Under the pieces are notes generated by a model that did no database searches, was not told where the DNA came from, and saw nothing but the letters and a program-made list of their open reading frames with translations. From an uncultured Bacteriovoracaceae bacterium (lineage in GTDB: Bacteria > Bdellovibrionota > Bacteriovoracia > Bacteriovoracales > Bacteriovoracaceae), in contig CATLOT010000021.1 in NCBI GenBank assembly GCA_950054155.1, forward strand, positions 1 through 62,839: a stretch of 62,839 bases of DNA. The letters run 5' to 3'. The position numbers and the translations under genes were made by a program. The first letter of the stretch is position 1, and each line of letters begins with the position of its first letter. Shown here in pieces: positions 1 through 62,839 of the stretch.

Positions 1-480
1 ATCTCGAGCGATACAGATGTCTCCCCTCTTCAATTTTTCACCGCTTTTTTTCTTCTCAGGGACTAAGGGATAAATATTTTTCCAACGACTATTACTCTTT
101 TTAAAGAAAGGAAACTCAGCCTTGATATGATAGTGATCTTTTATCGTTTTTACTGTCAGCTCAAAACGTAGGCCAGCGTCTTTTGAGATATTTTGAACTT
201 TCAATTCCTCAATATCTCCTAAGGACTCTTCCTTCACTCCTCCCAAAGAACAGCCTGGCTCCCTATTACTTACCACAAAGAGCTCACCAAGGTGCTTCTT
301 TTTCTTTTGCATAAGAGGGGTTTTATAGAGAAGGCAAAAATTCTTTTCTTTATCATGCCACTCTATAATTTTACGATAACTCCCCGCTGGTCTCTCTAAA
401 ATAGTGCTTCTTCCTGTGTCAATCTCTGGACCAATAGTGAGGACAGGGGCCAAGATAAGGAGTCCTTTCATTAACGCCAT
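1..480 (-). CDS. Hypothetical protein, 3' end cut by window edge
   Basis: Open reading frame that runs off the left edge. It starts at an ATG (480-478) whose A is also the last base of the TGA stop of the upstream gene, a TGATG junction that implies translational coupling. About 160 residues are visible. The N-terminus (MALMKGLLILAPVLT) is hydrophobic and may be a signal peptide. The rest is Lys-rich and alternates short beta-like stretches with charged ones, and two Cys lie near residues 48 and 77. I recognise no domain. Its tight coupling to an FGE-like membrane protein suggests the two work together. Confidence 0.6.
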   Translation of the reverse strand, partial: MALMKGLLILAPVLTIGPEIDTGRSTILERPAGSYRKIIEWHDKEKNFCLLYKTPLMQKKKKHLGELFVVSNREPGCSLGGVKEESLGDIEELKVQNISKDAGLRFELTVKTIKDHYHIKAEFPFFKKSNSRWKNIYPLVPEKKKSGEKLKRGDICIARD

Positions 481-1673
481 CACTTGGAGAACTCCATTCT
501 CATACAGCGAAAGCCAACTTCATAATGATCTTTATCCGCCTCAAAAGGCTTAGTCGTCGCGAAGTTAAAGTCTATACGCCGATGCCCACGACCATTCCAA
601 AAAATACGTTTTCCCGCTTCATGAACGTCATCCTTTAATGAGTAATAAATACTACTGGGATGAATATTGCGTCGGGGGTATTCTTCCCCTCGCACATACT
701 CAGGAAGCCCTCCTAAAAGTTCAGCAACTCCACTCCATCCAAGCCCACCAGGAAAGGAGACGAAGGGATTAAAGTCCAGACATTCCTTTGTTCTTAATTT
801 ATGACAAAATTCTTTTTTAAAGGGTGTTCCATGTTTTACAAGATAGCTTGGTGACTCTTCTTTTCTCATTCCGAAAGGATAGGGCGAAGTATTCCAATCT
901 GGTGCTTGATCTTTTATATCCTCATGTTTTTTTCGGCCATGATGAAAAGTGAGCGCTGCTCTTACGCGGGAACTTAAGATCTGTTTGCCGTGAAAGTGGC
1001 AGTATTCTTCCATCTGCTTAGGCAAGAGAAACCCAGCTGGTTGATAGAGCTCCCCTTCTTTAATGTTATCAACTTTCTTCTTCAATTCTTTTAGCTTCCC
1101 TGCTTTGACGACATCTCTGAGATCGATATTTCTCACGAGGAGCCGATCGATAAAGTAGCGCACACCATTTGTCGCCCAAACTCTTTTAGCCTTATCTTTT
1201 TGAGCATTTCCCCAATAAAGACCTTGAGGTAACTCTACTTCATGACAGTTTCTTTTAAGTTCGAAGTATTTAATTTCTTTGTTAATTTTTAGCGAGATGG
1301 ACTTCCCTGAAGTCATTTTAATCTCGTAGGGATAGTAATCACTTCTCAACTTTACTTTGGCCCTTTGGTTTTCAACCACACAGCGAAAAATCTCCTCACG
1401 ACAAGATTTGAGCTCTTGAGGGATTTGATCATCTTCTAAAAAGAATTCCGGGCAATTTTCCTTAAGAATCGGGCTATCAAGATTAATATCCCCTCTCCAG
1501 AGTCGATCAACTTCATCGAGGGCCAAGCTCCAAACCAGTTGAGGGGTTTCCGTGGCCTTTTTGTCACCGAGTAATTTACTCAACAACCCTGTTTGCCATA
1601 AAGCTAGGGCCACAATGGCCATCCCGAGACTAGCACACAGGAGGAAAACTTGATTAGATCTCTTCATCTTCAT
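480..1673 (-). CDS. Membrane-anchored, FGE-sulfatase-like protein (divergent)
   Basis: 397 residues. An N-terminal membrane anchor (residues about 8-30) follows a Lys/Arg-rich start. The C-terminal half shows the outline of the formylglycine-generating-enzyme (SUMF1-like) fold: an EEYCHFHGKQILSS stretch resembling the YC.W.GKRLPTE motif, a GGLGWSGVAELLGGLPEYV stretch resembling the G..DM.GNVWEW block, and a terminal VGFRCMRMEF resembling the GFR-C ending. The cysteines used for catalysis in true FGE enzymes are not obvious, so it is probably a binding or scaffold version of the fold and not an active FGE. The stop codon overlaps the start of the next gene by one base. It is divergent from prkA across about 100 bp. 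Confidence 0.55.
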   Translation of the reverse strand: MKMKRSNQVFLLCASLGMAIVALALWQTGLLSKLLGDKKATETPQLVWSLALDEVDRLWRGDINLDSPILKENCPEFFLEDDQIPQELKSCREEIFRCVVENQRAKVKLRSDYYPYEIKMTSGKSISLKINKEIKYFELKRNCHEVELPQGLYWGNAQKDKAKRVWATNGVRYFIDRLLVRNIDLRDVVKAGKLKELKKKVDNIKEGELYQPAGFLLPKQMEEYCHFHGKQILSSRVRAALTFHHGRKKHEDIKDQAPDWNTSPYPFGMRKEESPSYLVKHGTPFKKEFCHKLRTKECLDFNPFVSFPGGLGWSGVAELLGGLPEYVRGEEYPRRNIHPSSIYYSLKDDVHEAGKRIFWNGRGHRRIDFNFATTKPFEADKDHYEVGFRCMRMEFSK

Positions 1674-1772
1674 TAGACTACCTTACCTAGACTCGAAGTC
1701 GTAGTAGAAATGTTCTAAAATAGAATTGTCCTTTTCTTTTTGAAAATGGACTTAACGACTAAAGGTGAAAGT

Positions 1773-3962
1773 ATGTTGGACTGGATAGAAAAAGCAAGTG
1801 AAGAAGAAAGAGAGATGTTAGATATTCTCTCCTATCAGGATTATATCAATGAATTTGAAAAACATCCTGATCGTGATTTAAGAACCACCTTTTCTTATCT
1901 TTCCGATATGCTCGACTTCCATGGAAAGAATGAAGATGGCAGCTATGCTCTCTTTGATAAAGACCACAATGAAAGTCCTGCCGTATATGGCCAAAGAAAA
2001 GTTCAAGAGACCTTAGTTCAAGGAATCAATAATTTTAAAGAAGAAGGATTTAACAATAAATTCATTCTTCTTGTTGGCCCTAATGGTTCATCAAAATCAA
2101 GTCTGGTGCGAAAGATAATGAAGGGGCTTGAACTCTATAGTTCCACAGAGCAAGGGGCCCTCTATAGTTTCAGTTGGGTTTTTCCCATTGATAACTTCAT
2201 CAAAGGCTCACTTGGTCTGAGTGGAGACCGAAGTGGAGGTGATCTCACAACTTTCGCTTATCTTGAAGATAAGGATATTTCGGCTATCCTCAACTCTGAA
2301 CTTAAGGACCACCCCATTCTTCTTATTCCTCGTGAACACAGAAGAGAAATCATAAAAGACCTCTACAAAGATCAGCCTGAAAAGTTAGAGGCTATTTCTA
2401 AAACATACCTCTTTAATGGTGACCTCTCAAAGCGCAATAAGATGATTTATGATGCCCTCCTAAAAAACTACAAGGGTCGCCATAGAGATGTCCTCAAGCA
2501 TATTCGCGTGGAGCGTTTTCAAATTAGTAAACGTTATTCCTCAGGTGCCGTTACGATTGAACCTCAACTTCATGTCGATGCTCAGATGCAGCAGATCACT
2601 ATGGACCGTCGACTCGGAAGTCTCCCTCCAAGTCTTCAATCCCTCAACCTCTTCAGTTTAAAGGGTGAAGTGGTTTTAGCGAATAGAGGAATACTCGAAT
2701 ACTCTGATCTCCTCAAGAGACCACTAGACAGTTACAAATACCTCCTCATGACAATGGAAACCAAAAACGTAAATCTTCAAGGAATTCTTACGGAACTGGA
2801 TATCTTCTTCATCGGGACAAGTAACGAAATTCACCTCGCTGCCTTTAAACAGCATCCTGACTTCAATAGCTTTAAAGGGCGTTTCACTTTTATCCGAGTT
2901 CCCTACCTTCTTGACTTTCATCAGGAAGAAAATATTTACGGTGGCCAAGTTGATGGTCTTAAAGAAATGTCTTTCTTTGAGCCCTTTGCCCTAAGAGCTA
3001 TTTGCCTCTTTGCCGTTATGACTCGACTACGCTGTCCTCAAGTAAAAAACTATCAGGACAAGAAACTCGCCAATATCGCGACAAACCTTAATCCATTAGA
3101 GAAAGCTCTCTTCTTAGCTGGTGATGGTGCTCCAGATCGTATTGATTATGAATCAACTCAAATTCTAGAGGCCAATAAACGTGAAGTTGAAGGTGAATTC
3201 GAATACGAAAACCTCTATGAAGGTAAGTTTGGTATTTCACCTCGGGATATCAAAGCCCTGATTTATAAACTGAGCTCTCGAAAAGGCAAAATTACTTTCA
3301 TCGATGTCATCGAAAAGCTTGAAAAACTCATCACGAAGAAGAATGATTACGACTTCCTCAACATGACTCCTCAGGCAGATTATCATCATCCTGCACGCTT
3401 CATTGCACTCATCAAAGAGTACTGCTTTGACTTCTTTGACCGTGAACTTCGAGATAGCCTAGGCATGGTTGATGACCGCTCTTATGAGGATTATATCCGT
3501 CGCTATATCGAAAATATAATTGCCCAAACCAAGGGTGAAAAAGTACGCAACACCATCACTGGAAAGTATGAGGATGTTGACATGTACGTGGTTGAGGAAT
3601 TTGAAAAGAGTATCAATCTAAAAGAAGACGCCGTTAAATTCCGCTCTCAACTTATTAGCCGCCTTGGCGCCTATAGTTTGGATAATCCCGGCAAAAAACT
3701 TGAATATGTTGAAGTCTTCCCTAACCTCTCTGAAAAGCTTCAAGAAAGTTTTCGTGATGAGCAAAAGAAGACCATTCAGATTATTTCACGCAATATTGTT
3801 TTCTATGAAGCAGAGCTCGCCAACAAAGACGATGCGACTCCTCTCTCTAAGGAAAACCGCAAGCTCATTGACAATGTTATCGAAGCCCTGCATACCAAGT
3901 ATGGACACTCTAAAGAAGGTGCCCTCATGGTGATGAAGGCACTTATTAAAGAACGATACTAG
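1773..3962 (+). CDS. prkA: Serine protein kinase PrkA
   Basis: PrkA-family protein: an AAA-type ATPase domain followed by a C-terminal kinase-like domain, implicated in stress and stationary-phase signalling in other bacteria. The P-loop GPNGSSKSS is at about residues 102-110, and stretches such as YGQRKVQETLVQGI and the IFFIGTSNEIHL sensor region match the family. I chose the ATG at 1773 because AAAGGTG lies 5-6 bases upstream. Upstream in-frame starts exist (TTG 1740, ATG 1746) but have no ribosome-binding site. About 729 residues, somewhat longer than the enterobacterial protein of roughly 640. The usual partners (YeaH/YhbH, SpoVR) are not in this window. The next gene starts 3 bases downstream. 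Confidence 0.93.
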   Translation: MLDWIEKASEEEREMLDILSYQDYINEFEKHPDRDLRTTFSYLSDMLDFHGKNEDGSYALFDKDHNESPAVYGQRKVQETLVQGINNFKEEGFNNKFILLVGPNGSSKSSLVRKIMKGLELYSSTEQGALYSFSWVFPIDNFIKGSLGLSGDRSGGDLTTFAYLEDKDISAILNSELKDHPILLIPREHRREIIKDLYKDQPEKLEAISKTYLFNGDLSKRNKMIYDALLKNYKGRHRDVLKHIRVERFQISKRYSSGAVTIEPQLHVDAQMQQITMDRRLGSLPPSLQSLNLFSLKGEVVLANRGILEYSDLLKRPLDSYKYLLMTMETKNVNLQGILTELDIFFIGTSNEIHLAAFKQHPDFNSFKGRFTFIRVPYLLDFHQEENIYGGQVDGLKEMSFFEPFALRAICLFAVMTRLRCPQVKNYQDKKLANIATNLNPLEKALFLAGDGAPDRIDYESTQILEANKREVEGEFEYENLYEGKFGISPRDIKALIYKLSSRKGKITFIDVIEKLEKLITKKNDYDFLNMTPQADYHHPARFIALIKEYCFDFFDRELRDSLGMVDDRSYEDYIRRYIENIIAQTKGEKVRNTITGKYEDVDMYVVEEFEKSINLKEDAVKFRSQLISRLGAYSLDNPGKKLEYVEVFPNLSEKLQESFRDEQKKTIQIISRNIVFYEAELANKDDATPLSKENRKLIDNVIEALHTKYGHSKEGALMVMKALIKERY

Positions 3963-3965
3963 TTA

Positions 3966-5081
3966 GTGAATATACTTTATAAGAAATTTAATCCTGATAA
4001 TTTTGAGGCTCATTACGAAGTGCATGAGCCTCAAGATGGGATGCGCCTTGATCAATTCTTGCAACGCCACTTCCCCTCCTTTTCTCGTGAACAAGTTAAA
4101 GAGAAGATAAAAAACGGCGACGTTCAGATCAAAGGCCGCCCTGGTAAAATGAAGCCCAATACCAAGGTCTACAATAAAGAACAGGTTATTGTGTTTACCT
4201 TTAAGACCATTCATGAAGACGAGTGGTGGAATGGTGAAATGGTTGAACTTGAAAATAATCCTCCCGTTCTCTATGAAGACGAGGGCCTTATGGTTCTTTC
4301 CAAACCCCCTTTCATGAGTACACACCCCACAGGAAAACACCTCTTCTATTGCGCAACTGTTTACTGTGAATCTCTATGTGGCCATGGCACTCACTCCATT
4401 CACCGCCTTGACCGTGAAACAAGTGGTGCTCTCTTAGTGGGTAAAAACCCAAAAGCTGCCAATAAATACACCACGCTCTTTGAACAAGAGCGTGTGCGAA
4501 AGTGTTACTTCTTTATTGGAGTGAAGAATGAAGACTTCAAAGAAGACAATATTTTCATTGCCAACGAACGCCTCGATACAGGTGGCGAAGGGCTTCTTAG
4601 AGTTCTCATTGGTTATCATCCCGAAAATAGTCAGGTAGGAAAGAGGGCTCGCACCTATTTTCATCTTCTCTATGAAGAGACCGTCGGAGAGAAGACTTAT
4701 GTTCTAGGGCTTGCTTTTCCCAAAACAGGTCGGCAACACCAAATTCGAGTTCATGCTATGGCCCATGGTTTTCCACTCTTGGGCGATAAAATCTATTATG
4801 GCTCTTATCCTATGTTTCAAAGCTTTAAAGACCGCTACGCTAAGCCTGAAGACTATGAACTCATGGAACTTCCCCGTCATGCTCTGCATGCCACAGCGAT
4901 TAACATCCCGTGGGAAGGTGGGGCTAAGGACAATACAGAAGAAGAGAGAAAGACTTTCTTTTGCCCCCCTCCTCTTGATATGACCAATTGGATTCGCAAT
5001 AAGCTCTCGCTTGATTATGATCAATTTCTAGAAGACACCCTAAAGGTCGTAGAAGATTATTTCAGCAAGGATTTTAAGTAA
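3966..5081 (+). CDS. RluA-family RNA pseudouridine synthase
   Basis: 371 residues starting at GTG, 3 bases after prkA. An S4 RNA-binding domain (about residues 24-75, MRLDQFLQRHFPSFSREQVK) is followed by the pseudouridine synthase domain. The catalytic motif is HRLDRETSGALL, with the Asp nucleophile, and the later TGRQHQIRVHAMAHGFPLLGD block is characteristic of RluA/RluC/RluD. It would isomerise specific uridines in rRNA or tRNA in the cytoplasm. Which position it modifies cannot be told from sequence alone. The 3' end overlaps the convergent HAD gene by 25 bases. Confidence 0.92.
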   Translation: MNILYKKFNPDNFEAHYEVHEPQDGMRLDQFLQRHFPSFSREQVKEKIKNGDVQIKGRPGKMKPNTKVYNKEQVIVFTFKTIHEDEWWNGEMVELENNPPVLYEDEGLMVLSKPPFMSTHPTGKHLFYCATVYCESLCGHGTHSIHRLDRETSGALLVGKNPKAANKYTTLFEQERVRKCYFFIGVKNEDFKEDNIFIANERLDTGGEGLLRVLIGYHPENSQVGKRARTYFHLLYEETVGEKTYVLGLAFPKTGRQHQIRVHAMAHGFPLLGDKIYYGSYPMFQSFKDRYAKPEDYELMELPRHALHATAINIPWEGGAKDNTEEERKTFFCPPPLDMTNWIRNKLSLDYDQFLEDTLKVVEDYFSKDFK

Positions 5082-5791
5082 TTTAAAACGCCAAGAGGAC
5101 CTTCATTCTCCTCACCAGTTAAGATCACGGCCGGACGGTGCTCAATGACATCTAATACTTTGGCAATATTGGCAACTCCTACACTTTTGGGATGATCACG
5201 AAAAACACTCTGATCATTGAGACTATCGCCAAAGAAGAGAGTTTCCTCTAGTTCTTGTGGTCCATACTCACTGAGAAAAGTATTAATGGCCTTCATCTTA
5301 GAAATTTCACCACACCAAAAATTTAGGTGAACATTGGATGTTGAAAAGTTCACCTCGTTCTCCTTAAGAAAGGCACGTACTTCTTTATCTAGAGAAGGAT
5401 TGTCGTTTAGGTCGCTCAATTCAATCGCTCGGTCAGTATGGCGGCCAAAACTATCAACACTGAGGCGCAGAGGAAATTTCTGGACTAGCTCTTGCGCTAT
5501 TTTTTCTAAACGATCCGCTTCTTCCTCGGGAACGAGCAGGCGATCACTGAGATGGCGTCGCCCCAGTCCATCAACGGTAACTGAAGACAGGGTTCCTCCT
5601 CCTTCTGATATGACATGAGTAAGATCAAAGAAATGTGAAAGGAGAAAGTGCGCCCAAGACTTAGAGCGCCCGGTACAAATAACAAGGGGCACGCCGTGCC
5701 CCTTCAGTAGTTTAAGAATGTCATGAAAGTGAACGGTCAGTTCGTCATTATAAGTAATTGTTCCATCAAAATCAGAAAAGACCAGTTTCAC
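5057..5791 (-). CDS. HAD-superfamily phosphatase (IIB/Cof-like)
   Basis: 244 residues. HAD motif I is SDFDGT near the N-terminus (nucleophile Asp plus acid/base Asp), motif II is CTGRS, and motif IV is FGDSLNDQSVF. A cap of about 100 residues sits between motifs II and III, which is the type IIB arrangement found in Cof, sucrose-phosphate and mannosyl-phosphoglycerate phosphatases. The substrate is likely a small sugar phosphate or similar metabolite, but I cannot name it. It lies 2 bases downstream of an exported barrel gene on the same strand, so the two are probably co-transcribed. Confidence 0.85.
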   Translation of the reverse strand: MKLVFSDFDGTITYNDELTVHFHDILKLLKGHGVPLVICTGRSKSWAHFLLSHFFDLTHVISEGGGTLSSVTVDGLGRRHLSDRLLVPEEEADRLEKIAQELVQKFPLRLSVDSFGRHTDRAIELSDLNDNPSLDKEVRAFLKENEVNFSTSNVHLNFWCGEISKMKAINTFLSEYGPQELEETLFFGDSLNDQSVFRDHPKSVGVANIAKVLDVIEHRPAVILTGEENEGPLGVLNYLKSLLK

Positions 5792-5793
5792 GA

Positions 5794-6408
5794 TTAGTTT
5801 AGCGGATAAGAGACGCCAAGAAAGAGCGCTGTAAAGCTATCTTTCACACCAACGGTCGCTTCAACTGTCCCCATCAGATTTCTATAGCCTTCGATAGGAA
5901 GATTCCCCGTGATACCAAGGTTGGCATTAATCTGCGTCTCATAGGTATTATCATCACCATTAAGGTTCACACCCACAGGAAGAGAGAAGAAAGGAAAGGC
6001 TTCCTCACCCCAAAAACTAAAGCCCTTAGAAACTGTTGGTGCAAAAGAAAAGATATTTCTTCTCACATCAAATTCCTTAGCATTGGTCCAAGTGGTCTTA
6101 AGTGAAATTCTTGGCTGCTTCATATAATCTGGAAAGAGTTCGTAATCAGCCCCAACAAAGACACGGCTATCACGCTCACCAGCACCAATCCCAAGTCCGG
6201 CATCAAGAATCATCTTTTCATTGATTCTCTGGGTAAAACGACCTTGCAGGCCCATCCCACCACCAGTGGAGGTGATCCCTGTAAATTCTGTTGAAACAAG
6301 CCTCTTTTGCGGCGAAAGAGGATAAGAAATGTAACCAGTCCCATACGCCAGGACATCGGCAGGTGCAAAGATTCCAATGATTGCAAGCAATAACGTCAAT
6401 TTACTCAT
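5794..6408 (-). CDS. Exported outer-membrane beta-barrel protein, unknown function
   Basis: 204 residues with a signal peptide (MSKLTLLLAIIGIFAPADVLA, probable cleavage after Ala). The mature part is made of alternating beta strands rich in Gly and aromatic residues (GGGMGLQGRFTQRI, LDAGLGIGAG, VFVGADYELF) and ends with a strand finishing in YPLN, typical of a small outer-membrane barrel of about 8-10 strands. I see no family-specific motif. The next gene downstream, the HAD phosphatase, begins 2 bases after its stop. Confidence 0.6.
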   Translation of the reverse strand: MSKLTLLLAIIGIFAPADVLAYGTGYISYPLSPQKRLVSTEFTGITSTGGGMGLQGRFTQRINEKMILDAGLGIGAGERDSRVFVGADYELFPDYMKQPRISLKTTWTNAKEFDVRRNIFSFAPTVSKGFSFWGEEAFPFFSLPVGVNLNGDDNTYETQINANLGITGNLPIEGYRNLMGTVEATVGVKDSFTALFLGVSYPLN

Positions 6409-6537
6409 ATTTCCATTCCTTGGGGTAAGTTTTGAGTCGTCCCTCTATTCTAATGATGACTAACCCATAAGGTCAAAATAATCGCACCAAATTGGCGCGG
6501 CGTGCAGTAAAATTTTTCAAATAATATCAATACCCTA

Positions 6538-6567
6538 TTGACACCCCACCCCTTCACTCGCTATCTT
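6538..6567 (+). promoter_or_regulatory. Sigma70-type promoter of tRNA-His
   Basis: TTGACA at 6538-6543, an 18-base spacer, then TATCTT at 6562-6567. The tRNA begins 18 bases downstream. The -35 box is a perfect consensus. Confidence 0.8.
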
Positions 6568-6584
6568 ACAGCACTCGAATAAAT

Positions 6585-6661
6585 GGTGGCCGTAGTTCAG
6601 TTGGTAGAGCGCCAGATTGTGATTCTGGTTGTCGCGGGTTCGAGTCCCGTCGGCCACCCCA
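6585..6661 (+). tRNA. tRNA-His (GTG anticodon)
   Basis: The acceptor stem GTGGCCG pairs with CGGCCAC (6651-6657). The extra 5' G (G-1, 6585), diagnostic of tRNA-His, faces C73 (6658), and CCA is encoded (6659-6661). The anticodon stem CCAGA/TCTGG encloses the loop TTGTGAT with anticodon GTG at 6619-6621. The D arm and the TTCGAGT-type T loop are normal. IS-end repeats start only a few bases downstream of the gene. Confidence 0.98.
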
Positions 6662-6669
6662 TTTTAAAA

Positions 6670-6830
6670 GACTCTTATCCCTTCATGGTGGAACACACCG
6701 CACTCAAGCCCTAGGGATCTTCGACTCTTATCCCTTCATGGTGGAACACACCGCACTCAAGCCCTAGCCAAACCCGTTTAGAACCTTCGGATCTTCTCCC
6801 TTAATGGTGGACTGCACCGCACTCAAGCCT
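6670..6830. repeat. Tandem copies of an ISL3-type IS end downstream of tRNA-His
   Basis: A 45-bp sequence beginning GACTCTTATCCCTTCATGG occurs identically at 6670-6714 and 6723-6767, separated by GGATCTTC. A third, diverged copy starts at 6789 (GGATCTTCTCCCTTAATGG) and forms the left end of the intact insertion sequence. The third copy looks like the second with the octamer GACTCTTA deleted. All three continue into a shared CACCGCACTCAAGCC segment, so these are duplicated IS termini and not an unrelated repeat. Confidence 0.85.
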
Positions 6831-8140
6831 TCAAGTACATGCATAAAGAACTTTCAACCGGTAGTTTTTAAACGACTTATATCCGTACGCCCGCTTCTGC
6901 AGCTGCTTACAGACATTGTTGTACCCCTCGGTTCTTGCATTTGTAATACGACTTTCAAAGTAATTCAAGATCTCATCCTTCCAATCCATTAGAGTTCTGC
7001 GAAGACTTTTGAGCTCTTTAAATTGGGAGCAAGCCAAAGTATCCAGCAATAATCCAAGCGACTTCTTCGCCCGTTTTCGTCCCTTACAGCGATACATTTT
7101 ATGAAGGGCTTCCTTGGCCAAGTAGAGTTGCTGAAGTTTGGGATATTGCTTCAACCACTTATGGATCTCACTTCGAGTCCAGTAATCAAGCTTTCTTGAG
7201 TTCATTAAAAGAAGCTTCCTTATTCTCAAGTTTCTTTTATCACCGGTGATCTCTTTTCTTGCACGATTGATATGAGGATTAAGAAGCCTAATCACATGAA
7301 AGTGATCCGCCACAACCTTTGCGTTTGGAAAAAAGTCTTTCGCAAAAGAGCGATAGGATTTTGAGAGATCGCACACTACGTTTCTTACGTTTTTTCTGCC
7401 AGGAATGTAATTGAGTGCAGCCTGAAGTTGACCATTGATTCTACCTGGAATCAGCTCCTTCACTCGCTTGTTATTGTAATCAACAACGATAGTCGCAAAC
7501 TCCATATGACCATGCTGTTTGTTCCTCTGGAAGCTGTGTTCATCGATTCCGATCGTTTTAGGCCATGGGTCATCCTTGCGTTTTCGCCACTCAAGTTCGA
7601 GCTGATCATAGTGTCTTTTATAAATCGTTTTGTTGCCGAGACGAGTGTGTTTTTTAGCCGCCTTCATATTTGCGAAGCGATCACAAACGTAGAGAATATG
7701 TCGCTGCATTCTCTGTGTAATTCGCCCTCGCTTTTTGATGCCATCGATAGATTCAGTGAAGACTTTTTTGCAATGAAGTCCGACGCAACGAAAGCGCTTC
7801 TTCTTGATCTTTAAAATCTTCTTTTTGTTTCCGTGGGGGGCATCGATTACAGTCACGATTCGAGTATCATGGATCGTACTGGTTTCTTCACCACAGTGAG
7901 GACAAAAGGCTATTTTAGTTGTGGTCTCACAATGAAAGACTACCACTTTGTGCCTCGTAATACTGTTCATATCGATGAGTTTTAGTTTCGGTAATAGTAA
8001 GAATTGGGTAAGCTTAGAGTGAGGCATAAGGACTCTCCAGTTAAAATGTTAGTAGGGGTACTAAAATTTTAACCGATTGATTTCTTATGCCTTTTTTATG
8101 TCTTATGATGCAGTGAAAACACCTTCAAGTGTGAAGAGCC
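6789..8140 (-). mobile_element. ISL3-family insertion sequence
   Basis: About 1.35 kb, containing a single intact transposase. Imperfect terminal inverted repeats are visible: the left end reads GGATCTTCTCCCTTAATGG, and the right end (8140-8110, read on the minus strand) reads GGCTCTTCACACTTGAAGG. Both continue into a similar G/T-rich segment ending CAC.GC. The flanking octamers (GAACCTTC on the left, CAATCATT on the right) do not match, so no target duplication remains or the left boundary was rearranged. The extra end copies just to the left support rearrangement. Confidence 0.75.
6831..8027 (-). CDS. ISL3-family transposase
   Basis: 398 residues. An N-terminal zinc-finger region has CPHCGE (about residue 42) and a second Cys pair about 40 residues later. 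A helix-turn-helix region is followed by the DDE catalytic core: GIDEHSF carries the first Asp, CDLSKSYRSFAK and ADHFHVIRLLN surround the second, and NARTEGYNNVCKQLQKRAYG carries the catalytic Glu. The ending FKNYRLKVLYACT is typical of ISL3 transposases. It appears full length and intact, so the element could be active. Confidence 0.93.
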   Translation of the reverse strand: MPHSKLTQFLLLPKLKLIDMNSITRHKVVVFHCETTTKIAFCPHCGEETSTIHDTRIVTVIDAPHGNKKKILKIKKKRFRCVGLHCKKVFTESIDGIKKRGRITQRMQRHILYVCDRFANMKAAKKHTRLGNKTIYKRHYDQLELEWRKRKDDPWPKTIGIDEHSFQRNKQHGHMEFATIVVDYNNKRVKELIPGRINGQLQAALNYIPGRKNVRNVVCDLSKSYRSFAKDFFPNAKVVADHFHVIRLLNPHINRARKEITGDKRNLRIRKLLLMNSRKLDYWTRSEIHKWLKQYPKLQQLYLAKEALHKMYRCKGRKRAKKSLGLLLDTLACSQFKELKSLRRTLMDWKDEILNYFESRITNARTEGYNNVCKQLQKRAYGYKSFKNYRLKVLYACT

Positions 8141-8156
8141 CAATCATTTTACGTAT

Positions 8157-8795
8157 TTTCTGACAAAGGACTCCTGGCCCTAGGAGACAAGGGGAAGGCA
8201 TTCGTGCGTCTAATTTTCAGTCGACGCTTAGCGACAACTATAGAGAAGTCGTTTTCGATAATTCTCTATATTTCTATAGCCATAAGCATTCCGTTGGATG
8301 CCCTTGGCCTTACGGTTAAAACCTTCTGTTCTTCCGTTGGTTAGTCGATTATCAAAGAAGTTAAGAATATACTCTCTCCATTTTTGAAGTGTTCTTCTCA
8401 TTCTTTGTACTTCAGGGATTTTGGATAAGGCCATATCATCTGTGATCATCGTAAATATTCTGGGTCTTCTTGTTTGATAGTGGAAGAACGCTCAAGACAT
8501 TCTGATAGACACTCGATTGAAGCTCTCTTATCGCGACAACACGGTCGACATCTCACAGACCGACTTCTATGACAACGATTTTTGATTTTCCAGACAACGG
8601 ACTCCTAGCCCTAGGAGAACAGGGGAAGGGATTCGTGCGTCCAATTTTAGAATTTCGCTTAGCGGCAACTGTAGAGTAGCCGCTTCCGATAATTATCCAT
8701 ATTTCTAAAGCCGTAAGCATTTCTCTGGATGCCTTTGGCCTTACGATTAAAGCCTTCTGTTCGTCCATTGGTTAGGCGATGATCAAAGAGGTTAA
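8157..8795. repeat. Two diverged copies of a second ISL3 3' end
   Basis: About 210 bp at 8157-8367 recurs at about 8587-8795 in the same orientation with scattered substitutions, roughly 80% identical by eye. Each copy begins with GGACTCCT.GCCCTAGGAG, holds a small palindrome (CTCCTAG..CTAGGAG at 8602-8617 in copy 2), then a TTCGTGCGTC box and the C-terminal coding part of an ISL3 transposase. They derive from a different ISL3 lineage than the intact element to the left. Confidence 0.7.
8228..8491 (-). pseudogene. ISL3 transposase C-terminal remnant (copy 1)
   Basis: The open stretch encodes about 87 residues ending RLTNGRTEGFNRKAKG then NAYGYRNIENYRKRLLYSCR, which aligns with the Glu-containing C-terminus of the neighbouring intact transposase (NARTEGYNNVCKQLQKRAYG). 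Only the last quarter of the gene is present, and a stop lies upstream in frame. It cannot encode an active enzyme. Confidence 0.8.
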
Positions 8796-8796
8796 G
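8659..8796 (-). pseudogene. ISL3 transposase C-terminal remnant (copy 2)
   Basis: The minus strand reads LFDHRLTNGRTEGFNRKAKG then IQRNAYGFRNMDNYRKRLLY, ending SCR at the stop at 8661-8659. It is nearly the same peptide as the remnant about 430 bp to the left. The frame is closed by a TAA directly upstream, so only about 46 codons survive. Confidence 0.75.
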
Positions 8797-8918
8797 TTAT
8801 AAAAGTTAATTATCTTGAGTGAAAGTGATCAATTTAAAAAAAGCTTGATTTGCTACTACCACAAGTCTTTCAAAGAAGAACCTTTTCTCGCCCGTCTTGG
8901 GAATTTAAAGGATTCTTA

Positions 8919-10049
8919 CTAGTAATCCATCATGATGTAGGTTTGAATTTCTTGTGAGTCTTGATTGGAAAGAGCCTTGCCGTATTCATAGTTTCGAAAA
9001 GAGATTCCATAGCGGAGAGATTTCGTATTTGCGTAATAATTGATTCCTACAAGTTGAGTATGCTCAAAACTATTTTCATTAGTTTCATCTCTCTTAAAAC
9101 TATTAAGGCCAAAATAGGGTGCAATCTTACCCATGATGTACTCAGCTCTGAAATAGGAACCCCAAGAGTTCCCAAATCTCGATTGAGACAAGTTTAGGGT
9201 ATCTCCTTTAAAATAGAAGGCCTCTCCAAGAAGTCGAAAGTTATTGTAGGCAAAAGAAAGTTCGAAGTTATAGAGCTGGCGAGATCGTGAAAGGGTTCTC
9301 CCATCGCTTAGTCCAAAAGTAACATCATTATTATAAAAATAACCGAGACCAAGGCTAAAGGTCTTCATTGCCCCATAATAGGACTCTTGAAGTTTTGCTT
9401 TTTCTCCTGGGTTCCACAGATAGGAACGAAACTTCCCACCAAATGTTAGAGATTGTTCTTTGATAGAAGATACCGTCGTTGTTCCAAAGGGGACATCAAT
9501 TTCATCTTTTTGGATACCGTCAGAGATGACGAGTTGGAAGGTTGTTTTTTCAGTACCGCCGTTGATTTGAATATTAGTTGCTCGCCGATTGTGAACCATA
9601 AAGTTGGCTGCAAAGTCGGAGACTCTTGCACGAGTTGGATTTATTAAATTTTTGGAACTTGAAGATTGAGAGTAAGAGACATCTACCTTTGAGCGAAAAA
9701 GAGTTAAGTTTTCAATAATCCCATAATCGAGAGGGACTTCATAAAAAGCGTCTCCAATAAAGAGATTTCTCTCTCCTGTATCTCCTCTGTTGGAGTTATC
9801 ATTTCTGAGCTCCACATAGATAAGATGAAAAGTTTGCGTTTCGTATTGTAGGTTTACTCGTGCTCTTCTGAGGTAAAGGTCTTTAGCCCCTTTGTTAGGC
9901 AGATATTCTGCGACTCCTTGAAGGCGGCCACCTATTCTTAGATTCGAAGTTCCCTCTTCGAGAGAAAAGCCCCAGTCACCTCTTTCTTCTCTAGAAAAGG
10001 ATGACAGAGATAATAATCCTAATACTGTAGTCAATAAAATCCGCTTCAT
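8919..10049 (-). CDS. Porin-like outer-membrane protein (OprO/OprP type)
   Basis: 376 residues with a signal peptide (MKRILLTTVLGLLSLSSFS). The start of the mature protein, with LRIGGRLQGVAEYL followed by LYLRRARVNLQYETQTFHLIYVELR, matches the opening strands of phosphate-selective and related porins. Long amphipathic strands continue to the end, and the last residue is an aromatic preceded by MMD. It would form a passive channel in the outer membrane. The substrate is unknown. It stands alone between IS debris and a long intergenic region. Confidence 0.7.
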   Translation of the reverse strand: MKRILLTTVLGLLSLSSFSREERGDWGFSLEEGTSNLRIGGRLQGVAEYLPNKGAKDLYLRRARVNLQYETQTFHLIYVELRNDNSNRGDTGERNLFIGDAFYEVPLDYGIIENLTLFRSKVDVSYSQSSSSKNLINPTRARVSDFAANFMVHNRRATNIQINGGTEKTTFQLVISDGIQKDEIDVPFGTTTVSSIKEQSLTFGGKFRSYLWNPGEKAKLQESYYGAMKTFSLGLGYFYNNDVTFGLSDGRTLSRSRQLYNFELSFAYNNFRLLGEAFYFKGDTLNLSQSRFGNSWGSYFRAEYIMGKIAPYFGLNSFKRDETNENSFEHTQLVGINYYANTKSLRYGISFRNYEYGKALSNQDSQEIQTYIMMDY

Positions 10050-10452
10050 TGAGTTAATCGTAACAAAAGATGTGTTTAAAGCCTACTCATGATTAGAAGT
10101 CCTTTAAAGACAAGAGTAAATCAAATCCTTATTTTTTTATTAGCAAGCTCACTCTGAACTTCTCTCTTGTAAGTGGGATTCAGAGCACTTGTAGCTATTG
10201 GAAGGTCTTTACTGGAGGGAATCGCATAGTTTAGGAGACCAGTTCTGACTTTATGATGCAAAATTTTTTGTTTTCGGACAGACTGCTTAACCCCCTTAGT
10301 AAGCTCTTTAATGTTGATAGTGATGAAATATTTTCAATATGAATAGTGCGAATATTTAAGTCCCAAGGGCAGTATAAAATATACATTTTTCACATTTGAT
10401 AGCCTGGTTTATGTTAGTGTTATTTTGTTTATTATTTAAAAAGGGTCTTCGT
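10050..10452. other. Long intergenic region with a possible minus-strand gene remnant
   Basis: No complete gene is visible. On the minus strand, from about 10320 down to a stop near 10128, an open stretch of about 65 codons reads ...IKELTKGVKQSVRKQKIL... through ...ALNPTYKREVQSELANKKIRI. It has no ATG, GTG or TTG start and no recognised family. It could be a decayed gene end. The right part, from about 10330, is AT-rich and is presumably the promoter region of the exported protein starting at 10453. Confidence 0.35.
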
Positions 10453-11661
10453 ATGCGAGTCTGTATTCTCTTTTTTTTATTTCTTCAAAGTACTTTTGCT
10501 ATGCAAGTCTGGGAGGGAAAGAGGATTCTTATGGCCGATAGCCTTACATCGCTTGTTCCTCTTAGCGTAGAGTTCGAATCGGCTAGTTATCGAGCACAGA
10601 TTACTTCATCGATCGGAAGTGGTAGAGGCAATTTCTCTATACAAGAGAACACGGTTACGATCATGCTTGATGTTCCTATTGTAGAGGGTGGTTATCCTAC
10701 CTTAAATAATCCTTACATTGATAGAATTGACCAATGGTTTACGGAAACTAAGATTAAGGAATACGTCCTCATTCAAAATATGAGTGGGCTTTTTACTATT
10801 AGAGAAAATATTGAAGTTTGTCATCACTTCACCAATCCCCAAAACGATGATTTTTTGTCCATTGATTGTCATGAGGACGAGATTGAGCACATCTTCCCTT
10901 ATGATGTAATAAAAGAAGTGAGAAAGGTTAGTGCTGATATTACAAAAGGGAATCTTGTCGCTCTACCCACCTTATACAGAAGATACTCCCTAGTTGAAAT
11001 GGGAGAAGAGAAAATGGTTAAGACTATCGTTTCACCGCCTGGTCAAGCACCTATTGTAACCTTAGAAAGAAACGGAAAGGGACAAATCGTTACGAACTTA
11101 TCAGATGGAGCCAGGATTATTTACACTCGTTTGGCTAATCAGGTAGGAGAGCAATTCGTTGTGGGTGAGGTTTTTGATAAGGATGGTAAGTCACTACGCC
11201 TTGAAAAAGGAATTTTAGCGGTAAAGGACAGTAAAACGAATCTTGGCTCTCTCTATGGTGGCTTTGATCTTATTCATACTGGTACAAATACACTATCAAG
11301 CGATGAGATAGTTCTTAATTTTAAAGAAAATAGCGTTGGCATGACATCTTATTTCTTTGAGGATGATAGCTATCAAATCAAATTTTGGAGTAAGGAAGTC
11401 CAAAATGATGAAGTGGTTCTTACAAGATGGCTCTCACAAGACACTGGAGCATGGCAGCCTATAGATAACGCGAATGATTTTCAGAAATGTATAACCAGTG
11501 AAACTAATTGCTTAGATTATTCAAAGAGAAATTTTCAGGTGCTATCAGTCACGAATAATAAGGTCATCGTATTTAGAACCATTGAAAGAAGATCTTCCCC
11601 TAATCAGTATAGTCCCTTTGAGGTTATCTCTAGTGGTGTTCAAATCCTTCAAAGGCAATAA
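10453..11661 (+). CDS. Exported hypothetical protein
   Basis: 402 residues from the ATG at 10453. This start follows AAAAAGGG and opens with a clean signal peptide (MRVCILFFLFLQSTFA). An in-frame ATG at 10396 would add 19 hydrophobic residues and disrupt it. The mature protein is rich in beta-type alternation and acidic residues and has Cys pairs at CHHFTNPQNDDFLSIDCH and KCITSETNCLD that could form disulfides. No domain recognised. It is followed by a broken exported gene on the same strand. Confidence 0.6.
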   Translation: MRVCILFFLFLQSTFAMQVWEGKRILMADSLTSLVPLSVEFESASYRAQITSSIGSGRGNFSIQENTVTIMLDVPIVEGGYPTLNNPYIDRIDQWFTETKIKEYVLIQNMSGLFTIRENIEVCHHFTNPQNDDFLSIDCHEDEIEHIFPYDVIKEVRKVSADITKGNLVALPTLYRRYSLVEMGEEKMVKTIVSPPGQAPIVTLERNGKGQIVTNLSDGARIIYTRLANQVGEQFVVGEVFDKDGKSLRLEKGILAVKDSKTNLGSLYGGFDLIHTGTNTLSSDEIVLNFKENSVGMTSYFFEDDSYQIKFWSKEVQNDEVVLTRWLSQDTGAWQPIDNANDFQKCITSETNCLDYSKRNFQVLSVTNNKVIVFRTIERRSSPNQYSPFEVISSGVQILQRQ

Positions 11662-11791
11662 GAGATAGATATTCACACTGGTGTTTAATTTTTTTACAGC
11701 GAAAATATTTCAGGATTTTGGTGATTCTACCGGCTCCTTTGGCTTTGCTCCCTATAATAGATCTCAATAAGACTATTTTTTGGAGCAATGG

Positions 11792-12851
11792 ATGAAGATC
11801 GTACTCTTTCTTTCCTTAATTTTTAGTTTTCAAGCCGCTTATGCTAACTCATGCTTTAGCGAGGTTGGTGTTGAAAGTACCCAAGATGACCCCTTTTATA
11901 AGGAAAGACGGGCTCAGGTGGGTAAATATAAGGGAGAGTGTTACAATAATGGTTTTCGCCGAAATTCGCCTCGATTTGATCCTCTCAATGTCGTTCACCA
12001 GGACCTTATTTCACGTCTTTATAATATTTATTTCACGTCTTTATAATATCGAGATGAAAAGAGGAAAAATCTACTTTGCTAATTTTCGCCATGATAATGA
12101 ATTCTACCTGGCCGAATATACACCTGGGAGTGTCTCTCGTATTTTGATGATGTTTGAAAAGTTTATTGAGCCTCTTAATAATGTTGTTCTAACGGGTCAC
12201 ACTCATCTGCGCTTTCTTTTAAAGGAGCCTATTAGACTCTATCATCCCCGAAAAGGGATGGTGGCTGAAGTTAGTGACTTTAATTATGCGATGTTTGCCG
12301 TGAGACCGATGTCGATAAAGGATCAAACATTCTCACCTTTTGGTGATGGGATTAAAAAGAACTACGCCATTACCCATAATTTCATGTCTACCCAAGATAT
12401 GGCCTTTGAATATGAAAGCTATGCAATGCCTGATTCAACAGCAGTGTCTCAATTTGAATTAGAGTCATTTGGACTAGATTTTGAAAAAACGCTCAATGCT
12501 CTTATTACCTTTTCTCATCAGTCTTATCACGAAAAGAATCTCAGACCTTACCACACTCTTAAAAATAATTGTGTCAGCAATATGTACGTTGGTATTGTTA
12601 ATGGAGATAAGGGGTTACGCCGAGCTCATGACAATTACCACGGCAAAATTTATGAAAAAGACGGTGAGAAATTCTTTTCTCCACGAAAACCACGCAAGAA
12701 ATTCACTAAGAATCCAATGTGGGTTCTCAGAGATCTTGCTAGTAGAGGCATGATTATGTCACGCACGAAGAATCAGCGTGAAGACTTTAATAGTGACCTT
12801 TGTACGGTTCTTGAAAACGCTAACAGAGCTCTTCCAAAAGGCTGTCAATAA
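11792..12851 (+). pseudogene. Exported Lnb/DUF4105-like protein gene broken by a 22-bp tandem duplication
   Basis: The frame opens at ATG 11792 (GGAG six bases upstream) with a signal peptide (MKIVLFLSLIFSFQAAYA) and runs until an exact 22-bp tandem duplication at 12006-12049, after which the protein continues in another frame to 12851. Removing one copy joins HQDLISRLYN directly to IEMKRGKIYFANF and gives an uninterrupted 345-residue protein. The second part contains VVLTGHTHLRF and YHTLKNNCVSNMY, which resemble the His and Asn-Cys positions of DUF4105/Lnb-type lipoprotein N-acyltransferases. That assignment is tentative. The break may be a recent mutation, a reversible slip or a sequencing error. 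Confidence 0.6.
12006..12049. repeat. 22-bp perfect tandem duplication inside a gene
   Basis: The 22-base unit at 12006-12027, beginning TTATTTCACGTC, is repeated exactly at 12028-12049. Because 22 is not a multiple of 3, the second copy shifts the reading frame. Confidence 0.97.
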
Positions 12852-13060
12852 AGGAAGAATGCCATCTCTTATGGGCGTTTTGCTGTATTTAGCGTAGAAA
12901 GGGGCCCATTAAGGTCTGTTTTTAGGTATTAAGAAAAATTCACATTTAAAGCATGCCTAGGCTATGTATTTGAAATGATGATTCTATCTTATAGAGACTT
13001 CATCACTATTTTCAATCATGATCTAGGTCACCTTTTTAAAATTTTTGCGATGATAAAATT

Positions 13061-13085
13061 TCTCTCACAATCTGTCTGAGAGAGG
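13061..13085 (+). promoter_or_regulatory. Hairpin covering the ribosome-binding site of the FIST gene
   Basis: TCTCTCA (13061-13067) pairs perfectly with TGAGAGA (13077-13083) across a 9-base loop. The 3' arm contains the Shine-Dalgarno AGAGG (13081-13085) and is followed by TTTTTTC and the ATG at 13093. The structure could act as a translational switch or as a terminator-like attenuator. Confidence 0.5.
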
Positions 13086-13092
13086 TTTTTTC

Positions 13093-14226
13093 ATGACGAG
13101 TCTTACAGTGAGAAAAGGACATAGCTTAAAAAAGGATGAGTCCGCGGCAATCGAGGAGATTAAGGAAAAGATTTATAGTGAAAAGGCGAAAGTCTATTTC
13201 CTCTTCATTGGCGCTGAGTACGATTTTTCACTTCTTGGTCCTCTTATAAAAGAAGCCTTTTCCCATGCAGAGGTTGTGGCCTGTAGTACAAGTGGTGAAA
13301 TTTCAGATATTGGTTATAGTGACTACTCTCTCTCTGGTTTTAGCCTGAGCTCTGAGCGTTTAAGTGTCAAAAACTTCTTTATAAAGGATCTTGATCAATT
13401 TGATCCCGTTAAGGCTAAGGAGTTTGCAGGCTCTCTTGATTATGATTTTAGTCAGGAGCAACTCTTAAATCCGGGTCTTGAGCGCTTTGGCTTTCTCACA
13501 ATTGATGGCCTCTCTTTTAAAGAAGAGGATACTGCAGGAGTCCTCTCATCAGCGCTTGGGGGAATTCCTTTCACTGGTGGGTCTGCAGCTGATCAATTAC
13601 TTTTTAAGGAGACACTGGTTTACCATGATGGATGTTTTCATCGAAATTGTGCTGTCTTTAGTCTATTTACGACTGATCATCAATTTAAGCTTTTAAAAAC
13701 GCAGCACTTCTCACCTGTGGATGAAGTTAAAATGGTCGTAACAAATGCCAATACTCATAAACGAGTTGCTTATGAGATTAATGGTATGCCCGCTGCGACT
13801 GAGTATGCCCGTCTCATTGGGGTTAAGGAAGAAGATCTAGGTCCTGATATTTATAGTGCCTATCCCCTTATGCTCAAAATAGGAGGTGAGTATTATATTC
13901 GCTCCATAAAGGATATTGGCCATGATGGTTCCATAAGCTTCTTTTGCTCGGTAGAGGAGGGAATCGTTCTCACCCTCGCTAAAGGAGATGATATTGTGGG
14001 GAAACTTGATCATTATCTTGAAGCAGTGGAGGAAGAGTTTCAGCCTAAAATTATTTTGGGATGTGAGTGTGTGCTAAGAAAGAGAGAGGTTCAGAATAAA
14101 AATCTGGTAGAGCAGTCTTCTCTCGTCATGAGACGTCATAATGTCATGGGATTTCACACCTATGGTGAACAGCTTAATGGACTTCATATTAACCAGACCT
14201 TTACAGGTATTGCCTTTGGTGATTAA
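13093..14226 (+). CDS. FIST-domain sensory protein (NosP-like)
   Basis: 377 residues with FIST N and FIST C domains and no membrane segment. Recognisable stretches are VVACSTSGEISDIG (FIST N), GIPFTGGSAADQL, the FIST C region containing YARLIG and YPLMLKIGGEYYIRSI, and the ending NGLHINQTFTGIAFGD. FIST proteins encoded directly before a histidine kinase include NosP, a haem-based nitric-oxide sensor that regulates the adjacent kinase NahK. The same order is found here, with the hybrid kinase 12 bases downstream. Haem binding is inferred from this context only. A hairpin over the ribosome-binding site may control its translation. Confidence 0.85.
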   Translation: MTSLTVRKGHSLKKDESAAIEEIKEKIYSEKAKVYFLFIGAEYDFSLLGPLIKEAFSHAEVVACSTSGEISDIGYSDYSLSGFSLSSERLSVKNFFIKDLDQFDPVKAKEFAGSLDYDFSQEQLLNPGLERFGFLTIDGLSFKEEDTAGVLSSALGGIPFTGGSAADQLLFKETLVYHDGCFHRNCAVFSLFTTDHQFKLLKTQHFSPVDEVKMVVTNANTHKRVAYEINGMPAATEYARLIGVKEEDLGPDIYSAYPLMLKIGGEYYIRSIKDIGHDGSISFFCSVEEGIVLTLAKGDDIVGKLDHYLEAVEEEFQPKIILGCECVLRKREVQNKNLVEQSSLVMRRHNVMGFHTYGEQLNGLHINQTFTGIAFGD

Positions 14227-14238
14227 GGGAGATTGGTG

Positions 14239-15573
14239 ATGAGTTTTCTGCCTGACAATAGAGCAAAAATAGAAGAGCTTGAAAAAAAAATAGCCGCTCT
14301 TGAAAAAACGAATGCCGTTCTTATGAAGAGAATTGAAAATAGTGTTGATACACTTGGGAGTAGTTATTCAACCCTTGAAAAGAATATTCATCTTCAAAAT
14401 GAAGTTCAAAGGAGAACTGAAGAGTTAGAGAAGGAAACTCAAAGGGTTAAGAAGTTCGCTGTTAAAGCGCGAAAAGCGAATGAAGCGAAGAGTGAATTCT
14501 TGGCCAATATGAGCCATGAAATTAGAACACCGATGAATGCAATTCTTGGTTATATTGAGCTATTAAAAGAAAAGGATTTTGACGAAGAGAGCTGTGAATT
14601 CTTAGAAATAATTCAAAGCTCTGGAAATCTTCTTCTTAATATCATCAATGATATCCTCGACTATAGTAAGGTTGATGCTGGCAAACTCGCAATCACCCCT
14701 GTGAACTTTTCACCAAAGAAAGAGTTTGAACTTTTAAGCCAGTATTTTCAAATTGATTGTCAAAAGAAGGATTTAAGATTTGATGTCAGTATTGACAAAA
14801 ATCTACCTGAGCAGCTCCATGGGGATATTTTTAGAATTAAACAAGTGGCCTTAAATCTCCTTTCAAATGCCGTGAAGTTTACGCCAGCCAAGAAAGGGAT
14901 TGAATTCAATATTGAGTATCGTCATCAAGAACTTATTTTTACGGTTAGGGATGAAGGCAAAGGGATACCAAAAGAGCACCTTTCAACCATCTTTGACGCT
15001 TTTTCTCAAGGTGAGAGTAGCACCACTCGAACCTATGGAGGGACAGGTCTTGGCCTAACAATTAGTAAACGATTGGTGGACCTTATGGGCGGTACTCTCA
15101 ATCTCAAGTCGAAGGAAGGGGAAGGGACAGTCTTTGTTTTTAATATACCTGTTTCACTTCTTCACTATGGGCAGACCAAAGGGCAAGATTTAGAGCTTTC
15201 CCAAAGAGGAGAGAAGACGATCCTCTTAGTCGAAGATAATGCCATTAATCAAAAACTAATGAGTAGAGTTCTTAAGAAAATTGGCTTCTCCTTTGTTGTC
15301 GCTAGTAATGGTGAAGAGGCGATTCTGAAGTTTAAAGAAGGGGGAATTGATCTCATTTTAATGGACGAGAATATGCCGATCATGAGTGGAATTGAGGCGA
15401 CAAAATCTATAAGAAAGCTAGACAAAGAAATTCCTATCATCGCCTTAACGGCTAATGCAATGAAAGGAGATCGCGAACGCTTCCTTGCTGCGGGCATGAA
15501 TGAGCATTTAACAAAACCTGTGAACTTTAAAAAGCTTGAACAGACGGTTGTGAGTCTTTTGATAAGTGAGTAA
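14239..15573 (+). CDS. Hybrid histidine kinase (NahK-like)
   Basis: About 444 residues from ATG 14239, chosen because AAGGGA lies 8 bases upstream; TTG 14233 and GTG 14236 are in-frame alternatives. An N-terminal coiled coil (about residues 8-80) leads into HisKA with SHEIRTPMN (phosphoacceptor His near residue 93), a HATPase domain ([25 protein letters not shown]) and a C-terminal receiver with phosphoacceptor Asp in LMDENMP and a conserved Lys in LTKPVN. It has no membrane segment or sensor domain of its own, so the cotranscribed FIST protein is the likely input. Confidence 0.9.
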
Positions 15574-15582
15574 GCTCTAAGA

Positions 15583-16143
15583 ATGAAAAAACAACTTCTC
15601 AGTGCTGCCTTTCTTATTCTTACCGGGTGCCAAAGTTCAAGTGGTCTCCTTGAAAAAAATATACGAAGCCAATTGGTTCCTCGAGTCGATATTCCTCGCT
15701 TCATGGGGGATTGGTTTGTTATTGCCACGATACCAACGCCCTTTGAAAAAGGCGCCCATAATGCGATAGAGCGCTATGAATGGAATGAGAAAGAAGCGAG
15801 GGTTGATGTCAGCTTCTTTTATAATAATGACTCTTTCACGGGTGATGTGGAACTGATCACTCAAAAAGGTTGGGTACAAAATAAGGGTGAGGGAGCTTAT
15901 TGGAAAGTGCAGCCCTTTTGGCCTTTGAAGTTTGACTATCTCGTCATTGGTCTTGATCCTCAGTACCGATGGAGTATTGTGGGAGTTCCCGATCGCTCCT
16001 ACGTCTGGATTATGGCGCGAACGCCTCAGATGAGTGAAGAGGATTATCAAGTTGCGACTCAGAAAATTGAAAAGCTTGGTTATGATCTAACAAAGTTAAT
16101 CAAAGTTCCCCATAATGGGCAAAAACCAAAATTAAGAGATTGA
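15583..16143 (+). CDS. blc: Outer-membrane lipocalin lipoprotein (Blc-like)
   Basis: 186 residues with lipobox LTGC (Cys near residue 16). Lipocalin signatures are FMGDWFVIATIPTPFEKGAHN (the G.W motif), the strand YLVIGLDPQYRWSIVG and YVWIMARTPQMSEEDY, as in bacterial Blc, which binds lysophospholipids or fatty acids at the outer membrane. It lies 10 bases after the hybrid kinase and overlaps the convergent photolyase-like gene by 12 bases. Blc-type lipocalins are often found near photolyase genes in light-stress loci of proteobacteria, which suggests a shared role. Confidence 0.88.
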   Translation: MKKQLLSAAFLILTGCQSSSGLLEKNIRSQLVPRVDIPRFMGDWFVIATIPTPFEKGAHNAIERYEWNEKEARVDVSFFYNNDSFTGDVELITQKGWVQNKGEGAYWKVQPFWPLKFDYLVIGLDPQYRWSIVGVPDRSYVWIMARTPQMSEEDYQVATQKIEKLGYDLTKLIKVPHNGQKPKLRD

Positions 16144-17655
16144 AAAGTTTGTCCTAAAGTCATGGGCGGCCTTGAAAATGCGCTTGAGATGATCCTTCTT
16201 GTCTTTTTCCATGCGCTCAAGGTTTCGCACCATCATGGAGAGGCGAGGATTGGTCACAAAATAATCCTTATGATCGCGAATAAAACTCCAATAGAGGCCA
16301 TCAACAACATCACACCACGCTCCTTTCTTGTAGTCACTCATCTTTAAAAGATAATTGGAGCCACAGATATAGGGTTTGGTGGCAAAAATTCCTCCATCAC
16401 TAAAAAGACCCATGCCAAAGACATTTGGTCCCATGACCCAGTCACTTGAATCGACAAACATTTCCATAAACCATCGGTAGGCTTCCTGGGGATGAATCCG
16501 ACAGAGGAGCATTAAATTGGCCACAACCATAAGTCTTTCAATATGATGATTATAGCCTACGCTATCGGCTTTCTTGATTGCATCATCAAGAGGCGGGATT
16601 CCAGTTGTCCCTTGGTACCAATGCTCATTTAGCTTCTCTTCGTGTTTCCAAAAGTTGGTCGTCTGCTGGACTTCATCATACTCTTGGTATATTCCGCGCA
16701 CAAATTCACGCCATCCCAGAACTTGGCGAATAAAGCCTTCGACACTATTGAGAGGAATATTGCTCCCTTCTTGGTAGGCTTGATAAACTCTTTCTATGAC
16801 TTCATCCGGAAGAATGAGTCCCATATTGATATAGGGGCTTAGGATACTGTGAAAAACAAAGTCACTGCGAGAGGTGATCGCATCTTGATAGGTTCCAAAA
16901 CTCACAAGTCTTTCTTCGATGAATTGAGAGAGGAGAAAGAGGGCCTCACGCCTTGAAGTGGCGAGCCAGAAGTTTTCACACTTTCCGGGATGAGAGGAAA
17001 AATGGTGCTCAATAAGGGAGCTGACCTCTTCAAAATAGGGAATATCTCTTGTCGGTTTTTGATGAAGGGAAGGAGGGTCACAGTTCTTAGGAAGTTTCTT
17101 TCGGTTTTCATCGTCAAAAGAATACTTGCCTCCTGTAGGTTTATCTCCCTCCATAAGGATCTGAGTCTTTCGACGCCACATCTCATAAAATGTTTTCATA
17201 AAGGGACTTTTGACTTCTTCTAAATAATCTTTGAAGTCCTGGCGTGAAACGATGAAAAGAGGGCTCTTCTTAATGACGAGTTCAATTTCTAATTGGCGCG
17301 CCAGTGCTATAATTTTGTTTTCAAAGAACTTGTCCTCAATTTCATAAAGGGTAAGGGTTTCAATTTTTTGTTTTTTGATGAAGAGTTTGAGGACACTCAA
17401 AAATGAGCTTTCCTCGCCTGCTTGATCGGGAAGCTCTCTATAGGTGACGTCATAATCTTTGCTTATGAGGTCGTCTCTATAGCGGCGCATGGCAATGAGA
17501 AAGAGGAGGATCTTATGCTTGTGGTACTTAAAGTGAGTGCATAGTTCATGATCCTCTGCCATAAAAATGAGCTCATCTTTAGCGAAATTATAATATTTTA
17601 GGGGAAAGAGCTGATTTCCTAAAATGACTGTTAGACGTTTCTTTTGCTTAGTAAT
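16132..17655 (-). CDS. PhrB-like cryptochrome/photolyase family protein, apparent ATT start
   Basis: The C-terminal FAD-binding part matches PhrB-like bacterial photolyases: LIPVVPWYQ-type region, WVMGPNVFGMGLFSDGG, KPYICGSNYLLKMSDYKKG and DGLYWSFIRDH. The conserved first strand (RLTVILGNQLFPLKYY) is encoded upstream of the first ATG (17562), but no ATG, GTG or TTG exists in frame between it and the upstream stop. AGGAG (17666-17662) lies 6 bases before an ATT at 17655-17653, giving a normal family length of 507 residues. If ATT is not used, the protein begins at 17562 and lacks strand 1. The CX2C pair that binds 4Fe-4S in typical PhrB proteins is absent (KKGAWC), so this is a divergent or cluster-less subclass. 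Confidence 0.8.
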   Translation of the reverse strand: MTKQKKRLTVILGNQLFPLKYYNFAKDELIFMAEDHELCTHFKYHKHKILLFLIAMRRYRDDLISKDYDVTYRELPDQAGEESSFLSVLKLFIKKQKIETLTLYEIEDKFFENKIIALARQLEIELVIKKSPLFIVSRQDFKDYLEEVKSPFMKTFYEMWRRKTQILMEGDKPTGGKYSFDDENRKKLPKNCDPPSLHQKPTRDIPYFEEVSSLIEHHFSSHPGKCENFWLATSRREALFLLSQFIEERLVSFGTYQDAITSRSDFVFHSILSPYINMGLILPDEVIERVYQAYQEGSNIPLNSVEGFIRQVLGWREFVRGIYQEYDEVQQTTNFWKHEEKLNEHWYQGTTGIPPLDDAIKKADSVGYNHHIERLMVVANLMLLCRIHPQEAYRWFMEMFVDSSDWVMGPNVFGMGLFSDGGIFATKPYICGSNYLLKMSDYKKGAWCDVVDGLYWSFIRDHKDYFVTNPRLSMMVRNLERMEKDKKDHLKRIFKAAHDFRTNFSIS

Positions 17656-17667
17656 AATTGTCTCCTC
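17653..17667 (-). promoter_or_regulatory. Ribosome-binding site with candidate ATT start codons
   Basis: On the minus strand GAGGAG (17667-17662) is followed by ACA and two consecutive ATT codons (17658-17656 and 17655-17653), at 3 and 6 bases from the Shine-Dalgarno. The second is at the usual distance. Rare ATT or ATA starts are known, for example in infC. Confidence 0.5.
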
Positions 17668-17688
17668 TTTAGTGTAGACTACACTAAA
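17668..17688. promoter_or_regulatory. 21-bp palindrome between photolyase and ABC1 genes, candidate operator
   Basis: TTTAGTGTAG, one central A, then CTACACTAAA: two perfect 10-bp arms. It lies immediately upstream of the photolyase ribosome-binding site and about 60 bp from the divergent ABC1-kinase gene. The symmetry fits a dimeric repressor such as a MerR/CarH- or TetR-type protein. No regulator gene is adjacent. Confidence 0.6.
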
Positions 17689-17745
17689 AGCGAGGATTTG
17701 ACCTTTGACATCTCTTAAACGTCACTACATTCTTTGGGGCCAGGT

Positions 17746-19059
17746 ATGAGTAAATTTGTTTCTAATAAATTGGGACGCTTTGCCGAGCTTGGAAAATCTC
17801 TAACTAAGGCGACAACTCAACTCGCCTTAGAAAAAGTAGAAGATAAAGTTTTAAAGAAAAAAGAAGAGGCCAAAAATCTTCACCGCAAGATGAAGGCCGC
17901 TAAGGAGCTCGTCCAAAGTATGGGCAAACTTAAGGGCGCACTGATGAAGGTCGGTCAGATGCTCTCTATTACGGAGGATCTTATTTTACCTCCTGAAGTC
18001 AGTTCCCTTTTTACGGAGCTGCAAAGAAATGCTCCGGCAATGAGTGACGCTGACCTAGATGCTGTTTTTCTTGAGAGTTTTCAAAAAAGACCTGAAGAGC
18101 TTTTTAAGGTCTTTGATCGTGAACCCATTGCTGCAGCATCCATAGGGCAGGTCCATCGTGCCGTTCTCCCTAGTGGTGATGAGGTGGCCGTAAAGGTTCA
18201 GTACCCTGAGATTGTGACGGCCATCAAGAATGATTTTGATAATCTTGATAATCTAAAAAAGTTTGTCACTCTTCTCTTTCCGAAAGCCCCTAATATAGAC
18301 AGCTACCTCAAAGAACTAAAGCGCTCCCTTGCCGAGGAGTGTGACTATGAAATGGAGCGTAAGTGGCTGGAGACTTTTGGAGAAATGGCCGGGGAGCGCT
18401 TTCCTTTCATTGGTATACCAAAATGCTACGGAGACTTTTCAAGTCAGACGGTACTCACAATGGAGTATATGCATGGGGTGAGTTTCTCTGAAACTCTTCA
18501 CTACGATCAGGAAACAAAAGATAGGCTTGGTCAAAACCTCTATGACTTTCATAACTTCTGTTTCTATGAAGCACGAATGCTTCACACAGATCCTCAATAC
18601 GGGAATTACCTCTTTCAAAAGGATAAAATTATTATCCTTGATTTTGGCTCTGTCCGTACCTTTAGTAGAGAGTTTGTTTGCGACTATATTAGGCTCTTAG
18701 AAAGTGTCGAAAAGCGTGACCTCGGTGAATATAAGAAATGCTTGCTCCAATTTGGTTTCTTTGGTGAGGATGATCCTCCCGCTCTCTTTGAAGAGCATCT
18801 TGAAATGGTCCACGAACTTCTTATGCCCTATTTGAGAGAAGGTAAAAACTCGGTTCCTCAAAGTAATCCCATGGAGATGGTCAAAGGTTTTGTTGATAAA
18901 ATCGACCTGCGCGGTAGGAAGAGCCCCAATGAAGAATTCTTACTATTGGATCGGGCCCACCTTGGTCTTTACACCAAAATCAAAGCATGGCGCTCATGCA
19001 TTGATTGGACCAGCTCAATGAAGAAGTACTGGCACGATCTTCCTGAATCTTTAGAGTGA
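17746..19059 (+). CDS. ABC1/AarF/UbiB-family atypical kinase
   Basis: About 437 residues from ATG 17746. The family-specific motifs are in order: KxGQ (LMKVGQMLSI), the Ala-rich nucleotide loop EPIAAASIGQVHRA, the Lys in EVAVKVQYP, ECDYEMERKW, HTDPQYGNYLF (catalytic loop) and ILDFGSVR (metal-binding DFG). UbiB/ADCK proteins act as ATPases supporting quinone biosynthesis or lipid trafficking. No ubi gene or C-terminal membrane segment is visible here, so the target is uncertain. It is divergent from the photolyase across a palindromic site. Confidence 0.9.
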   Translation: MSKFVSNKLGRFAELGKSLTKATTQLALEKVEDKVLKKKEEAKNLHRKMKAAKELVQSMGKLKGALMKVGQMLSITEDLILPPEVSSLFTELQRNAPAMSDADLDAVFLESFQKRPEELFKVFDREPIAAASIGQVHRAVLPSGDEVAVKVQYPEIVTAIKNDFDNLDNLKKFVTLLFPKAPNIDSYLKELKRSLAEECDYEMERKWLETFGEMAGERFPFIGIPKCYGDFSSQTVLTMEYMHGVSFSETLHYDQETKDRLGQNLYDFHNFCFYEARMLHTDPQYGNYLFQKDKIIILDFGSVRTFSREFVCDYIRLLESVEKRDLGEYKKCLLQFGFFGEDDPPALFEEHLEMVHELLMPYLREGKNSVPQSNPMEMVKGFVDKIDLRGRKSPNEEFLLLDRAHLGLYTKIKAWRSCIDWTSSMKKYWHDLPESLE

Positions 19060-19146
19060 TTAATATCAGGCTTTTTTCTTTTTTTGAGTCTTAAAATCAC
19101 AGATAATCATCCGTAAAGCTATTAAAAGAATTTCGAGGATTGGGAA

Positions 19147-20361
19147 ATGGACTTTGATGATCAGATATTAAGAAATGAACTCCTAGAGGCAACCGGTAAG
19201 GAGTTGGCCCAAACGACTGCTGAAGTTGACCGCTCTGTCCTAGATCAGCTTCATGTTGTTTCAAGCAGTATTCATGATTTTAAAATTATTGCTTCCCAAA
19301 TTGAGAAAATTCAAAAGAGTGCGACCAATGCCCACTCTTCCATGGAAAAGATCGTCTCTAAAACCAATGACTCCTCTCAGATGCTTGAGGAGGTATCTCT
19401 AAGCATGAATAATCTCGAGGAGAAATTCTCTTCAATCGATCAAATGCTTAAGACAATTAACACTATTGCCGAACAAACAAATCTCTTGGCCCTTAATGCT
19501 ACTATCGAAGCTGCTCGGGCCGGCGAGGCGGGAAAGGGCTTTGCTGTTGTCGCCACAGAAGTTAAAGAGCTATCGATGGTCACAAAGAAGGCCAATGAAG
19601 AAATTCAAAAAACGCTTGGGGATATTGGGCAATCAATGGTCGATCTCTCTGGGCTAATAAAGAAGACCAATGCTGATATGATGGAGTCGGCCCAGTTTGT
19701 CGAAGAATCCTCTCAGGATGTTAATAGTATCGATAGTGAGGCGGGAGAGTTTCATCGCAAAATTCTAAGTACCTTAGAAGTCTTCAATGAAGTGGAGAAG
19801 AGTTCTGCTCATGTTGAAAATGAGCTCGGAGAACTCAAGACAATTGGTCAAACATTTGGATACCTCCTCGAGCTCATTAAGAGACAGGGCCTCTTTGAAA
19901 AGAATTTTAATCCTCTTGAAAGGCTTGCTCCTCTCGTGGCGAAGAGCGATTTTTGCGATAACTCACGCTTTAGTGGCAATGAGCAAGAAGTCATTCTCAA
20001 AGAGACGGACTTTCTGATAAGCGCCACGGACAAGAGAGGAGTTATAACTTTTGCCAATAATAAATTCTATGAAATAGCAGAGTATGAAAATGGATCACTC
20101 ATGGGAAAACCCCATAATATTATCCGCCATCCTGATATGCCAAAGACGGCTTTTGAAGATCTTTGGGATGTCGTGAAAGAGGGGAGAATGTGGCAAGGCT
20201 ATGTGAAGAACAAGACTCAAACAGGCAAGTACTATTGGGTCAAGGCCCTTGTCTTTCCCTGTTTTGAACAGGGAGAGTGTGTAGGCTATCTTTCAGTAAG
20301 GAAAAAGCCAAGTGCTCAAAATATTACTGCGGCAGTAGACGCCTATCGCCGACTCGTTTAA
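19147..20361 (+). CDS. Cytoplasmic methyl-accepting chemotaxis protein with C-terminal PAS domain
   Basis: 404 residues, no membrane segment. The coiled-coil signalling domain contains the MCP tip ([20 protein letters not shown], about residues 108-127, then [15 protein letters not shown]). After about residue 275 comes an Aer-type PAS domain: [35 protein letters not shown] followed by MWQGYVKNK and YYWVKA. In Aer this PAS type binds FAD and senses redox or oxygen, and it normally sits at the N-terminus. Here it is C-terminal in a soluble protein. No che genes are adjacent. Confidence 0.9.
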
Positions 20362-20370
20362 AATTCATGT

Positions 20371-20922
20371 ATGGAAAAAACTCAATTAAAGCCTCTCCTT
20401 GAAGGGGAACGAATTTTTTTAAGAAAGCATGACCTCTCCTTGGCCAGTACCATGTATGAATACGTGGATAAGGATCGAGAGCGGCTCGACCGTTTTCTCC
20501 CTTGGGTTGAATTTATCAAAAGTGCTTATGATGAAGAGAGCTACATTAAGCTCACCCATCAGCGCTGGGAAGAGGGGACTCATTTTGATTTTGGGATCTT
20601 TGAAAAAGAAAAGAATGAGTATATGGGTAATATTGGGGTCCACTCTATTCGTTGGTCTGATTCACGGGCTGAATTAGGATACTGGATATTAGGTGAGTTT
20701 GAAGGAAAGGGCTATATGAGTGAAGCCGTTCTCCTTCTAGAAAAACACCTCTTTGGGATCGGCTTTCACCGCGTTCAAATTCGCTGCTCTGATCTTAATG
20801 CGCGCTCAAGTGAGGTCCCTAAGAGATGTGGTTATCACTTTGAAGGAATCGCTAGGCATGATGCTTTTGAAAAGGGAAAGTTTCGAAATACCATGACTTT
20901 CTCTAAATTATCTACGGATTAA
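20371..20922 (+). CDS. GNAT acetyltransferase (RimJ/RimL type)
   Basis: 183 residues. Opening LLEGERIFLRKHDLSLASTMYEYVD and the acetyl-CoA region AELGYWILGEFEGKGYMSEAV, then RVQIRCSDLNARSSEVPKRCGYHFEGIARHDAF, match the RimJ/RimL/SpeG-like branch of GNAT enzymes. It probably acetylates a protein N-terminus or a small amine. The substrate is unknown. It starts 9 bases after the MCP gene and is followed 2 bases later by the sugar dehydrogenase, so the three may be one transcript. Confidence 0.85.
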   Translation: MEKTQLKPLLEGERIFLRKHDLSLASTMYEYVDKDRERLDRFLPWVEFIKSAYDEESYIKLTHQRWEEGTHFDFGIFEKEKNEYMGNIGVHSIRWSDSRAELGYWILGEFEGKGYMSEAVLLLEKHLFGIGFHRVQIRCSDLNARSSEVPKRCGYHFEGIARHDAFEKGKFRNTMTFSKLSTD

Positions 20923-20924
20923 AT

Positions 20925-21962
20925 ATGAAGATTATTTCCCTCTTGGCCTCTCTTTTCTTTTATTGTTCCCTCTCTTTTGGAGTTGATAAAATAAGCTCCA
21001 AGCAATTTAAGCTAGAAAAAGTCTATAAGGGCGAGGGTGTTCTATGGAGCTTTGACTTTCTTGACGAGAATAATATCCTCCTGGCCTTTAGGTCTGGAAA
21101 GCTTCTTCGCTACAATACCAAAGAAAAAAAAGTTCACGAGGTCGCCTTTTTAGATGTGGCCAATCGCGATCAAGGAGGACTTCTTGATCTGGCCGTGAAA
21201 GACAACCAAGTCTTTGCAACATTTTCTGAACCTTTAAAGATGGGAAGATCGACCACATCACTGGCCCGTGCAACATTTGATAAGAATTTTAAGGTCTCTC
21301 CTTTTAAAAGAGTCTTTCAAAGTAAGGCTATCGAAACAGCTGCTCATCACTTTGGCTCTCGTCTTCTCTTTGTTGGCGACGACCTTTATATGACGGTAGG
21401 TGATAGAGGACAAAGAGATAAAGCCCAAGATCAGAGCACTCATCATGGCACAATACTAAAACTCGATAAGAAGTTTGCGCCGACTGTTTATTCTTATGGA
21501 CATCGCAATCCTCAGGGGATTGATATCGATCCTGTAAGTAAGAGCATTTATGAAGTTGAGTTTGGTCCTCGTGGGGGAGACGAGATCAATAAAATTAAAA
21601 AAGGTTCTAATTACGGTTGGCCTATTGTTACCCACGGAAAGGAGTATTACGGACCAAAAATTGGTGTTACTCATAAGGATGGTATGGTTGATCCTGTTGA
21701 ATATTGGGGCCCCTCAATTAGTCCTTCAGCCCTTCATTTTTATAGAGGGGATAAAATAAAAGAATGGCAAAATAAAGCCTTTTTGGCGTGTTTAAGTGGT
21801 CGCCAAATTCGCATGCTTGAGATTAAAGAAGGTCGCGTCGTGAAGCAGTCCATTGTCTTTTCGGACCTTGCAAGAAGAGTGAGGGATATTCAAACCGGTC
21901 CCGATGGTTACTTCTATTTCTCTACAGATAATGGACTGCTTTATAGAGTTTCAAAAAATTAA
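20925..21962 (+). CDS. Exported PQQ-dependent sugar dehydrogenase-like protein (YliI/GSDH family)
   Basis: 345 residues with a signal peptide (MKIISLLASLFFYCSLSFG). Six-bladed propeller signatures of soluble aldose/sorbosone dehydrogenases are visible: QGGLLDLAV, THHGTILKL, YSYGHRNPQGIDIDP, EVEFGPRGGDEINKI and GSNYGWPIVTHG. These include the His and Arg residues that line the PQQ site in the family. It would oxidise sugars in the periplasm if supplied with PQQ. No pqq genes are in the window. The stop codon overlaps that of the convergent ATPase gene within a TTAA. Confidence 0.85.
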   Translation: MKIISLLASLFFYCSLSFGVDKISSKQFKLEKVYKGEGVLWSFDFLDENNILLAFRSGKLLRYNTKEKKVHEVAFLDVANRDQGGLLDLAVKDNQVFATFSEPLKMGRSTTSLARATFDKNFKVSPFKRVFQSKAIETAAHHFGSRLLFVGDDLYMTVGDRGQRDKAQDQSTHHGTILKLDKKFAPTVYSYGHRNPQGIDIDPVSKSIYEVEFGPRGGDEINKIKKGSNYGWPIVTHGKEYYGPKIGVTHKDGMVDPVEYWGPSISPSALHFYRGDKIKEWQNKAFLACLSGRQIRMLEIKEGRVVKQSIVFSDLARRVRDIQTGPDGYFYFSTDNGLLYRVSKN

Positions 21963-22519
21963 ATTTGAGATTTAATCGCTTCAAGGCCTTTTATAACCTT
22001 TGAGATGAAGCTATCGTCACTCTTAATAAAGTAAAAATTGGGATGCTGTGACCAAACAGTTCTGAGTTTGTGGTCAAGTTCTCGCGCCTGATCGTTTGAT
22101 TCATTTCTATAGGGATTATTGCTTTTGAGATCTCCCCCAGAACAGGCCCCTGACTCAAAGAAAATGACAGCTTCATAGCGAGAGAGCTCTTCTTCTAGAG
22201 TAGAGTTGATGGCCGCAAAGAAGCTCTCATTATCACCAGGCCAATAGGCAAGGCCATCTAAGCTGCCACGATCACAAAGTACTGTTGTTGTATTGGCGTT
22301 TGAAATAAAAATTTCTTCAAGGGATTTTTGCAGGTTATAAATTGAAATCTGAGTTTCTCTAAGGTGATGTTCTTCATCACTTCTTTGATAGCCGTTTTCA
22401 AAGAGTATGGTCGCTGCTTCTGGGGCTATTGAAGTGCCATTTTTTAATTCACGCTTAAAGAGATCAAGCGCTGTCGTTTTACCGCCGCCTGGGCCACCTG
22501 TTATAACTATTCTTTTCAA
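21959..22519 (-). CDS. P-loop ATPase/kinase-like protein (AAA_28, NadR-like)
   Basis: 186 residues. Walker A GGPGGGKTT follows the first strand (MKRIVIT). LCDRGSLDGLAYWPG is the Walker-B-like and lid region typical of the NadR-like AAA_28 group, and a conserved ERE/HKLR-type helix follows (ARELDHKLRTVW). It probably phosphorylates a small molecule or nucleotide. The substrate is unknown. It is transcribed toward the sugar dehydrogenase and away from the small exported protein gene. Confidence 0.8.
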   Translation of the reverse strand: MKRIVITGGPGGGKTTALDLFKRELKNGTSIAPEAATILFENGYQRSDEEHHLRETQISIYNLQKSLEEIFISNANTTTVLCDRGSLDGLAYWPGDNESFFAAINSTLEEELSRYEAVIFFESGACSGGDLKSNNPYRNESNDQARELDHKLRTVWSQHPNFYFIKSDDSFISKVIKGLEAIKSQI

Positions 22520-22565
22520 AATTACCTCAAACGATAGGGGAATTTCTATTGTAGGTAATTTAGGA

Positions 22566-22596
22566 ATTAAAAAAAAGGGCCTAATGTTAGGCCCTT
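22566..22596 (-). terminator. Rho-independent terminator of the small exported protein gene
   Basis: AAGGGCCTAA (22575-22584) pairs with TTAGGCCCTT (22587-22596). On the minus strand the stem is followed by a run of T from the A tract at 22568-22576. It lies 6 bases beyond the stop at 22602. Confidence 0.9.
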
Positions 22597-22601
22597 AGGA
22601 A

Positions 22602-23099
22602 TTATCTTCTTCCGATTGTTTGGAAGTGGATACCAATTTTTCCTGAACCATCGTTACAAGCAACGTCAGCATTTGAGAAGCCAAAATAGATGGCCGCACG
22701 ACCGTGAAGGTACTTATAAGTGTTGAACTTAAGAACTTGGTCAAGTGCTGCTTTTCCAGCTGCACACTCTGCTACAGGAAGTGCTCTTGATTCTGTAAGC
22801 TCAATTGTCCACGCATCATTGTCAGCAAAGAGAAGAGCAGAGTAGCTACACTCGACGCCATTTTCTTCAAATGTGGCCTTCATGATGATGTTATCAAGCG
22901 TGTAATCTGCACCGAGGTGATAGAATTGAGCATTGTAGTCAGCAAGCTCAGCCGGTGTTTCGCTGGCAAGGGTATTACCGTCGTCACAAACGTAAGCTGT
23001 CCACCTGGCAAGCCAGCGCTCATTTTCAAGCTCTAGGTCTGCAGTTTGAGCGAAAGCACTCGTCATTGTTAAAAGGGCTAGTAAAATGAAATTTTTCAT
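22602..23099 (-). CDS. Small exported protein, unknown function
   Basis: 165 residues with a signal peptide (MKNFILLALLTMTSAFAQ). The mature protein has four Cys (in YVCDDG, VECSYS, VAECAAG and VACNDG), likely two disulfides, and an alternating beta/alpha pattern. No family recognised. It has its own strong terminator and a separate upstream region shared with the divergent gene at 23232, so it is probably a single-gene unit. Confidence 0.6.
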   Translation of the reverse strand: MKNFILLALLTMTSAFAQTADLELENERWLARWTAYVCDDGNTLASETPAELADYNAQFYHLGADYTLDNIIMKATFEENGVECSYSALLFADNDAWTIELTESRALPVAECAAGKAALDQVLKFNTYKYLHGRAAIYFGFSNADVACNDGSGKIGIHFQTIGRR

Positions 23100-23231
23100 T
23101 AGAAATCTCCATATTTGGTGTTAATTCGATAATTGTTTGTAGTGATTTACCTTTGTTTGGTCAAGCAAACAAAAGGCTGTTTAACCTACTTTTTTCATCT
23201 TTTTTCAAGAATTTCCGATAAGGAGTTGATG

Positions 23232-23990
23232 ATGATACCTTTTAAAATTAGTTTTCTATTCATTTTATGGAGTTTTGGTCTAAGTATCTTGGCTGATGCG
23301 GATGTCGATCAACTTGAAGAAAAATTCTTAAAGGTTCTTCCCTCATTAAAGCCCATTGAGAAGTGCCGGCTTTATCAAATTGGGGCAAGAGAGCTTTTTC
23401 TCTTTAACCACCTTTCAAAATCTAAGCATTACTATGAGCGATCCTTAAAAGAGAATTGTGCTGAGGGCCGGCTCGAGGCGCTTATAAATATTGTAACCAT
23501 CAGTAAAGTGCTAAAGCTGAATGAAGACCTTTCTTCCTACAAAGAAGAAATTTTAAAAGATAAGGCAGCTACTGATCCGGTAATAAAAGAGTATCTTAAA
23601 ACCTTAGAAGGAAAAGGTAAGCTTACAGGTTATTTTGGGGCTCTGAATAAGGATAAGAATATTGTAAGTGCTATAAAGAAGGGTGAGTATAAGTCAGCCC
23701 TTCTTATGCTTAATCCTAAAGTCGTGCGTGAAGCAGATATCAATAAAAAGCTTCAGTACGATGTTCTCAGAACACTCGTCTTAAAAGGGACAGCAGAAAA
23801 TCTTTTCTGTGAGAAAGAGTTAAAAAAGTATAAAACTTCTCTCAGTTATACGATGGAACTTTGCCGCTACCTTTTAAAGAGAAATAAAAAAGAAAAGAAA
23901 GGTCCTACTTTGAAATCTCTAAAGGAGAAGGTCAAGCGTGAGCGGATGGCGTCTCTTTATTTGATCGAGGCCTTGGAGGGAAGTCCATGA
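23232..23990 (+). CDS. Exported helical-repeat (TPR-like) protein
   Basis: About 253 residues from ATG 23232, chosen because AAGGAG lies 6 bases upstream; ATG 23229 is an alternative. N-terminal signal peptide (MIPFKISFLFILWSFGLSILA), then helical pairs resembling tetratricopeptide repeats (ELFLFNHLSKSKHYYERSLKE, GEYKSALLMLNPKVV). The C-terminus is very Lys-rich. It overlaps the next gene by 4 bases (ATGA), so they are cotranslated, and it may act as a periplasmic scaffold for the cysteine-protease-like lipoprotein. Confidence 0.6.
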   Translation: MIPFKISFLFILWSFGLSILADADVDQLEEKFLKVLPSLKPIEKCRLYQIGARELFLFNHLSKSKHYYERSLKENCAEGRLEALINIVTISKVLKLNEDLSSYKEEILKDKAATDPVIKEYLKTLEGKGKLTGYFGALNKDKNIVSAIKKGEYKSALLMLNPKVVREADINKKLQYDVLRTLVLKGTAENLFCEKELKKYKTSLSYTMELCRYLLKRNKKEKKGPTLKSLKEKVKRERMASLYLIEALEGSP

Positions 23991-25123
23991 AGCTGCGCCT
24001 TCTCTTCTTTCTTTTGACCCTTTCTCTCATGGGTTGTGATCAAACAGGCTTGGCCATTGGTCAAAGTGTTAAGAATGCGGTGACCTTACCCTATCGCGCT
24101 GTCACTGGTCTTTTTAGTGATAGAGAATATGAAAAGGTTGAAAAAAGAAGTCTTGATATTCAAAGTGACGATTGTGATGAATCCGATTGTAAGAGCATGA
24201 AAGACACGCCTTTAGAGGAGGTCTTAGATCTTAAGGATGTTACGACTGCCATTTTAAATAATGCCTGTGAATGCCGAAGCTGGGGCACATGTGAAAAGAA
24301 TGTCTGCTCCTGTGAAAAGCTATGTCCTAATAGTTTTGAAATCTTTAAAAGAGAAAATGTGGAAAAGTTCTCTGACCTGAGTTCTCCAGAGAATTCTCTA
24401 GCCTTTAGAAATGGTGGGGGAGGATCAAAATATGAAATGACCCAAGGTTATTGCTGGGGTCATGCCTCAATGACTTCGCGTTTTAATCGACTTGCCTTCT
24501 TTGATGAAAATGAGAAAGCACCTTTTGATCTTAAGAGTAGTGATTATGAGGAACAAATGAGGGCCGTAGACTTTTATAAAGAGAGAATTAATCTTATTTC
24601 TCAAAATAAGGCCACAAGTATTCCTGGATTTAAAAATCTTAAAGAGTTTTCAGATCATCCTGCTCTTCAAAGTTATATCGCAGACGTTGTGGCTGAAACG
24701 TGGGCTAAGAATGCTATGAGTTTTCAAGGGCTCATCAATATTTCTTCAAGTAAGCCAAGTAAGAGAGAGGACAATGAGAAAATGTTCTATGAGCTTAAAG
24801 AAAAAATAGATTCTCACCAACAGCCCCAACTTCTCTTTAATGAAGAGGGCAATGCACTTAAGTCTCATGTAGCTCTTATTTCACACTATGAAATTGACTC
24901 CAAGGGAGAGATGATTCTCTGTGTACGGGATAATAACTATGATCCTCTCTTAAATCAGGCGTGTATGCATCGCATGTATCTCGATGACGACGGTCATGTT
25001 CGCTATAGTGAATGGGGTAAGATGGGAAAAGTAAAATTAGCCCACAATGATAATGCGGATGCTCTAAAGCAATTTAATTCTCTCTATGAACGCTGCCAAT
25101 CCGAATACGACTGTTCTCAATAG
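23987..25123 (+). CDS. Lipoprotein with papain-like cysteine peptidase signature
   Basis: 378 residues. Lipobox LMGC (Cys near residue 17). A Cys-rich stretch (residues about 92-115, CECRSWGTC, CSCEKLC) precedes the catalytic-looking block TQGYCWGHASMTSRF, which resembles the Gln...Cys-Trp of papain-fold enzymes. Later KSHVALISHYEI supplies a His and CVRDNNYDPLLN an Asn/Asp, in the right order for a Cys-His-Asn triad. I infer a surface or periplasmic cysteine hydrolase. No exact family is recognised. It starts within the stop of the TPR-like gene. Confidence 0.6.
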   Translation: MKLRLLFFLLTLSLMGCDQTGLAIGQSVKNAVTLPYRAVTGLFSDREYEKVEKRSLDIQSDDCDESDCKSMKDTPLEEVLDLKDVTTAILNNACECRSWGTCEKNVCSCEKLCPNSFEIFKRENVEKFSDLSSPENSLAFRNGGGGSKYEMTQGYCWGHASMTSRFNRLAFFDENEKAPFDLKSSDYEEQMRAVDFYKERINLISQNKATSIPGFKNLKEFSDHPALQSYIADVVAETWAKNAMSFQGLINISSSKPSKREDNEKMFYELKEKIDSHQQPQLLFNEEGNALKSHVALISHYEIDSKGEMILCVRDNNYDPLLNQACMHRMYLDDDGHVRYSEWGKMGKVKLAHNDNADALKQFNSLYERCQSEYDCSQ

Positions 25124-25168
25124 ACAGAACTTAGGGTTTCCTCCATAATTTTAGATTGGAGGCGACCT

Positions 25169-26215
25169 ATGACAAAATTAATCTTAACAACCTTTCTTCT
25201 CTCTCTTTCTGCTTTTGGGCAAGAAGGAATAACAAGTTACGATGGTTTTGCAGATCTATACTATGCCTTTGATTTTAACAGACCTCATCAAATCGATCGT
25301 GAGTTTACCACTCAGCCAGCTCGTCACAACGAGTTTAATGTCAACTTAGTAACACTAGGAATTGAGCACGAAAGAGGACCTTTGAGGGCCCGCTTCAGCT
25401 TACAGGCCGGTACCTATGTGCAATCAAATTACTCTGTCGAGCCGAGCGTGGGAAATGTAAGCGGTGGTGACCTTTCTCGTCATATCCAAGATGCTTATTT
25501 AAAGTATGAAGGGGAGAAGACATCTTTTATCGCTGGAGTCTTTGGTAGTCACATTGGTTATGAATATCTCTATTCAATCGATAACATCACCTATACACGC
25601 TCCTTTGCCGCAGACTTTTCTCCCTATTATCAGACTGGAGTTGGTGTGATTCATCAATTAGGAGATCATTGGCTTCTTGAAGGCTATGTTCTTAATGGAT
25701 GGCAAAATATTAGTGAGGATGACTCCAATAAAGCTCTTGGGTCAGCTTTAAGATTTGTTGATGAAAATCTCTCTGTAAGCTACACAAACTTCTTTGGTAA
25801 GTATCTTCAAAAGGGACTCCAGTTTCATGATCTTAACATGAGCTACACTATTTCTAAGAATGTTAAGGTTAAAGCTCTCTTTGATATTGGTCTCAGGGAT
25901 CACCAAGGAAGGACAAAGACTTTCTATACAACTAATATTCAAGGTCAATACCAATTTGAGAATAGAGATCGATTGGCCCTGCGCTATGAATACTATCACG
26001 ATCCCTATAACCTCAATGTTAACCCCTCAAATTCTCTAGCCTTCAAAACCCATAGTTTCAGTGTCGGATATGACCGAGCTCTCAATGAAAGCTTTATGGC
26101 AAGGGTTGAATACCGCCACTTTCTCTCTAGTGATAAGATTTGGCAGTCCGACTCTGGGCTTAAAGAGGGAAATCAGCTCCTTGTTCTGAGCCTGGCGGCT
26201 AAATTTGGTCAATAG
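25169..26215 (+). CDS. Outer-membrane beta-barrel porin-like protein (BBP2-like)
   Basis: 348 residues with a signal peptide (MTKLILTTFLLSLSAFG). The mature start DGFADLYYAFDFNRP, then NEFNVNLVTLGIEHERGPLRARFSLQ and DAYLKYEGEKTSFIAGVF, follows the pattern of the BBP2 group of putative outer-membrane porins. It ends in a strand LLVLSLAAKFGQ. It would sit in the outer membrane, with substrate unknown. It follows the cysteine-peptidase-like lipoprotein by 45 bases with a GGAGG ribosome-binding site. Confidence 0.7.
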   Translation: MTKLILTTFLLSLSAFGQEGITSYDGFADLYYAFDFNRPHQIDREFTTQPARHNEFNVNLVTLGIEHERGPLRARFSLQAGTYVQSNYSVEPSVGNVSGGDLSRHIQDAYLKYEGEKTSFIAGVFGSHIGYEYLYSIDNITYTRSFAADFSPYYQTGVGVIHQLGDHWLLEGYVLNGWQNISEDDSNKALGSALRFVDENLSVSYTNFFGKYLQKGLQFHDLNMSYTISKNVKVKALFDIGLRDHQGRTKTFYTTNIQGQYQFENRDRLALRYEYYHDPYNLNVNPSNSLAFKTHSFSVGYDRALNESFMARVEYRHFLSSDKIWQSDSGLKEGNQLLVLSLAAKFGQ

Positions 26216-26351
26216 GGTGTCTAGAAAATAGACACGTTAGGGATCTAAATACTGAAGATTCTTTTATTGAGTGATCTCGTTTGTGGCATGCAAAGTGCAT
26301 ATTATTTGTGACGACAAACTTATCTAGGCAAACACTTTGGCGGGATACTTT

Positions 26352-27890
26352 ATGAAAAAGAACATTCTCTTTGTCCTTACACCTCTCTTCATTGGACTCT
26401 TTTTTAGAGGCATCGATAAAGGGCCTGAGCGAATTCCGGCCCAAAATGAAGTGAGCCAGTTCTTTGAAAGTGACCTTCTAGAGACCTCAAAGAAAGTAGG
26501 AGATCAACTTGCACGACGAGAGCTCTCGATAAGTGTTTGTCACAATGAGATTAATGACTCCTTTTCTTACCTCTCTCAAGCACCCAGTAATTTCTTTGAA
26601 ACCGTTTATAAGAAAGAGCAGTACGCCGATATTTTAAAGAGGATTTGGCATATTAAAAATGACCTAAGAAGACATCTTTTGCAGTGGAAAGAGGAAGGTC
26701 TTCTCACTAAGGAATGTGGGCACATTGTAAAAAGAGCTCTTAGGGCAAGTCGTTATATTGAAGATAATGTGGCGCTTTTGTATCATAAAAAAGAGGGCAA
26801 ACCCATTACTGGATTTGAAACAAAGAAGAAACTCGATATTTTTAGTAAAGGATTTCCATGGGTCATGAGTGAGAAAGGTGACTTTGACTTTAAGAGGGAC
26901 CTACGCTCTGGTGACCTTATCCTGTGGCGGGGGAAAACGGCTATTTCGGCTTCAATTGCACGTCTTGGTGATAGTGAAACCAACTTTAGTCACCTCTCGA
27001 TTGTATATCGAGACCCTAAAACAAAGAAGCTCTATCATGTTGAGTCTCTCATTGAGACAGGCCTTATTTATGAGGATATAACAAATAAGTCCCTTCACCC
27101 GGCAAGCGCAAGGGCCGTAATCCTAAGGCATGATGATGAAAAACTTGCAGCGCGCGCAGCAAAGTTTGTATTTGAGAAGGCAAAGAAGACCATGGGAACT
27201 GATGATCATCTTCACTATGACTTTGGTTTTGATCTCGAAGATCATAACACCGTCTTCTGCTCAGAGGTTGTTGCTTGGGCCTATAGTGAAGCCTCAAAAG
27301 GAGAGTTTCAAATTCCTCTATTCAAGACAAAATTTGATATGAAGAATCGAAGCTTCATCAATAAAATTGGAACTGATGCTACTGAAGGGTTTCAGCCCGG
27401 AGATATTGAGATTACTCCCGAATTTAAAATGGTTGCTGAGTGGCGCGACTTTCACTTTAGTCGCTCTAATCAGTTAAAAGACGTTATCCATAGCAACTTC
27501 TATCGTTGGATGGATAATTATAACTATAATTTTAAATGGTCTTTTAAAGGTAATGTTTTAGGAATGGCGGTATTTGGTATAAGACGTGTTCCCTTGGTGG
27601 GAAATCTTCTTGAAGACACTCTTCCTTTAAGTATGAAAAGAAAAACTCTCTCCGCTGTGTTAACCATGAGTAAAGTGTCTGAGAAGATTTTCGATGTCAT
27701 GAAGAAGAGGCTCTTTAAAAAAGATCCCTACGCCCTTTATTCTCATGCGCACCTCGAAAGAGAACTTGAAAAATTTCGCCAAGAAGACCTTGAAGTCTTT
27801 AAAGTCCAGGTGAGGGCCAATCGATCGGGTGAAGCCCATCATAATCCCAAGTTTCATCACCATTTTGGGCCTTCAAAGAAAGAATTGTAA
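26352..27890 (+). CDS. Exported YiiX/YebB-like permuted papain-fold protein
   Basis: About 512 residues from ATG 26352 (a TTG at 26337 is in frame but unlikely). N-terminal hydrophobic segment (MKKNILFVLTPLFIGLFF) as signal or anchor. From about residue 180 a YiiX-type domain appears: LRSGDLILWRGK, FSHLSIVYRD (catalytic His), then FCSEVVAWAYSEAS (catalytic Cys). This is the circularly permuted NlpC/P60 order found in YaeF/YiiX enzymes, which act on peptide or acyl bonds. The C-terminal 150 residues are basic and unassigned. A strong terminator follows. Confidence 0.75.
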   Translation: MKKNILFVLTPLFIGLFFRGIDKGPERIPAQNEVSQFFESDLLETSKKVGDQLARRELSISVCHNEINDSFSYLSQAPSNFFETVYKKEQYADILKRIWHIKNDLRRHLLQWKEEGLLTKECGHIVKRALRASRYIEDNVALLYHKKEGKPITGFETKKKLDIFSKGFPWVMSEKGDFDFKRDLRSGDLILWRGKTAISASIARLGDSETNFSHLSIVYRDPKTKKLYHVESLIETGLIYEDITNKSLHPASARAVILRHDDEKLAARAAKFVFEKAKKTMGTDDHLHYDFGFDLEDHNTVFCSEVVAWAYSEASKGEFQIPLFKTKFDMKNRSFINKIGTDATEGFQPGDIEITPEFKMVAEWRDFHFSRSNQLKDVIHSNFYRWMDNYNYNFKWSFKGNVLGMAVFGIRRVPLVGNLLEDTLPLSMKRKTLSAVLTMSKVSEKIFDVMKKRLFKKDPYALYSHAHLERELEKFRQEDLEVFKVQVRANRSGEAHHNPKFHHHFGPSKKEL

Positions 27891-27898
27891 GAAAAAGT

Positions 27899-27930
27899 TA
27901 AGAATCCCGTAAGGGGTTCTTACTTTTCTT
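27899..27930 (+). terminator. Rho-independent terminator after the YiiX-like gene
   Basis: TAAGAATCCC (27899-27908) pairs with GGGGTTCTTA (27913-27922), with one G-T wobble, across the tetraloop GTAA, followed by CTTTTCTTT. Confidence 0.85.
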
Positions 27931-28116
27931 TATTGATTAAGTGCCGCCACCTTTTCAGTATTTAGCACTTCTCTTTGTAAGAAGAACGCCTGTTCGTGTC
28001 ACTTTGACCCTAATATTTTTAGGCCCTTAAAGCGGTGTAGTCCTTTTTACAAATCAGCATTCATTTATCGACGAGCTCGCTAAGCTCTGCCTCACACAAA
28101 CGTTAGGAGGTTAACG

Positions 28117-28623
28117 ATGTCTATCTCAACACTATTTGAAGTGAAAATTCTGATTACTCTTTTGTGGACTCTACTGACAAGTCAAGCGATTGCCCAAAAT
28201 ACAATTAAAGAGAAAATTCTAACTCTTACTAATCTTGATGAGCGCACTCAGTTTGCCCTTCATATTGATAAAGATGAAGAGCAAAGGGCCACTGGACTCG
28301 CTCTCTATGATCCCAATGATAAATCCTGGACTGAGTATGATGTGAGTAAACTTAAGCGGGGTATTCCTGTCAAAAAAGAGGGGAACCACGAGGTCATTGT
28401 TCTTAAGAGTGATGACTTTGAGAGTGATCGAGGAGGTCACTTTAAAGTTGATTATCTTAAAAATGGAATTACGGGAAGCCGTGGCGCCCTCGCCTTAAAG
28501 TTTGATTTTGATGGTCATCAATGGAGGATCTATTATAGAGGGAGTCAAGTTAGTGCTCTTCACTTTAAGTTAAATAAGGTCTTTGGAAAAGCAGTTGGAA
28601 TTAAGCAAGTACTCGTAAAATAA
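28117..28623 (+). CDS. Small exported hypothetical protein
   Basis: 168 residues, ATG preceded by AGGAGG. Signal peptide through about residue 27 (ending SQAIAQ). The mature part is charged and beta-rich (FALHIDKDEEQRATGLALYD, WRIYYRGSQVSALHFKLNKVFG). No family recognised. It stands alone after a terminator, with its own upstream region of about 190 bp. Confidence 0.55.
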   Translation: MSISTLFEVKILITLLWTLLTSQAIAQNTIKEKILTLTNLDERTQFALHIDKDEEQRATGLALYDPNDKSWTEYDVSKLKRGIPVKKEGNHEVIVLKSDDFESDRGGHFKVDYLKNGITGSRGALALKFDFDGHQWRIYYRGSQVSALHFKLNKVFGKAVGIKQVLVK

Positions 28624-28681
28624 TAGCGTTAAGGGGGCTTATTTCTTGGATTTGTTTCAGGATATAGGCTACCCTTACCCT

Positions 28682-29164
28682 ATGAATAAAATATCAAAGA
28701 AAAATCTAATTGCTTCTTTAAAGGCCAATGTGCAATCAGAGCTCACCAAGGCAAAGCAAGCTTTTGAATCAAGTCAGTCTCTAGCGACAAGCAGTGAAAT
28801 GAAGTCGGAAGGCAAGTATGACACTCGCAGTATCGAAGCAGGTTATATTGCCGGAGCTCAACAAAAGCGTGTCTCTGAGCTGGAGCTTGAACTTGGCCTT
28901 CTTGATGAAATTAATATCGATCATCCACCCAAAACCGTGAGTGTGGGAAGTCTTGTTGAAATTGAACTCAATGGCCATCGCCGTTTCTACTTTATCTCAA
29001 GTACGGGGGGCGGCACAATTTTAAAAGAAGGTGAGCAGGCCGTTATGGTCATCAGTGCTTTTTCTCCTCTAGGGAGTGAGGTCATTGGACTGGGCGTAGA
29101 TGATGACTTTGAAGTTGAGAGTAATGGCGAAGTCCGCTCTTATATCGTGAAATCTATTCGTTAA
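28682..29164 (+). CDS. GreA/GreB C-terminal-domain-like protein
   Basis: About 160 residues from ATG 28682 (upstream TTG 28646 is less likely). A helical N-terminal half with SEMKSEGKYDTRSIEAGYIAGAQQKRVSELE resembles the segment joining the coiled coil to the C-terminal FKBP-like domain in Gre factors. The second half (VSVGSLVEIELNGHRRFYFIS, FSPLGSEVIGLGVDDDFEV) matches the GreA/GreB C-domain pattern, including the SPLG..L.G...GD motif region. It lacks the long acidic-tipped coiled coil of true Gre factors, so it probably binds RNA polymerase without transcript-cleavage activity. Confidence 0.65.
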   Translation: MNKISKKNLIASLKANVQSELTKAKQAFESSQSLATSSEMKSEGKYDTRSIEAGYIAGAQQKRVSELELELGLLDEINIDHPPKTVSVGSLVEIELNGHRRFYFISSTGGGTILKEGEQAVMVISAFSPLGSEVIGLGVDDDFEVESNGEVRSYIVKSIR

Positions 29165-29693
29165 TAAGGTTAGTAAACTTTTCGAGTCTCTCTAAGATAT
29201 AGCTTTGTTGTTTCCTATTTAAATCTTTTGAGAAGGACTCTATCTCTTTTCGTCCTTGATCCAAGAGGGACAAAATTTGCTCTTTGTCCTGCTTTCTCAA
29301 ATCAAAATAAGGGGTGTTCTTATTCCAGCCATAGCCCCAGCGCCAAGGGAGATTTGTTCGTGGTCGACCTCCAGTTCTCACACCCATCTTCATCAGCTCT
29401 GATTGAAGAGTGTTCGTTTCTCCTTTAATGCATTGAGCGAATTCATGATCAACTTCTTCCCGTAAAACCTTTGTTCCTCCTATCCAATAGAAGAGGTCAT
29501 GGGCAATACAGCAGTGAAGCCATTCTTTCTTCTTGGTTTCATGATACCCATCGGGATAGGCACTACAGCCATCACTCTTAAAGGAGGAGAGTTTGAGAGG
29601 GGTGTCCTTGATTTCAGTTGGCCCAAAAATGGCACAGCTTACGGCAGTGAGGGTGGTGAGGAGGAGAAGGGGCGTTTTTAAGATTGGCACCAT
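29154..29693 (-). CDS. Lipoprotein with phospholipase-A2-like motif
   Basis: 179 residues. N-terminal signal with lipobox-like TAVSC (Cys near 20). The core FKSDGCSAYPDGYHETKKKEWLHCCIAHDLFYWIGG contains the CCxxHD motif in which His and Asp are the catalytic dyad of secreted phospholipases A2, with DGCS as the probable calcium-loop equivalent. It is likely an envelope-located lipase-like or structural protein. It overlaps the upstream gene (29678) by 16 bases and ends within the convergent Gre-like gene. Confidence 0.7.
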   Translation of the reverse strand: MVPILKTPLLLLTTLTAVSCAIFGPTEIKDTPLKLSSFKSDGCSAYPDGYHETKKKEWLHCCIAHDLFYWIGGTKVLREEVDHEFAQCIKGETNTLQSELMKMGVRTGGRPRTNLPWRWGYGWNKNTPYFDLRKQDKEQILSLLDQGRKEIESFSKDLNRKQQSYILERLEKFTNLINE

Positions 29694-30040
29694 TTTTGAG
29701 CTTCTTTAAGATTATCGAAAACGCGATAGGGGCAAGGCATCGCAAGACTTAAAGCGCGAGCACTTAAGCGCTCCTTCGCTTTAGCATTTTCACTTACCCG
29801 GATCAGGCCTTGGCATCTTTCCTTGAGTTTACCCTTATTTTCTTTAAACCAAATTCCAAGTCTTCTCTTTGCTTCGGGGGAAAAACTTTTTTCACCCCGT
29901 ACTTCTAAGATGATCTTAAAGTTATCTAAATTTAAAACTTCATCGAGAGCGGCAAAGAAAAGTTCTTCATCGCTCTCTTGACGAGGTGAGGTTAATTCAA
30001 TGTGGTGGGTGTTTCCCTTCCCTTTAAGAACTCTAAGCAT
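29678..30040 (-). CDS. Small cytoplasmic protein, possibly SpoIIAA/STAS-like
   Basis: 120 residues, no signal peptide. The alternating beta-alpha pattern (HHIELTSPRQESDEELFFAALDEVL, NFKIILEVRGEKSFSPEAKRRLG) with a final AMPCPYRVFDNLKEAQKWCQ resembles SpoIIAA/STAS-fold proteins that report on a neighbouring protein or act in the cell interior. The resemblance is general. It overlaps both neighbours (8 and 16 bases), so it is cotranslated with the MFS transporter and the lipase-like lipoprotein. Confidence 0.5.
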   Translation of the reverse strand: MLRVLKGKGNTHHIELTSPRQESDEELFFAALDEVLNLDNFKIILEVRGEKSFSPEAKRRLGIWFKENKGKLKERCQGLIRVSENAKAKERLSARALSLAMPCPYRVFDNLKEAQKWCQS

Positions 30041-31262
30041 GCTTTCTTTTACCGTCTCGATCGTAAACTTTGAAGAGAGAAATACTCACCATGGCAATAA
30101 GAAAGCTGATCAGAAAGACGACAACGGCATTGCTGACAAGATGGAGTTTAAGAGAAAGGGCTATAAGCCCCGCCCCTAAGGCGTAACCAAGAGAGTGGGC
30201 CACACTGGCAAGTCCTAACTTCTTTCCGAATATATTTGTTTTCTCAGAGTTGTGGCGGCTCTCACTTGTGAGGCTAAGATAGACTGGTGGAATAAACGCT
30301 GTTGCGACTGCAATGAAAGCTATAGCAATCCAAATACTTGTCTCATTATTGCTTGTCATCATGATTATTGTTCCCACAATGAGGGAGGTTGGACCTAAGA
30401 GGACACGAGGTTGCCAGCGGCTTTTAAAGACCATAACACTTAGTTGCTGTAAAATAACAGCGACAACACTGAGAAAGAGGATGATCTTGGCAAAGAGAAG
30501 GGTCGCTTCCTGGCCTGTAATATTAAGAACCGTTTTAAGGTGGTGGCCGAGAAAGCTGTGAAGAATTCCTATAAAGGCAGTGAAGGTAAGGGCGAGGAGA
30601 ATTGGATTTCTACTTTCCTTGAAGTTTTCTTTCCATCTTTTAAGGACTTTTTTGAGTTCAATACGCTCTGTCGATCCTTGTTGGGGAGTTGAAGAGTGTC
30701 GCAGAAGAAAGACTGTAGTGGCCAAAAAAGAGAGCCAAAGAGTTGAAGCATAGATGACCAACTCAAAGTTGACGCCTTTAGCGAGCACAAGGATTGGGCC
30801 TAGGATACGCCCTAGGTTAAGGCACATGCTATTCTTAGTGAGGACTCTTAGTTTGTCTTCATTAGGTATAAGGTCTAATTGCCAGGCCTGACTTACGGGT
30901 ACAACCGCTGAAGCGAGAAGACCATAGAGGATGCGGGCAGCGAAGACCATGGCAATTTTAACAGTCAGGGGTAAAGAAGTGTTCAAGAGGAAGAGAGCAC
31001 TAAAGAGGAGAAAGCTCAAGGTCATTCCAAGCATACCTATACTTAAAACCTTTCCCCTTCCTAGGGCATCACTCTTAGCCGCCCAGAAAGGCCCCATAAA
31101 AGCGAAAATCAAAGAACCTACACTTATAGCGGCGATAATATTGGCCGTTGTAACTCCTGTCTTTTCAGCAATGTAAGGAATGGTCGTATAGAGGACCATT
31201 TGAATGGCGCTAAAGGTGAGGCTATTCAAATAGGCGAGAGTAATCTTCTTTGAATTTTGCAT
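30033..31262 (-). CDS. MFS transporter, likely siderophore exporter
   Basis: 409 residues with about 12 predicted membrane segments and a motif-A-like loop (AAKSDALGRGKVLSI) between segments 2 and 3. A cytoplasmic charged loop (residues about 196-215) divides the two halves. It is divergent from an IucA/IucC-type siderophore biosynthesis operon with about 125 bp between the starts. MFS exporters of this size and position usually release the finished siderophore. Substrate specificity is inferred from context only. Confidence 0.8.
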   Translation of the reverse strand: MQNSKKITLAYLNSLTFSAIQMVLYTTIPYIAEKTGVTTANIIAAISVGSLIFAFMGPFWAAKSDALGRGKVLSIGMLGMTLSFLLFSALFLLNTSLPLTVKIAMVFAARILYGLLASAVVPVSQAWQLDLIPNEDKLRVLTKNSMCLNLGRILGPILVLAKGVNFELVIYASTLWLSFLATTVFLLRHSSTPQQGSTERIELKKVLKRWKENFKESRNPILLALTFTAFIGILHSFLGHHLKTVLNITGQEATLLFAKIILFLSVVAVILQQLSVMVFKSRWQPRVLLGPTSLIVGTIIMMTSNNETSIWIAIAFIAVATAFIPPVYLSLTSESRHNSEKTNIFGKKLGLASVAHSLGYALGAGLIALSLKLHLVSNAVVVFLISFLIAMVSISLFKVYDRDGKRKHA

Positions 31263-31316
31263 TGTGTCTCATTTGTGTTTAAAGCATATAACCAAAGTAG
31301 TTATTAGCGTTTAAAG

Positions 31317-31346
31317 TTTGACTTATCAAACACTTGTTCTTATGTT
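31317..31346 (+). promoter_or_regulatory. Sigma70-type promoter and inverted repeat upstream of the siderophore operon
   Basis: TTGACT (31318-31323), a 17-base spacer, then TATGTT (31341-31346). The -35 box lies inside the inverted repeat GTTTGA-CTTA-TCAAAC (31317-31332), a candidate repressor site. The transcription start would fall near 31353, downstream of the in-frame TTG at 31347, so translation must start later (GTG 31389). The site does not closely match the Fur consensus. Confidence 0.65.
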
Positions 31347-31388
31347 TTGTCCACCAGAATAAAAACCGAATTAAATCAAGGTTATAGA

Positions 31389-33551
31389 GTGTCTAGTTTG
31401 GCCAATGAACTTTCCTTAAGGTCTTTTTTAAATAGTTTCCTCAGAGACTATGCTGCCCATCATAAAGTAGAGGATGGCAAAGATGCGTTTTGTGTCAGGA
31501 CGAGAGTGCGCGATTTTAAGATCAATTATAAGGAGAAGTCTTCCTTAGGTTTTCATTCTTACGAGTCCTTGGAGGACCTTCATTTTGAAGGTTTTGTGAG
31601 TGCCATTTGCGAGGATTTTTGTGAGGGCGCTGATTCTAATGAGATTCTAAGTAAAATTATTAACAGTAGAGATAACCTGGCCTCTCTTTTAGAGCATCAT
31701 TCTGGCAACAAAATTAATGACTATATCTCCAGTGAGAGTTCCCTTCTTCTAGGCCATCCCTTTCATCCCTTTCCTAAGGCGAAGTGGGGTATGAGCGAAG
31801 AAGACCTCGTGAAGTTTGCTCCTGAGTTTCAGGGGAAGTTTCGTTTTGTCTATGCCGCTGTTGATGAATTTCTTTTGAAGAGTAATCTCAGTGCAAGCCA
31901 ACTTAAGAGAGAACTCCAAGATCTCTATGAATTTGAAGGTCTTAAAAGTGACTCCCTTCTCTTACCCTTTCATCCCTGGCAATGGGAGCGCATCTCTAAG
32001 CGTGGACTCACAAAGAGAGGAGAGGGGAAGAACGAGTGGAGCGCCCTTAGTAGCATGAGAAGCTATTATCATCCTCTGGCACCACTTCAAGTAAAGAGTT
32101 CCTTATCGCTAACTATTACTAATTCTCTTCGTCATCTCAATGAGAAAGAGCTTAAAAGAGGAAGTGAGCTTGAGCAGATTATAGTGGGAGAGGAGGCGAA
32201 CTCTCTTCTTGAATGTCTCAATGAGCCCTTCTATGCTGGCCTTTGTGACGAAGAGGGGAGCTTTCGGGAAGAGACTTCTCTTCAGTTCAGAGCGCCCTTT
32301 AAAGAGGGAATGCAACCCGAGAACACCTTCTTATTATCCTCTTATTTAGAAGTTCATCCCCTCGATCACCGCTCGTGCGCTCTAAGTGATATTGAAGAGC
32401 TTGCTAAGCTCTTTGAAGGAAATTTAAAAGCAGCGAGAAAGGAGTGGTTCTCTTCTTTTCTTAAGCACATTCTTGAGCCTTTCATGGACCTCGCCCACCA
32501 AAAAGGAATTCTCCTTGGCGCCCATCTGCAAAATATCATCATTCAAACAGAAGACCACAGACCTGTTAAGGTCATATACCGTGACTTTCAAGGAAGTGGT
32601 GTCACAAGTGAGCTCTATGAGAAAGAACGCTATGATTTCTTAGATCCAGAAAATGGCAATATCCTTGATGAGAAAAGTGTTAACAAAGTCTTTGGCTACT
32701 ATCTCATTGTAAATTCAGTTTTTGGGGTTATTGCTCAAGTTGCTAGAGGGAAGGCCTCTGTTGAAGAGGAGATGCTCATTGATTTAAGGACTTTTCTATA
32801 TAAGAGGAAAAATGAAGACTCCTTTGCGCGCTTCTTGGTGGAGTCTCCTGTTCTTTATCAAAAAGGGAATATGCGCTGTGCTTTAGTGGGCATGAACGAA
32901 AATAGCGCCCAGGACCCATGGAGTATTTACAATGAAATCCCCAATCCTCTTTGTGGTTTGAGAGAGCTCAAGAAACCAAGAAGTGGCAATCTCTATGAGG
33001 CCGATTTAAAAAGAGGGGCAAAGCTTAAAATCAGAAAGCTTGAGCTTTCTGATCTCTCCCTTTTTCACTCGTGGCACCATAAGGATTATGTAAAAGAATT
33101 CTGGGAGCTGGATAAGACCCGTGATGAGCTTGAAGCCTATATCACTTCTTTGCATCAATCTCCCTACCAATTACCTGTCATCGTGGAAATTAATGATGAA
33201 CCTATGGGTTACTATGAACTTTACTGGGCCCATGAAGATAGGCCCGCTCCCTATGCTCCAACAGAAGCCTACGATCGAGGACTTCACCTTCTGATTGGGG
33301 AAGAAAAGTTTCTAAGAACTCGCTATGTCTACGATAGTATGCTTCATGTGACCCAATTTCTCTTTGAGGAAGACGAGAGAACAAAAGCGGTGTGGGCCGA
33401 GCCCAGGGCCGATAACACAAAGCTCGTGCGCTTTTGTGAAAAGCTTCCCGGGTGGAAGTTTATCAAAGAGTTTAACTTTCCCCATAAGAGAAGCATGCTT
33501 CTTAAGTGTGATCGAGAATCTTTCTTTAAGGAGTATACGAATGCTCTCTAA
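31389..33551 (+). CDS. NIS siderophore synthetase (IucA/IucC) fused to IucB-type acyltransferase
   Basis: About 720 residues. Start GTG 31389 has AAGG 7 bases upstream; the in-frame TTG at 31347 lies before the predicted transcription start. The first about 520 residues form a NIS synthetase: GHPFHPFPKAKWG, LPFHPWQWERI, LGAHLQNIIIQ and VIYRDFQGSG. The last about 180 residues are a GNAT acyltransferase of the IucB/AlcB/RhbD type (LKIRKLELSDLSLFHSWHH, YELYWAHEDR, WAEPRADNTKLVRF). It would acylate a hydroxylamine and couple it to citrate. In aerobactin loci these are two genes. It overlaps the next synthetase by 11 bases. Confidence 0.9.
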   Translation: MSSLANELSLRSFLNSFLRDYAAHHKVEDGKDAFCVRTRVRDFKINYKEKSSLGFHSYESLEDLHFEGFVSAICEDFCEGADSNEILSKIINSRDNLASLLEHHSGNKINDYISSESSLLLGHPFHPFPKAKWGMSEEDLVKFAPEFQGKFRFVYAAVDEFLLKSNLSASQLKRELQDLYEFEGLKSDSLLLPFHPWQWERISKRGLTKRGEGKNEWSALSSMRSYYHPLAPLQVKSSLSLTITNSLRHLNEKELKRGSELEQIIVGEEANSLLECLNEPFYAGLCDEEGSFREETSLQFRAPFKEGMQPENTFLLSSYLEVHPLDHRSCALSDIEELAKLFEGNLKAARKEWFSSFLKHILEPFMDLAHQKGILLGAHLQNIIIQTEDHRPVKVIYRDFQGSGVTSELYEKERYDFLDPENGNILDEKSVNKVFGYYLIVNSVFGVIAQVARGKASVEEEMLIDLRTFLYKRKNEDSFARFLVESPVLYQKGNMRCALVGMNENSAQDPWSIYNEIPNPLCGLRELKKPRSGNLYEADLKRGAKLKIRKLELSDLSLFHSWHHKDYVKEFWELDKTRDELEAYITSLHQSPYQLPVIVEINDEPMGYYELYWAHEDRPAPYAPTEAYDRGLHLLIGEEKFLRTRYVYDSMLHVTQFLFEEDERTKAVWAEPRADNTKLVRFCEKLPGWKFIKEFNFPHKRSMLLKCDRESFFKEYTNAL

Positions 33552-35235
33552 AGAAGACTTTGAGAAAAATAATATCCTTCTTATTGAAAAGGCCATTGAA
33601 GAGCTTTGCTTTGAAGAGGCGTTTAATCCTACACCTTGTCAGGAAGGATACTTCTTAAAATCAAAGGAGAGGGAATATCGTTTTCAAGGCCGTTTTGGGG
33701 CCTGGGAAAATCTGCAAATAATGCCTCTAAGCCTCCATATCTATAAAAGCGAGCAAGAGGTTCCGGCGCGCTTTAGTGATTTCTGTAGGGATTTTCAAGA
33801 ACTCTTAGGTCTTACAGATGAGACATTAGCGGTTTTTATTGAAGAAGCTCATCAGACGCTCTATTGCATGGGGCTTGAGAAAAAGACTCCTTATCTTGTG
33901 AATGATAAATTCACGACCCTTGATCGCTCTTTTATGGGTCATCCTAAGATTATCTTGAATAAGGGGCGCCTTGGTTGGGGGAGTGCTGATCTTGAAGACT
34001 ATAGTCCAGAGAGGGCGAATGGTTTTTCTCTCATTTGGATTCATGTCAAAGAGGGACGCTTGATAAGCGGTCATTCAGACACCTTTAATAAGAGAGAGTT
34101 CTACCAAGATATTTTTACTCTCAATGAATGTCAGGAAATTGAGTCTCTCTTAGGATTGCCACTTGAGAAGTGGAACCTCATCCCTCTTCATCCATGGCAA
34201 TACGAAAAATATATAAAGATCCAATACCAAGAGGACTTTTATAATCAAGACTTCATTACTCTTGGGAAAAAAGGACCGAAGTTTTGGCCTCAGGCCAGTT
34301 TGCGCACCTTAAATTCACCTGAGCTTCCTGCTTGGGATATAAAAAGTGCGATTAGTATTCTCAATACAAGCTGTGTCCGCGGAATACCTGGAAAGTATAT
34401 CGAAACTGGTCATGAGATCAGTGAGGTCGTTAAAAAAATTGTTAATGAGGATCCTCTTCTCAAGAATAAAGTCAGGGTTCTCGGTGAAGTCTGGGGGCAG
34501 CGGGTCGCTCATCGCCACTTTGAAGAGATTCAAGGGGGGAGCTACCGCTATAAAGAACTTCTTGGAAGTGTGGTGCGAGAGAGCGTTGACTCTAAACTCA
34601 ATCCCCAAGAAAGTGCCCTTCCTACAGGTGTTCTCGTTCATCGCAGAGAAGACACTCAAGAGTACTTCATTAAAGAAATAATCAAGCAAAGTGGCATGAC
34701 ACCAAAGGAGTGGGTACGCGCTTACACTCTCTGTATTATAATTCCTCTCTATCATCTTCAGGCCTGCCACGGAATGGGTCTCGTTGCCCATGGCCAAAAT
34801 ACAATCCTTATTCATGAAAAAGGCAAACCAACGGGCCTGATTATTAAAGATTTTCATGGTGACTTCCGCTTGACCACTAATAGTCCTCATCAAGATGAAA
34901 AGGGTCTCAGAATGGTGGACAGGCTAATAGCGGGGCATCTTATTCACGATCTCTTCACTGGTCACTTTATTACTCTTCTTCGGTACCTCTCACGCAATTT
35001 AGCGGAATGTGGACTTCTTGGAGAGAGCGATTTCTACCGAGTGATAAGGGAAGAAATAAAGAACTATCTTGATGATCATCAATTATTAGACCCCAAACAA
35101 AATCTTCTTCGTCCTGATTTTGAAAAGGTTCTTGTTAATAGAGTTCGCTTTGTTGCGGGCTATAGTGAAACTGCAGAACGTCTTAAGCCTCTTCTTGGTC
35201 AGGCGATTGTTAATCCACTGGTGGAATATGAATAA
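33541..35235 (+). CDS. NIS siderophore synthetase (IucA/IucC family)
   Basis: 564 residues from ATG 33541. NIS motifs: MGHPKIILNKGRLGWG, LIPLHPWQYEKYI, HRHFEEIQGG, GLVAHGQNTILI and IIKDFHGDFR. These line the ATP and citrate sites in this family. As the second synthetase in the operon it would carry out the other carboxylate-amine coupling, as IucC does after IucA. It overlaps the upstream fusion gene by 11 bases and the N-monooxygenase gene by 8, so all are translationally coupled. Confidence 0.9.
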   Translation: MLSKEDFEKNNILLIEKAIEELCFEEAFNPTPCQEGYFLKSKEREYRFQGRFGAWENLQIMPLSLHIYKSEQEVPARFSDFCRDFQELLGLTDETLAVFIEEAHQTLYCMGLEKKTPYLVNDKFTTLDRSFMGHPKIILNKGRLGWGSADLEDYSPERANGFSLIWIHVKEGRLISGHSDTFNKREFYQDIFTLNECQEIESLLGLPLEKWNLIPLHPWQYEKYIKIQYQEDFYNQDFITLGKKGPKFWPQASLRTLNSPELPAWDIKSAISILNTSCVRGIPGKYIETGHEISEVVKKIVNEDPLLKNKVRVLGEVWGQRVAHRHFEEIQGGSYRYKELLGSVVRESVDSKLNPQESALPTGVLVHRREDTQEYFIKEIIKQSGMTPKEWVRAYTLCIIIPLYHLQACHGMGLVAHGQNTILIHEKGKPTGLIIKDFHGDFRLTTNSPHQDEKGLRMVDRLIAGHLIHDLFTGHFITLLRYLSRNLAECGLLGESDFYRVIREEIKNYLDDHQLLDPKQNLLRPDFEKVLVNRVRFVAGYSETAERLKPLLGQAIVNPLVEYE

Positions 35236-36520
35236 CGAAGTATATGACATCCTCGGGGTCGGAATAGGCCCTTTTAATTTAAGTCTAGCGGCCTTAAGTG
35301 AGCCTTTAGAGATCCTTAAGTGCAAGTTTCTTGATAATAAAGAAGAATTTCGCTGGCATCCCGAGTTGATGTTTTCTGATGCTACGATGCAGACTTCTTA
35401 TCTCAAAGATCTTGTGACTCCAGTAGACCCCACGAACCCCTACAGCTTTCTTAATTATCTCGTTAAAAAAGGCCAACTCTATCACTTTATGAATACGGAT
35501 CGTAAAGCGGTGACAAGAGTTGAGTTTGAAGATTATTGCCGCTGGGTCAGTCAAGAGTTGGGGGACACGCTGGAGTTCAACCAAAGTGTAAGAGAGGTCA
35601 CTTTTGACGGAGAATCCTTTCATATAAGAGGGGACCATTCTCATCACCAAAGTCGCCATCTCTGTATTGCGAGTGGCCCTGTTAAGAATATTCCTACCTG
35701 TGCTCAGGAATTCTTAGGAGAGGATGTCTTTCACGCCAAAAGTCCGCTTCTTCCTAAGGCCGACTTTACCGGGCAGAGAGTCCTCATTGTTGGAGGGGGG
35801 CAAACAGGTGTGGAGGTCTTTAAGAATGCTCTCGAAGAAAAGTGGGGGAAATGTGAAAGCCTCTGTCTGGTGAGTGGTCGCGAGAACCTTGTGAGTTTAG
35901 AAGAAGGACCTTTTACAAACGATATTTTTACCCCAGAATTTGTGAATAACTTTCACTCGCTTCCTCAAAAAAATAAAGATCGCTATACAAGCCAACTTCT
36001 TCTTGCAAGTGATGGTAACACTCCTGAGTTTCTCGATGAACTCTACCGCTCTCTTTACATGGATCGCTTCTATCACCATCGCTTTAGTCCTTATTGCCTC
36101 TGTCCCATGAGATGGATGGAGAAAATAGAAAAAGAAGAGAGTGGACTTCTTGTTACAGTAAAGAACCTTCTCAGTGGTCAATATGAGCGAAAGAGTTTTG
36201 ATCGTATTATCCTCGCAACTGGATTTCAGACAGCACTGCCTCAGTATCTAGAGCCCCTTCTTGACTCGATTGAAAAGGATGAACTAGGAAGACCTCTTAT
36301 TTGTAAGGACTACAAGCTTCAGTGGGATAATAAGGATCATCATATCTATGCCATGAATTATAGTCGTCATATGCACGGGATTGCCGATCCGCAAACAAGT
36401 CTTATGTCCTGGCGCTCTAGTGTCATTATTAATTCTCTTCTCGGGGAGAAGGTTTATAACACTCGTGAAATGGAGCCCTCCTTTTTAAACTTCTTTTCCC
36501 ATCAAGGATTTTCCTCATGA
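35228..36520 (+). CDS. N-hydroxylating monooxygenase (IucD/AlcA-like)
   Basis: 430 residues from ATG 35228. FAD motif VGIGPFNLSLAA at the N-terminus, then WHPELMFSDATMQTSYLKDLVTP.DPTNPYSFLNYL, which is characteristic of L-lysine N6- and L-ornithine N5-monooxygenases. NADPH motif VLIVGGGQTGVEVF at about residue 190, and ATGFQTALP in the C-terminal part. It makes the hydroxylamine that becomes the hydroxamate iron ligand. Resemblance in the substrate-side motif is closest to IucD, which favours a lysine-type substrate. It overlaps both neighbours. Confidence 0.92.
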   Translation: MNNEVYDILGVGIGPFNLSLAALSEPLEILKCKFLDNKEEFRWHPELMFSDATMQTSYLKDLVTPVDPTNPYSFLNYLVKKGQLYHFMNTDRKAVTRVEFEDYCRWVSQELGDTLEFNQSVREVTFDGESFHIRGDHSHHQSRHLCIASGPVKNIPTCAQEFLGEDVFHAKSPLLPKADFTGQRVLIVGGGQTGVEVFKNALEEKWGKCESLCLVSGRENLVSLEEGPFTNDIFTPEFVNNFHSLPQKNKDRYTSQLLLASDGNTPEFLDELYRSLYMDRFYHHRFSPYCLCPMRWMEKIEKEESGLLVTVKNLLSGQYERKSFDRIILATGFQTALPQYLEPLLDSIEKDELGRPLICKDYKLQWDNKDHHIYAMNYSRHMHGIADPQTSLMSWRSSVIINSLLGEKVYNTREMEPSFLNFFSHQGFSS

Positions 36521-38634
36521 AACTTTTTATCCTTCTCGCTTCTCTTATTTCCCTTCACGCCCAACAGCCTCTTGAGTCTCAAGATGATATCCTCTACGTT
36601 ACAGCGCGAAAAAAGAAAGAGAAGGTAAGTGATGTCCCTCAAAGTGTGACCAGAGTCAATAGCGATGAAATCGACAATATGGGCGCTACAAGCTTAAGGG
36701 AATTGACGCCTTTTCTTTCTAATGTTGATATTATTGGTTCAAAGTCAGGTCGTTATGTGACTCCTTATATAAGAGGTCAGGGAAATCAGGATCTCAATCT
36801 ACCGGAAGATATCTCTGTAGGGATCTATCTTGATGGTGTACCCATGCCTCGTTATGCCATTGATAATGAGCTTTTAGACCTTCAAAGTGTCGAGGTTCTT
36901 AGAGGTCCTCAAGGAACTCTCTTTGGTCGAAATAGTCAGGCAGGGGCTATAAACCTGATTACAAAGGACCCCATGAAGGGTCAGGGTCATAGCCTCACCT
37001 TAAAAGGGGGAAACCTTGGTCTTAGAGAATTGAGAGGCACCACCACTTTTGCTGGAAAAAAATGGGCTAATCGTTTGGCGATTAAAGTTTTTGAAGAAGA
37101 TGGATTTATTGAGGACAAGGTTTTAAATACCAAGCTTGGTGACGAGCAAAGCCAATCCTTTTTTAACTCTTTAAGCTATACCCCGACAGATTATTCTGAA
37201 CTTCAATTGAAAATAGGGGCTATTCAGCGAAAGGGGACAGATCCTCTTATTATTGATCGCCACCACCCAGAATATCCCGTATCAGGACAAGGCTTTGAAC
37301 CTCAGTTTGACACGGATATGGTGACGACAAGTCTTCAGTACCGAATTGATCGTGGCAGCTCTGAATTTAAATTCACTTCTAGTTTCAATTATTACGACTT
37401 TGATATCAAGTATGATGAGAGTGATTATTTCATCACTTATGATTATCTGGTTTCGATATCCAATACAACTGTCGCGGATTTATATATCAATGATCCAAGT
37501 AAGTTTACTCGCTCTATTAAAGAGTACCAACGTCAGCTCTTTAATGAAGCCCTTTTCAGTAAAAGGTTTTTCTCTTTTGATCTCACTGTTGGGGCAAACT
37601 TTTCGGTGAGTGATTATCGTTTACTCAGTGATGTTAATACTTTTAGTGGGGGAGCTTTTGTCGACCGTCGACAAGACGTGCGCTTAGAGACCAAGAACTA
37701 TGCTTTATTTACAGATGGGTCTTTTCAATTTAATGAAAAGCTTAGTCTCTCCCTTGGTCTTAGGTTTAATAGTGATCATAAGAACTTTAACTCTCTCCAC
37801 AGCTCAACAAGCCTCTCTTTTTATAAGCAAGAGAGCGATGAATCTTTTCAAGATTTAAGTGGTAGAGTTGCGCTAAATTACAAGAGAAGTGAGGATCATC
37901 AGCTCTACTTTAATTTTGCTCGTGGTTACCAAAGTGGTGGTTATCCTAGTTTTCACTTTAATAACTACAATGGTATCGCCCAAGATCAGCCGGCTTATGA
38001 TGAATCTTATTCTCATAACTTTGAAGTAGGCCAGCGTTTATGGCTTCTTGATAAGAAGCTCTTTATTTCAAATGCTCTCTTTTATAATGACATTAGAAAT
38101 AAACAAGTGCGCCTCAAAGATCCCACCAATAATCTCAGCTTCTATGCCAATATTGATACGTTGATCGTGGGAGGAGAAACTTCCCTTCAGTATAAGTTTA
38201 ATTCTGATCTTAGTTTCGGTGTACAAGCGGGCTACACTAAAGCGGTCTATAAAGAAGAGACGAGAAATGGCAGCACCCTTATTAGTGAGAGGGGAGCACG
38301 CGCTGCTAATATTCCCTACTGGTCAGGAGCTGCATTTGTTCACTATGAGCCTTATTGGAGTCGCTTCAATCTAAGCCCTTTTATCAGGGCCCAGTACCGC
38401 TACAAAGGAAAACGCTTTGGGGAGACCCTCAACCAAACGGTCATGGGAAGTTATGGACTCTTTGATCTGCGTGCTGGTGTTATCAATGAGCGCTTCAAGG
38501 TTACTCTCTATGGCGATAACCTCTTTGATAAGACCTATGAAACCCAGGCCTATTACTATTCAGGATTACAGCGCTATGTCTCTACACCCGGTATGCCCCA
38601 GCGCTATGGTGCGGAGGTGACCCTCTTCTTTTAA
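36517..38634 (+). CDS. TonB-dependent siderophore receptor
   Basis: 705 residues with a short signal peptide (MKLFILLASLISLHAQ). Plug domain: VTARKKKEKVSDVPQSVTRV (TonB-box-like region), LRELTPFLSNVDIIG, YIRGQGNQDLNLPEDISVGIYLDGV, VLRGPQGTLFGRNSQAGAINLIT. Barrel strands follow through YGDNLFDKTYETQAYY to the final YGAEVTLFF. It takes up the ferric siderophore made by the upstream genes. Start overlaps the monooxygenase stop (ATGA). Confidence 0.93.
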   Translation: MKLFILLASLISLHAQQPLESQDDILYVTARKKKEKVSDVPQSVTRVNSDEIDNMGATSLRELTPFLSNVDIIGSKSGRYVTPYIRGQGNQDLNLPEDISVGIYLDGVPMPRYAIDNELLDLQSVEVLRGPQGTLFGRNSQAGAINLITKDPMKGQGHSLTLKGGNLGLRELRGTTTFAGKKWANRLAIKVFEEDGFIEDKVLNTKLGDEQSQSFFNSLSYTPTDYSELQLKIGAIQRKGTDPLIIDRHHPEYPVSGQGFEPQFDTDMVTTSLQYRIDRGSSEFKFTSSFNYYDFDIKYDESDYFITYDYLVSISNTTVADLYINDPSKFTRSIKEYQRQLFNEALFSKRFFSFDLTVGANFSVSDYRLLSDVNTFSGGAFVDRRQDVRLETKNYALFTDGSFQFNEKLSLSLGLRFNSDHKNFNSLHSSTSLSFYKQESDESFQDLSGRVALNYKRSEDHQLYFNFARGYQSGGYPSFHFNNYNGIAQDQPAYDESYSHNFEVGQRLWLLDKKLFISNALFYNDIRNKQVRLKDPTNNLSFYANIDTLIVGGETSLQYKFNSDLSFGVQAGYTKAVYKEETRNGSTLISERGARAANIPYWSGAAFVHYEPYWSRFNLSPFIRAQYRYKGKRFGETLNQTVMGSYGLFDLRAGVINERFKVTLYGDNLFDKTYETQAYYYSGLQRYVSTPGMPQRYGAEVTLFF

Positions 38635-38640
38635 GAGGGT
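38620..38640. terminator. Hairpin across the stop codon of the TonB receptor gene
   Basis: ACCCTCTT (38620-38627) and AAGAGGGT (38633-38640) form a perfect 8-bp stem with loop CTTTT. The TAA stop (38632-38634) lies at the start of the 3' arm. It sits between two convergent gene ends. Neither strand has a long T run after it, so it is a weak or bidirectional terminator at best. Confidence 0.45.
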
Positions 38641-38643
38641 GCC

Positions 38644-39471
38644 TTAATCGTCGTAGACCTTTCCTTCCGTTCTCATGAAGCTATACATGAAAACAGCATT
38701 GGGGTCCTTACGAACGGCCCCAAGCTCTTCCATGGCCTTCTCTAGAGTTTCCTCGTCGATATATTGAGCCTCGATCAGAGCGTCTTTGCCACTGTGAAGA
38801 AGTTCCGTCCAAAACTCGATAATTTCTTTTCTCTTCTCTGGATTTCTATTATCAAGATGCAAATTAACAATTTCCGTTTTGACCTGGCGAAAGCCCACTT
38901 GAGTGAGGAGATTGCCAAGCTTGGCCCCAATGAAGGGATCCCCGGCATGGTCATATTGAAAATCATTGAAGGCCATCCACAGCTTCCAGACATTGGGCGA
39001 GTAGGGCTCAAGAAAGAAGGTGTGGTTCATCACTTCATTGACGACAATGCGACTTCCCGGACGCAGAACTCTTCTGACTTCGGAGAGCACTCGAGCGGGA
39101 TCAGGAACATGCTCCAATACCCAACAAAGAAATGCGCCATCAAATTGATTGGACTCAAAGTCGAGGTTGGCCGCATCCATCTTTTGAATTTTGTGACGAT
39201 TCTCACCAAAGGGGAGGGTCGGTAAATAGCGCTTGGCCTCATCAATCTGAGCATCGTTAATATCAATGCCAGTGACATGAATGTCTGGGTAGCGGCGTAG
39301 GAGGATCTCTGTATTGGCCCCCACACCGCAGCCGACTTCAAGAAGATTCTTGCAACTTGAAAAGTTGATTCCCTCAAAAATAGAGTACTCCCAAAAGCGG
39401 GCCTGCCGTCTTAAGCGGTCTTGCTCCGTTTTTGAAAACCCATGAAGGTAAGGAAAATCACTCTTTGCCAT
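38644..39471 (-). CDS. Class I SAM-dependent methyltransferase
   Basis: 275 residues. SAM-binding motif I LLEVGCGVGANTE (about residues 43-55), motif II-like VTGIDINDAQI, then AANLDFESNQFDGAFLCWVLEHVPDPARVLSEVRRVLRPGS, the standard methyltransferase-11 order. The C-terminal 80 residues form a substrate lid (FFLEPYSPNVWKLWMAF). Acts on an unknown small molecule. It lies downstream of the oligoendopeptidase gene on the same strand, 48 bases away, and ends 10 bases from the siderophore receptor. Confidence 0.88.
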   Translation of the reverse strand: MAKSDFPYLHGFSKTEQDRLRRQARFWEYSIFEGINFSSCKNLLEVGCGVGANTEILLRRYPDIHVTGIDINDAQIDEAKRYLPTLPFGENRHKIQKMDAANLDFESNQFDGAFLCWVLEHVPDPARVLSEVRRVLRPGSRIVVNEVMNHTFFLEPYSPNVWKLWMAFNDFQYDHAGDPFIGAKLGNLLTQVGFRQVKTEIVNLHLDNRNPEKRKEIIEFWTELLHSGKDALIEAQYIDEETLEKAMEELGAVRKDPNAVFMYSFMRTEGKVYDD

Positions 39472-39519
39472 TGCTGCCTCCTCAAAATGTTCACGGCTAG
39501 TTTACCATGCTTTCCCTTT

Positions 39520-41346
39520 TTAGAGGAGTTCCTCAAAAGCGCTAATTTGTTCCTCAACAATAGATAAGCTATCAAGCCAAAATTGCTCTTGCTCAATATC
39601 TTGACCTAAATGCTTTTTAATTAAGTCCTCGGCCATCATTGTGCCCGTGTCTTTTAAAATATTAAGGTAGAGCTTATTGAACTCTTCGGTGGAGTCAAAC
39701 TTATCCTTTTGCCCATAAATCCCTAAGGAGAAAAGATACCCAAAGAGATAGGGGTAGTTGTAAAAGCCGATGGAGCTAATGGAAAAGTGCATCTTTGAAG
39801 CCCAGAACATGTCATCATATTCACTCACAGTATCGCCGTACCACTTCTTCCAGGCCTGAGTCATAAGGGCCTTCATTTCAGTGGAACTTTGAGGACGCTC
39901 CTTTCTCGCTTCAACGAGGGATTCTTCAAAGCTAAAGCGGGTTGGAATATTAATTAAAAGGGCCGCTGCACTTTCAGCATCTTGCCAAAGAATATTGAGC
40001 TTCTCTTCACGGCTTTCACATTTTTCAAGAAGAGATTTCTTAACCAAGGTCTCGGCAAAAATAGAGGCTGTCTCGGCCAGAGTCATGGAATAGCTCGCTT
40101 CAGTGAGGGGAAGATCTTTCATGACCCAGTTGTGATAAGCGTGACCAAGTTCATGGGCAAGGGTGATGACGTTCCCCATCGTCCCTGTGTAAGTCATAAA
40201 AACTCTTGGCTCACGAACACTAGCAAACTTTGTGCAGTATGCACCCGGCCCTCTTGCCTCTGTGGGAAGAGAGTCAATCCAATTATTCTTGTGCATCATC
40301 TGAGCAAACTCGCCCATCTCTGGGCTTAGCTTAGAAAAGGCGTCGCTAATAAGAGTGATGGCCTCGTCAAGGGGGATGGCATTGCTTGAGCTCTTTAAAG
40401 GAGCTGGTGCAAGAGTGTCCCAAGGCGCGAGTGTTTTGAGGTCCATGAGTTTGGCCATGGCCTTAAGAGCGCGATGACCGATTTCTCTCTTCTTATAGGT
40501 GGTCTCCATGAGAGTATTAAGAGTGTTTCTCGTGATTCTACTTTCATGACAAGAGACATCGAGGTAGTGAAGTTCTTTCTTTTGTGAGCGCGCTTTATTC
40601 ATCTCTAGGCGCTGGCCATTAATGCCATTTAAAATGGCAGCGGCACTTTCTTGATGGGTGGTCCAGGCCTTATTTATTGCTTTATAGGCGGCCTCTCTTT
40701 TGGTGCGGTCACCCTGGCGAAGAAGGCCTGAGGCCTTGGCAAAGCCCATTTCTTCGCCATCAAGAGTTATTTTCATCGAGCCGCAAATCGCATTATAGAG
40801 TTTCCCCCAAGCGTGAAGGCCACTGCTCTCAAGTGAGGAGGCCAGTTTTTCTTCTGCTAAAGACAAGCTAAATTCTTCAACCTTTCTTTGGTGGCGCAAC
40901 TGAAAATGGGTTTCACTCACGCGGGGGTCTTTAAGATAGTCGTCGACAAAACTCTCAGGTGCTTTTGTGAGAAAGACATTTAAGGGCTGAACGGCGAGTG
41001 TGAATTCATCAAAAAGCGCCGAGAGTTTCCCTTCAACTTCTTTGGCCGTTTCATTAAGAGCGTTAGTGCTAAGCTCACTATAGACGTAAGTTTTGGCACT
41101 CCAAAGAGTCGTAAAAAGATCGAGGGCCATGCGCTTATTTTCAGTGGCCTTTCCAAGAAGGTCTAAAGGAAGAGTTATGCCTTCTTCCATTTTTTCAATC
41201 CACTGAGCAAAGGGCGCGCATTGAGTTTTAAGGGTACCGATGGTTGATTTTGCATTTTCTATGTCACTAAGGAGTTTGGGATCCTTGAGATCGCTATAGA
41301 TTTTTGAGTTGTCCCAAGTGGTATTATTAAGGTGATCTGATTTCAT
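39520..41346 (-). CDS. pepF: Oligoendopeptidase F (M3 metallopeptidase)
   Basis: 608 residues, the usual PepF length. Zinc motif HELGHAYH in VITLAHELGHAYHNW (about residue 398), with the third ligand Glu in ETASIFAETL downstream. N-terminal helical region as in M3B enzymes. It degrades short cytoplasmic peptides. It is followed by a methyltransferase gene and preceded 14 bases upstream by an ArsC-like gene on the same strand. Confidence 0.93.
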   Translation of the reverse strand: MKSDHLNNTTWDNSKIYSDLKDPKLLSDIENAKSTIGTLKTQCAPFAQWIEKMEEGITLPLDLLGKATENKRMALDLFTTLWSAKTYVYSELSTNALNETAKEVEGKLSALFDEFTLAVQPLNVFLTKAPESFVDDYLKDPRVSETHFQLRHQRKVEEFSLSLAEEKLASSLESSGLHAWGKLYNAICGSMKITLDGEEMGFAKASGLLRQGDRTKREAAYKAINKAWTTHQESAAAILNGINGQRLEMNKARSQKKELHYLDVSCHESRITRNTLNTLMETTYKKREIGHRALKAMAKLMDLKTLAPWDTLAPAPLKSSSNAIPLDEAITLISDAFSKLSPEMGEFAQMMHKNNWIDSLPTEARGPGAYCTKFASVREPRVFMTYTGTMGNVITLAHELGHAYHNWVMKDLPLTEASYSMTLAETASIFAETLVKKSLLEKCESREEKLNILWQDAESAAALLINIPTRFSFEESLVEARKERPQSSTEMKALMTQAWKKWYGDTVSEYDDMFWASKMHFSISSIGFYNYPYLFGYLFSLGIYGQKDKFDSTEEFNKLYLNILKDTGTMMAEDLIKKHLGQDIEQEQFWLDSLSIVEEQISAFEELL

Positions 41347-41360
41347 GGCTTCGTCCTCTG

Positions 41361-41717
41361 TTATTTTTGGATGAGTTTTTCAAAATGGGTTTTTATAAGC
41401 TCTGGTGGTCGGCCAATAACGGCAAAGTTTTTGCCGACAACGACCGGTCTTTCCATGAGTTTGGGGTAATTTTCTAGCGCCTTGAGAGCATCGCTTTGTG
41501 TCTCTAAGGAGATGGACTCCTCTTTAATAAGAGTTTCTTTTGTGCGCACAAGTTCAAGGGGCGAGAGACCTAGCTTTTCGAGAAGGTCTTTTAATTCACT
41601 CTCACTTAGAGGTTGGTTTAAGTATTCTCGTGTTTCAAATTCAACGTTGAGTTCACTGAGGATTTCTTTGGCGGCCCTGCTCTTAGAGCAGCGCGGGTTG
41701 TGTAAGAGGGTTAACAT
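41361..41717 (-). CDS. ArsC/YfgD-family thioredoxin-fold protein
   Basis: 118 residues. NPRCSKSRAAKEIL near the N-terminus is the ArsC-type Cys motif (Cys near residue 9), followed by FETREYLNQPLSESELKDLLEKLG and MERPVVVGKNFAVIGRPPE, the arsenate-reductase substrate loop. Many proteins with this sequence are YfgD-like and not proven arsenate reductases, and no ars genes are nearby. Its ribosome-binding site lies in the 3' arm of a strong hairpin. Confidence 0.85.
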   Translation of the reverse strand: MLTLLHNPRCSKSRAAKEILSELNVEFETREYLNQPLSESELKDLLEKLGLSPLELVRTKETLIKEESISLETQSDALKALENYPKLMERPVVVGKNFAVIGRPPELIKTHFEKLIQK

Positions 41718-41719
41718 CG

Positions 41720-41744
41720 GGGGGCTCCTTTTTTGAGAGCCCCC
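41720..41744 (-). promoter_or_regulatory. Hairpin enclosing the ArsC-like gene's ribosome-binding site
   Basis: On the minus strand GGGGGCTC (41744-41737) pairs perfectly with GAGCCCCC (41727-41720) across a loop containing AAAAAA. The Shine-Dalgarno AAGGAG enters the 3' arm, and the ATG follows at 41717. It could limit translation of the second gene or act as a processing site between the VOC and ArsC-like genes. No T run follows, so it is not a standard terminator. Confidence 0.5.
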
Positions 41745-41754
41745 ATGCTAGCAA

Positions 41755-42153
41755 TTACGCTCCAAGACCGCCAGCAAAGCTTTCAGACAACTCGATGGCG
41801 TTGCCGCTTGGGTCTTCGATATAGAGGGAGCGGCTCTTGGGATAATGCACTTCGCCGCCATAATGAAGCTCAATTCCCTGCTCAATAAGATCTTTCTTGG
41901 CCTGGTCAAAGTTTTCGATATGAATGCCAAGATGATTCACACCGCCATTTTGAGCTCCTTCTTGAGGGCCAGGCGAACTCTCATAGAGACAGAGAAAGAG
42001 CTTTCCCGGTATTCCAATGATTTCGTAGGGACTGCCATGGGAATCCCCCTCTTCAAAGGTCTTCATACCGAAGACTTGCTTATAAAAATCTATTGTTTCG
42101 CGGTAGGGATGAATAGAGAGATTGATATGGTCGACTTTATTGATTGTTAACAT
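41755..42153 (-). CDS. VOC-family (glyoxalase/dioxygenase fold) protein
   Basis: 132 residues in the two-module vicinal-oxygen-chelate fold. DHINLSIHPYRETIDFYKQVFGMK (metal-ligand His at the start), NHLGIHIENFDQAKKDLIEQGI (second His), and SLYIEDPSGNAIELSE (terminal Glu ligand) are all in place. Members include glyoxalase I, extradiol dioxygenases and antibiotic-modifying enzymes. The specific substrate cannot be read from sequence. Probably cotranscribed with the ArsC-like gene downstream. Confidence 0.88.
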   Translation of the reverse strand: MLTINKVDHINLSIHPYRETIDFYKQVFGMKTFEEGDSHGSPYEIIGIPGKLFLCLYESSPGPQEGAQNGGVNHLGIHIENFDQAKKDLIEQGIELHYGGEVHYPKSRSLYIEDPSGNAIELSESFAGGLGA

Positions 42154-42246
42154 TTTTATTCTCCTTGTTTGAGGTTAAGGAGAGTTTAGTCGAATAGGGT
42201 CATTGTTTAAATTTATGAAAAACTATGAAACGATAGGAAGAAAATA

Positions 42247-42269
42247 TGTGCTCTCACCGGGAGAGCACA
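42247..42269 (-). terminator. Hairpin terminator after the trypsin-like gene
   Basis: TGTGCTCTC (42247-42255) and GAGAGCACA (42261-42269) form a 9-bp stem with loop ACCGG, 8 bases past the protease stop. On the minus strand the stem is followed by ATTTTCTT, a modest T tract. Confidence 0.6.
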
Positions 42270-42276
42270 GTAAAAA

Positions 42277-43113
42277 TTAAAGTCTTGATTCAAGTTTAGC
42301 TTGAGTTTCTTCAACCCAAGTTAAGTTCTCACCACCGACGGCGCTATAGAAAACATTGCGACCACAATTCTTGGCCCAAAGAAGTCCTGTTATCCCAATA
42401 GAGACAACTCCGAATTGCACCATCTGACCATTCTTAGCGCGAAGAAAAGCTGGTCCTCCTGAATCTCCCTGGCAGACCTTTGTTCTTCTCTTTGTTTTAA
42501 ATTGCAGTGAGCTCTCACTAAAGTCGACAAGTTCAGCGGTTGTCTGTTTAGTGAGGGATTTAATAAAGTCTAGAGTCGCGAGGATGCCTGAACTAAAGAG
42601 ACGCTGGCGTGATCCGTTGCCTGCGAGATAAAAGTCAGAGCCGATCGCCTCTTTCATGGCCTCTTCATAAGTCTTTTGTTGACCAAGGTCAGAATAAAGA
42701 AGGACAGGCTTAGCCTCTGCAATTTCATTTTTAAGGGTAATGACAGCAAGGTCACTATTAACCTGATCAAGACTAACTTCTTCAGCGTTGAAGTCGTAGG
42801 TAGGGTGGGCTTCCATTTCAGCATCTTCCCAATTTATGACATGAGACTTTTGTGGTTCGGTACCATCATAGGTGAGGACCTGCAGATTTTCTCCCGTTGC
42901 CCAACCTGGAACACAGTGGGCCGCCGTGAGAATTGTTCTCTTAGAGAGAAAAGAGCCGGTACAAGAAGCATTGCCAATTAAGAGCTTAACGATGGAATGG
43001 CTGGCAACATCTCCCTTGGGAATAATATTTTCTTTCTTCTTAGCGTGAAGAGCGAAAGAGCTCGTTGAGAGGGTAAGGAGCAGGGCACCTGCTAGGATCT
43101 TCGGGGTTTTCAT
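42277..43113 (-). CDS. Exported trypsin-like serine protease (S1)
   Basis: 278 residues with a signal peptide (MKTPKILAGALLLTLSTSSFA). The chymotrypsin-fold triad is complete: LTAAHCVPGW (His), SDLAVITL (Asp) and CQGDSGGPAF (Ser). A Cys in the AHC block and paired Cys elsewhere suggest disulfides. A short propeptide-like segment lies between the signal and SIVKLLIGN. It is secreted to the periplasm or outside. Single gene with its own hairpin terminator. Confidence 0.93.
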   Translation of the reverse strand: MKTPKILAGALLLTLSTSSFALHAKKKENIIPKGDVASHSIVKLLIGNASCTGSFLSKRTILTAAHCVPGWATGENLQVLTYDGTEPQKSHVINWEDAEMEAHPTYDFNAEEVSLDQVNSDLAVITLKNEIAEAKPVLLYSDLGQQKTYEEAMKEAIGSDFYLAGNGSRQRLFSSGILATLDFIKSLTKQTTAELVDFSESSLQFKTKRRTKVCQGDSGGPAFLRAKNGQMVQFGVVSIGITGLLWAKNCGRNVFYSAVGGENLTWVEETQAKLESRL

Positions 43114-43224
43114 GGGTTCTCCTCAATTGGTAATGGGTTGGTGAGGCATTTATAGCAGTTTTGAGGAGTGAGTTGCTGCTGTGTGTAAATATTTTAAAGT
43201 GAGTTATAAGTGACCGAAATTACT

Positions 43225-44112
43225 CTATAGGGCGGTAAAGGTGGTGAAGGTGAGGGCCAGAGTTTTAAGAAGGGGAGAATTCTGGCTAGGCTTGAGAAGG
43301 CTTTGATCACTATAGGAGAGGCTTAGGGAGCTCTCCTCGGCTATCATATAACTCAAGCTAGTCGACCATGCCGTGGTGATCATTTTTTGGGCCTTTGAAA
43401 ATCCTGTTATTTCTCGCGCGCCCATGTGGGTTGTTGTGAGATTGAGACCTAGACGAAAATCTGAAAGACTTTTTCCAGCACCAATCATTGCACTCCAGGA
43501 TGGTTTGATGGCGACCCTCATTTCTTGGGGTTCGCTAAAGGTGCGCTGATAAAAATGTTGAAGCTTCACACTTCCAAGCCAATCCCAAGAGGGATAAGTT
43601 TTGATAAAGGCGAGACCAATTGACGTTGCTGCAAGCCCGGCACCTCTTGAGTCTGTCCTTAAGGGATTGTTGGCATCATAAGTTGAGGGGGAAGTGGGAA
43701 AGCTTTGCTCAAAAAAGAGGAAACCACGAGGCTTCCAAGGGCTGTAGCCTAATTCAGGCAGAAACTCATAGGCGGCTTGAAGAGAAATATCACCAAGGCC
43801 TGATGAGCTCTCCTCTCTTCCCTGTGTTTTGGTGGTGTTCTTTATAAGGGGAAGTGTCGCACCGATTTGCCAATAGCTTCCCAGAAGATAACTTGCCGAT
43901 AGAACCAAGGACTCGCGAACTTGAGAATTGCGAACGCCTATAAGATTACCGTCACTATCCGTCTGCTCTGTGGTGGCGCTATTAGAGGCAACAGCACTTA
44001 TTTGAGTCTTGACATCACCAGTGATGAGAGAGGGCATTGAGCTTCCCCCACCACAACAACTTGCCCCAAAGGTACTCTTGAAGAAGAGGAAGATTACAAG
44101 GTAAATCCCCAA
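43225..44112 (-). CDS. Exported barrel-like protein with N-terminal Cys-Cys-Gly motif
   Basis: 295 residues. Signal peptide (MGIYLVIFLFFKSTFG), then ASCCGGGSS at the start of the mature protein, then beta-rich strands (VLSASYLLGSYWQIGATLPLI, GDISLQAAYEFLPELG, FSLSYMIAEESSLSLSYSD) that fit an outer-membrane channel such as the MetA-pathway phenol degradation type. The Cys pair next to the cleavage site could bind metal or form disulfides. It is last in a four-gene operon and overlaps the preceding lipoprotein gene by 19 bases. Function unknown. Confidence 0.6.
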   Translation of the reverse strand: MGIYLVIFLFFKSTFGASCCGGGSSMPSLITGDVKTQISAVASNSATTEQTDSDGNLIGVRNSQVRESLVLSASYLLGSYWQIGATLPLIKNTTKTQGREESSSGLGDISLQAAYEFLPELGYSPWKPRGFLFFEQSFPTSPSTYDANNPLRTDSRGAGLAATSIGLAFIKTYPSWDWLGSVKLQHFYQRTFSEPQEMRVAIKPSWSAMIGAGKSLSDFRLGLNLTTTHMGAREITGFSKAQKMITTAWSTSLSYMIAEESSLSLSYSDQSLLKPSQNSPLLKTLALTFTTFTAL

Positions 44113-44525
44113 AGGACCTCCTGCATGTCATCTCCATTTGTTACTTGAAAGTGAATATCCCAATAGCCCGGCATGGTGAAGAAGACTTGGCTTGCTTCAT
44201 AGAGACCGACGCCGACTTCTTCTACAGTGACAGGAAAACTTCCATGACCCATAGTGGGCATCCAAAGCATGAGAGTAAGGTCACCTTCAATTGAAGTCGG
44301 TCTATCCTCACTATTCGTCACTAGTATTTGTATTCTCGATTCACTTCCAATATTAGGACCACTTCGCCATTTGGGAGTGAAGTTATAAAGTCCACCAGGA
44401 AGGCTTAGTCCTGATTGCAGCTGTTCGCTTGCAATCAGGGGTGTTCCTTGTTTTTCTTCTAAGAAGGGAGAATCTCCACAAGAGTTAAGAAAAATGAGGA
44501 GAAGAAGAGTTAAATTCTTAATCAC
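44094..44525 (-). CDS. FixH/YtkA-like lipoprotein
   Basis: 143 residues with lipobox LNSC (Cys near 16). The mature part has the immunoglobulin-like YtkA/FixH pattern: RIQILVTNSEDRPTSIEGDLTLMLWMPTMGHGSF, GVGLYEASQVFFTMPGYWDIHFQV. The PTMGHG and FTMPGYW blocks hold Met and His residues that in related proteins bind copper. It overlaps both neighbours by a few bases (4 upstream, 19 downstream). It is a smaller cousin of the protein encoded just before it. Confidence 0.65.
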   Translation of the reverse strand: MIKNLTLLLLIFLNSCGDSPFLEEKQGTPLIASEQLQSGLSLPGGLYNFTPKWRSGPNIGSESRIQILVTNSEDRPTSIEGDLTLMLWMPTMGHGSFPVTVEEVGVGLYEASQVFFTMPGYWDIHFQVTNGDDMQEVLWGFTL

Positions 44526-44929
44526 TTGAGAGGAACCTTAGAGATAATTTGAGAGATAAGAGTATCTCCCTCTTTAAGATCGACTCTAATTTCCCAGTGT
44601 CCTCTCATTCCGCCCATAAAGAAGCGGGCTTCATCGACTTTAAAGACACCTTCGCTTACTTCAGTGAAGCCAAAGAGTGGTCCTCCATGATTATGACCAT
44701 GATGCATGATCATCCACGAGTAAATATCGATTTCTTCTTTTGGGCTGATTGGCATCATAGTGGTCTCATCCAAAATCGTCAGGGTAAAGGCAGAGGTATC
44801 ATTGAGCAGGGGTCCTTTCGTCCACTCCAAAGAGGCGCAGTAAGGGGTGCCTGTGAACTTGAGTTCACATTCTTCTGCCAAGAGAGAGACGTTAAAGAGA
44901 GTGATCAATACTAAAAAAAGTGTTCTCAT
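44522..44929 (-). CDS. Exported FixH/YtkA-like His-rich protein
   Basis: About 135 residues from the ATG at 44929, which follows AAAGGA and begins a normal signal peptide (MRTLFLVLITLFNVSLLA). An upstream in-frame ATG (44992) would add 21 residues, overlap the thioredoxin-like gene and spoil the signal. It contains CELKFTGTPYC, then WMIMHHGHNHGGPLFG, a His cluster suited to metal binding, and FFMGGMRGHWEIRVDL. It has the same layout as the following lipoprotein, so the two are probably tandem paralogues. Confidence 0.65.
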   Translation of the reverse strand: MRTLFLVLITLFNVSLLAEECELKFTGTPYCASLEWTKGPLLNDTSAFTLTILDETTMMPISPKEEIDIYSWMIMHHGHNHGGPLFGFTEVSEGVFKVDEARFFMGGMRGHWEIRVDLKEGDTLISQIISKVPLK

Positions 44930-44945
44930 TTTTATTCCTTTAGAT

Positions 44946-45497
44946 TTAACGTTGAATATAACAACCAAGGGCCCGCGCCACTTTGGTTTCAATAGGTTTA
45001 CCTTCTTTTAATTCACTAAGGGCTTTTTGCAGATAGAACTGATCGGCCCTTTTAGGGTTTCTTGAATTTGTCGCCCCTCCTTGAAAGAGGAAATCGCCCT
45101 TTTGATTTAGGACAAAGACATGAGGGGTTTTGAGGGCCTTTAAAAGATTGGCGGCCTTAAGTTTCTTATCAAGATAAATCGGAAAATCGATGGTGAACTG
45201 ATCAAAGTATCTCTTTGCTCGTTTGAGGGGTGTGCTCTTAGAGGAGTGAAATCCAATGAATTGAAACTCAGGGTAACTTTTTTGAAGTGAGTTGAGGTGA
45301 TCAAAGTGTCCTTGAGAGCATGGGCAGGTGCTTGAGAGGAAGTAAATTACTGTTGCCAAATTTTTTGGGGAGTCTGAGTTGATTTGTTTGGGGGTCAATG
45401 ACTTTTGATCTTTGATCAGGTCAAGAACTTCTTTTTGAAGATTGGCATGAGTTAAAGAGGAGTAAATTCCAAATAAGACAAAGAAGAGTAATTTCAT
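44946..45497 (-). CDS. Exported thioredoxin/redoxin-like protein
   Basis: 183 residues with a signal peptide (MKLLFFVLFGIYSSLTHA). Thioredoxin-fold core ATVIYFLSSTCPCSQGHFDHLNSL with a CxC-type active site (CPC) in place of CxxC, the cis-Pro loop TPHVFVLNQKGDFLFQGG, and a C-terminal ALGCYIQR Cys. Redoxins with this ending occur with copper or cytochrome assembly proteins. It is first in a four-gene operon with two FixH-like proteins and a Cys-Cys barrel, which suggests redox or metal handling in the envelope. Confidence 0.75.
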   Translation of the reverse strand: MKLLFFVLFGIYSSLTHANLQKEVLDLIKDQKSLTPKQINSDSPKNLATVIYFLSSTCPCSQGHFDHLNSLQKSYPEFQFIGFHSSKSTPLKRAKRYFDQFTIDFPIYLDKKLKAANLLKALKTPHVFVLNQKGDFLFQGGATNSRNPKRADQFYLQKALSELKEGKPIETKVARALGCYIQR

Positions 45498-45566
45498 GCC
45501 ATTTTTCTAACAAAGAAGGGGATCTTTGTTAATTGAAAATCTTAGGAAGCAGGTTAGAATAGGGAA

Positions 45567-46775
45567 GTGTTATATCGTATCTGCTTTTTCTTTATAGGGG
45601 CTTTCTTACTTCAATGTCCTGTCGCTGCTAAGGAGCAAGAGCTCCTTGTAGAGGGCTATTTCGACGGTTACAAGATTTTTGATCAGGGACCTTACGCGAT
45701 AAAGTTTAATAAGAAAGCGTTTCTCTCCATTAAAAAAGTCGAGAAAGTGCCACAATTAGAGGCACCCTTTTTAATGCCTCCTCTAGTGGATGCCCATGTC
45801 CATAGTATGGTTTTTAAGGACCCCCATCATCATAGTCTCAAAGAAGAATTGGCCTTCAATCATGGCCTAAGTAAGAGCCAGTATGAGGATATGATCCTCA
45901 AATACCTAGGGGCTATGAGAAAGAGTGGCTTTCTCTTTCTTCGAGATCTTGGAGGGCCTGATCGAGGTGAGGTTCTTTTAAAGGGTCTTCTTAGTCGCCA
46001 TTCTGATCTCCCCTACGTGCAAATGACCACTGCTTCATTGTCTTGGGGACAAGGGCAGTGCTTTAAAGGTTATAACTGCGCTACTCACTTTACCGATATT
46101 TCTACTTGGGATCAGAGAAAGCGTGAGGAGTTTATCAAAAACTATCAAGGAGACTTTTTAAAAGTCTATCTTGATAATGACCCCGTTGCCGGAAAAATGC
46201 CTCTCTCCATCGCTGCCGATCTTATTCGTCTTTCAAAGAAGTATTCTTTAAAGGTGGCCCTTCATATCCGTCATGACATAAGAGATACCAGTGTCCTTGA
46301 TGGAGAGCATGTCTCCTTTGAGCACTTTAACTTACAAGTTAATAAGGTCTCTAAGATAAGGGCGACTTTGGTTCCAACCCTCTATCCGCAAAGCTTTAAA
46401 TCACAAATAAGCGCAGGAAAGAGTGCTTATCATCACGACCATATTGACCATCTGGGCTCTTTAAAAGAGATCCTAGAAAAGAAGAGTTTCTGCTTTGGCA
46501 GTGACTTCTATTATCTTAGTCATGACCCGGTAAGAAGTGTGGGCTTCTATTCTCTTGAGTCTCTCTTTGAGTATAAGAAATTAGGATTTAGTAATCTTGA
46601 ACTCTTAAAAAGCATTACAACCAATTGTTATTCGCTCTTTAAAAAGAATTTTTCATTGGGGGCGATTAAAGTGGGAGCGCCTGCTCATTTTCTCTTAATT
46701 GAGGGGAACCCTGCGAAGTCTCTTAAAGACCTTCATAATATTAAGGCCCTCTATAAAGAGGGCCAAAAGCTTTAA
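45567..46775 (+). CDS. Exported amidohydrolase-family enzyme
   Basis: 402 residues from GTG 45567, with a signal peptide (to about residue 20, ending PVAA). The metal-dependent hydrolase outline is present: MPPLVDAHVHSMVF (HxH motif), a Lys-type region VYLDND, later His in KVALHIRHD and GEHVSFEHFNL, and FGSDFYYLSHDP (Asp ligand). The ending KVGAPAHFLLIEGNP matches imidazolonepropionase-like and prolidase-like amidohydrolases. Probably hydrolyses peptide-like or cyclic amide substrates in the periplasm. Stop codon shares a TTAA with the convergent symporter gene. Confidence 0.8.
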   Translation: MLYRICFFFIGAFLLQCPVAAKEQELLVEGYFDGYKIFDQGPYAIKFNKKAFLSIKKVEKVPQLEAPFLMPPLVDAHVHSMVFKDPHHHSLKEELAFNHGLSKSQYEDMILKYLGAMRKSGFLFLRDLGGPDRGEVLLKGLLSRHSDLPYVQMTTASLSWGQGQCFKGYNCATHFTDISTWDQRKREEFIKNYQGDFLKVYLDNDPVAGKMPLSIAADLIRLSKKYSLKVALHIRHDIRDTSVLDGEHVSFEHFNLQVNKVSKIRATLVPTLYPQSFKSQISAGKSAYHHDHIDHLGSLKEILEKKSFCFGSDFYYLSHDPVRSVGFYSLESLFEYKKLGFSNLELLKSITTNCYSLFKKNFSLGAIKVGAPAHFLLIEGNPAKSLKDLHNIKALYKEGQKL

Positions 46776-48217
46776 TTATACTTTGGCATTTTACCGCTCT
46801 TATAGCGGCCAACATAATCGTCGACCTTCTCTTTAACGACCTTGCTCATGTACATCATCCCCAAAATATTGGGAAAGGCCATGGAAAGCAGCATAAGGTC
46901 TGCAAACTCGACCACATTTTCTACACTTAAAATGGGTCCAAGGATAATGACAAAAACGTAGGTGAACTTATAAAGCTTAACCGCATGACCACCAAGCTTA
47001 TCACCAAAGAGGTATTCCGTTGCCCTCTCTCCATAATAGGACCAACTAATAACAGTAGAATAAGCGAAGATAGCAATGGCCACAGTCAGTAAGTAAGGCA
47101 TCCAATCACCTAAGCTACTAAAGGCAAGTGCCGTCATTTTTACACCTACGAGGTCACCGCCTTTTTGAGCAAACTGGGGATCAACATTAGCCCCTGTTAT
47201 AAGAATTGCTAATGCCGTCATTGTACAAACAACATGAGTGTCAATAGACGGACCAATCATGGCGACGAGACCCTCTCTTACGGGCTCATCTGTTTTAGCC
47301 GCAGAGTGAGCGATGGCCGCACTCCCAAGTCCGGCTTCATTAGAAAAGCTTGCTCTTTTCACCCCTTGGATCATGACAGCGAGGAAACCACCAAAAGCGG
47401 CTTCAGGACTGAAGGCTTGAATGAAGATTTGGGCAAACATATCGGGAACCATGGCATAGTTCTTTGCAAGGATCGCGATACAGCTTAGGACATAGAAGCC
47501 ACACATAAGGGGCACAAGTTTAGAGGTCACAGCACCAATTCTCTTAATTCCCCCTAAGAGCACAATTCCCGCAAGAAACGCAAGGGTAACACCCACCACA
47601 AGAGGGCTGGCACTTGGAAATTGCATTTTGATAATTTCATAGGTCTGATTGGCCTGAAAGAGGTTTCCTCCGCCAAAGCTTGCCATAATGGTCATCACAG
47701 CAAAGAAGACCCCTAGGAACTTTCCTGATTTGGCAAAACCACGCTCTTTAAATCCCTCTTCAAGATAAACCATCGGTCCACCAAGCATGCCGCCTTTACT
47801 ATCCTTTCGGCGGTAGAGCTGAGCAAAGGTACAACTTGTAAATTTCATACACATGCCAAAGAAGGCCACGAGCCAAATCCAAAAAACGGCACCAGGTCCG
47901 CCTGCATAAATGGCAACGGCCACACCGGCAATATTACCAAGCCCCACTGTCGCACTGAGGGCAGAGGTGAGGGCCTGAAAGTGGGAGATATCTCCTTCGT
48001 GGTCGGGATGATCGTAATCCCCCTTCACGACGTCGATGGCGTGCTTATACATGCGCAGGTTGAGGAAACCATAGCGAAAGGTGAAGAAAATTCCCCCTGT
48101 CACCATGATAAAGAGAATTAAGGGGAGCTTAATAATCGGAACTGGCCAAAAGAGAAATGCGCCAAAGATACCGTTAAATCCACCAAAGATCTGGTTAACC
48201 CAGTGCTCAAAACCCAT
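46772..48217 (-). CDS. Sodium:alanine/glycine symporter (AGCS family)
   Basis: 481 residues with about 10-11 membrane segments. Family signatures: GGIFFTFRYGFLNLRMYKHAIDVVKGDYD, SHFQALTSALSATVGLGNIAGVAVAIYAGGPGAVFW, KRASFSNEAGLGSAAIAHSAAKTDEPVREG, SWSYYGERATEYLFG. It imports alanine or glycine with Na+ across the inner membrane. GAGGAGAGG precedes the ATG. Confidence 0.93.
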   Translation of the reverse strand: MGFEHWVNQIFGGFNGIFGAFLFWPVPIIKLPLILFIMVTGGIFFTFRYGFLNLRMYKHAIDVVKGDYDHPDHEGDISHFQALTSALSATVGLGNIAGVAVAIYAGGPGAVFWIWLVAFFGMCMKFTSCTFAQLYRRKDSKGGMLGGPMVYLEEGFKERGFAKSGKFLGVFFAVMTIMASFGGGNLFQANQTYEIIKMQFPSASPLVVGVTLAFLAGIVLLGGIKRIGAVTSKLVPLMCGFYVLSCIAILAKNYAMVPDMFAQIFIQAFSPEAAFGGFLAVMIQGVKRASFSNEAGLGSAAIAHSAAKTDEPVREGLVAMIGPSIDTHVVCTMTALAILITGANVDPQFAQKGGDLVGVKMTALAFSSLGDWMPYLLTVAIAIFAYSTVISWSYYGERATEYLFGDKLGGHAVKLYKFTYVFVIILGPILSVENVVEFADLMLLSMAFPNILGMMYMSKVVKEKVDDYVGRYKSGKMPKYN

Positions 48218-48305
48218 AAAATGCCTCTCCTCAGATGATTGTTGAGTAAAAAGGTTAACGGGATCCCGGTGACTTGTCTAATAAAGTTGATTGAGTTGCT
48301 GCGAG

Positions 48306-49328
48306 TTATAGCTTTGGTTTAAGAAATTCACGCACCTTGTTGAGGACAATATCCCTGATGCCATCGCGCTCTTGAAACATTTCGTGCTTACTCTTTTCAA
48401 AACGCACAAGCTGGCATTTGGCCAGGGTGGTGCAGAATTTCTTTTGCCTCTTGTCACGACTAAAAGTATCGAGACCCGCCTGAAAGAGAAGGATGGGGTA
48501 GTTGGCGAGAACGCGTTTGCTCTTTTTCTTATTAAGGGAGCGGCCAAGACGAATTCCTTCAATGAGCCAATTGACTGTGGCGCCACCCATATTAAGGTCC
48601 TCGCCACCGGGGTTTCGAAAAGTTGTCAGGGCCATTTGATGCCGGGCCTCGCTTGAAGTGACGCGATTCTCTTCAAAGCTTTGTTCACCTTTATAGGGGC
48701 CAAAGCCGGGCACATAATCATGCTTTTTGCCTGCAAGTTTAAGGGCCTTCATGGCAAAGAAAGTCACACTTTCAGGTAAGCTTTGAGTTTTAATTTCCAT
48801 CATAGGACTACTGAGGGTGAGGCCCACGACTGGGAGGTTGTACTTGGCGAGAGCACCAAGAGCGATAGCTGCGCCCATGGAGTGACCGATAATGGCGACT
48901 TTCTTACCTTCATTCTTATCTTTGTCCTTGTTATCAGCAATTGCGAGATCCCAAAAGGTTTTAAAGTCGACTAAGTAGTCGTCATAATTTTCGACGTATC
49001 CCTTGTCTGTTTTATTGGAGAGTCGCTCGGAGAAACCCTGGCCTCGAGGATCCCAGAGGTAGTAATCGCAACCGAGGTCCTTAAGGTCATAAGCAAGTTC
49101 TGCGTACTTTCTTGTGGGCTCAGTTCTTCCTGGCATCATAATGAGCGTGCAATTTCCCTCTTGGGTGATCTCTTTATAATGAACTTTCTTTTGCGCGACA
49201 CCCTCATAGAAGTGGCTTGTCCCTTGATCATAGAAGCTTAAGACCTCAGGCAACTTTTCAAGGAGTTGGTTTTCAGGGACAGCAAAGAGAGGGCTGCAAA
49301 GAAGAAAGAGAGAAAGAAGGAGTTTCAT
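48306..49328 (-). CDS. Exported alpha/beta hydrolase (lysophospholipase-like)
   Basis: 340 residues with a signal peptide (MKLLLSLFLLCSPLFA). Nucleophile elbow GHSMGAAIALG (Ser near 150), acid in FQAGLDTFSRDKRQ, and His in SKHEMFQERD, plus WDPRGQGFSER before the elbow. This is the monoacylglycerol lipase/lysophospholipase L2 (PldB) arrangement. It probably degrades lipids in the envelope or those of other cells. It stands alone between the symporter and the response regulator. Confidence 0.88.
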   Translation of the reverse strand: MKLLLSLFLLCSPLFAVPENQLLEKLPEVLSFYDQGTSHFYEGVAQKKVHYKEITQEGNCTLIMMPGRTEPTRKYAELAYDLKDLGCDYYLWDPRGQGFSERLSNKTDKGYVENYDDYLVDFKTFWDLAIADNKDKDKNEGKKVAIIGHSMGAAIALGALAKYNLPVVGLTLSSPMMEIKTQSLPESVTFFAMKALKLAGKKHDYVPGFGPYKGEQSFEENRVTSSEARHQMALTTFRNPGGEDLNMGGATVNWLIEGIRLGRSLNKKKSKRVLANYPILLFQAGLDTFSRDKRQKKFCTTLAKCQLVRFEKSKHEMFQERDGIRDIVLNKVREFLKPKL

Positions 49329-49365
49329 GGGGATTCCTTAAAAGAGTACTCTTAAAAGGTTACCA

Positions 49366-49791
49366 TCAAAGGTTTTGCACTTCCAATCCTAGGCAACGGG
49401 AAAGCCTTTCAATGAAGACATCATACTTGAAGGGCTTAGTCAGAATATGTTTTGCCCCTAAAAAGATGGCCTTTTTAACGATGGAGCTATTGAGATTTCC
49501 TGAAATAATCAGGACAGGGATATTCTTAGTTTTGGCCTTGCTCCTAAGCTCTTTAAAAACCTCAAGTCCATTGCGACGAGGGAGGACAATATCGACGATG
49601 ATCAGACCAAATTCCTGATTGTTAATTTTACGGATGGCCTCGGCCCCATCAGCGGCACCCACTAAACTTTCGCAATCAAAATTGGCTTTTCTCAAATAGG
49701 TCCCTATAAGGTCACGAATCTTTTCCTCATCATCAACGATGAGAATGGATTTGCCGTTGAGAAATTTATTAAGAACTTCACCGAGTTTCAT
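49366..49791 (-). CDS. Single-domain response regulator
   Basis: 141 residues, receiver domain only: acidic pair in LIVDDEEKIRD, phosphoacceptor Asp in GLIIVDIVLPRRNG (near residue 73), the conserved Ser in LIISGN and Lys in LTKPF. No output domain. It closely resembles the receiver encoded at 60596-60976 in motif spacing, so the two are paralogues. No kinase is adjacent. Confidence 0.92.
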   Translation of the reverse strand: MKLGEVLNKFLNGKSILIVDDEEKIRDLIGTYLRKANFDCESLVGAADGAEAIRKINNQEFGLIIVDIVLPRRNGLEVFKELRSKAKTKNIPVLIISGNLNSSIVKKAIFLGAKHILTKPFKYDVFIERLSRCLGLEVQNL

Positions 49792-50060
49792 AACTCTATT
49801 TTAAGGGCAGGTGATGATTTCATCATAAAGACAAGGCTAAGTGCTTGTTTCGCAAATTATAAGAAAGCCTGATCAAGAACTTAGGGGCCGAAGCACACAG
49901 AAAGTGGGCAAAAAATTGAGAAATATTCACAAAGTGTAATGAAGTTCATTTAGTCAAAAAATTGTTAATTCTTAATCTAAGTTATGAAAAAGGTTAGGTT
50001 TTAGTATTTAGCGCTGACTCTCTTAATATTCAAAAGAGGACGGGGTTTACCCTAGTGAGT

Positions 50061-51770
50061 ATGAAAATCTTGAAAACGAAACAATTATTGCCGATTCTTC
50101 TCTTTTGCTTTTTGGGCAGCGGATACCAAGCAAAGAATCCCCTGTCCATGTTAACGGGTAAAAAGAAGATTAAGACCCCGGAGTACATTTCATTGTACGC
50201 TTCTTCTTCGGAATCGAAGGAAGTCCCCGTTCGGGGGATTGTAGGGATTCCTCGTTACGTTCTCTTAACAAGAGGCTTCTTCTTAAGAAGACCCGTTGAG
50301 GCGCGCTTGGTTTATGACAATCAAATGGCCTGTACTTTTAAGGCGCGGAGAAGTTTTGGTCTCCTTATAAAGTACTACTTTGATGAGTGTAGTGATGGCT
50401 CTCGTCCAGGAGATCGCATTAGTGTTAATGAGAGTGTTGCCCTTGAGGTGGAGAGTCGCTCCAATGTCACGATGAAGGCGGTCGTCAAAGTTTATGAATT
50501 TATTCGCGATGGAATCAAACTTCCCAATATTGGTGCCCAGGCCGGGCAGTTTTTAAAGTTTGATGGTGAGTATTGGGTGGCCTCAGAGGGGCTTCCCGAT
50601 GGTCAAGAGCAAGGACAAGTCCTGATTTGGGATGGCACCGGATGGATGCCCACTGAAATTGAAGGACTTCAAGGTGAAGCCGGTGAGCAAGGGCCACAGG
50701 GTGAGGCTGGGCCCCAAGGGGAAGTCGGTCCTCAAGGTCCTGCTGGTGCTCAGGGGGAAGTCGGTCCTCAGGGTCCTGCTGGTGCTCAGGGTGAAGTCGG
50801 TCCTCAAGGTCCTGCTGGCCCACAAGGGGTTGCTGGTCCTGTCGGTCCAAAAGGAGATACGGGGGCTCAAGGTGATGTAGGCCCTCAAGGTCCTGCTGGT
50901 CCAAAAGGGGATACGGGAGCTCAAGGTGTTGCAGGTCCTCAGGGTCCGGTTGGTCCTCAAGGTGTTGCGGGTCCTCAAGGTCCGGTTGGTCCTCAAGGTG
51001 AAGTCGGTCCTCAAGGTCCTGCTGGTCCAAAAGGGGACACGGGAGCTCAAGGTGTTGCGGGTCCTCAAGGTCCGGTCGGTCCTCAAGGCCCTGTTGGACC
51101 ACAAGGTGAGAAGGGTGAAAAAGGTGACGACGCCACAGTGAGCCTGATCGCAGGAGCTGGGATTGTTGCTGGAGATAATATCGATGGAACGATCAGTTCT
51201 GTTGGGACCATTGCCGTTGATGTGGGAACTGGCGCAGGTCAGATACCAAGACTTGATAGCAATGGAAAACTTCCTGAAGCAGTTCTCCCTGATAGTGCGG
51301 GGTCGGGTTCAGGTGTTGGCGAAATTAAAGTCGCCTTTATTAAAGATGTAAGACCAAGTGGTACTCACGGTGGTGGATGTACCGCAGGGACTTGGCACCA
51401 AAGAGAGCTTAATACGATTGAAGGGGAGAGTTCTCTTGTGACTCTCGCGGCTAATCAATTCACCTTACAGCCTGGTGAATACCTGGTTGAAGTTATTGCT
51501 CCAACCTACCTCGATAATGTCCATAAGGCCGTGCTCTTTGATGTGAACGCCGGTGCGATTGCAAAGGTTGGTTCTACCGGACGAACCCATACAAGCTATG
51601 GAGGTATGAATTCAAGTTTCATTGAAGGTCACATTACCCTCAGTGCAGCGACGACCTTTGAAATTCAGCACCGCTGTACCAGTACCAGAGATATTGTGGG
51701 CTTTGGTGTGGCCGCGAATTTTGGAGTTGATGAAGTCTATACTCAAGTGAAGGTTACCCGAGTGAAGTAG
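50061..51770 (+). CDS. Collagen-like triple-helix surface protein with phage-tail-like C-terminal knob
   Basis: About 569 residues from ATG 50061 (GTG 50055 in frame). Signal peptide [19 protein letters not shown]. An N-terminal beta-rich domain (about residues 40-155) is followed by two GQxLxxDGxxW motifs ([22 protein letters not shown]), as in phage tail fibre proteins, then about 51 Gly-X-Y triplets (residues about 202-356) rich in GPQGPAG and PKGDTG. The C-terminal 140 residues hold [19 protein letters not shown] and a jelly-roll-like ending ([20 protein letters not shown]), resembling viral and bacterial trimeric knobs. A surface or appendage protein is likely. Confidence 0.85.
50664..51128 (+). 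repeat. Collagen-like coding repeat
   Basis: About 465 bp encoding uninterrupted Gly-X-Y triplets. Blocks of GGTCCTCAAGGTCCTGC.GG and CCAAAAGGGGATACGG recur with few changes, so the region can expand or contract by unequal recombination. Confidence 0.95.
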
Positions 51771-51817
51771 TTTTATAGGGGATTCTTCTCGTCAAATAAC
51801 ATTCGATTTTTTAGAAT

Positions 51818-51847
51818 CAAAGGGTGAGAGTCACCCTTTGTTTTTTT
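51818..51847 (+). terminator. Strong terminator that contains the start of the next gene
   Basis: CAAAGGGTGA (51818-51827) and TCACCCTTTG (51831-51840) form a perfect 10-bp stem with loop GAG, followed by seven T. It terminates the collagen-like gene, and the GTG start at 51824 of the Gly-rich lipoprotein lies inside the 5' arm. Confidence 0.9.
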
Positions 51848-53002
51848 CTTATTCTCTTTTTAAATGCCTGCGGCGTCGATGTCGGCGATGGCAGTGATGG
51901 TGCCTGCACCGATGAGACCTTTTCATCGGCAAGGCGAAACTACAACTGTCAGTCTCTCACTCTTTCTGGAAATTTAGCCTCACTCTTTAGTGGCGTTGGC
52001 GGCAGCTCTGTGATCATCAAAGTCATTGACTCTGTAAATATCGACGGATCTCTTGGGGCCAATGGCGCTGATGCCGGCACATCTTTGGCGACAGGACTCT
52101 CTGGTGCTCTTGGTGGTGCTGGTGGTGGCCAAGGTGGAGACTGCGTTTTTGACTCAGCCTGTGGGGCAAGCGCCAATGATAATAATGGCCGTGGTGACGG
52201 TGGTGGTGTCGGAGGACGCGCGGGAGATGATCCCACTTTCTTCTCCGCGGCTTCCGGTGGTGGTGGTTCTGGCGGAAGTTTTGGTACTGTTGGCTCTAAC
52301 GGTGCCACAGGCTCAGGTGATGGTGGCACAACCCCCGGTCCAGGCGGAGTTGCTCCAGGAGTTTATGGACTCACAAACACTTGGGACATTGCCTTTGTTG
52401 GAGGTTCCGGTGGTGGTTCTGGTGGTTATGGTGTCTTTAGTGGTGCTTCCCAAAGTGCCGGCGGTGCTGGCGGTGGTGGCGGTGGTGCGCTTCGTATTGT
52501 CGCTGGAGGGGATATAACGATTAGAGGAACCCTTACGGCTAATGGAGGAGCCGGTGGCGCGCCGGAGACAGAGCTCGACTTCTCTGATGGAGGCTGTGGC
52601 GGCGGCGGCTCTGGAGGCGCTATCTGGTTACAGGCCAAAGGAAATATTACGATCAATGGCACTGTCAGTGCCAGTGGTGGTCTCGGTGATAATTGCACGA
52701 GCGCTAACGAAGACGGAGGAGCGGGTGGCAACGGAGGGGTTGGTCGGATCAGACTTGATGATGCCGATGGGGCGATTACTGTTACAGGCTCTGTAAGCCC
52801 AGCGGCCGACGTTTCAGTCATTGGAAATGTTGAAGCCCTTCTCACTGAAAAAAGAGAATATGATGGAGACCTCAGTTGTGGCTCCCTTGCTTTTGTGGAC
52901 GATAATCAGGGACCGCCTAGTGGCCCACCTCTTCAGTTTTTGATGTCCTTTCTTTTAGGGCTTCTTCTCTGCCTCGTCGTTAGAAAATCAAAAACCAACT
53001 AA
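51824..53002 (+). CDS. Gly-rich lipoprotein with C-terminal hydrophobic anchor
   Basis: 392 residues. Lipobox NAC follows the hydrophobic start MRVTLCFFLILFLNAC. The middle is rich in GGGG, GGSGG and GGAGG clusters arranged with beta-helix-like strands (GSLGANGADAG, GGDITIRGTLTANGGAG, KGNITINGTVSASGG). The end PPLQFLMSFLLGLLLCLVVRKSKTN is a hydrophobic segment plus basic tail, as in CTERM-type sorting signals. The GTG start and the first codons of the signal peptide overlap the terminator of the collagen-like gene. No good ribosome-binding site precedes it. Probably surface-exposed. Confidence 0.75.
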   Translation: MRVTLCFFLILFLNACGVDVGDGSDGACTDETFSSARRNYNCQSLTLSGNLASLFSGVGGSSVIIKVIDSVNIDGSLGANGADAGTSLATGLSGALGGAGGGQGGDCVFDSACGASANDNNGRGDGGGVGGRAGDDPTFFSAASGGGGSGGSFGTVGSNGATGSGDGGTTPGPGGVAPGVYGLTNTWDIAFVGGSGGGSGGYGVFSGASQSAGGAGGGGGGALRIVAGGDITIRGTLTANGGAGGAPETELDFSDGGCGGGGSGGAIWLQAKGNITINGTVSASGGLGDNCTSANEDGGAGGNGGVGRIRLDDADGAITVTGSVSPAADVSVIGNVEALLTEKREYDGDLSCGSLAFVDDNQGPPSGPPLQFLMSFLLGLLLCLVVRKSKTN

Positions 53003-56000
53003 GACCAATTTGAGAGCGGCTCACCTCTTTATCAAAGAGGGGTGTGGTTGCTGTAACCTTGAGATAATCAAAGAAGAGGGAGAGGTCAAAGTCCATGCTC
53101 GCCCAACTAAAGAGGGAGTAACGATAGTTCATGCCCATGGCCATTCCTTGGCCGAGGCTGAGGTTTAAATTGAGAGAACTCTTCTTGTTGATATCGAGCT
53201 GATGGTCAGAGGCCAAAAAGAAAATTCCCGCTTCTGTAGTGCTAAAGCTAGAACTTGGTAATTCATTAAAGAGAGTTTGGCGTTGGTACTCGACTCCATA
53301 GCGGGTGGTGAGGCGGCGTGAAAAGAGAGTGGTGTAAAACTCATAGAGAAATTGCGCCTTCATTTGAGAGTAGTCATTTTCATTAAAGGCCTGGGCCATA
53401 GCGATTTCCATGGTCACCATAAAAGGAATATCAATGGGGGTTCCCTTCCAGCTCAGACCGAGGTGAAGTGCAGTAAAGCCACTCGCGTTGATGGTGGCAT
53501 TGGGGTTTTCCTGAGAGTAACTGGTTTGACTGGTTCTTTGGATGAATTCAAATTGACCAAAGGCGAGCTCTCTTTGAGTGCTCTCTCTCTTGGGGGGAAG
53601 ATTGAAACTTATTCTTCTGCGCTTACTCTTATGTTTTGGCCCTTTAATGCGCCAATAGGTACTTTTCTTTTGCAATTTTTGAGCTAAGGGTCTTGAGCGG
53701 ATTTTTATTTGTGTTGCCCCTTCAGCAAGAGGAATTTTTAAAAGGGGCTCACTAAAGTCAAGGGTATGACTAAATTCAATGTGCCCTTTTTCTTTGGTGC
53801 TGTTTTCAAAGCGAAACTCGATAAACTCATCGCTAATTTCATCACGGTGGGCAGGACTTAGAAGGCGAAGAGGTTCTGGTTTTGGTTGAGGAGGGGCAAT
53901 AAGGTTGATCTCGCCCCGATTAGAGAACTCACCTAGGCGATCCCAGTAATCAATAATAGCGACACGATAAGTGTAGCGACCAGGCACAGCTTCCTTCCAT
54001 GTGTACTGAGGTTCACTGAGGTCCTCTTCCACTAAAACACGATTAGATCCAACTTTAAAAATTTGCAGGCGATACTTCTTAGCGAGGCGCTCTTTTGGCC
54101 AGCTGATTTGGGCCTCATAGTTATTTTCATTCTCGGCATGAACTTGACTGACCAAGGATTTGAAAAGGGTGAAGAGAAGGTTCATTCGTCCCGGAAGGAA
54201 GGATGATTTTATTCTCTTTAACTTAATATTTTGCCTTTCTTTAAGTTTTAAAGGTTTTGGAGGAGGAGCGGCCTTTATTTGAATTCTTGTAGGGCGACCA
54301 AGATTAAGGCGACCACTCTTATCTTCGTAGCGCACTAGCCAGTAATAAGTTCCTGCTTGGGGTAACACAACTGAAGCGCGATGGTCTTTAGTCTTAAGAA
54401 GAGTCACTTCTTCTTTGAATTGGGGGTCTTTTGAAACTGTTAACTGATAGCTCTGATGGGCAAGGGGTGCGCGGGCCCAAGAGAAATCTACTTCTTGGCC
54501 GGGCTTTTCAAGCTCGATCACAAGACCTTCGGAGGGGAAGCTTTCGATTCCCTCTTTAAAGGAGACTTTTATTTTTTGGGGTGGACTAAGGGGACTTTCA
54601 AAGGGGTCTTGGAGGGCGCGCACTGCAATTTCTTTTTCCCCAGGTTCACGAAGGGTGAGCTCAAGGTGATTTTCATGGGCCTCTCTAATTTGCTCATTTA
54701 TTTTGACTTCATAGTGCTCATTGACTCCTTCCTTATAAGGCCTATTTTGAGCGCTCCATTTTAGGGTGAGTGAATGGGGGCCATCGCCATAGAAGAGGTA
54801 TTCATCTTGAAGTTTTGTTAAGAGGGGGGCGTTGAGAAGAGGTGCCTTTTTAAGGGTAAATGGGGTTGTGCTCTTAAAGCGCTCTTCCTTTTTTTGAGAG
54901 GGGCGCACTGTCAGTTGGTATTCTCCCGCCGCCAGAGCGAGGTTGAGGAGGATCTTCTTTTGGGTCATCCCTTCAGAGGGGACGAGGCTTTGAGAGTTAA
55001 GAAGTTGCCCCTTTTGAAAGACACTTATATCGAGTGGATAAGTAAAATGATTTATTGTAACAGGAAGAGGAAGACCTTCAAAAAGGGTGTCACTTGGGAT
55101 TAAGATTTCGGCCAAGGGAAGAATGTTGACCTTAAAATCAAGGATGGCACTCTTGGTGCCTTGGTCACTTTCAAGCCAAATCTGATACTGACCAGATTCT
55201 TTGGGGATAAAGGCAATGGTTTTCTTTTTTTCACTTTGAATTCTTTGGCGAATCTTCTTCTTCGTTTTTAGATTGATGACGTTAAAGAGAGGAAGAGACA
55301 CAGAGTCGTCTATTTGATGCCACTTGAGAGTTAGTTTTTCGCCCTTTAAAAAATTTCTCTTATCCTGCCACGATTTCTCAAGGCGATAGGGAAGTTTCGT
55401 TATTTTTAATGGAGTACTCGATTCTTGAGGTAAAGAAATGCGAGATTCTTTGACCACTTGATTTTCGATCTCAATTTCACCTTTAAGTACTGTGATGTCG
55501 GTCTTATCAAGAGATTTAGAAATTTGAACCTGTGAATTCTTTCCTGACAGGCTCACTGTCTTCTTGCCAAGAACTAGGGTCAGTGGAAAGTCTCCCTCTT
55601 TGAGACTTGCCGTGAGGCTCCCTTTTTTAAGAATAAGGGTGTTGCTTTCTTTGTTACGTGAAATTTCAATAAGGGATAAGGGACTGAGAGTTAATTGGTT
55701 ACCATCATCAAATTCAATTTGAGCTCTTGAGTCCTCATGGGTGTAGAGCTTATCTCCTAGAAAGAGGCCTAGTCCTTGACTCGCATTCTTCCAGGTATAA
55801 AGACTCTTTTGCTTATGTTTAACGACCTCCTCACTTTGCGTAATTGTCGCCACGGCTTTTTCAGTAAGGGCCTGGCTAAAGAGTGGGCTGTCTTTGAAAT
55901 AGAGAAAATAAAGACTAATTATAATGAGGATGAGGGCAAGCGCTGTTAAGAACCAATCACCTAAGGGATTTGGTCTTGCAAAAGAATTTATCCGAGTCGC

Positions 56001-56048
56001 GGTGTCGGTCTTTATAAAGAGCATCCTTGCTAAAGTAGTTAAATTCAC
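52980..56048 (-). CDS. Large FecR-domain protein with C-terminal barrel-like region
   Basis: 1022 residues from GTG 56048. N-terminal cytoplasmic tail, membrane segment at about 31-50 (FLTALALILIIISLYFLYF), then a FecR domain (GLFLGDKLYTHEDSRAQIEFDDGNQLTLSPLSLIEI, about 94-200). Several Ig/fibronectin-like modules follow, each with a KSxx..W or YYWLVRYED strand. The last about 190 residues (FTALHLGLSWKGTPIDIPFMVTMEIAMAQ to the final RSQIGLSWFLIF) alternate like an outer-membrane barrel. An inner-membrane anchor plus an outer-membrane-type end in one chain is unusual. Function unknown; it may link the two membranes. Overlaps the Gly-rich gene by 23 bases. Confidence 0.7.
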   Translation of the reverse strand: MNLTTLARMLFIKTDTATRINSFARPNPLGDWFLTALALILIIISLYFLYFKDSPLFSQALTEKAVATITQSEEVVKHKQKSLYTWKNASQGLGLFLGDKLYTHEDSRAQIEFDDGNQLTLSPLSLIEISRNKESNTLILKKGSLTASLKEGDFPLTLVLGKKTVSLSGKNSQVQISKSLDKTDITVLKGEIEIENQVVKESRISLPQESSTPLKITKLPYRLEKSWQDKRNFLKGEKLTLKWHQIDDSVSLPLFNVINLKTKKKIRQRIQSEKKKTIAFIPKESGQYQIWLESDQGTKSAILDFKVNILPLAEILIPSDTLFEGLPLPVTINHFTYPLDISVFQKGQLLNSQSLVPSEGMTQKKILLNLALAAGEYQLTVRPSQKKEERFKSTTPFTLKKAPLLNAPLLTKLQDEYLFYGDGPHSLTLKWSAQNRPYKEGVNEHYEVKINEQIREAHENHLELTLREPGEKEIAVRALQDPFESPLSPPQKIKVSFKEGIESFPSEGLVIELEKPGQEVDFSWARAPLAHQSYQLTVSKDPQFKEEVTLLKTKDHRASVVLPQAGTYYWLVRYEDKSGRLNLGRPTRIQIKAAPPPKPLKLKERQNIKLKRIKSSFLPGRMNLLFTLFKSLVSQVHAENENNYEAQISWPKERLAKKYRLQIFKVGSNRVLVEEDLSEPQYTWKEAVPGRYTYRVAIIDYWDRLGEFSNRGEINLIAPPQPKPEPLRLLSPAHRDEISDEFIEFRFENSTKEKGHIEFSHTLDFSEPLLKIPLAEGATQIKIRSRPLAQKLQKKSTYWRIKGPKHKSKRRRISFNLPPKRESTQRELAFGQFEFIQRTSQTSYSQENPNATINASGFTALHLGLSWKGTPIDIPFMVTMEIAMAQAFNENDYSQMKAQFLYEFYTTLFSRRLTTRYGVEYQRQTLFNELPSSSFSTTEAGIFFLASDHQLDINKKSSLNLNLSLGQGMAMGMNYRYSLFSWASMDFDLSLFFDYLKVTATTPLFDKEVSRSQIGLSWFLIF

Positions 56049-56100
56049 GAAAGTGGTTTAAAATTATTTTATCAGACTCTCAACCAAAGGGCATTACCAT

Positions 56101-58599
56101 ATGGGCGGTATTTCTTTTCCTCTCAAGTGGAAAATTATTTCGTCTAATATCATCTTGCTGTTTCTCACAGTCTTTTTGATTATTCGTTTTGCGGCAGATC
56201 TCTTTAACGAAGATAAGTCAGCAACTCTCTATGAGGCAACCTTAAATACGGGCTCAAGCTTTAAATCTCAAGTGGCCTTGGCCATAAAGGCCAATCAGCA
56301 AAGTCTAGAGCTGATGAGTGATGTCATTCAAAGAAAGGTGATTTCAAAGGAAGAGAGAAAGATTCTTTTAAAGAATATTTTTCAAAAAAATGAAAGACTC
56401 ATTAGCTTTTCGGTTTGGGATAGAGAGAGCAAAGGCCTAGTGGTTTATCTTGAAAATGATGTCTACCGCAATCAAAATGAACTCCCCAAGGAGAAGTGGT
56501 TAAGAGCAGATGAGGGGCAGTGGCAAAGCTCTGCGATAGGATTTTCACGAGTGGGTGAAAACTTTCTCTATAGAGAACTTAAAAGAGATGAGCGCTACAC
56601 TTTTATTGGGCGCTTTCACCTTGAAGGCCTTGTTAACGCCAAAAAAAGTGGATTTAGCTATCACTCCTTCGTGGCCTTTAATTCCTCTGTGCTGGCAGCA
56701 CCCGAGACTTTTAAAGAATTTAAGAAAAAGGACCTCTCTCAAAATTGGCTTGAGCAATCCCACGACAAAGTGACGCGAAAGACCTTTAGTTCGGGGGCCT
56801 ATCTTACCTACAGTTCAAGATTGCTTCCTGAGCTTGCCGTTGTGACTCTCGTCGATGAAGGTCTGATCTATCAAGCGAGCTCCTTTCTTCGTGACCAGAG
56901 CCTTTACTTTGGAGGCTTAATTCTCGGTCTGACCATCTTGATGGGGATATTCTTATCGCGAAGAATGACAAAAGATCTTGCGAGTCTTCATGAGGCCAGC
57001 CTTGCTTATGCTCAAGGACAATTTGACTCGCAATGGGAAGTGAAAAGTCATGATGAAATTGGCTCCCTCGCAAAGACCTTTAAAAAAATGGGGCAGGACA
57101 TTCTTGATTATATCGAAGAGATGAAAGATAAGGCACGCCTTGAAAAAGAGGTTGAGGTCGCAAAGCTTGTGCAGGAGTCTTTTATTCCAAGCGAGAGTTA
57201 TCGTTTTGGCAATTATGCTTTAAGTTCTTACTATGAGCCGGCCAGTGAGTGTGGCGGTGATTGGTGGGGTGTTTATCAAAGAGGCCAATGGGTCAGTTTG
57301 GTTGTTGCCGATGCCACTGGTCACGGGGTGCCCGCCGCCCTTCTAACAGCAACTGCTAGTGGTTGTATGCACAATCTTGAATACCGCTTAAGGGGCGAGG
57401 GGAAGGACTATTATCTTCCCTCTGTCATTCTTAAGAATATTAATTACTCCATGGCAAAGATGGAGAGTAAAATTCATATGACGGCCTTTGCTCTGGTTTT
57501 TAATAAAGAGACAGGAGAAGCTCATTATTGTAATGCTAGCCATAATCCGCCCTTTCTCTTACGTGAGGCGTTCACAGGCCAAGTTGATAAGAGTAAGGTC
57601 GAGCCTCTTATGAATAATATTGGCAAGAGGTTAGGGGAAGACCTTGAGAGTGATTATCTTGATAATCAAGTTCAGCTCAATAAAGATGACCTCCTTGTGC
57701 TCTTTTCTGATGGTCTCCTTGAAGAAACCAATGAAGAGGGCAAAGAATTTGGCCAGCGCCGCTTCTTAAAAATTCTTATAGAGTATGCTCAAACCCATTT
57801 AGCAAAGAAGGGAATGGATCCCCTTGCAGATGAGGTTCTCACTGCCCTTCGTGAGTTCACAGGTAAGACCCAGTGGAGTGATGACCTTACCTTTATTAGC
57901 CTTGGTCAAGAAAAGGATCTTTTCTACGATGAAGAAACGGCTCTCGTTCCTCATATGAGCAATGACGAAGCCTACGGCACTCTCTTCGCTCAAAAGAAGT
58001 TAAAGACAATTGTCGCCAGTGGCGATGATCTCGTTGAAGTGCAATTTCTTAAGGAGAATGGTCTTACCTTTGAAAATCTAGGGTTTGAAGAAAAGGCTAA
58101 GGAGATCATTTATTCCACCCAGTCAGCAAAGGAAATCTTTAATGGTCTTCTCAATAAACTCGATATTGAAGGCTATTTCAAAAGTCCTTTAGAACAGTTA
58201 GAGATTGTTCTTTCTGAACTAACTTCTAATGCTCTCTATCATCAAAAAGAGGAGACCTCCTCACAAGATCGCTCTGGTGGGATTGCAAGTGAAGAGGGAG
58301 TTGAAGTTTCCGTTGGGCAAGGTGCTGATGGACTAGGCATTATTGTGGAAGATAAAGCGGGGTTGCTTGATTATGATATTCTAAGAAACGCTCTCATTCG
58401 TGCCTACACCAGCCGTGAACCAGAGGTTAAAGAAGGGGGAGCTGGTCTTGGTCTTTTGATGCTCTTTGAAAATACCAATAAGGTCTTTATCAAGAGAGAA
58501 AGAGGAAAGAGCACGAAGATATGCGCTCTTATTGAAAAAGAGCGCCGCTATAAGAACTTTAAAAGTAAAATGACTAAATTTTCATATTGGGAGAATTAA
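56101..58599 (+). CDS. Membrane-bound SpoIIE-type phosphatase with HATPase domain (RsbU-like)
   Basis: 832 residues. Two membrane segments (about 12-30 and 271-287) flank a periplasmic sensor of about 240 residues. HAMP follows (about 288-345, LASLHEASLAYAQGQFDSQWEVKSHDEIGSLA), then a PP2C/SpoIIE phosphatase with metal ligands in GGDWWG, VADATGHGVPAAL and SDDLTFI. A C-terminal anti-sigma-type HATPase domain has ELTSNALYHQ and GGAGLGLLM. Phosphatase and kinase for a STAS partner are therefore in one protein. The STAS gene starts one base after its stop. Confidence 0.9.
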   Translation: MGGISFPLKWKIISSNIILLFLTVFLIIRFAADLFNEDKSATLYEATLNTGSSFKSQVALAIKANQQSLELMSDVIQRKVISKEERKILLKNIFQKNERLISFSVWDRESKGLVVYLENDVYRNQNELPKEKWLRADEGQWQSSAIGFSRVGENFLYRELKRDERYTFIGRFHLEGLVNAKKSGFSYHSFVAFNSSVLAAPETFKEFKKKDLSQNWLEQSHDKVTRKTFSSGAYLTYSSRLLPELAVVTLVDEGLIYQASSFLRDQSLYFGGLILGLTILMGIFLSRRMTKDLASLHEASLAYAQGQFDSQWEVKSHDEIGSLAKTFKKMGQDILDYIEEMKDKARLEKEVEVAKLVQESFIPSESYRFGNYALSSYYEPASECGGDWWGVYQRGQWVSLVVADATGHGVPAALLTATASGCMHNLEYRLRGEGKDYYLPSVILKNINYSMAKMESKIHMTAFALVFNKETGEAHYCNASHNPPFLLREAFTGQVDKSKVEPLMNNIGKRLGEDLESDYLDNQVQLNKDDLLVLFSDGLLEETNEEGKEFGQRRFLKILIEYAQTHLAKKGMDPLADEVLTALREFTGKTQWSDDLTFISLGQEKDLFYDEETALVPHMSNDEAYGTLFAQKKLKTIVASGDDLVEVQFLKENGLTFENLGFEEKAKEIIYSTQSAKEIFNGLLNKLDIEGYFKSPLEQLEIVLSELTSNALYHQKEETSSQDRSGGIASEEGVEVSVGQGADGLGIIVEDKAGLLDYDILRNALIRAYTSREPEVKEGGAGLGLLMLFENTNKVFIKRERGKSTKICALIEKERRYKNFKSKMTKFSYWEN

Positions 58600-58600
58600 C

Positions 58601-59074
58601 GTGAGTAAATTTCAAATCGACCTCACACTAAACGCAGGTCAGGCCATTGTTTCCCTTGAGGGCGTCATGGATGAAGATATGGTCCTTGAAAAGGTGCAAG
58701 GGCTTAATGAGGAAACTCTCATTTTTGATTTTGATAAGGTGACGAGCATTAACTCTTGTGGCATCAGAGATTGGATTACCTTTATCAGTTCAAAGGCAAC
58801 GGATTCAAAGATTGTTTATCGAAAGTGTCCCAAAGTCATCATTGAGCAACTTAATATGGTTAAGGGTTTTCTTCCTGAAGGAGCGCAAATTGAATCCTTC
58901 TACGCGCCTTTCTTTTGTGAGAGCTGTGAGAATGAAGAGATGGTGCTCTTAAGTCCAAATCATATCAAAGGGCGCAAAGCACCAACAAACCTTCCTTGCA
59001 GTCAGTGCAAGACAGAGGGGATTGAGTTTGACGCCCTTGAGTCCCAGTATTTTCACTTCCTACCAGAGGCTTAA
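58601..59074 (+). CDS. STAS-domain protein with C-terminal zinc ribbon
   Basis: 157 residues from GTG 58601 (GGGAG upstream). STAS fold: IFDFDKVTSINSCGIRDWITFIS. The residue before the conserved Gly, which is the phosphorylated Ser in SpoIIAA-type anti-anti-sigma factors, is Cys53 here; the preceding residue is Ser52. The C-terminal part has CESC (106-109) and CSQC (133-136), a four-Cys zinc ribbon not found in ordinary STAS regulators. It is the likely substrate of the upstream phosphatase/kinase and may switch a further partner such as the histidine kinase immediately downstream. Confidence 0.85.
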   Translation: MSKFQIDLTLNAGQAIVSLEGVMDEDMVLEKVQGLNEETLIFDFDKVTSINSCGIRDWITFISSKATDSKIVYRKCPKVIIEQLNMVKGFLPEGAQIESFYAPFFCESCENEEMVLLSPNHIKGRKAPTNLPCSQCKTEGIEFDALESQYFHFLPEA

Positions 59075-60595
59075 ATGACAATCCTAAGCACTGATGAGTT
59101 AGACCTTCTCTTTTCACCTGCCTTCACTCTTAGCGAAGAGTTAAAGGTCCAATACTTTAATCCAGCCTTGAGTACTCTCTTACAGCTTCCCCCGCGAAAA
59201 ATTAAAGAGCAAAAGGTGAAAGAACTCTTTCCTCTTGATGAAAGGTTTTGGAATGACCTTAAAGAGAGGACTCAAGAACAAGGGAGTGCCATTAGTGAGG
59301 AAATTGATTTTAGTATTGGAAGTGAAAATTATACTTTCGTCTTTAGGTTGAAAAAAGTTGATAGTCTTATCCTTTGCGTCTCCAATGACCTTAGTGTTGA
59401 AAAAAGTCTGCATGGAAAATACCGCGAACAGCTTGAGCTTCTTAAGAAATCTCATCAACAAGTTGTCCAAGCAGATAAAGTACGAGCACTCGGAGAACTT
59501 ACAGCGGGTATTAGTCACGAAATCAATAATCCTCTGACGGTTGCAAGTGGAAATAACGAGCTTCTTGGGTTTGCCCTTGAAACCGAGGACTTAAATGAGC
59601 AAAGAGAAATTCTCACTCAATGTCACGGCAATATCGATGAGGCCTTAACTCGCATTCAAACCATTATTGCGGGCATGAAAGGTTTTCTTCATCAGGATTC
59701 TCAGGGAGAGGATAAGAAAGAATATATTGAACTTAAGAGCGTGATTGATAATTCTCTTAAACTTACTCAAGGGACACTTGATAGCGCGAGCATCAAAAGC
59801 GTTGTCAATATTCCAGAGGGCGGTCACGTTGTTCTTGGTAATCAGACACGACTTGAGCAGATTGTAATTAATCTTATTCAAAATGCGACGGACTCCATGC
59901 GAGATGCTGGCGTCCTGAACCCAACCCTGAAAATTGACCTTAAAAGAAATCCCGAAAAGCATCAGATCAGTTTAAATATCAGTGACAATGGGCCCGGTGT
60001 TAGCACCGAGGTGAAGGATCAAATTTTTGAAAACTTCTTTACGACTAAAGAGATGGGTAAAGGAACGGGACTTGGCCTAAGTCTGTGCCAAAAAATTGCT
60101 GAAGATCATCAAGGAAGCTTAAGGCTTATTGATAAAGAAGGGGGAGCCCATTTTGAATTATGCCTTCCCATTATTGAAGTGAGCTCCTTTGCAAGCAATG
60201 ATGAGATTTTCTCAAAGCTTAATGACATTCACGGCAAGAAAATTCTAGTTGTGGATAACGATGTGACCATTTTAAATCTTTGCCAAAAGTTCATGGAGTC
60301 GACGAGCTTCATTTTCATCGGTTCGACCGGGGGTGAAGAAGCTCTTGAGGTGCTTAATAAGTACGATGTTGACGCTGTTATTACAGATCTTAATATGCCG
60401 GGAATCGATGGCAGTACCTTTGTAAAACACTTAAGACAAAGTTATGGCCCTGTGCCTGTTTTCTATTTAAGTGACACAAGTGGAATGGATCAGTATAAGA
60501 AAGACAAAGAGGCGCTTAATCTCTCAGGCATGCTTGTGAAACCTTTTAAGTCTAGTGAGCTCGTGAGCCTTCTTGAGGAAGCATTTAAAGGTTAG
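59075..60595 (+). CDS. Hybrid histidine kinase with receiver domain
   Basis: 506 residues, no membrane segment. N-terminal PAS-like region (about 10-105), then HisKA with GISHEINNPLT (His148), HATPase blocks NLIQNATDS, DNGPGV and GKGTGLGLSLC, and a C-terminal receiver with phospho-Asp in AVITDLNMPGIDG and Lys in LVKPF. It starts directly after the STAS stop, and its own stop touches the start of a response regulator, giving a four-gene phosphorelay unit. Confidence 0.92.
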   Translation: MTILSTDELDLLFSPAFTLSEELKVQYFNPALSTLLQLPPRKIKEQKVKELFPLDERFWNDLKERTQEQGSAISEEIDFSIGSENYTFVFRLKKVDSLILCVSNDLSVEKSLHGKYREQLELLKKSHQQVVQADKVRALGELTAGISHEINNPLTVASGNNELLGFALETEDLNEQREILTQCHGNIDEALTRIQTIIAGMKGFLHQDSQGEDKKEYIELKSVIDNSLKLTQGTLDSASIKSVVNIPEGGHVVLGNQTRLEQIVINLIQNATDSMRDAGVLNPTLKIDLKRNPEKHQISLNISDNGPGVSTEVKDQIFENFFTTKEMGKGTGLGLSLCQKIAEDHQGSLRLIDKEGGAHFELCLPIIEVSSFASNDEIFSKLNDIHGKKILVVDNDVTILNLCQKFMESTSFIFIGSTGGEEALEVLNKYDVDAVITDLNMPGIDGSTFVKHLRQSYGPVPVFYLSDTSGMDQYKKDKEALNLSGMLVKPFKSSELVSLLEEAFKG

Positions 60596-60976
60596 TTGAA
60601 AGTGGCCAATAAAATTTTACTTATTGATGATGACCCTAAGATTTGTGACTTGGTGGGAGCTTTCTTAAAGCTTGGGACTAAGGGCATCGAATTGATTACG
60701 GCCTGTGATACCTCGCAGGGTCTCTTTAAATTAGAAAACGATGAATTTGATTTAATTATTGTTGATAAGAACCTTCCTACGCGCAGCGGCTTAGATCTTA
60801 TTGAGCAGCTGAGAAAGAGCTTTAAGTATAACCGTATAAAAATAATCCTCTTGTCTGGCAGTCTCACTAGCGCGGATGTGTCTTTTAGCGTGCAAAATAA
60901 GGTGAGTGATATTATTGTGAAGCCCTTTAAATACGTCCAATTTATGGAGAAGCTTAAGAAGCATCTCGATACCTAA
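60596..60976 (+). CDS. Single-domain response regulator
   Basis: 126 residues. LLIDDDPKICDL (acidic pocket), phospho-Asp in LIIVDKNLPTRSG, Ser in LLSGSLTS and Lys in VKPFKY. No output domain. The TTG at 60596 follows the kinase TAG with no gap; GTG 60602 is an alternative start. Likely receives phosphate from the upstream kinase. Confidence 0.9.
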   Translation: MKVANKILLIDDDPKICDLVGAFLKLGTKGIELITACDTSQGLFKLENDEFDLIIVDKNLPTRSGLDLIEQLRKSFKYNRIKIILLSGSLTSADVSFSVQNKVSDIIVKPFKYVQFMEKLKKHLDT

Positions 60977-60986
60977 AAGGGTACGC

Positions 60987-62747
60987 ATGAAAACGAAATT
61001 TTCTGAACTTAGAAGGCTGTGGAGCTACGCAGGCCACTTGCATGGTGAAATCAAACTCGCTTCTCTCTACTCCATTCTTAATAAAATCTTTGATCTTGCT
61101 CCTCCTATTTTAATTGGGATGGCCGTGGATATCGTGGTTAAGAAAGAAGAGAGTCTTCTCTCTCAAGTGGGTCTTCATAGTGTCATGGAGCAACTCGGTG
61201 TTCTCGCTTTTTTAACCTTTCTTGTGTGGGCCTTAGAGTCTTTCTTTGAGTACCTCTTTCAGGTGAAGTGGAGAAATATTGCTCAGGGCATGCAGCATGG
61301 TTTACGTGTTGATGGCTATTCTCATTTGCAAGAACTTGAACTTTCCTACTTTGAAGATAAATCCACAGGAAATCTTATTTCCATTCTTAATGATGACGTT
61401 AATCAGTTAGAGCGCTTCCTTGATGGGGGGGCCAATAGTATTTTACAAGTGTGCACGACAATTGTTGTGATTGGCGGCATCTTCTTTAGTCTCAATCCCG
61501 TCGTGGCCCTCTTCTCTTTCTTACCTGTGCCTTTAATCCTTATTGGCTCTTTCTATTATCAAAAGAAAATTGAGCCTCGTTACAATGAAGTCAGAAATGA
61601 AGCGGGTCTTCTCAGTGGGCTTTTAAGCAATAATATTCAAGGCATGGCGACGATTAAGAGTTACACGGCCGAAAACTTAGAGAGGGAGAGGCTTACGGGA
61701 CAGAGTCTGCGCTACTCTAAAGCCAACTCTCATGCCATTACTTTGAGTTCGAGCTACAGTCCCTTGATTAGAATGGTCATTCTTATGGGCTTTCTCTTTA
61801 CTCTCGTCCTTGGGGGTTACTACACGACAACGGGAGAGCTTGAAGTGGGCTCTTATAGTGTCCTGGTTTTTATGACCCAAAGACTGCTTTGGCCTCTGAC
61901 TGCTCTTGGGGCGACTTTTGATCTCTATCAGAGAGCGATGGCCTCAACTCGCAGAATTTTTAAATTGATTGATACCAAGAGAAAAATTACTGAGGGAAAA
62001 TATAAAAGTGATTCTGATATCGAAGAAATTACTTATAAGGCAGTGAGTTTTAGTTATGATGAAACAAAGACCCTCAGTAATATTGACTTCACCATTAAAA
62101 AAGGAAGTTCCATCGGACTTGTTGGGCCAACAGGAAGTGGTAAGAGTACTCTCGTGAAACTTCTTTTGCGCTTCTATGATGTCAATGACGGTGAAGTTCT
62201 CTTTGATGGGCGCAATATTAAAGAGTGGCAATTTCACTCCATGCGCGAAAAGTTTAGTTATGTCGGCCAAGACGTCTACCTCTTTAATGGAACCGTCGCA
62301 GAAAATATCGGCTTTGGTAAACCAGAGGCGACATTAGCCGATATTGAAAATGCGGCCCTCAAAGCATCAGTTCATGACTTTATTCTTGATCTTCCCCAAG
62401 GCTATCAAACCATGATCGGCGAGCGTGGCCAAAAACTCTCGGGAGGCCAGCGCCAACGGTTAAGCCTCGCTAGGGCGATCCTTAAGAATGCCCCCATTTT
62501 TATTTTTGATGAGGCTACCAGTGCCGTTGATAATGAGACGGAAGCGGTTATTCAAAGGTCTCTTGAAGAGCTTACTAAGACTAAGACCGCCATTATTATT
62601 GCTCATCGCCTTAGTACAGTCGTTAATGCTGATAAGATTGTTGTGCTTGATAAGGGGAGTATTGTTGAAGAGGGGACTCATGATGAGCTTCTCAGCAAGC
62701 ATGGACTCTATGAGAAACTATGGCACGTACAAACAGGAAGAAACTGA
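60987..62747 (+). CDS. ABC exporter, half transporter (MsbA-type)
   Basis: 586 residues: a six-segment membrane domain (about 20-320), then a nucleotide-binding domain with Walker A GPTGSGKST, signature LSGGQRQRLS, Walker B IFIFDEATSAVD and switch His in IIAHRLSTV. The intracellular-loop LQELELSYFEDKSTGNLISILNDDV is typical of lipid or peptide exporters. Follows the response regulator by 10 bases, so it is probably part of the same operon. Confidence 0.95.
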   Translation: MKTKFSELRRLWSYAGHLHGEIKLASLYSILNKIFDLAPPILIGMAVDIVVKKEESLLSQVGLHSVMEQLGVLAFLTFLVWALESFFEYLFQVKWRNIAQGMQHGLRVDGYSHLQELELSYFEDKSTGNLISILNDDVNQLERFLDGGANSILQVCTTIVVIGGIFFSLNPVVALFSFLPVPLILIGSFYYQKKIEPRYNEVRNEAGLLSGLLSNNIQGMATIKSYTAENLERERLTGQSLRYSKANSHAITLSSSYSPLIRMVILMGFLFTLVLGGYYTTTGELEVGSYSVLVFMTQRLLWPLTALGATFDLYQRAMASTRRIFKLIDTKRKITEGKYKSDSDIEEITYKAVSFSYDETKTLSNIDFTIKKGSSIGLVGPTGSGKSTLVKLLLRFYDVNDGEVLFDGRNIKEWQFHSMREKFSYVGQDVYLFNGTVAENIGFGKPEATLADIENAALKASVHDFILDLPQGYQTMIGERGQKLSGGQRQRLSLARAILKNAPIFIFDEATSAVDNETEAVIQRSLEELTKTKTAIIIAHRLSTVVNADKIVVLDKGSIVEEGTHDELLSKHGLYEKLWHVQTGRN

Positions 62748-62839
62748 CCCCCTTAAATGGACCTAGATCGCATTGAAGATCCGAGGCCTTCGAATCCCCT
62801 CAATAATCTGATTATGATAAATCGCATAGATCGCTAAAA
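62748..62839 (+). other. Window end after the ABC transporter gene
   Basis: A short frame opens at ATG 62757 (MDLDRIEDPRPSNPLNNL) and stops at 62837 after 26 codons. It may be the beginning of a second ABC subunit that is interrupted, or chance. Nothing more is visible. Confidence 0.2.

Follow-up and report, generated by a model that had tools for sequence, protein, structure and literature searches.

The locus at 43225-45497 (-) raises the question of what four adjacent genes for envelope proteins do together, and whether they handle copper, in a Bacteriovoracaceae bacterium whose phylum includes the predator Bdellovibrio. To our knowledge, the passage of copper across the outer membrane to periplasmic chaperones is poorly known. 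The original prediction, made on the window (the whole stretch of 62,839 nucleotides analysed here), proposed a four-gene set at this position, and all four open reading frames are found there. The features referred to below are as follows:

45498..45566 (strand not assigned): short intergenic stretch upstream of gene A, common to the divergent amidohydrolase-like gene; presumed from the sequence to be the promoter.
45497-44946 (-): gene A, the first gene transcribed; exported redoxin of 183 aa with STCPCSQ.
45318..45326 (-): CPC motif of A, residues 58-60, invariant in the A alignment.
44929-44522 (-), counted from the ATG: gene B; exported YtkA-like protein of 135 aa, WMIMHHGHNHGG.
44684..44716 (-): Met/His motif of B, WMIMHHGHNHG, residues 72-82; M73, M75, H81 and G82 invariant.
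44525-44094 (-), GTG start: gene C; YtkA/CrdA-like lipoprotein of 143 aa with LNSC/GDS, PTMGHG and FTMPGYW.
44241..44261 (-): MPTMGHG of C, residues 89-95; M89, P90, M92, G93, H94 and G95 invariant.
44160..44180 (-): FTMPGYW of C, residues 116-122; F116, M118, G120 and W122 invariant.
44112-43225 (-), TTG start: gene D; predicted outer-membrane beta-barrel of COG4313/FapF fold, 295 aa, with STFGA/SCCGGG.
44053..44058 (-): Cys-Cys at residues 19-20 of D, where the mature N-terminal segment begins; invariant in the D alignment.

By inspection, a plausible signal sequence begins each of the four products. The tight packing with overlaps that had been described holds for B and C (4 nt, GTGA) and for C and D (19 nt, an overlap that is identical in L029-L033), but A and B are 16 nt apart; A-D are most likely one operon. 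The window's flanking trypsin-like gene and amidohydrolase do not accompany the cluster in relatives. Elsewhere in the window, positions 30033-38634 hold what appears by eye to be a siderophore cluster (MFS exporter, two IucA/IucC-like synthetases, N-hydroxylase-like enzyme, and TonB-dependent receptor), and positions 50055-51770 encode an exported 571-aa protein with a long collagen-like GPQGPAG repeat.

Profile searches detect D in 176 of 369 Bdellovibrionota genomes, and co-occurrence was counted over 74 loci carrying D from many families, with A scored if it lay within four genes. A accompanies D in 66 of these loci (four of the eight loci without A are near a contig edge), a YtkA-like gene lies near D in 73, and 38 have at least two such genes. 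The order A-B-C-D is seen in the window, L029-L033, L078, and L113, while other loci demonstrate the orders B-A-C-D (L034, L138, L144), A-C-D-B (L037, L042, L044, L081, L082, L088, L096, L097, L114), or, in many cases, A-C-D. The gene set persists through rearrangements of its order, which is what selection for a common function would produce, and recurrence on this scale is more than chance. Independent scattering of the genes among relatives, named in advance as evidence against a common system, is not seen for A, C, and D, although B is also found by itself in a few genomes (L036, L038, L039). A scan of genome contigs returned named relatives of C at three loci, in Bacteriovoracaceae, Halobacteriovoraceae, and another Bdellovibrionota MAG; a search of plasmids returned a single weak archaeal redoxin match for A and no match for D.

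C belongs to the YtkA-like family PF13115 (E 1.7e-7, 32.2 bits against a cut-off of 25.9), as do 12 of 12 relatives, and its FixH match is below cut-off. The description of B and C as FixH/YtkA-like proteins therefore stands for C as regards YtkA only, and for B it stands indirectly: B itself has no PF13115 match, but 5 of 13 relatives match at E<=0.1 (best 3e-4), and B is homologous to C with the same signature. The predicted structure of C (pLDDT 75.5, built from four sequences) has Helicobacter pylori CrdA as its top match (Foldseek E 5e-5; Z 12.3, rmsd 2.8, 102 aligned), followed by the FetP/P19 periplasmic copper-binding proteins (Z up to 9.9), with a chain of the cbb3 oxidase NOH complex also among the matches (Z 8.0). 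A profile of C finds CrdA as well, at a weak but significant E of 2.7e-4. Along this alignment, with residues counted by hand, M89, M92, and M118 of C fall on Met69, Met72, and Met99 of CrdA, and H94 falls beside Met75; CrdA has a described methionine site (PMC9182242), and the residues of C aligned with it are invariant among C sequences. In B, the long run of the His cluster HHGHNHGG, which had been singled out earlier, is not conserved, but W72 is invariant together with the four residues listed above; B also has a Cys pair (C21/C31). Across C or B genes, the motif WMPxMGHG is replaced by RMxCCG in four loci (L040, L041, L076, L083) and by SCCG in L110, all in certain families of the phylum, a change that, as read from the motifs, is a swap of Met/His for Cys-Cys, both soft-metal ligands.

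The model of D (pLDDT 67.5, pTM 0.70) is a 12- to 13-stranded barrel closest to FapF (Z 24.0) and to the COG4313 channel 4rl8 (Z 23.6), and the profile of D matches FapF at E 6e-6. PF13557 matches D only below its cut-off of 22 (15.7 bits, E 0.016) and matches 1 of 15 relatives. The Cys-Cys pair is retained in 72 of 74 D genes. The pore of COG4313 channels is filled by about 14 N-terminal residues that fold in from the periplasm (PMC4493636). D has an N-terminal segment of the right length, and its Cys-Cys pair, lying in the stretch that corresponds to this plug, may sit in the pore, with the caveat that residues 1-25 are modelled at pLDDT <50.

A is assigned by Pfam to DUF6436 (E 6.9e-8, 32.7 bits against a cut-off of 27.3; 14 of 14 relatives) and is AhpC-TSA-like. 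Its best solved relatives are 2cvb and 2ywi, the former matched by the A profile at E 3e-22, in an alignment that spans most of A and includes the C-terminal GCxI cysteine (GCYIQR in A). CPC is present in all 66 A genes and GCxI in 65 of them. The likeness to DUF6436 and to the 2cvb/2ywi-type redoxins thus extends over the whole domain, but the CxxCP of the latter is xxxCPC in A, the first Cys having been lost and a new one gained after the Pro. A is not a Sco protein: the motif is CPC rather than CxxxC, and SCO1-SenC (PF02630) gives no match for A at E<=1 or for its relatives at E<=0.1. Neither is A a replacement for Sco, which is present in 254 of the 369 genomes, the host among them.

In relatives, a RegB/RegA-type kinase and regulator adjoin the cluster in seven genomes of six genera (L029, L034, L037, L088, L089, L113, L139); these calls are best NCBIfam matches (NF033792, NF033791) below curated cut-offs. 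At a density of one such pair in roughly 3300 genes, and with about 14 genes inspected at each locus, chance alone would by our own estimate give about 0.3 cases over the 74 loci, with the caveat that related genomes are not independent. Sco and PCuAC genes adjoin the cluster in four loci (L103, L137, L138, L139; Pfam E 2e-23 or better), and L139 shows the order D-C-A followed by RegB-RegA-x-Sco-PCuAC-YtkA. L137 also holds a CueR gene (167 bits, cut-off 147) together with one for a copper P-type ATPase (612 bits, cut-off 397), and in L030 a gene of the CsoR family, matched best by the copper sensor RicR but below cut-off, lies upstream of A; CueR and CsoR are each linked at one locus. Two genomes carry an exported 600-640 aa protein with no Pfam family of note near the cluster (L030:9367-11289, L089:12889-14694); the member in L030, a His/Met-rich protein of 640 aa whose gene stands with the CsoR-family gene 12 nt ahead of A, has a HDHG/HGG start and Met/Gly/Asp repeats. 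The suggestion that the set handles copper or another soft metal gains support from the fold and profile match of C to CrdA, the linkage to Sco, PCuAC, CueR, Cu-ATPase, and CsoR-family genes, and the Met/His to Cys-Cys swap.

The host genome (3.52 Mb, 99.9% complete) contains a single heme-copper oxidase gene, for a fused cbb3-type subunit, beside which are ccoQ/ccoP/ccoG-like genes (named from sequence) and a P-type ATPase. COX2 was not found in this genome at E<=1e-3 and is present in all six congeners compared (G001-G006): within the genus, the CuA oxidase has been lost here and only cbb3 is left. The one Sco gene of the host adjoins PCuAC on another contig (contig 46, L134:6374-7817) and RegBA is unlinked to the operon, which is a second copper-type module beside Sco-PCuAC. 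The host Sco/PCuAC pair is preceded by a gene for a 148-aa protein with GHDMEMP and no Pfam match, perhaps another YtkA/FixH-like copper protein.

The reading that we favor, with a probability of roughly 0.6, is that the operon serves copper handling and trafficking at the outer membrane and in the periplasm, supplying or buffering the Sco/PCuAC route. From the gene families, their conservation and linkage, and the predicted folds, we infer the metal, the direction of its movement, and the roles of the cysteines as follows. B, as a soluble protein, and C, tethered by its lipid, would carry Cu(I), and D would be a pore that lets copper or a copper complex across the outer membrane. The Cys pair in the N-terminal plug of D might bind copper or gate the pore, while A would hold these cysteines and copper reduced. 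The system would feed or buffer Sco/PCuAC delivery, which in the host would lead to the cbb3 oxidase. Linkage to RegBA and Sco/PCuAC favors supply, whereas linkage to CueR, Cu-ATPase, and CsoR and the kinship with CrdA favor export, and we lean weakly towards uptake and delivery. A more specific version, namely a dedicated relay in which D is a COG4313-fold copper channel, loaded or gated by the Cys-Cys of its N-terminal plug that A would hold reduced, and passes copper on to C and B, is a tentative proposal that we regard as rather doubtful in its full form.

The alternative that survives best, though one we would not bet on, is copper detoxification, in which B and C capture surplus Cu(I) in the periplasm, D aids its exit, and A protects thiols, much as CrdA acts with CrdB-CzcBA in H. 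pylori. CrdA, the nearest solved relative of C, serves copper export (PMC9182242), and the CueR, Cu-ATPase, and CsoR-family neighbours respond to excess copper. However, Sco/PCuAC and RegB/RegA are the commoner neighbours, and no RND pump or TolC-type gene recurs in the cluster; RND genes near a few loci were not judged to be partners above chance, being common in these genomes.

A non-copper envelope system, in which D imports a hydrophobic compound or exports a polypeptide with A as its disulfide handler and B and C as structural partners, is unlikely. It would suit the barrel, since COG4313 channels have otherwise been associated with hydrophobic substrates (PMC4493636) and FapF exports amyloid subunits (PMC5557850); it would also suit the fact that no copper gene adjoins the cluster in the window or in most loci. 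Against it speak the invariant Met/His residues on the CrdA site, the Cys-Cys swap, and the several kinds of copper-gene neighbours.

A role in assembling the CuA site of cytochrome c oxidase, suggested by the Sco/PCuAC neighbours and by the pairing of a YtkA-domain lipoprotein with a thioredoxin-fold protein, as for CtaK with Sco in Bacillus subtilis (PMC13344008), is very improbable in general and is ruled out as the sole role in the host because COX2 is missing there; assembly of the cbb3 CuB site is possible. COX2 is absent from 20 of 176 D-positive and 39 of 193 D-negative genomes, a contrast too weak, and too confounded by incomplete genomes, to tie D to the CuA oxidase, and a comparison with heme-copper oxidases at large is uninformative with COX1 in 348 of 369 genomes.

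Set beside known systems, the copper-handling operon proposed here shares with CrdA of the crdAB-czcBA system of H. pylori the domain fold of C and the position of its Met cluster. Unlike C, CrdA has no His and no lipid anchor, and it is partnered by an outer-membrane efflux protein and an RND pump where the present set has a redoxin and a COG4313-type barrel. In B. subtilis, YtkA domains act in the loading of oxidases with copper, and CtaK, like C, is a YtkA-type lipoprotein, tied to copper delivery and accompanied by a thioredoxin-fold partner (PMC13344008). CtaK, however, serves a CuA site, which the host lacks the COX2 to form, and the CtaK and YcnJ systems have no barrel or CPC redoxin. 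Sco-PCuAC operons likewise combine a thioredoxin-fold protein with small copper carriers and adjoin the cluster in four loci, but the Sco site is CxxxC and their locus is separate in the host. The COG4313 channels and FapF share with the model of D a 12-stranded barrel whose first strand is preceded by a further segment; D differs from them in its Cys-Cys at the mature N-terminus, its copper-gene neighbours, and its sub-threshold PF13557 match. Studies of CtaK and YcnJ (PMC13344008, PMC12362106) and of CrdA (PMC9182242) cover the domain and not the operon. The earlier statement that no described system has this composition stands in so far as the four-gene composition was not found in the literature searched, although the individual parts are members of, or similar to, known families of copper chaperones and channels. 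The operon is akin to the copper-chaperone operons of the periplasm, to which it adds the barrel and the CPC redoxin as new elements; a small operon kept across the phylum and combining Cu(I)-type carriers with a pore and a redoxin would provide a concrete, testable copper route.
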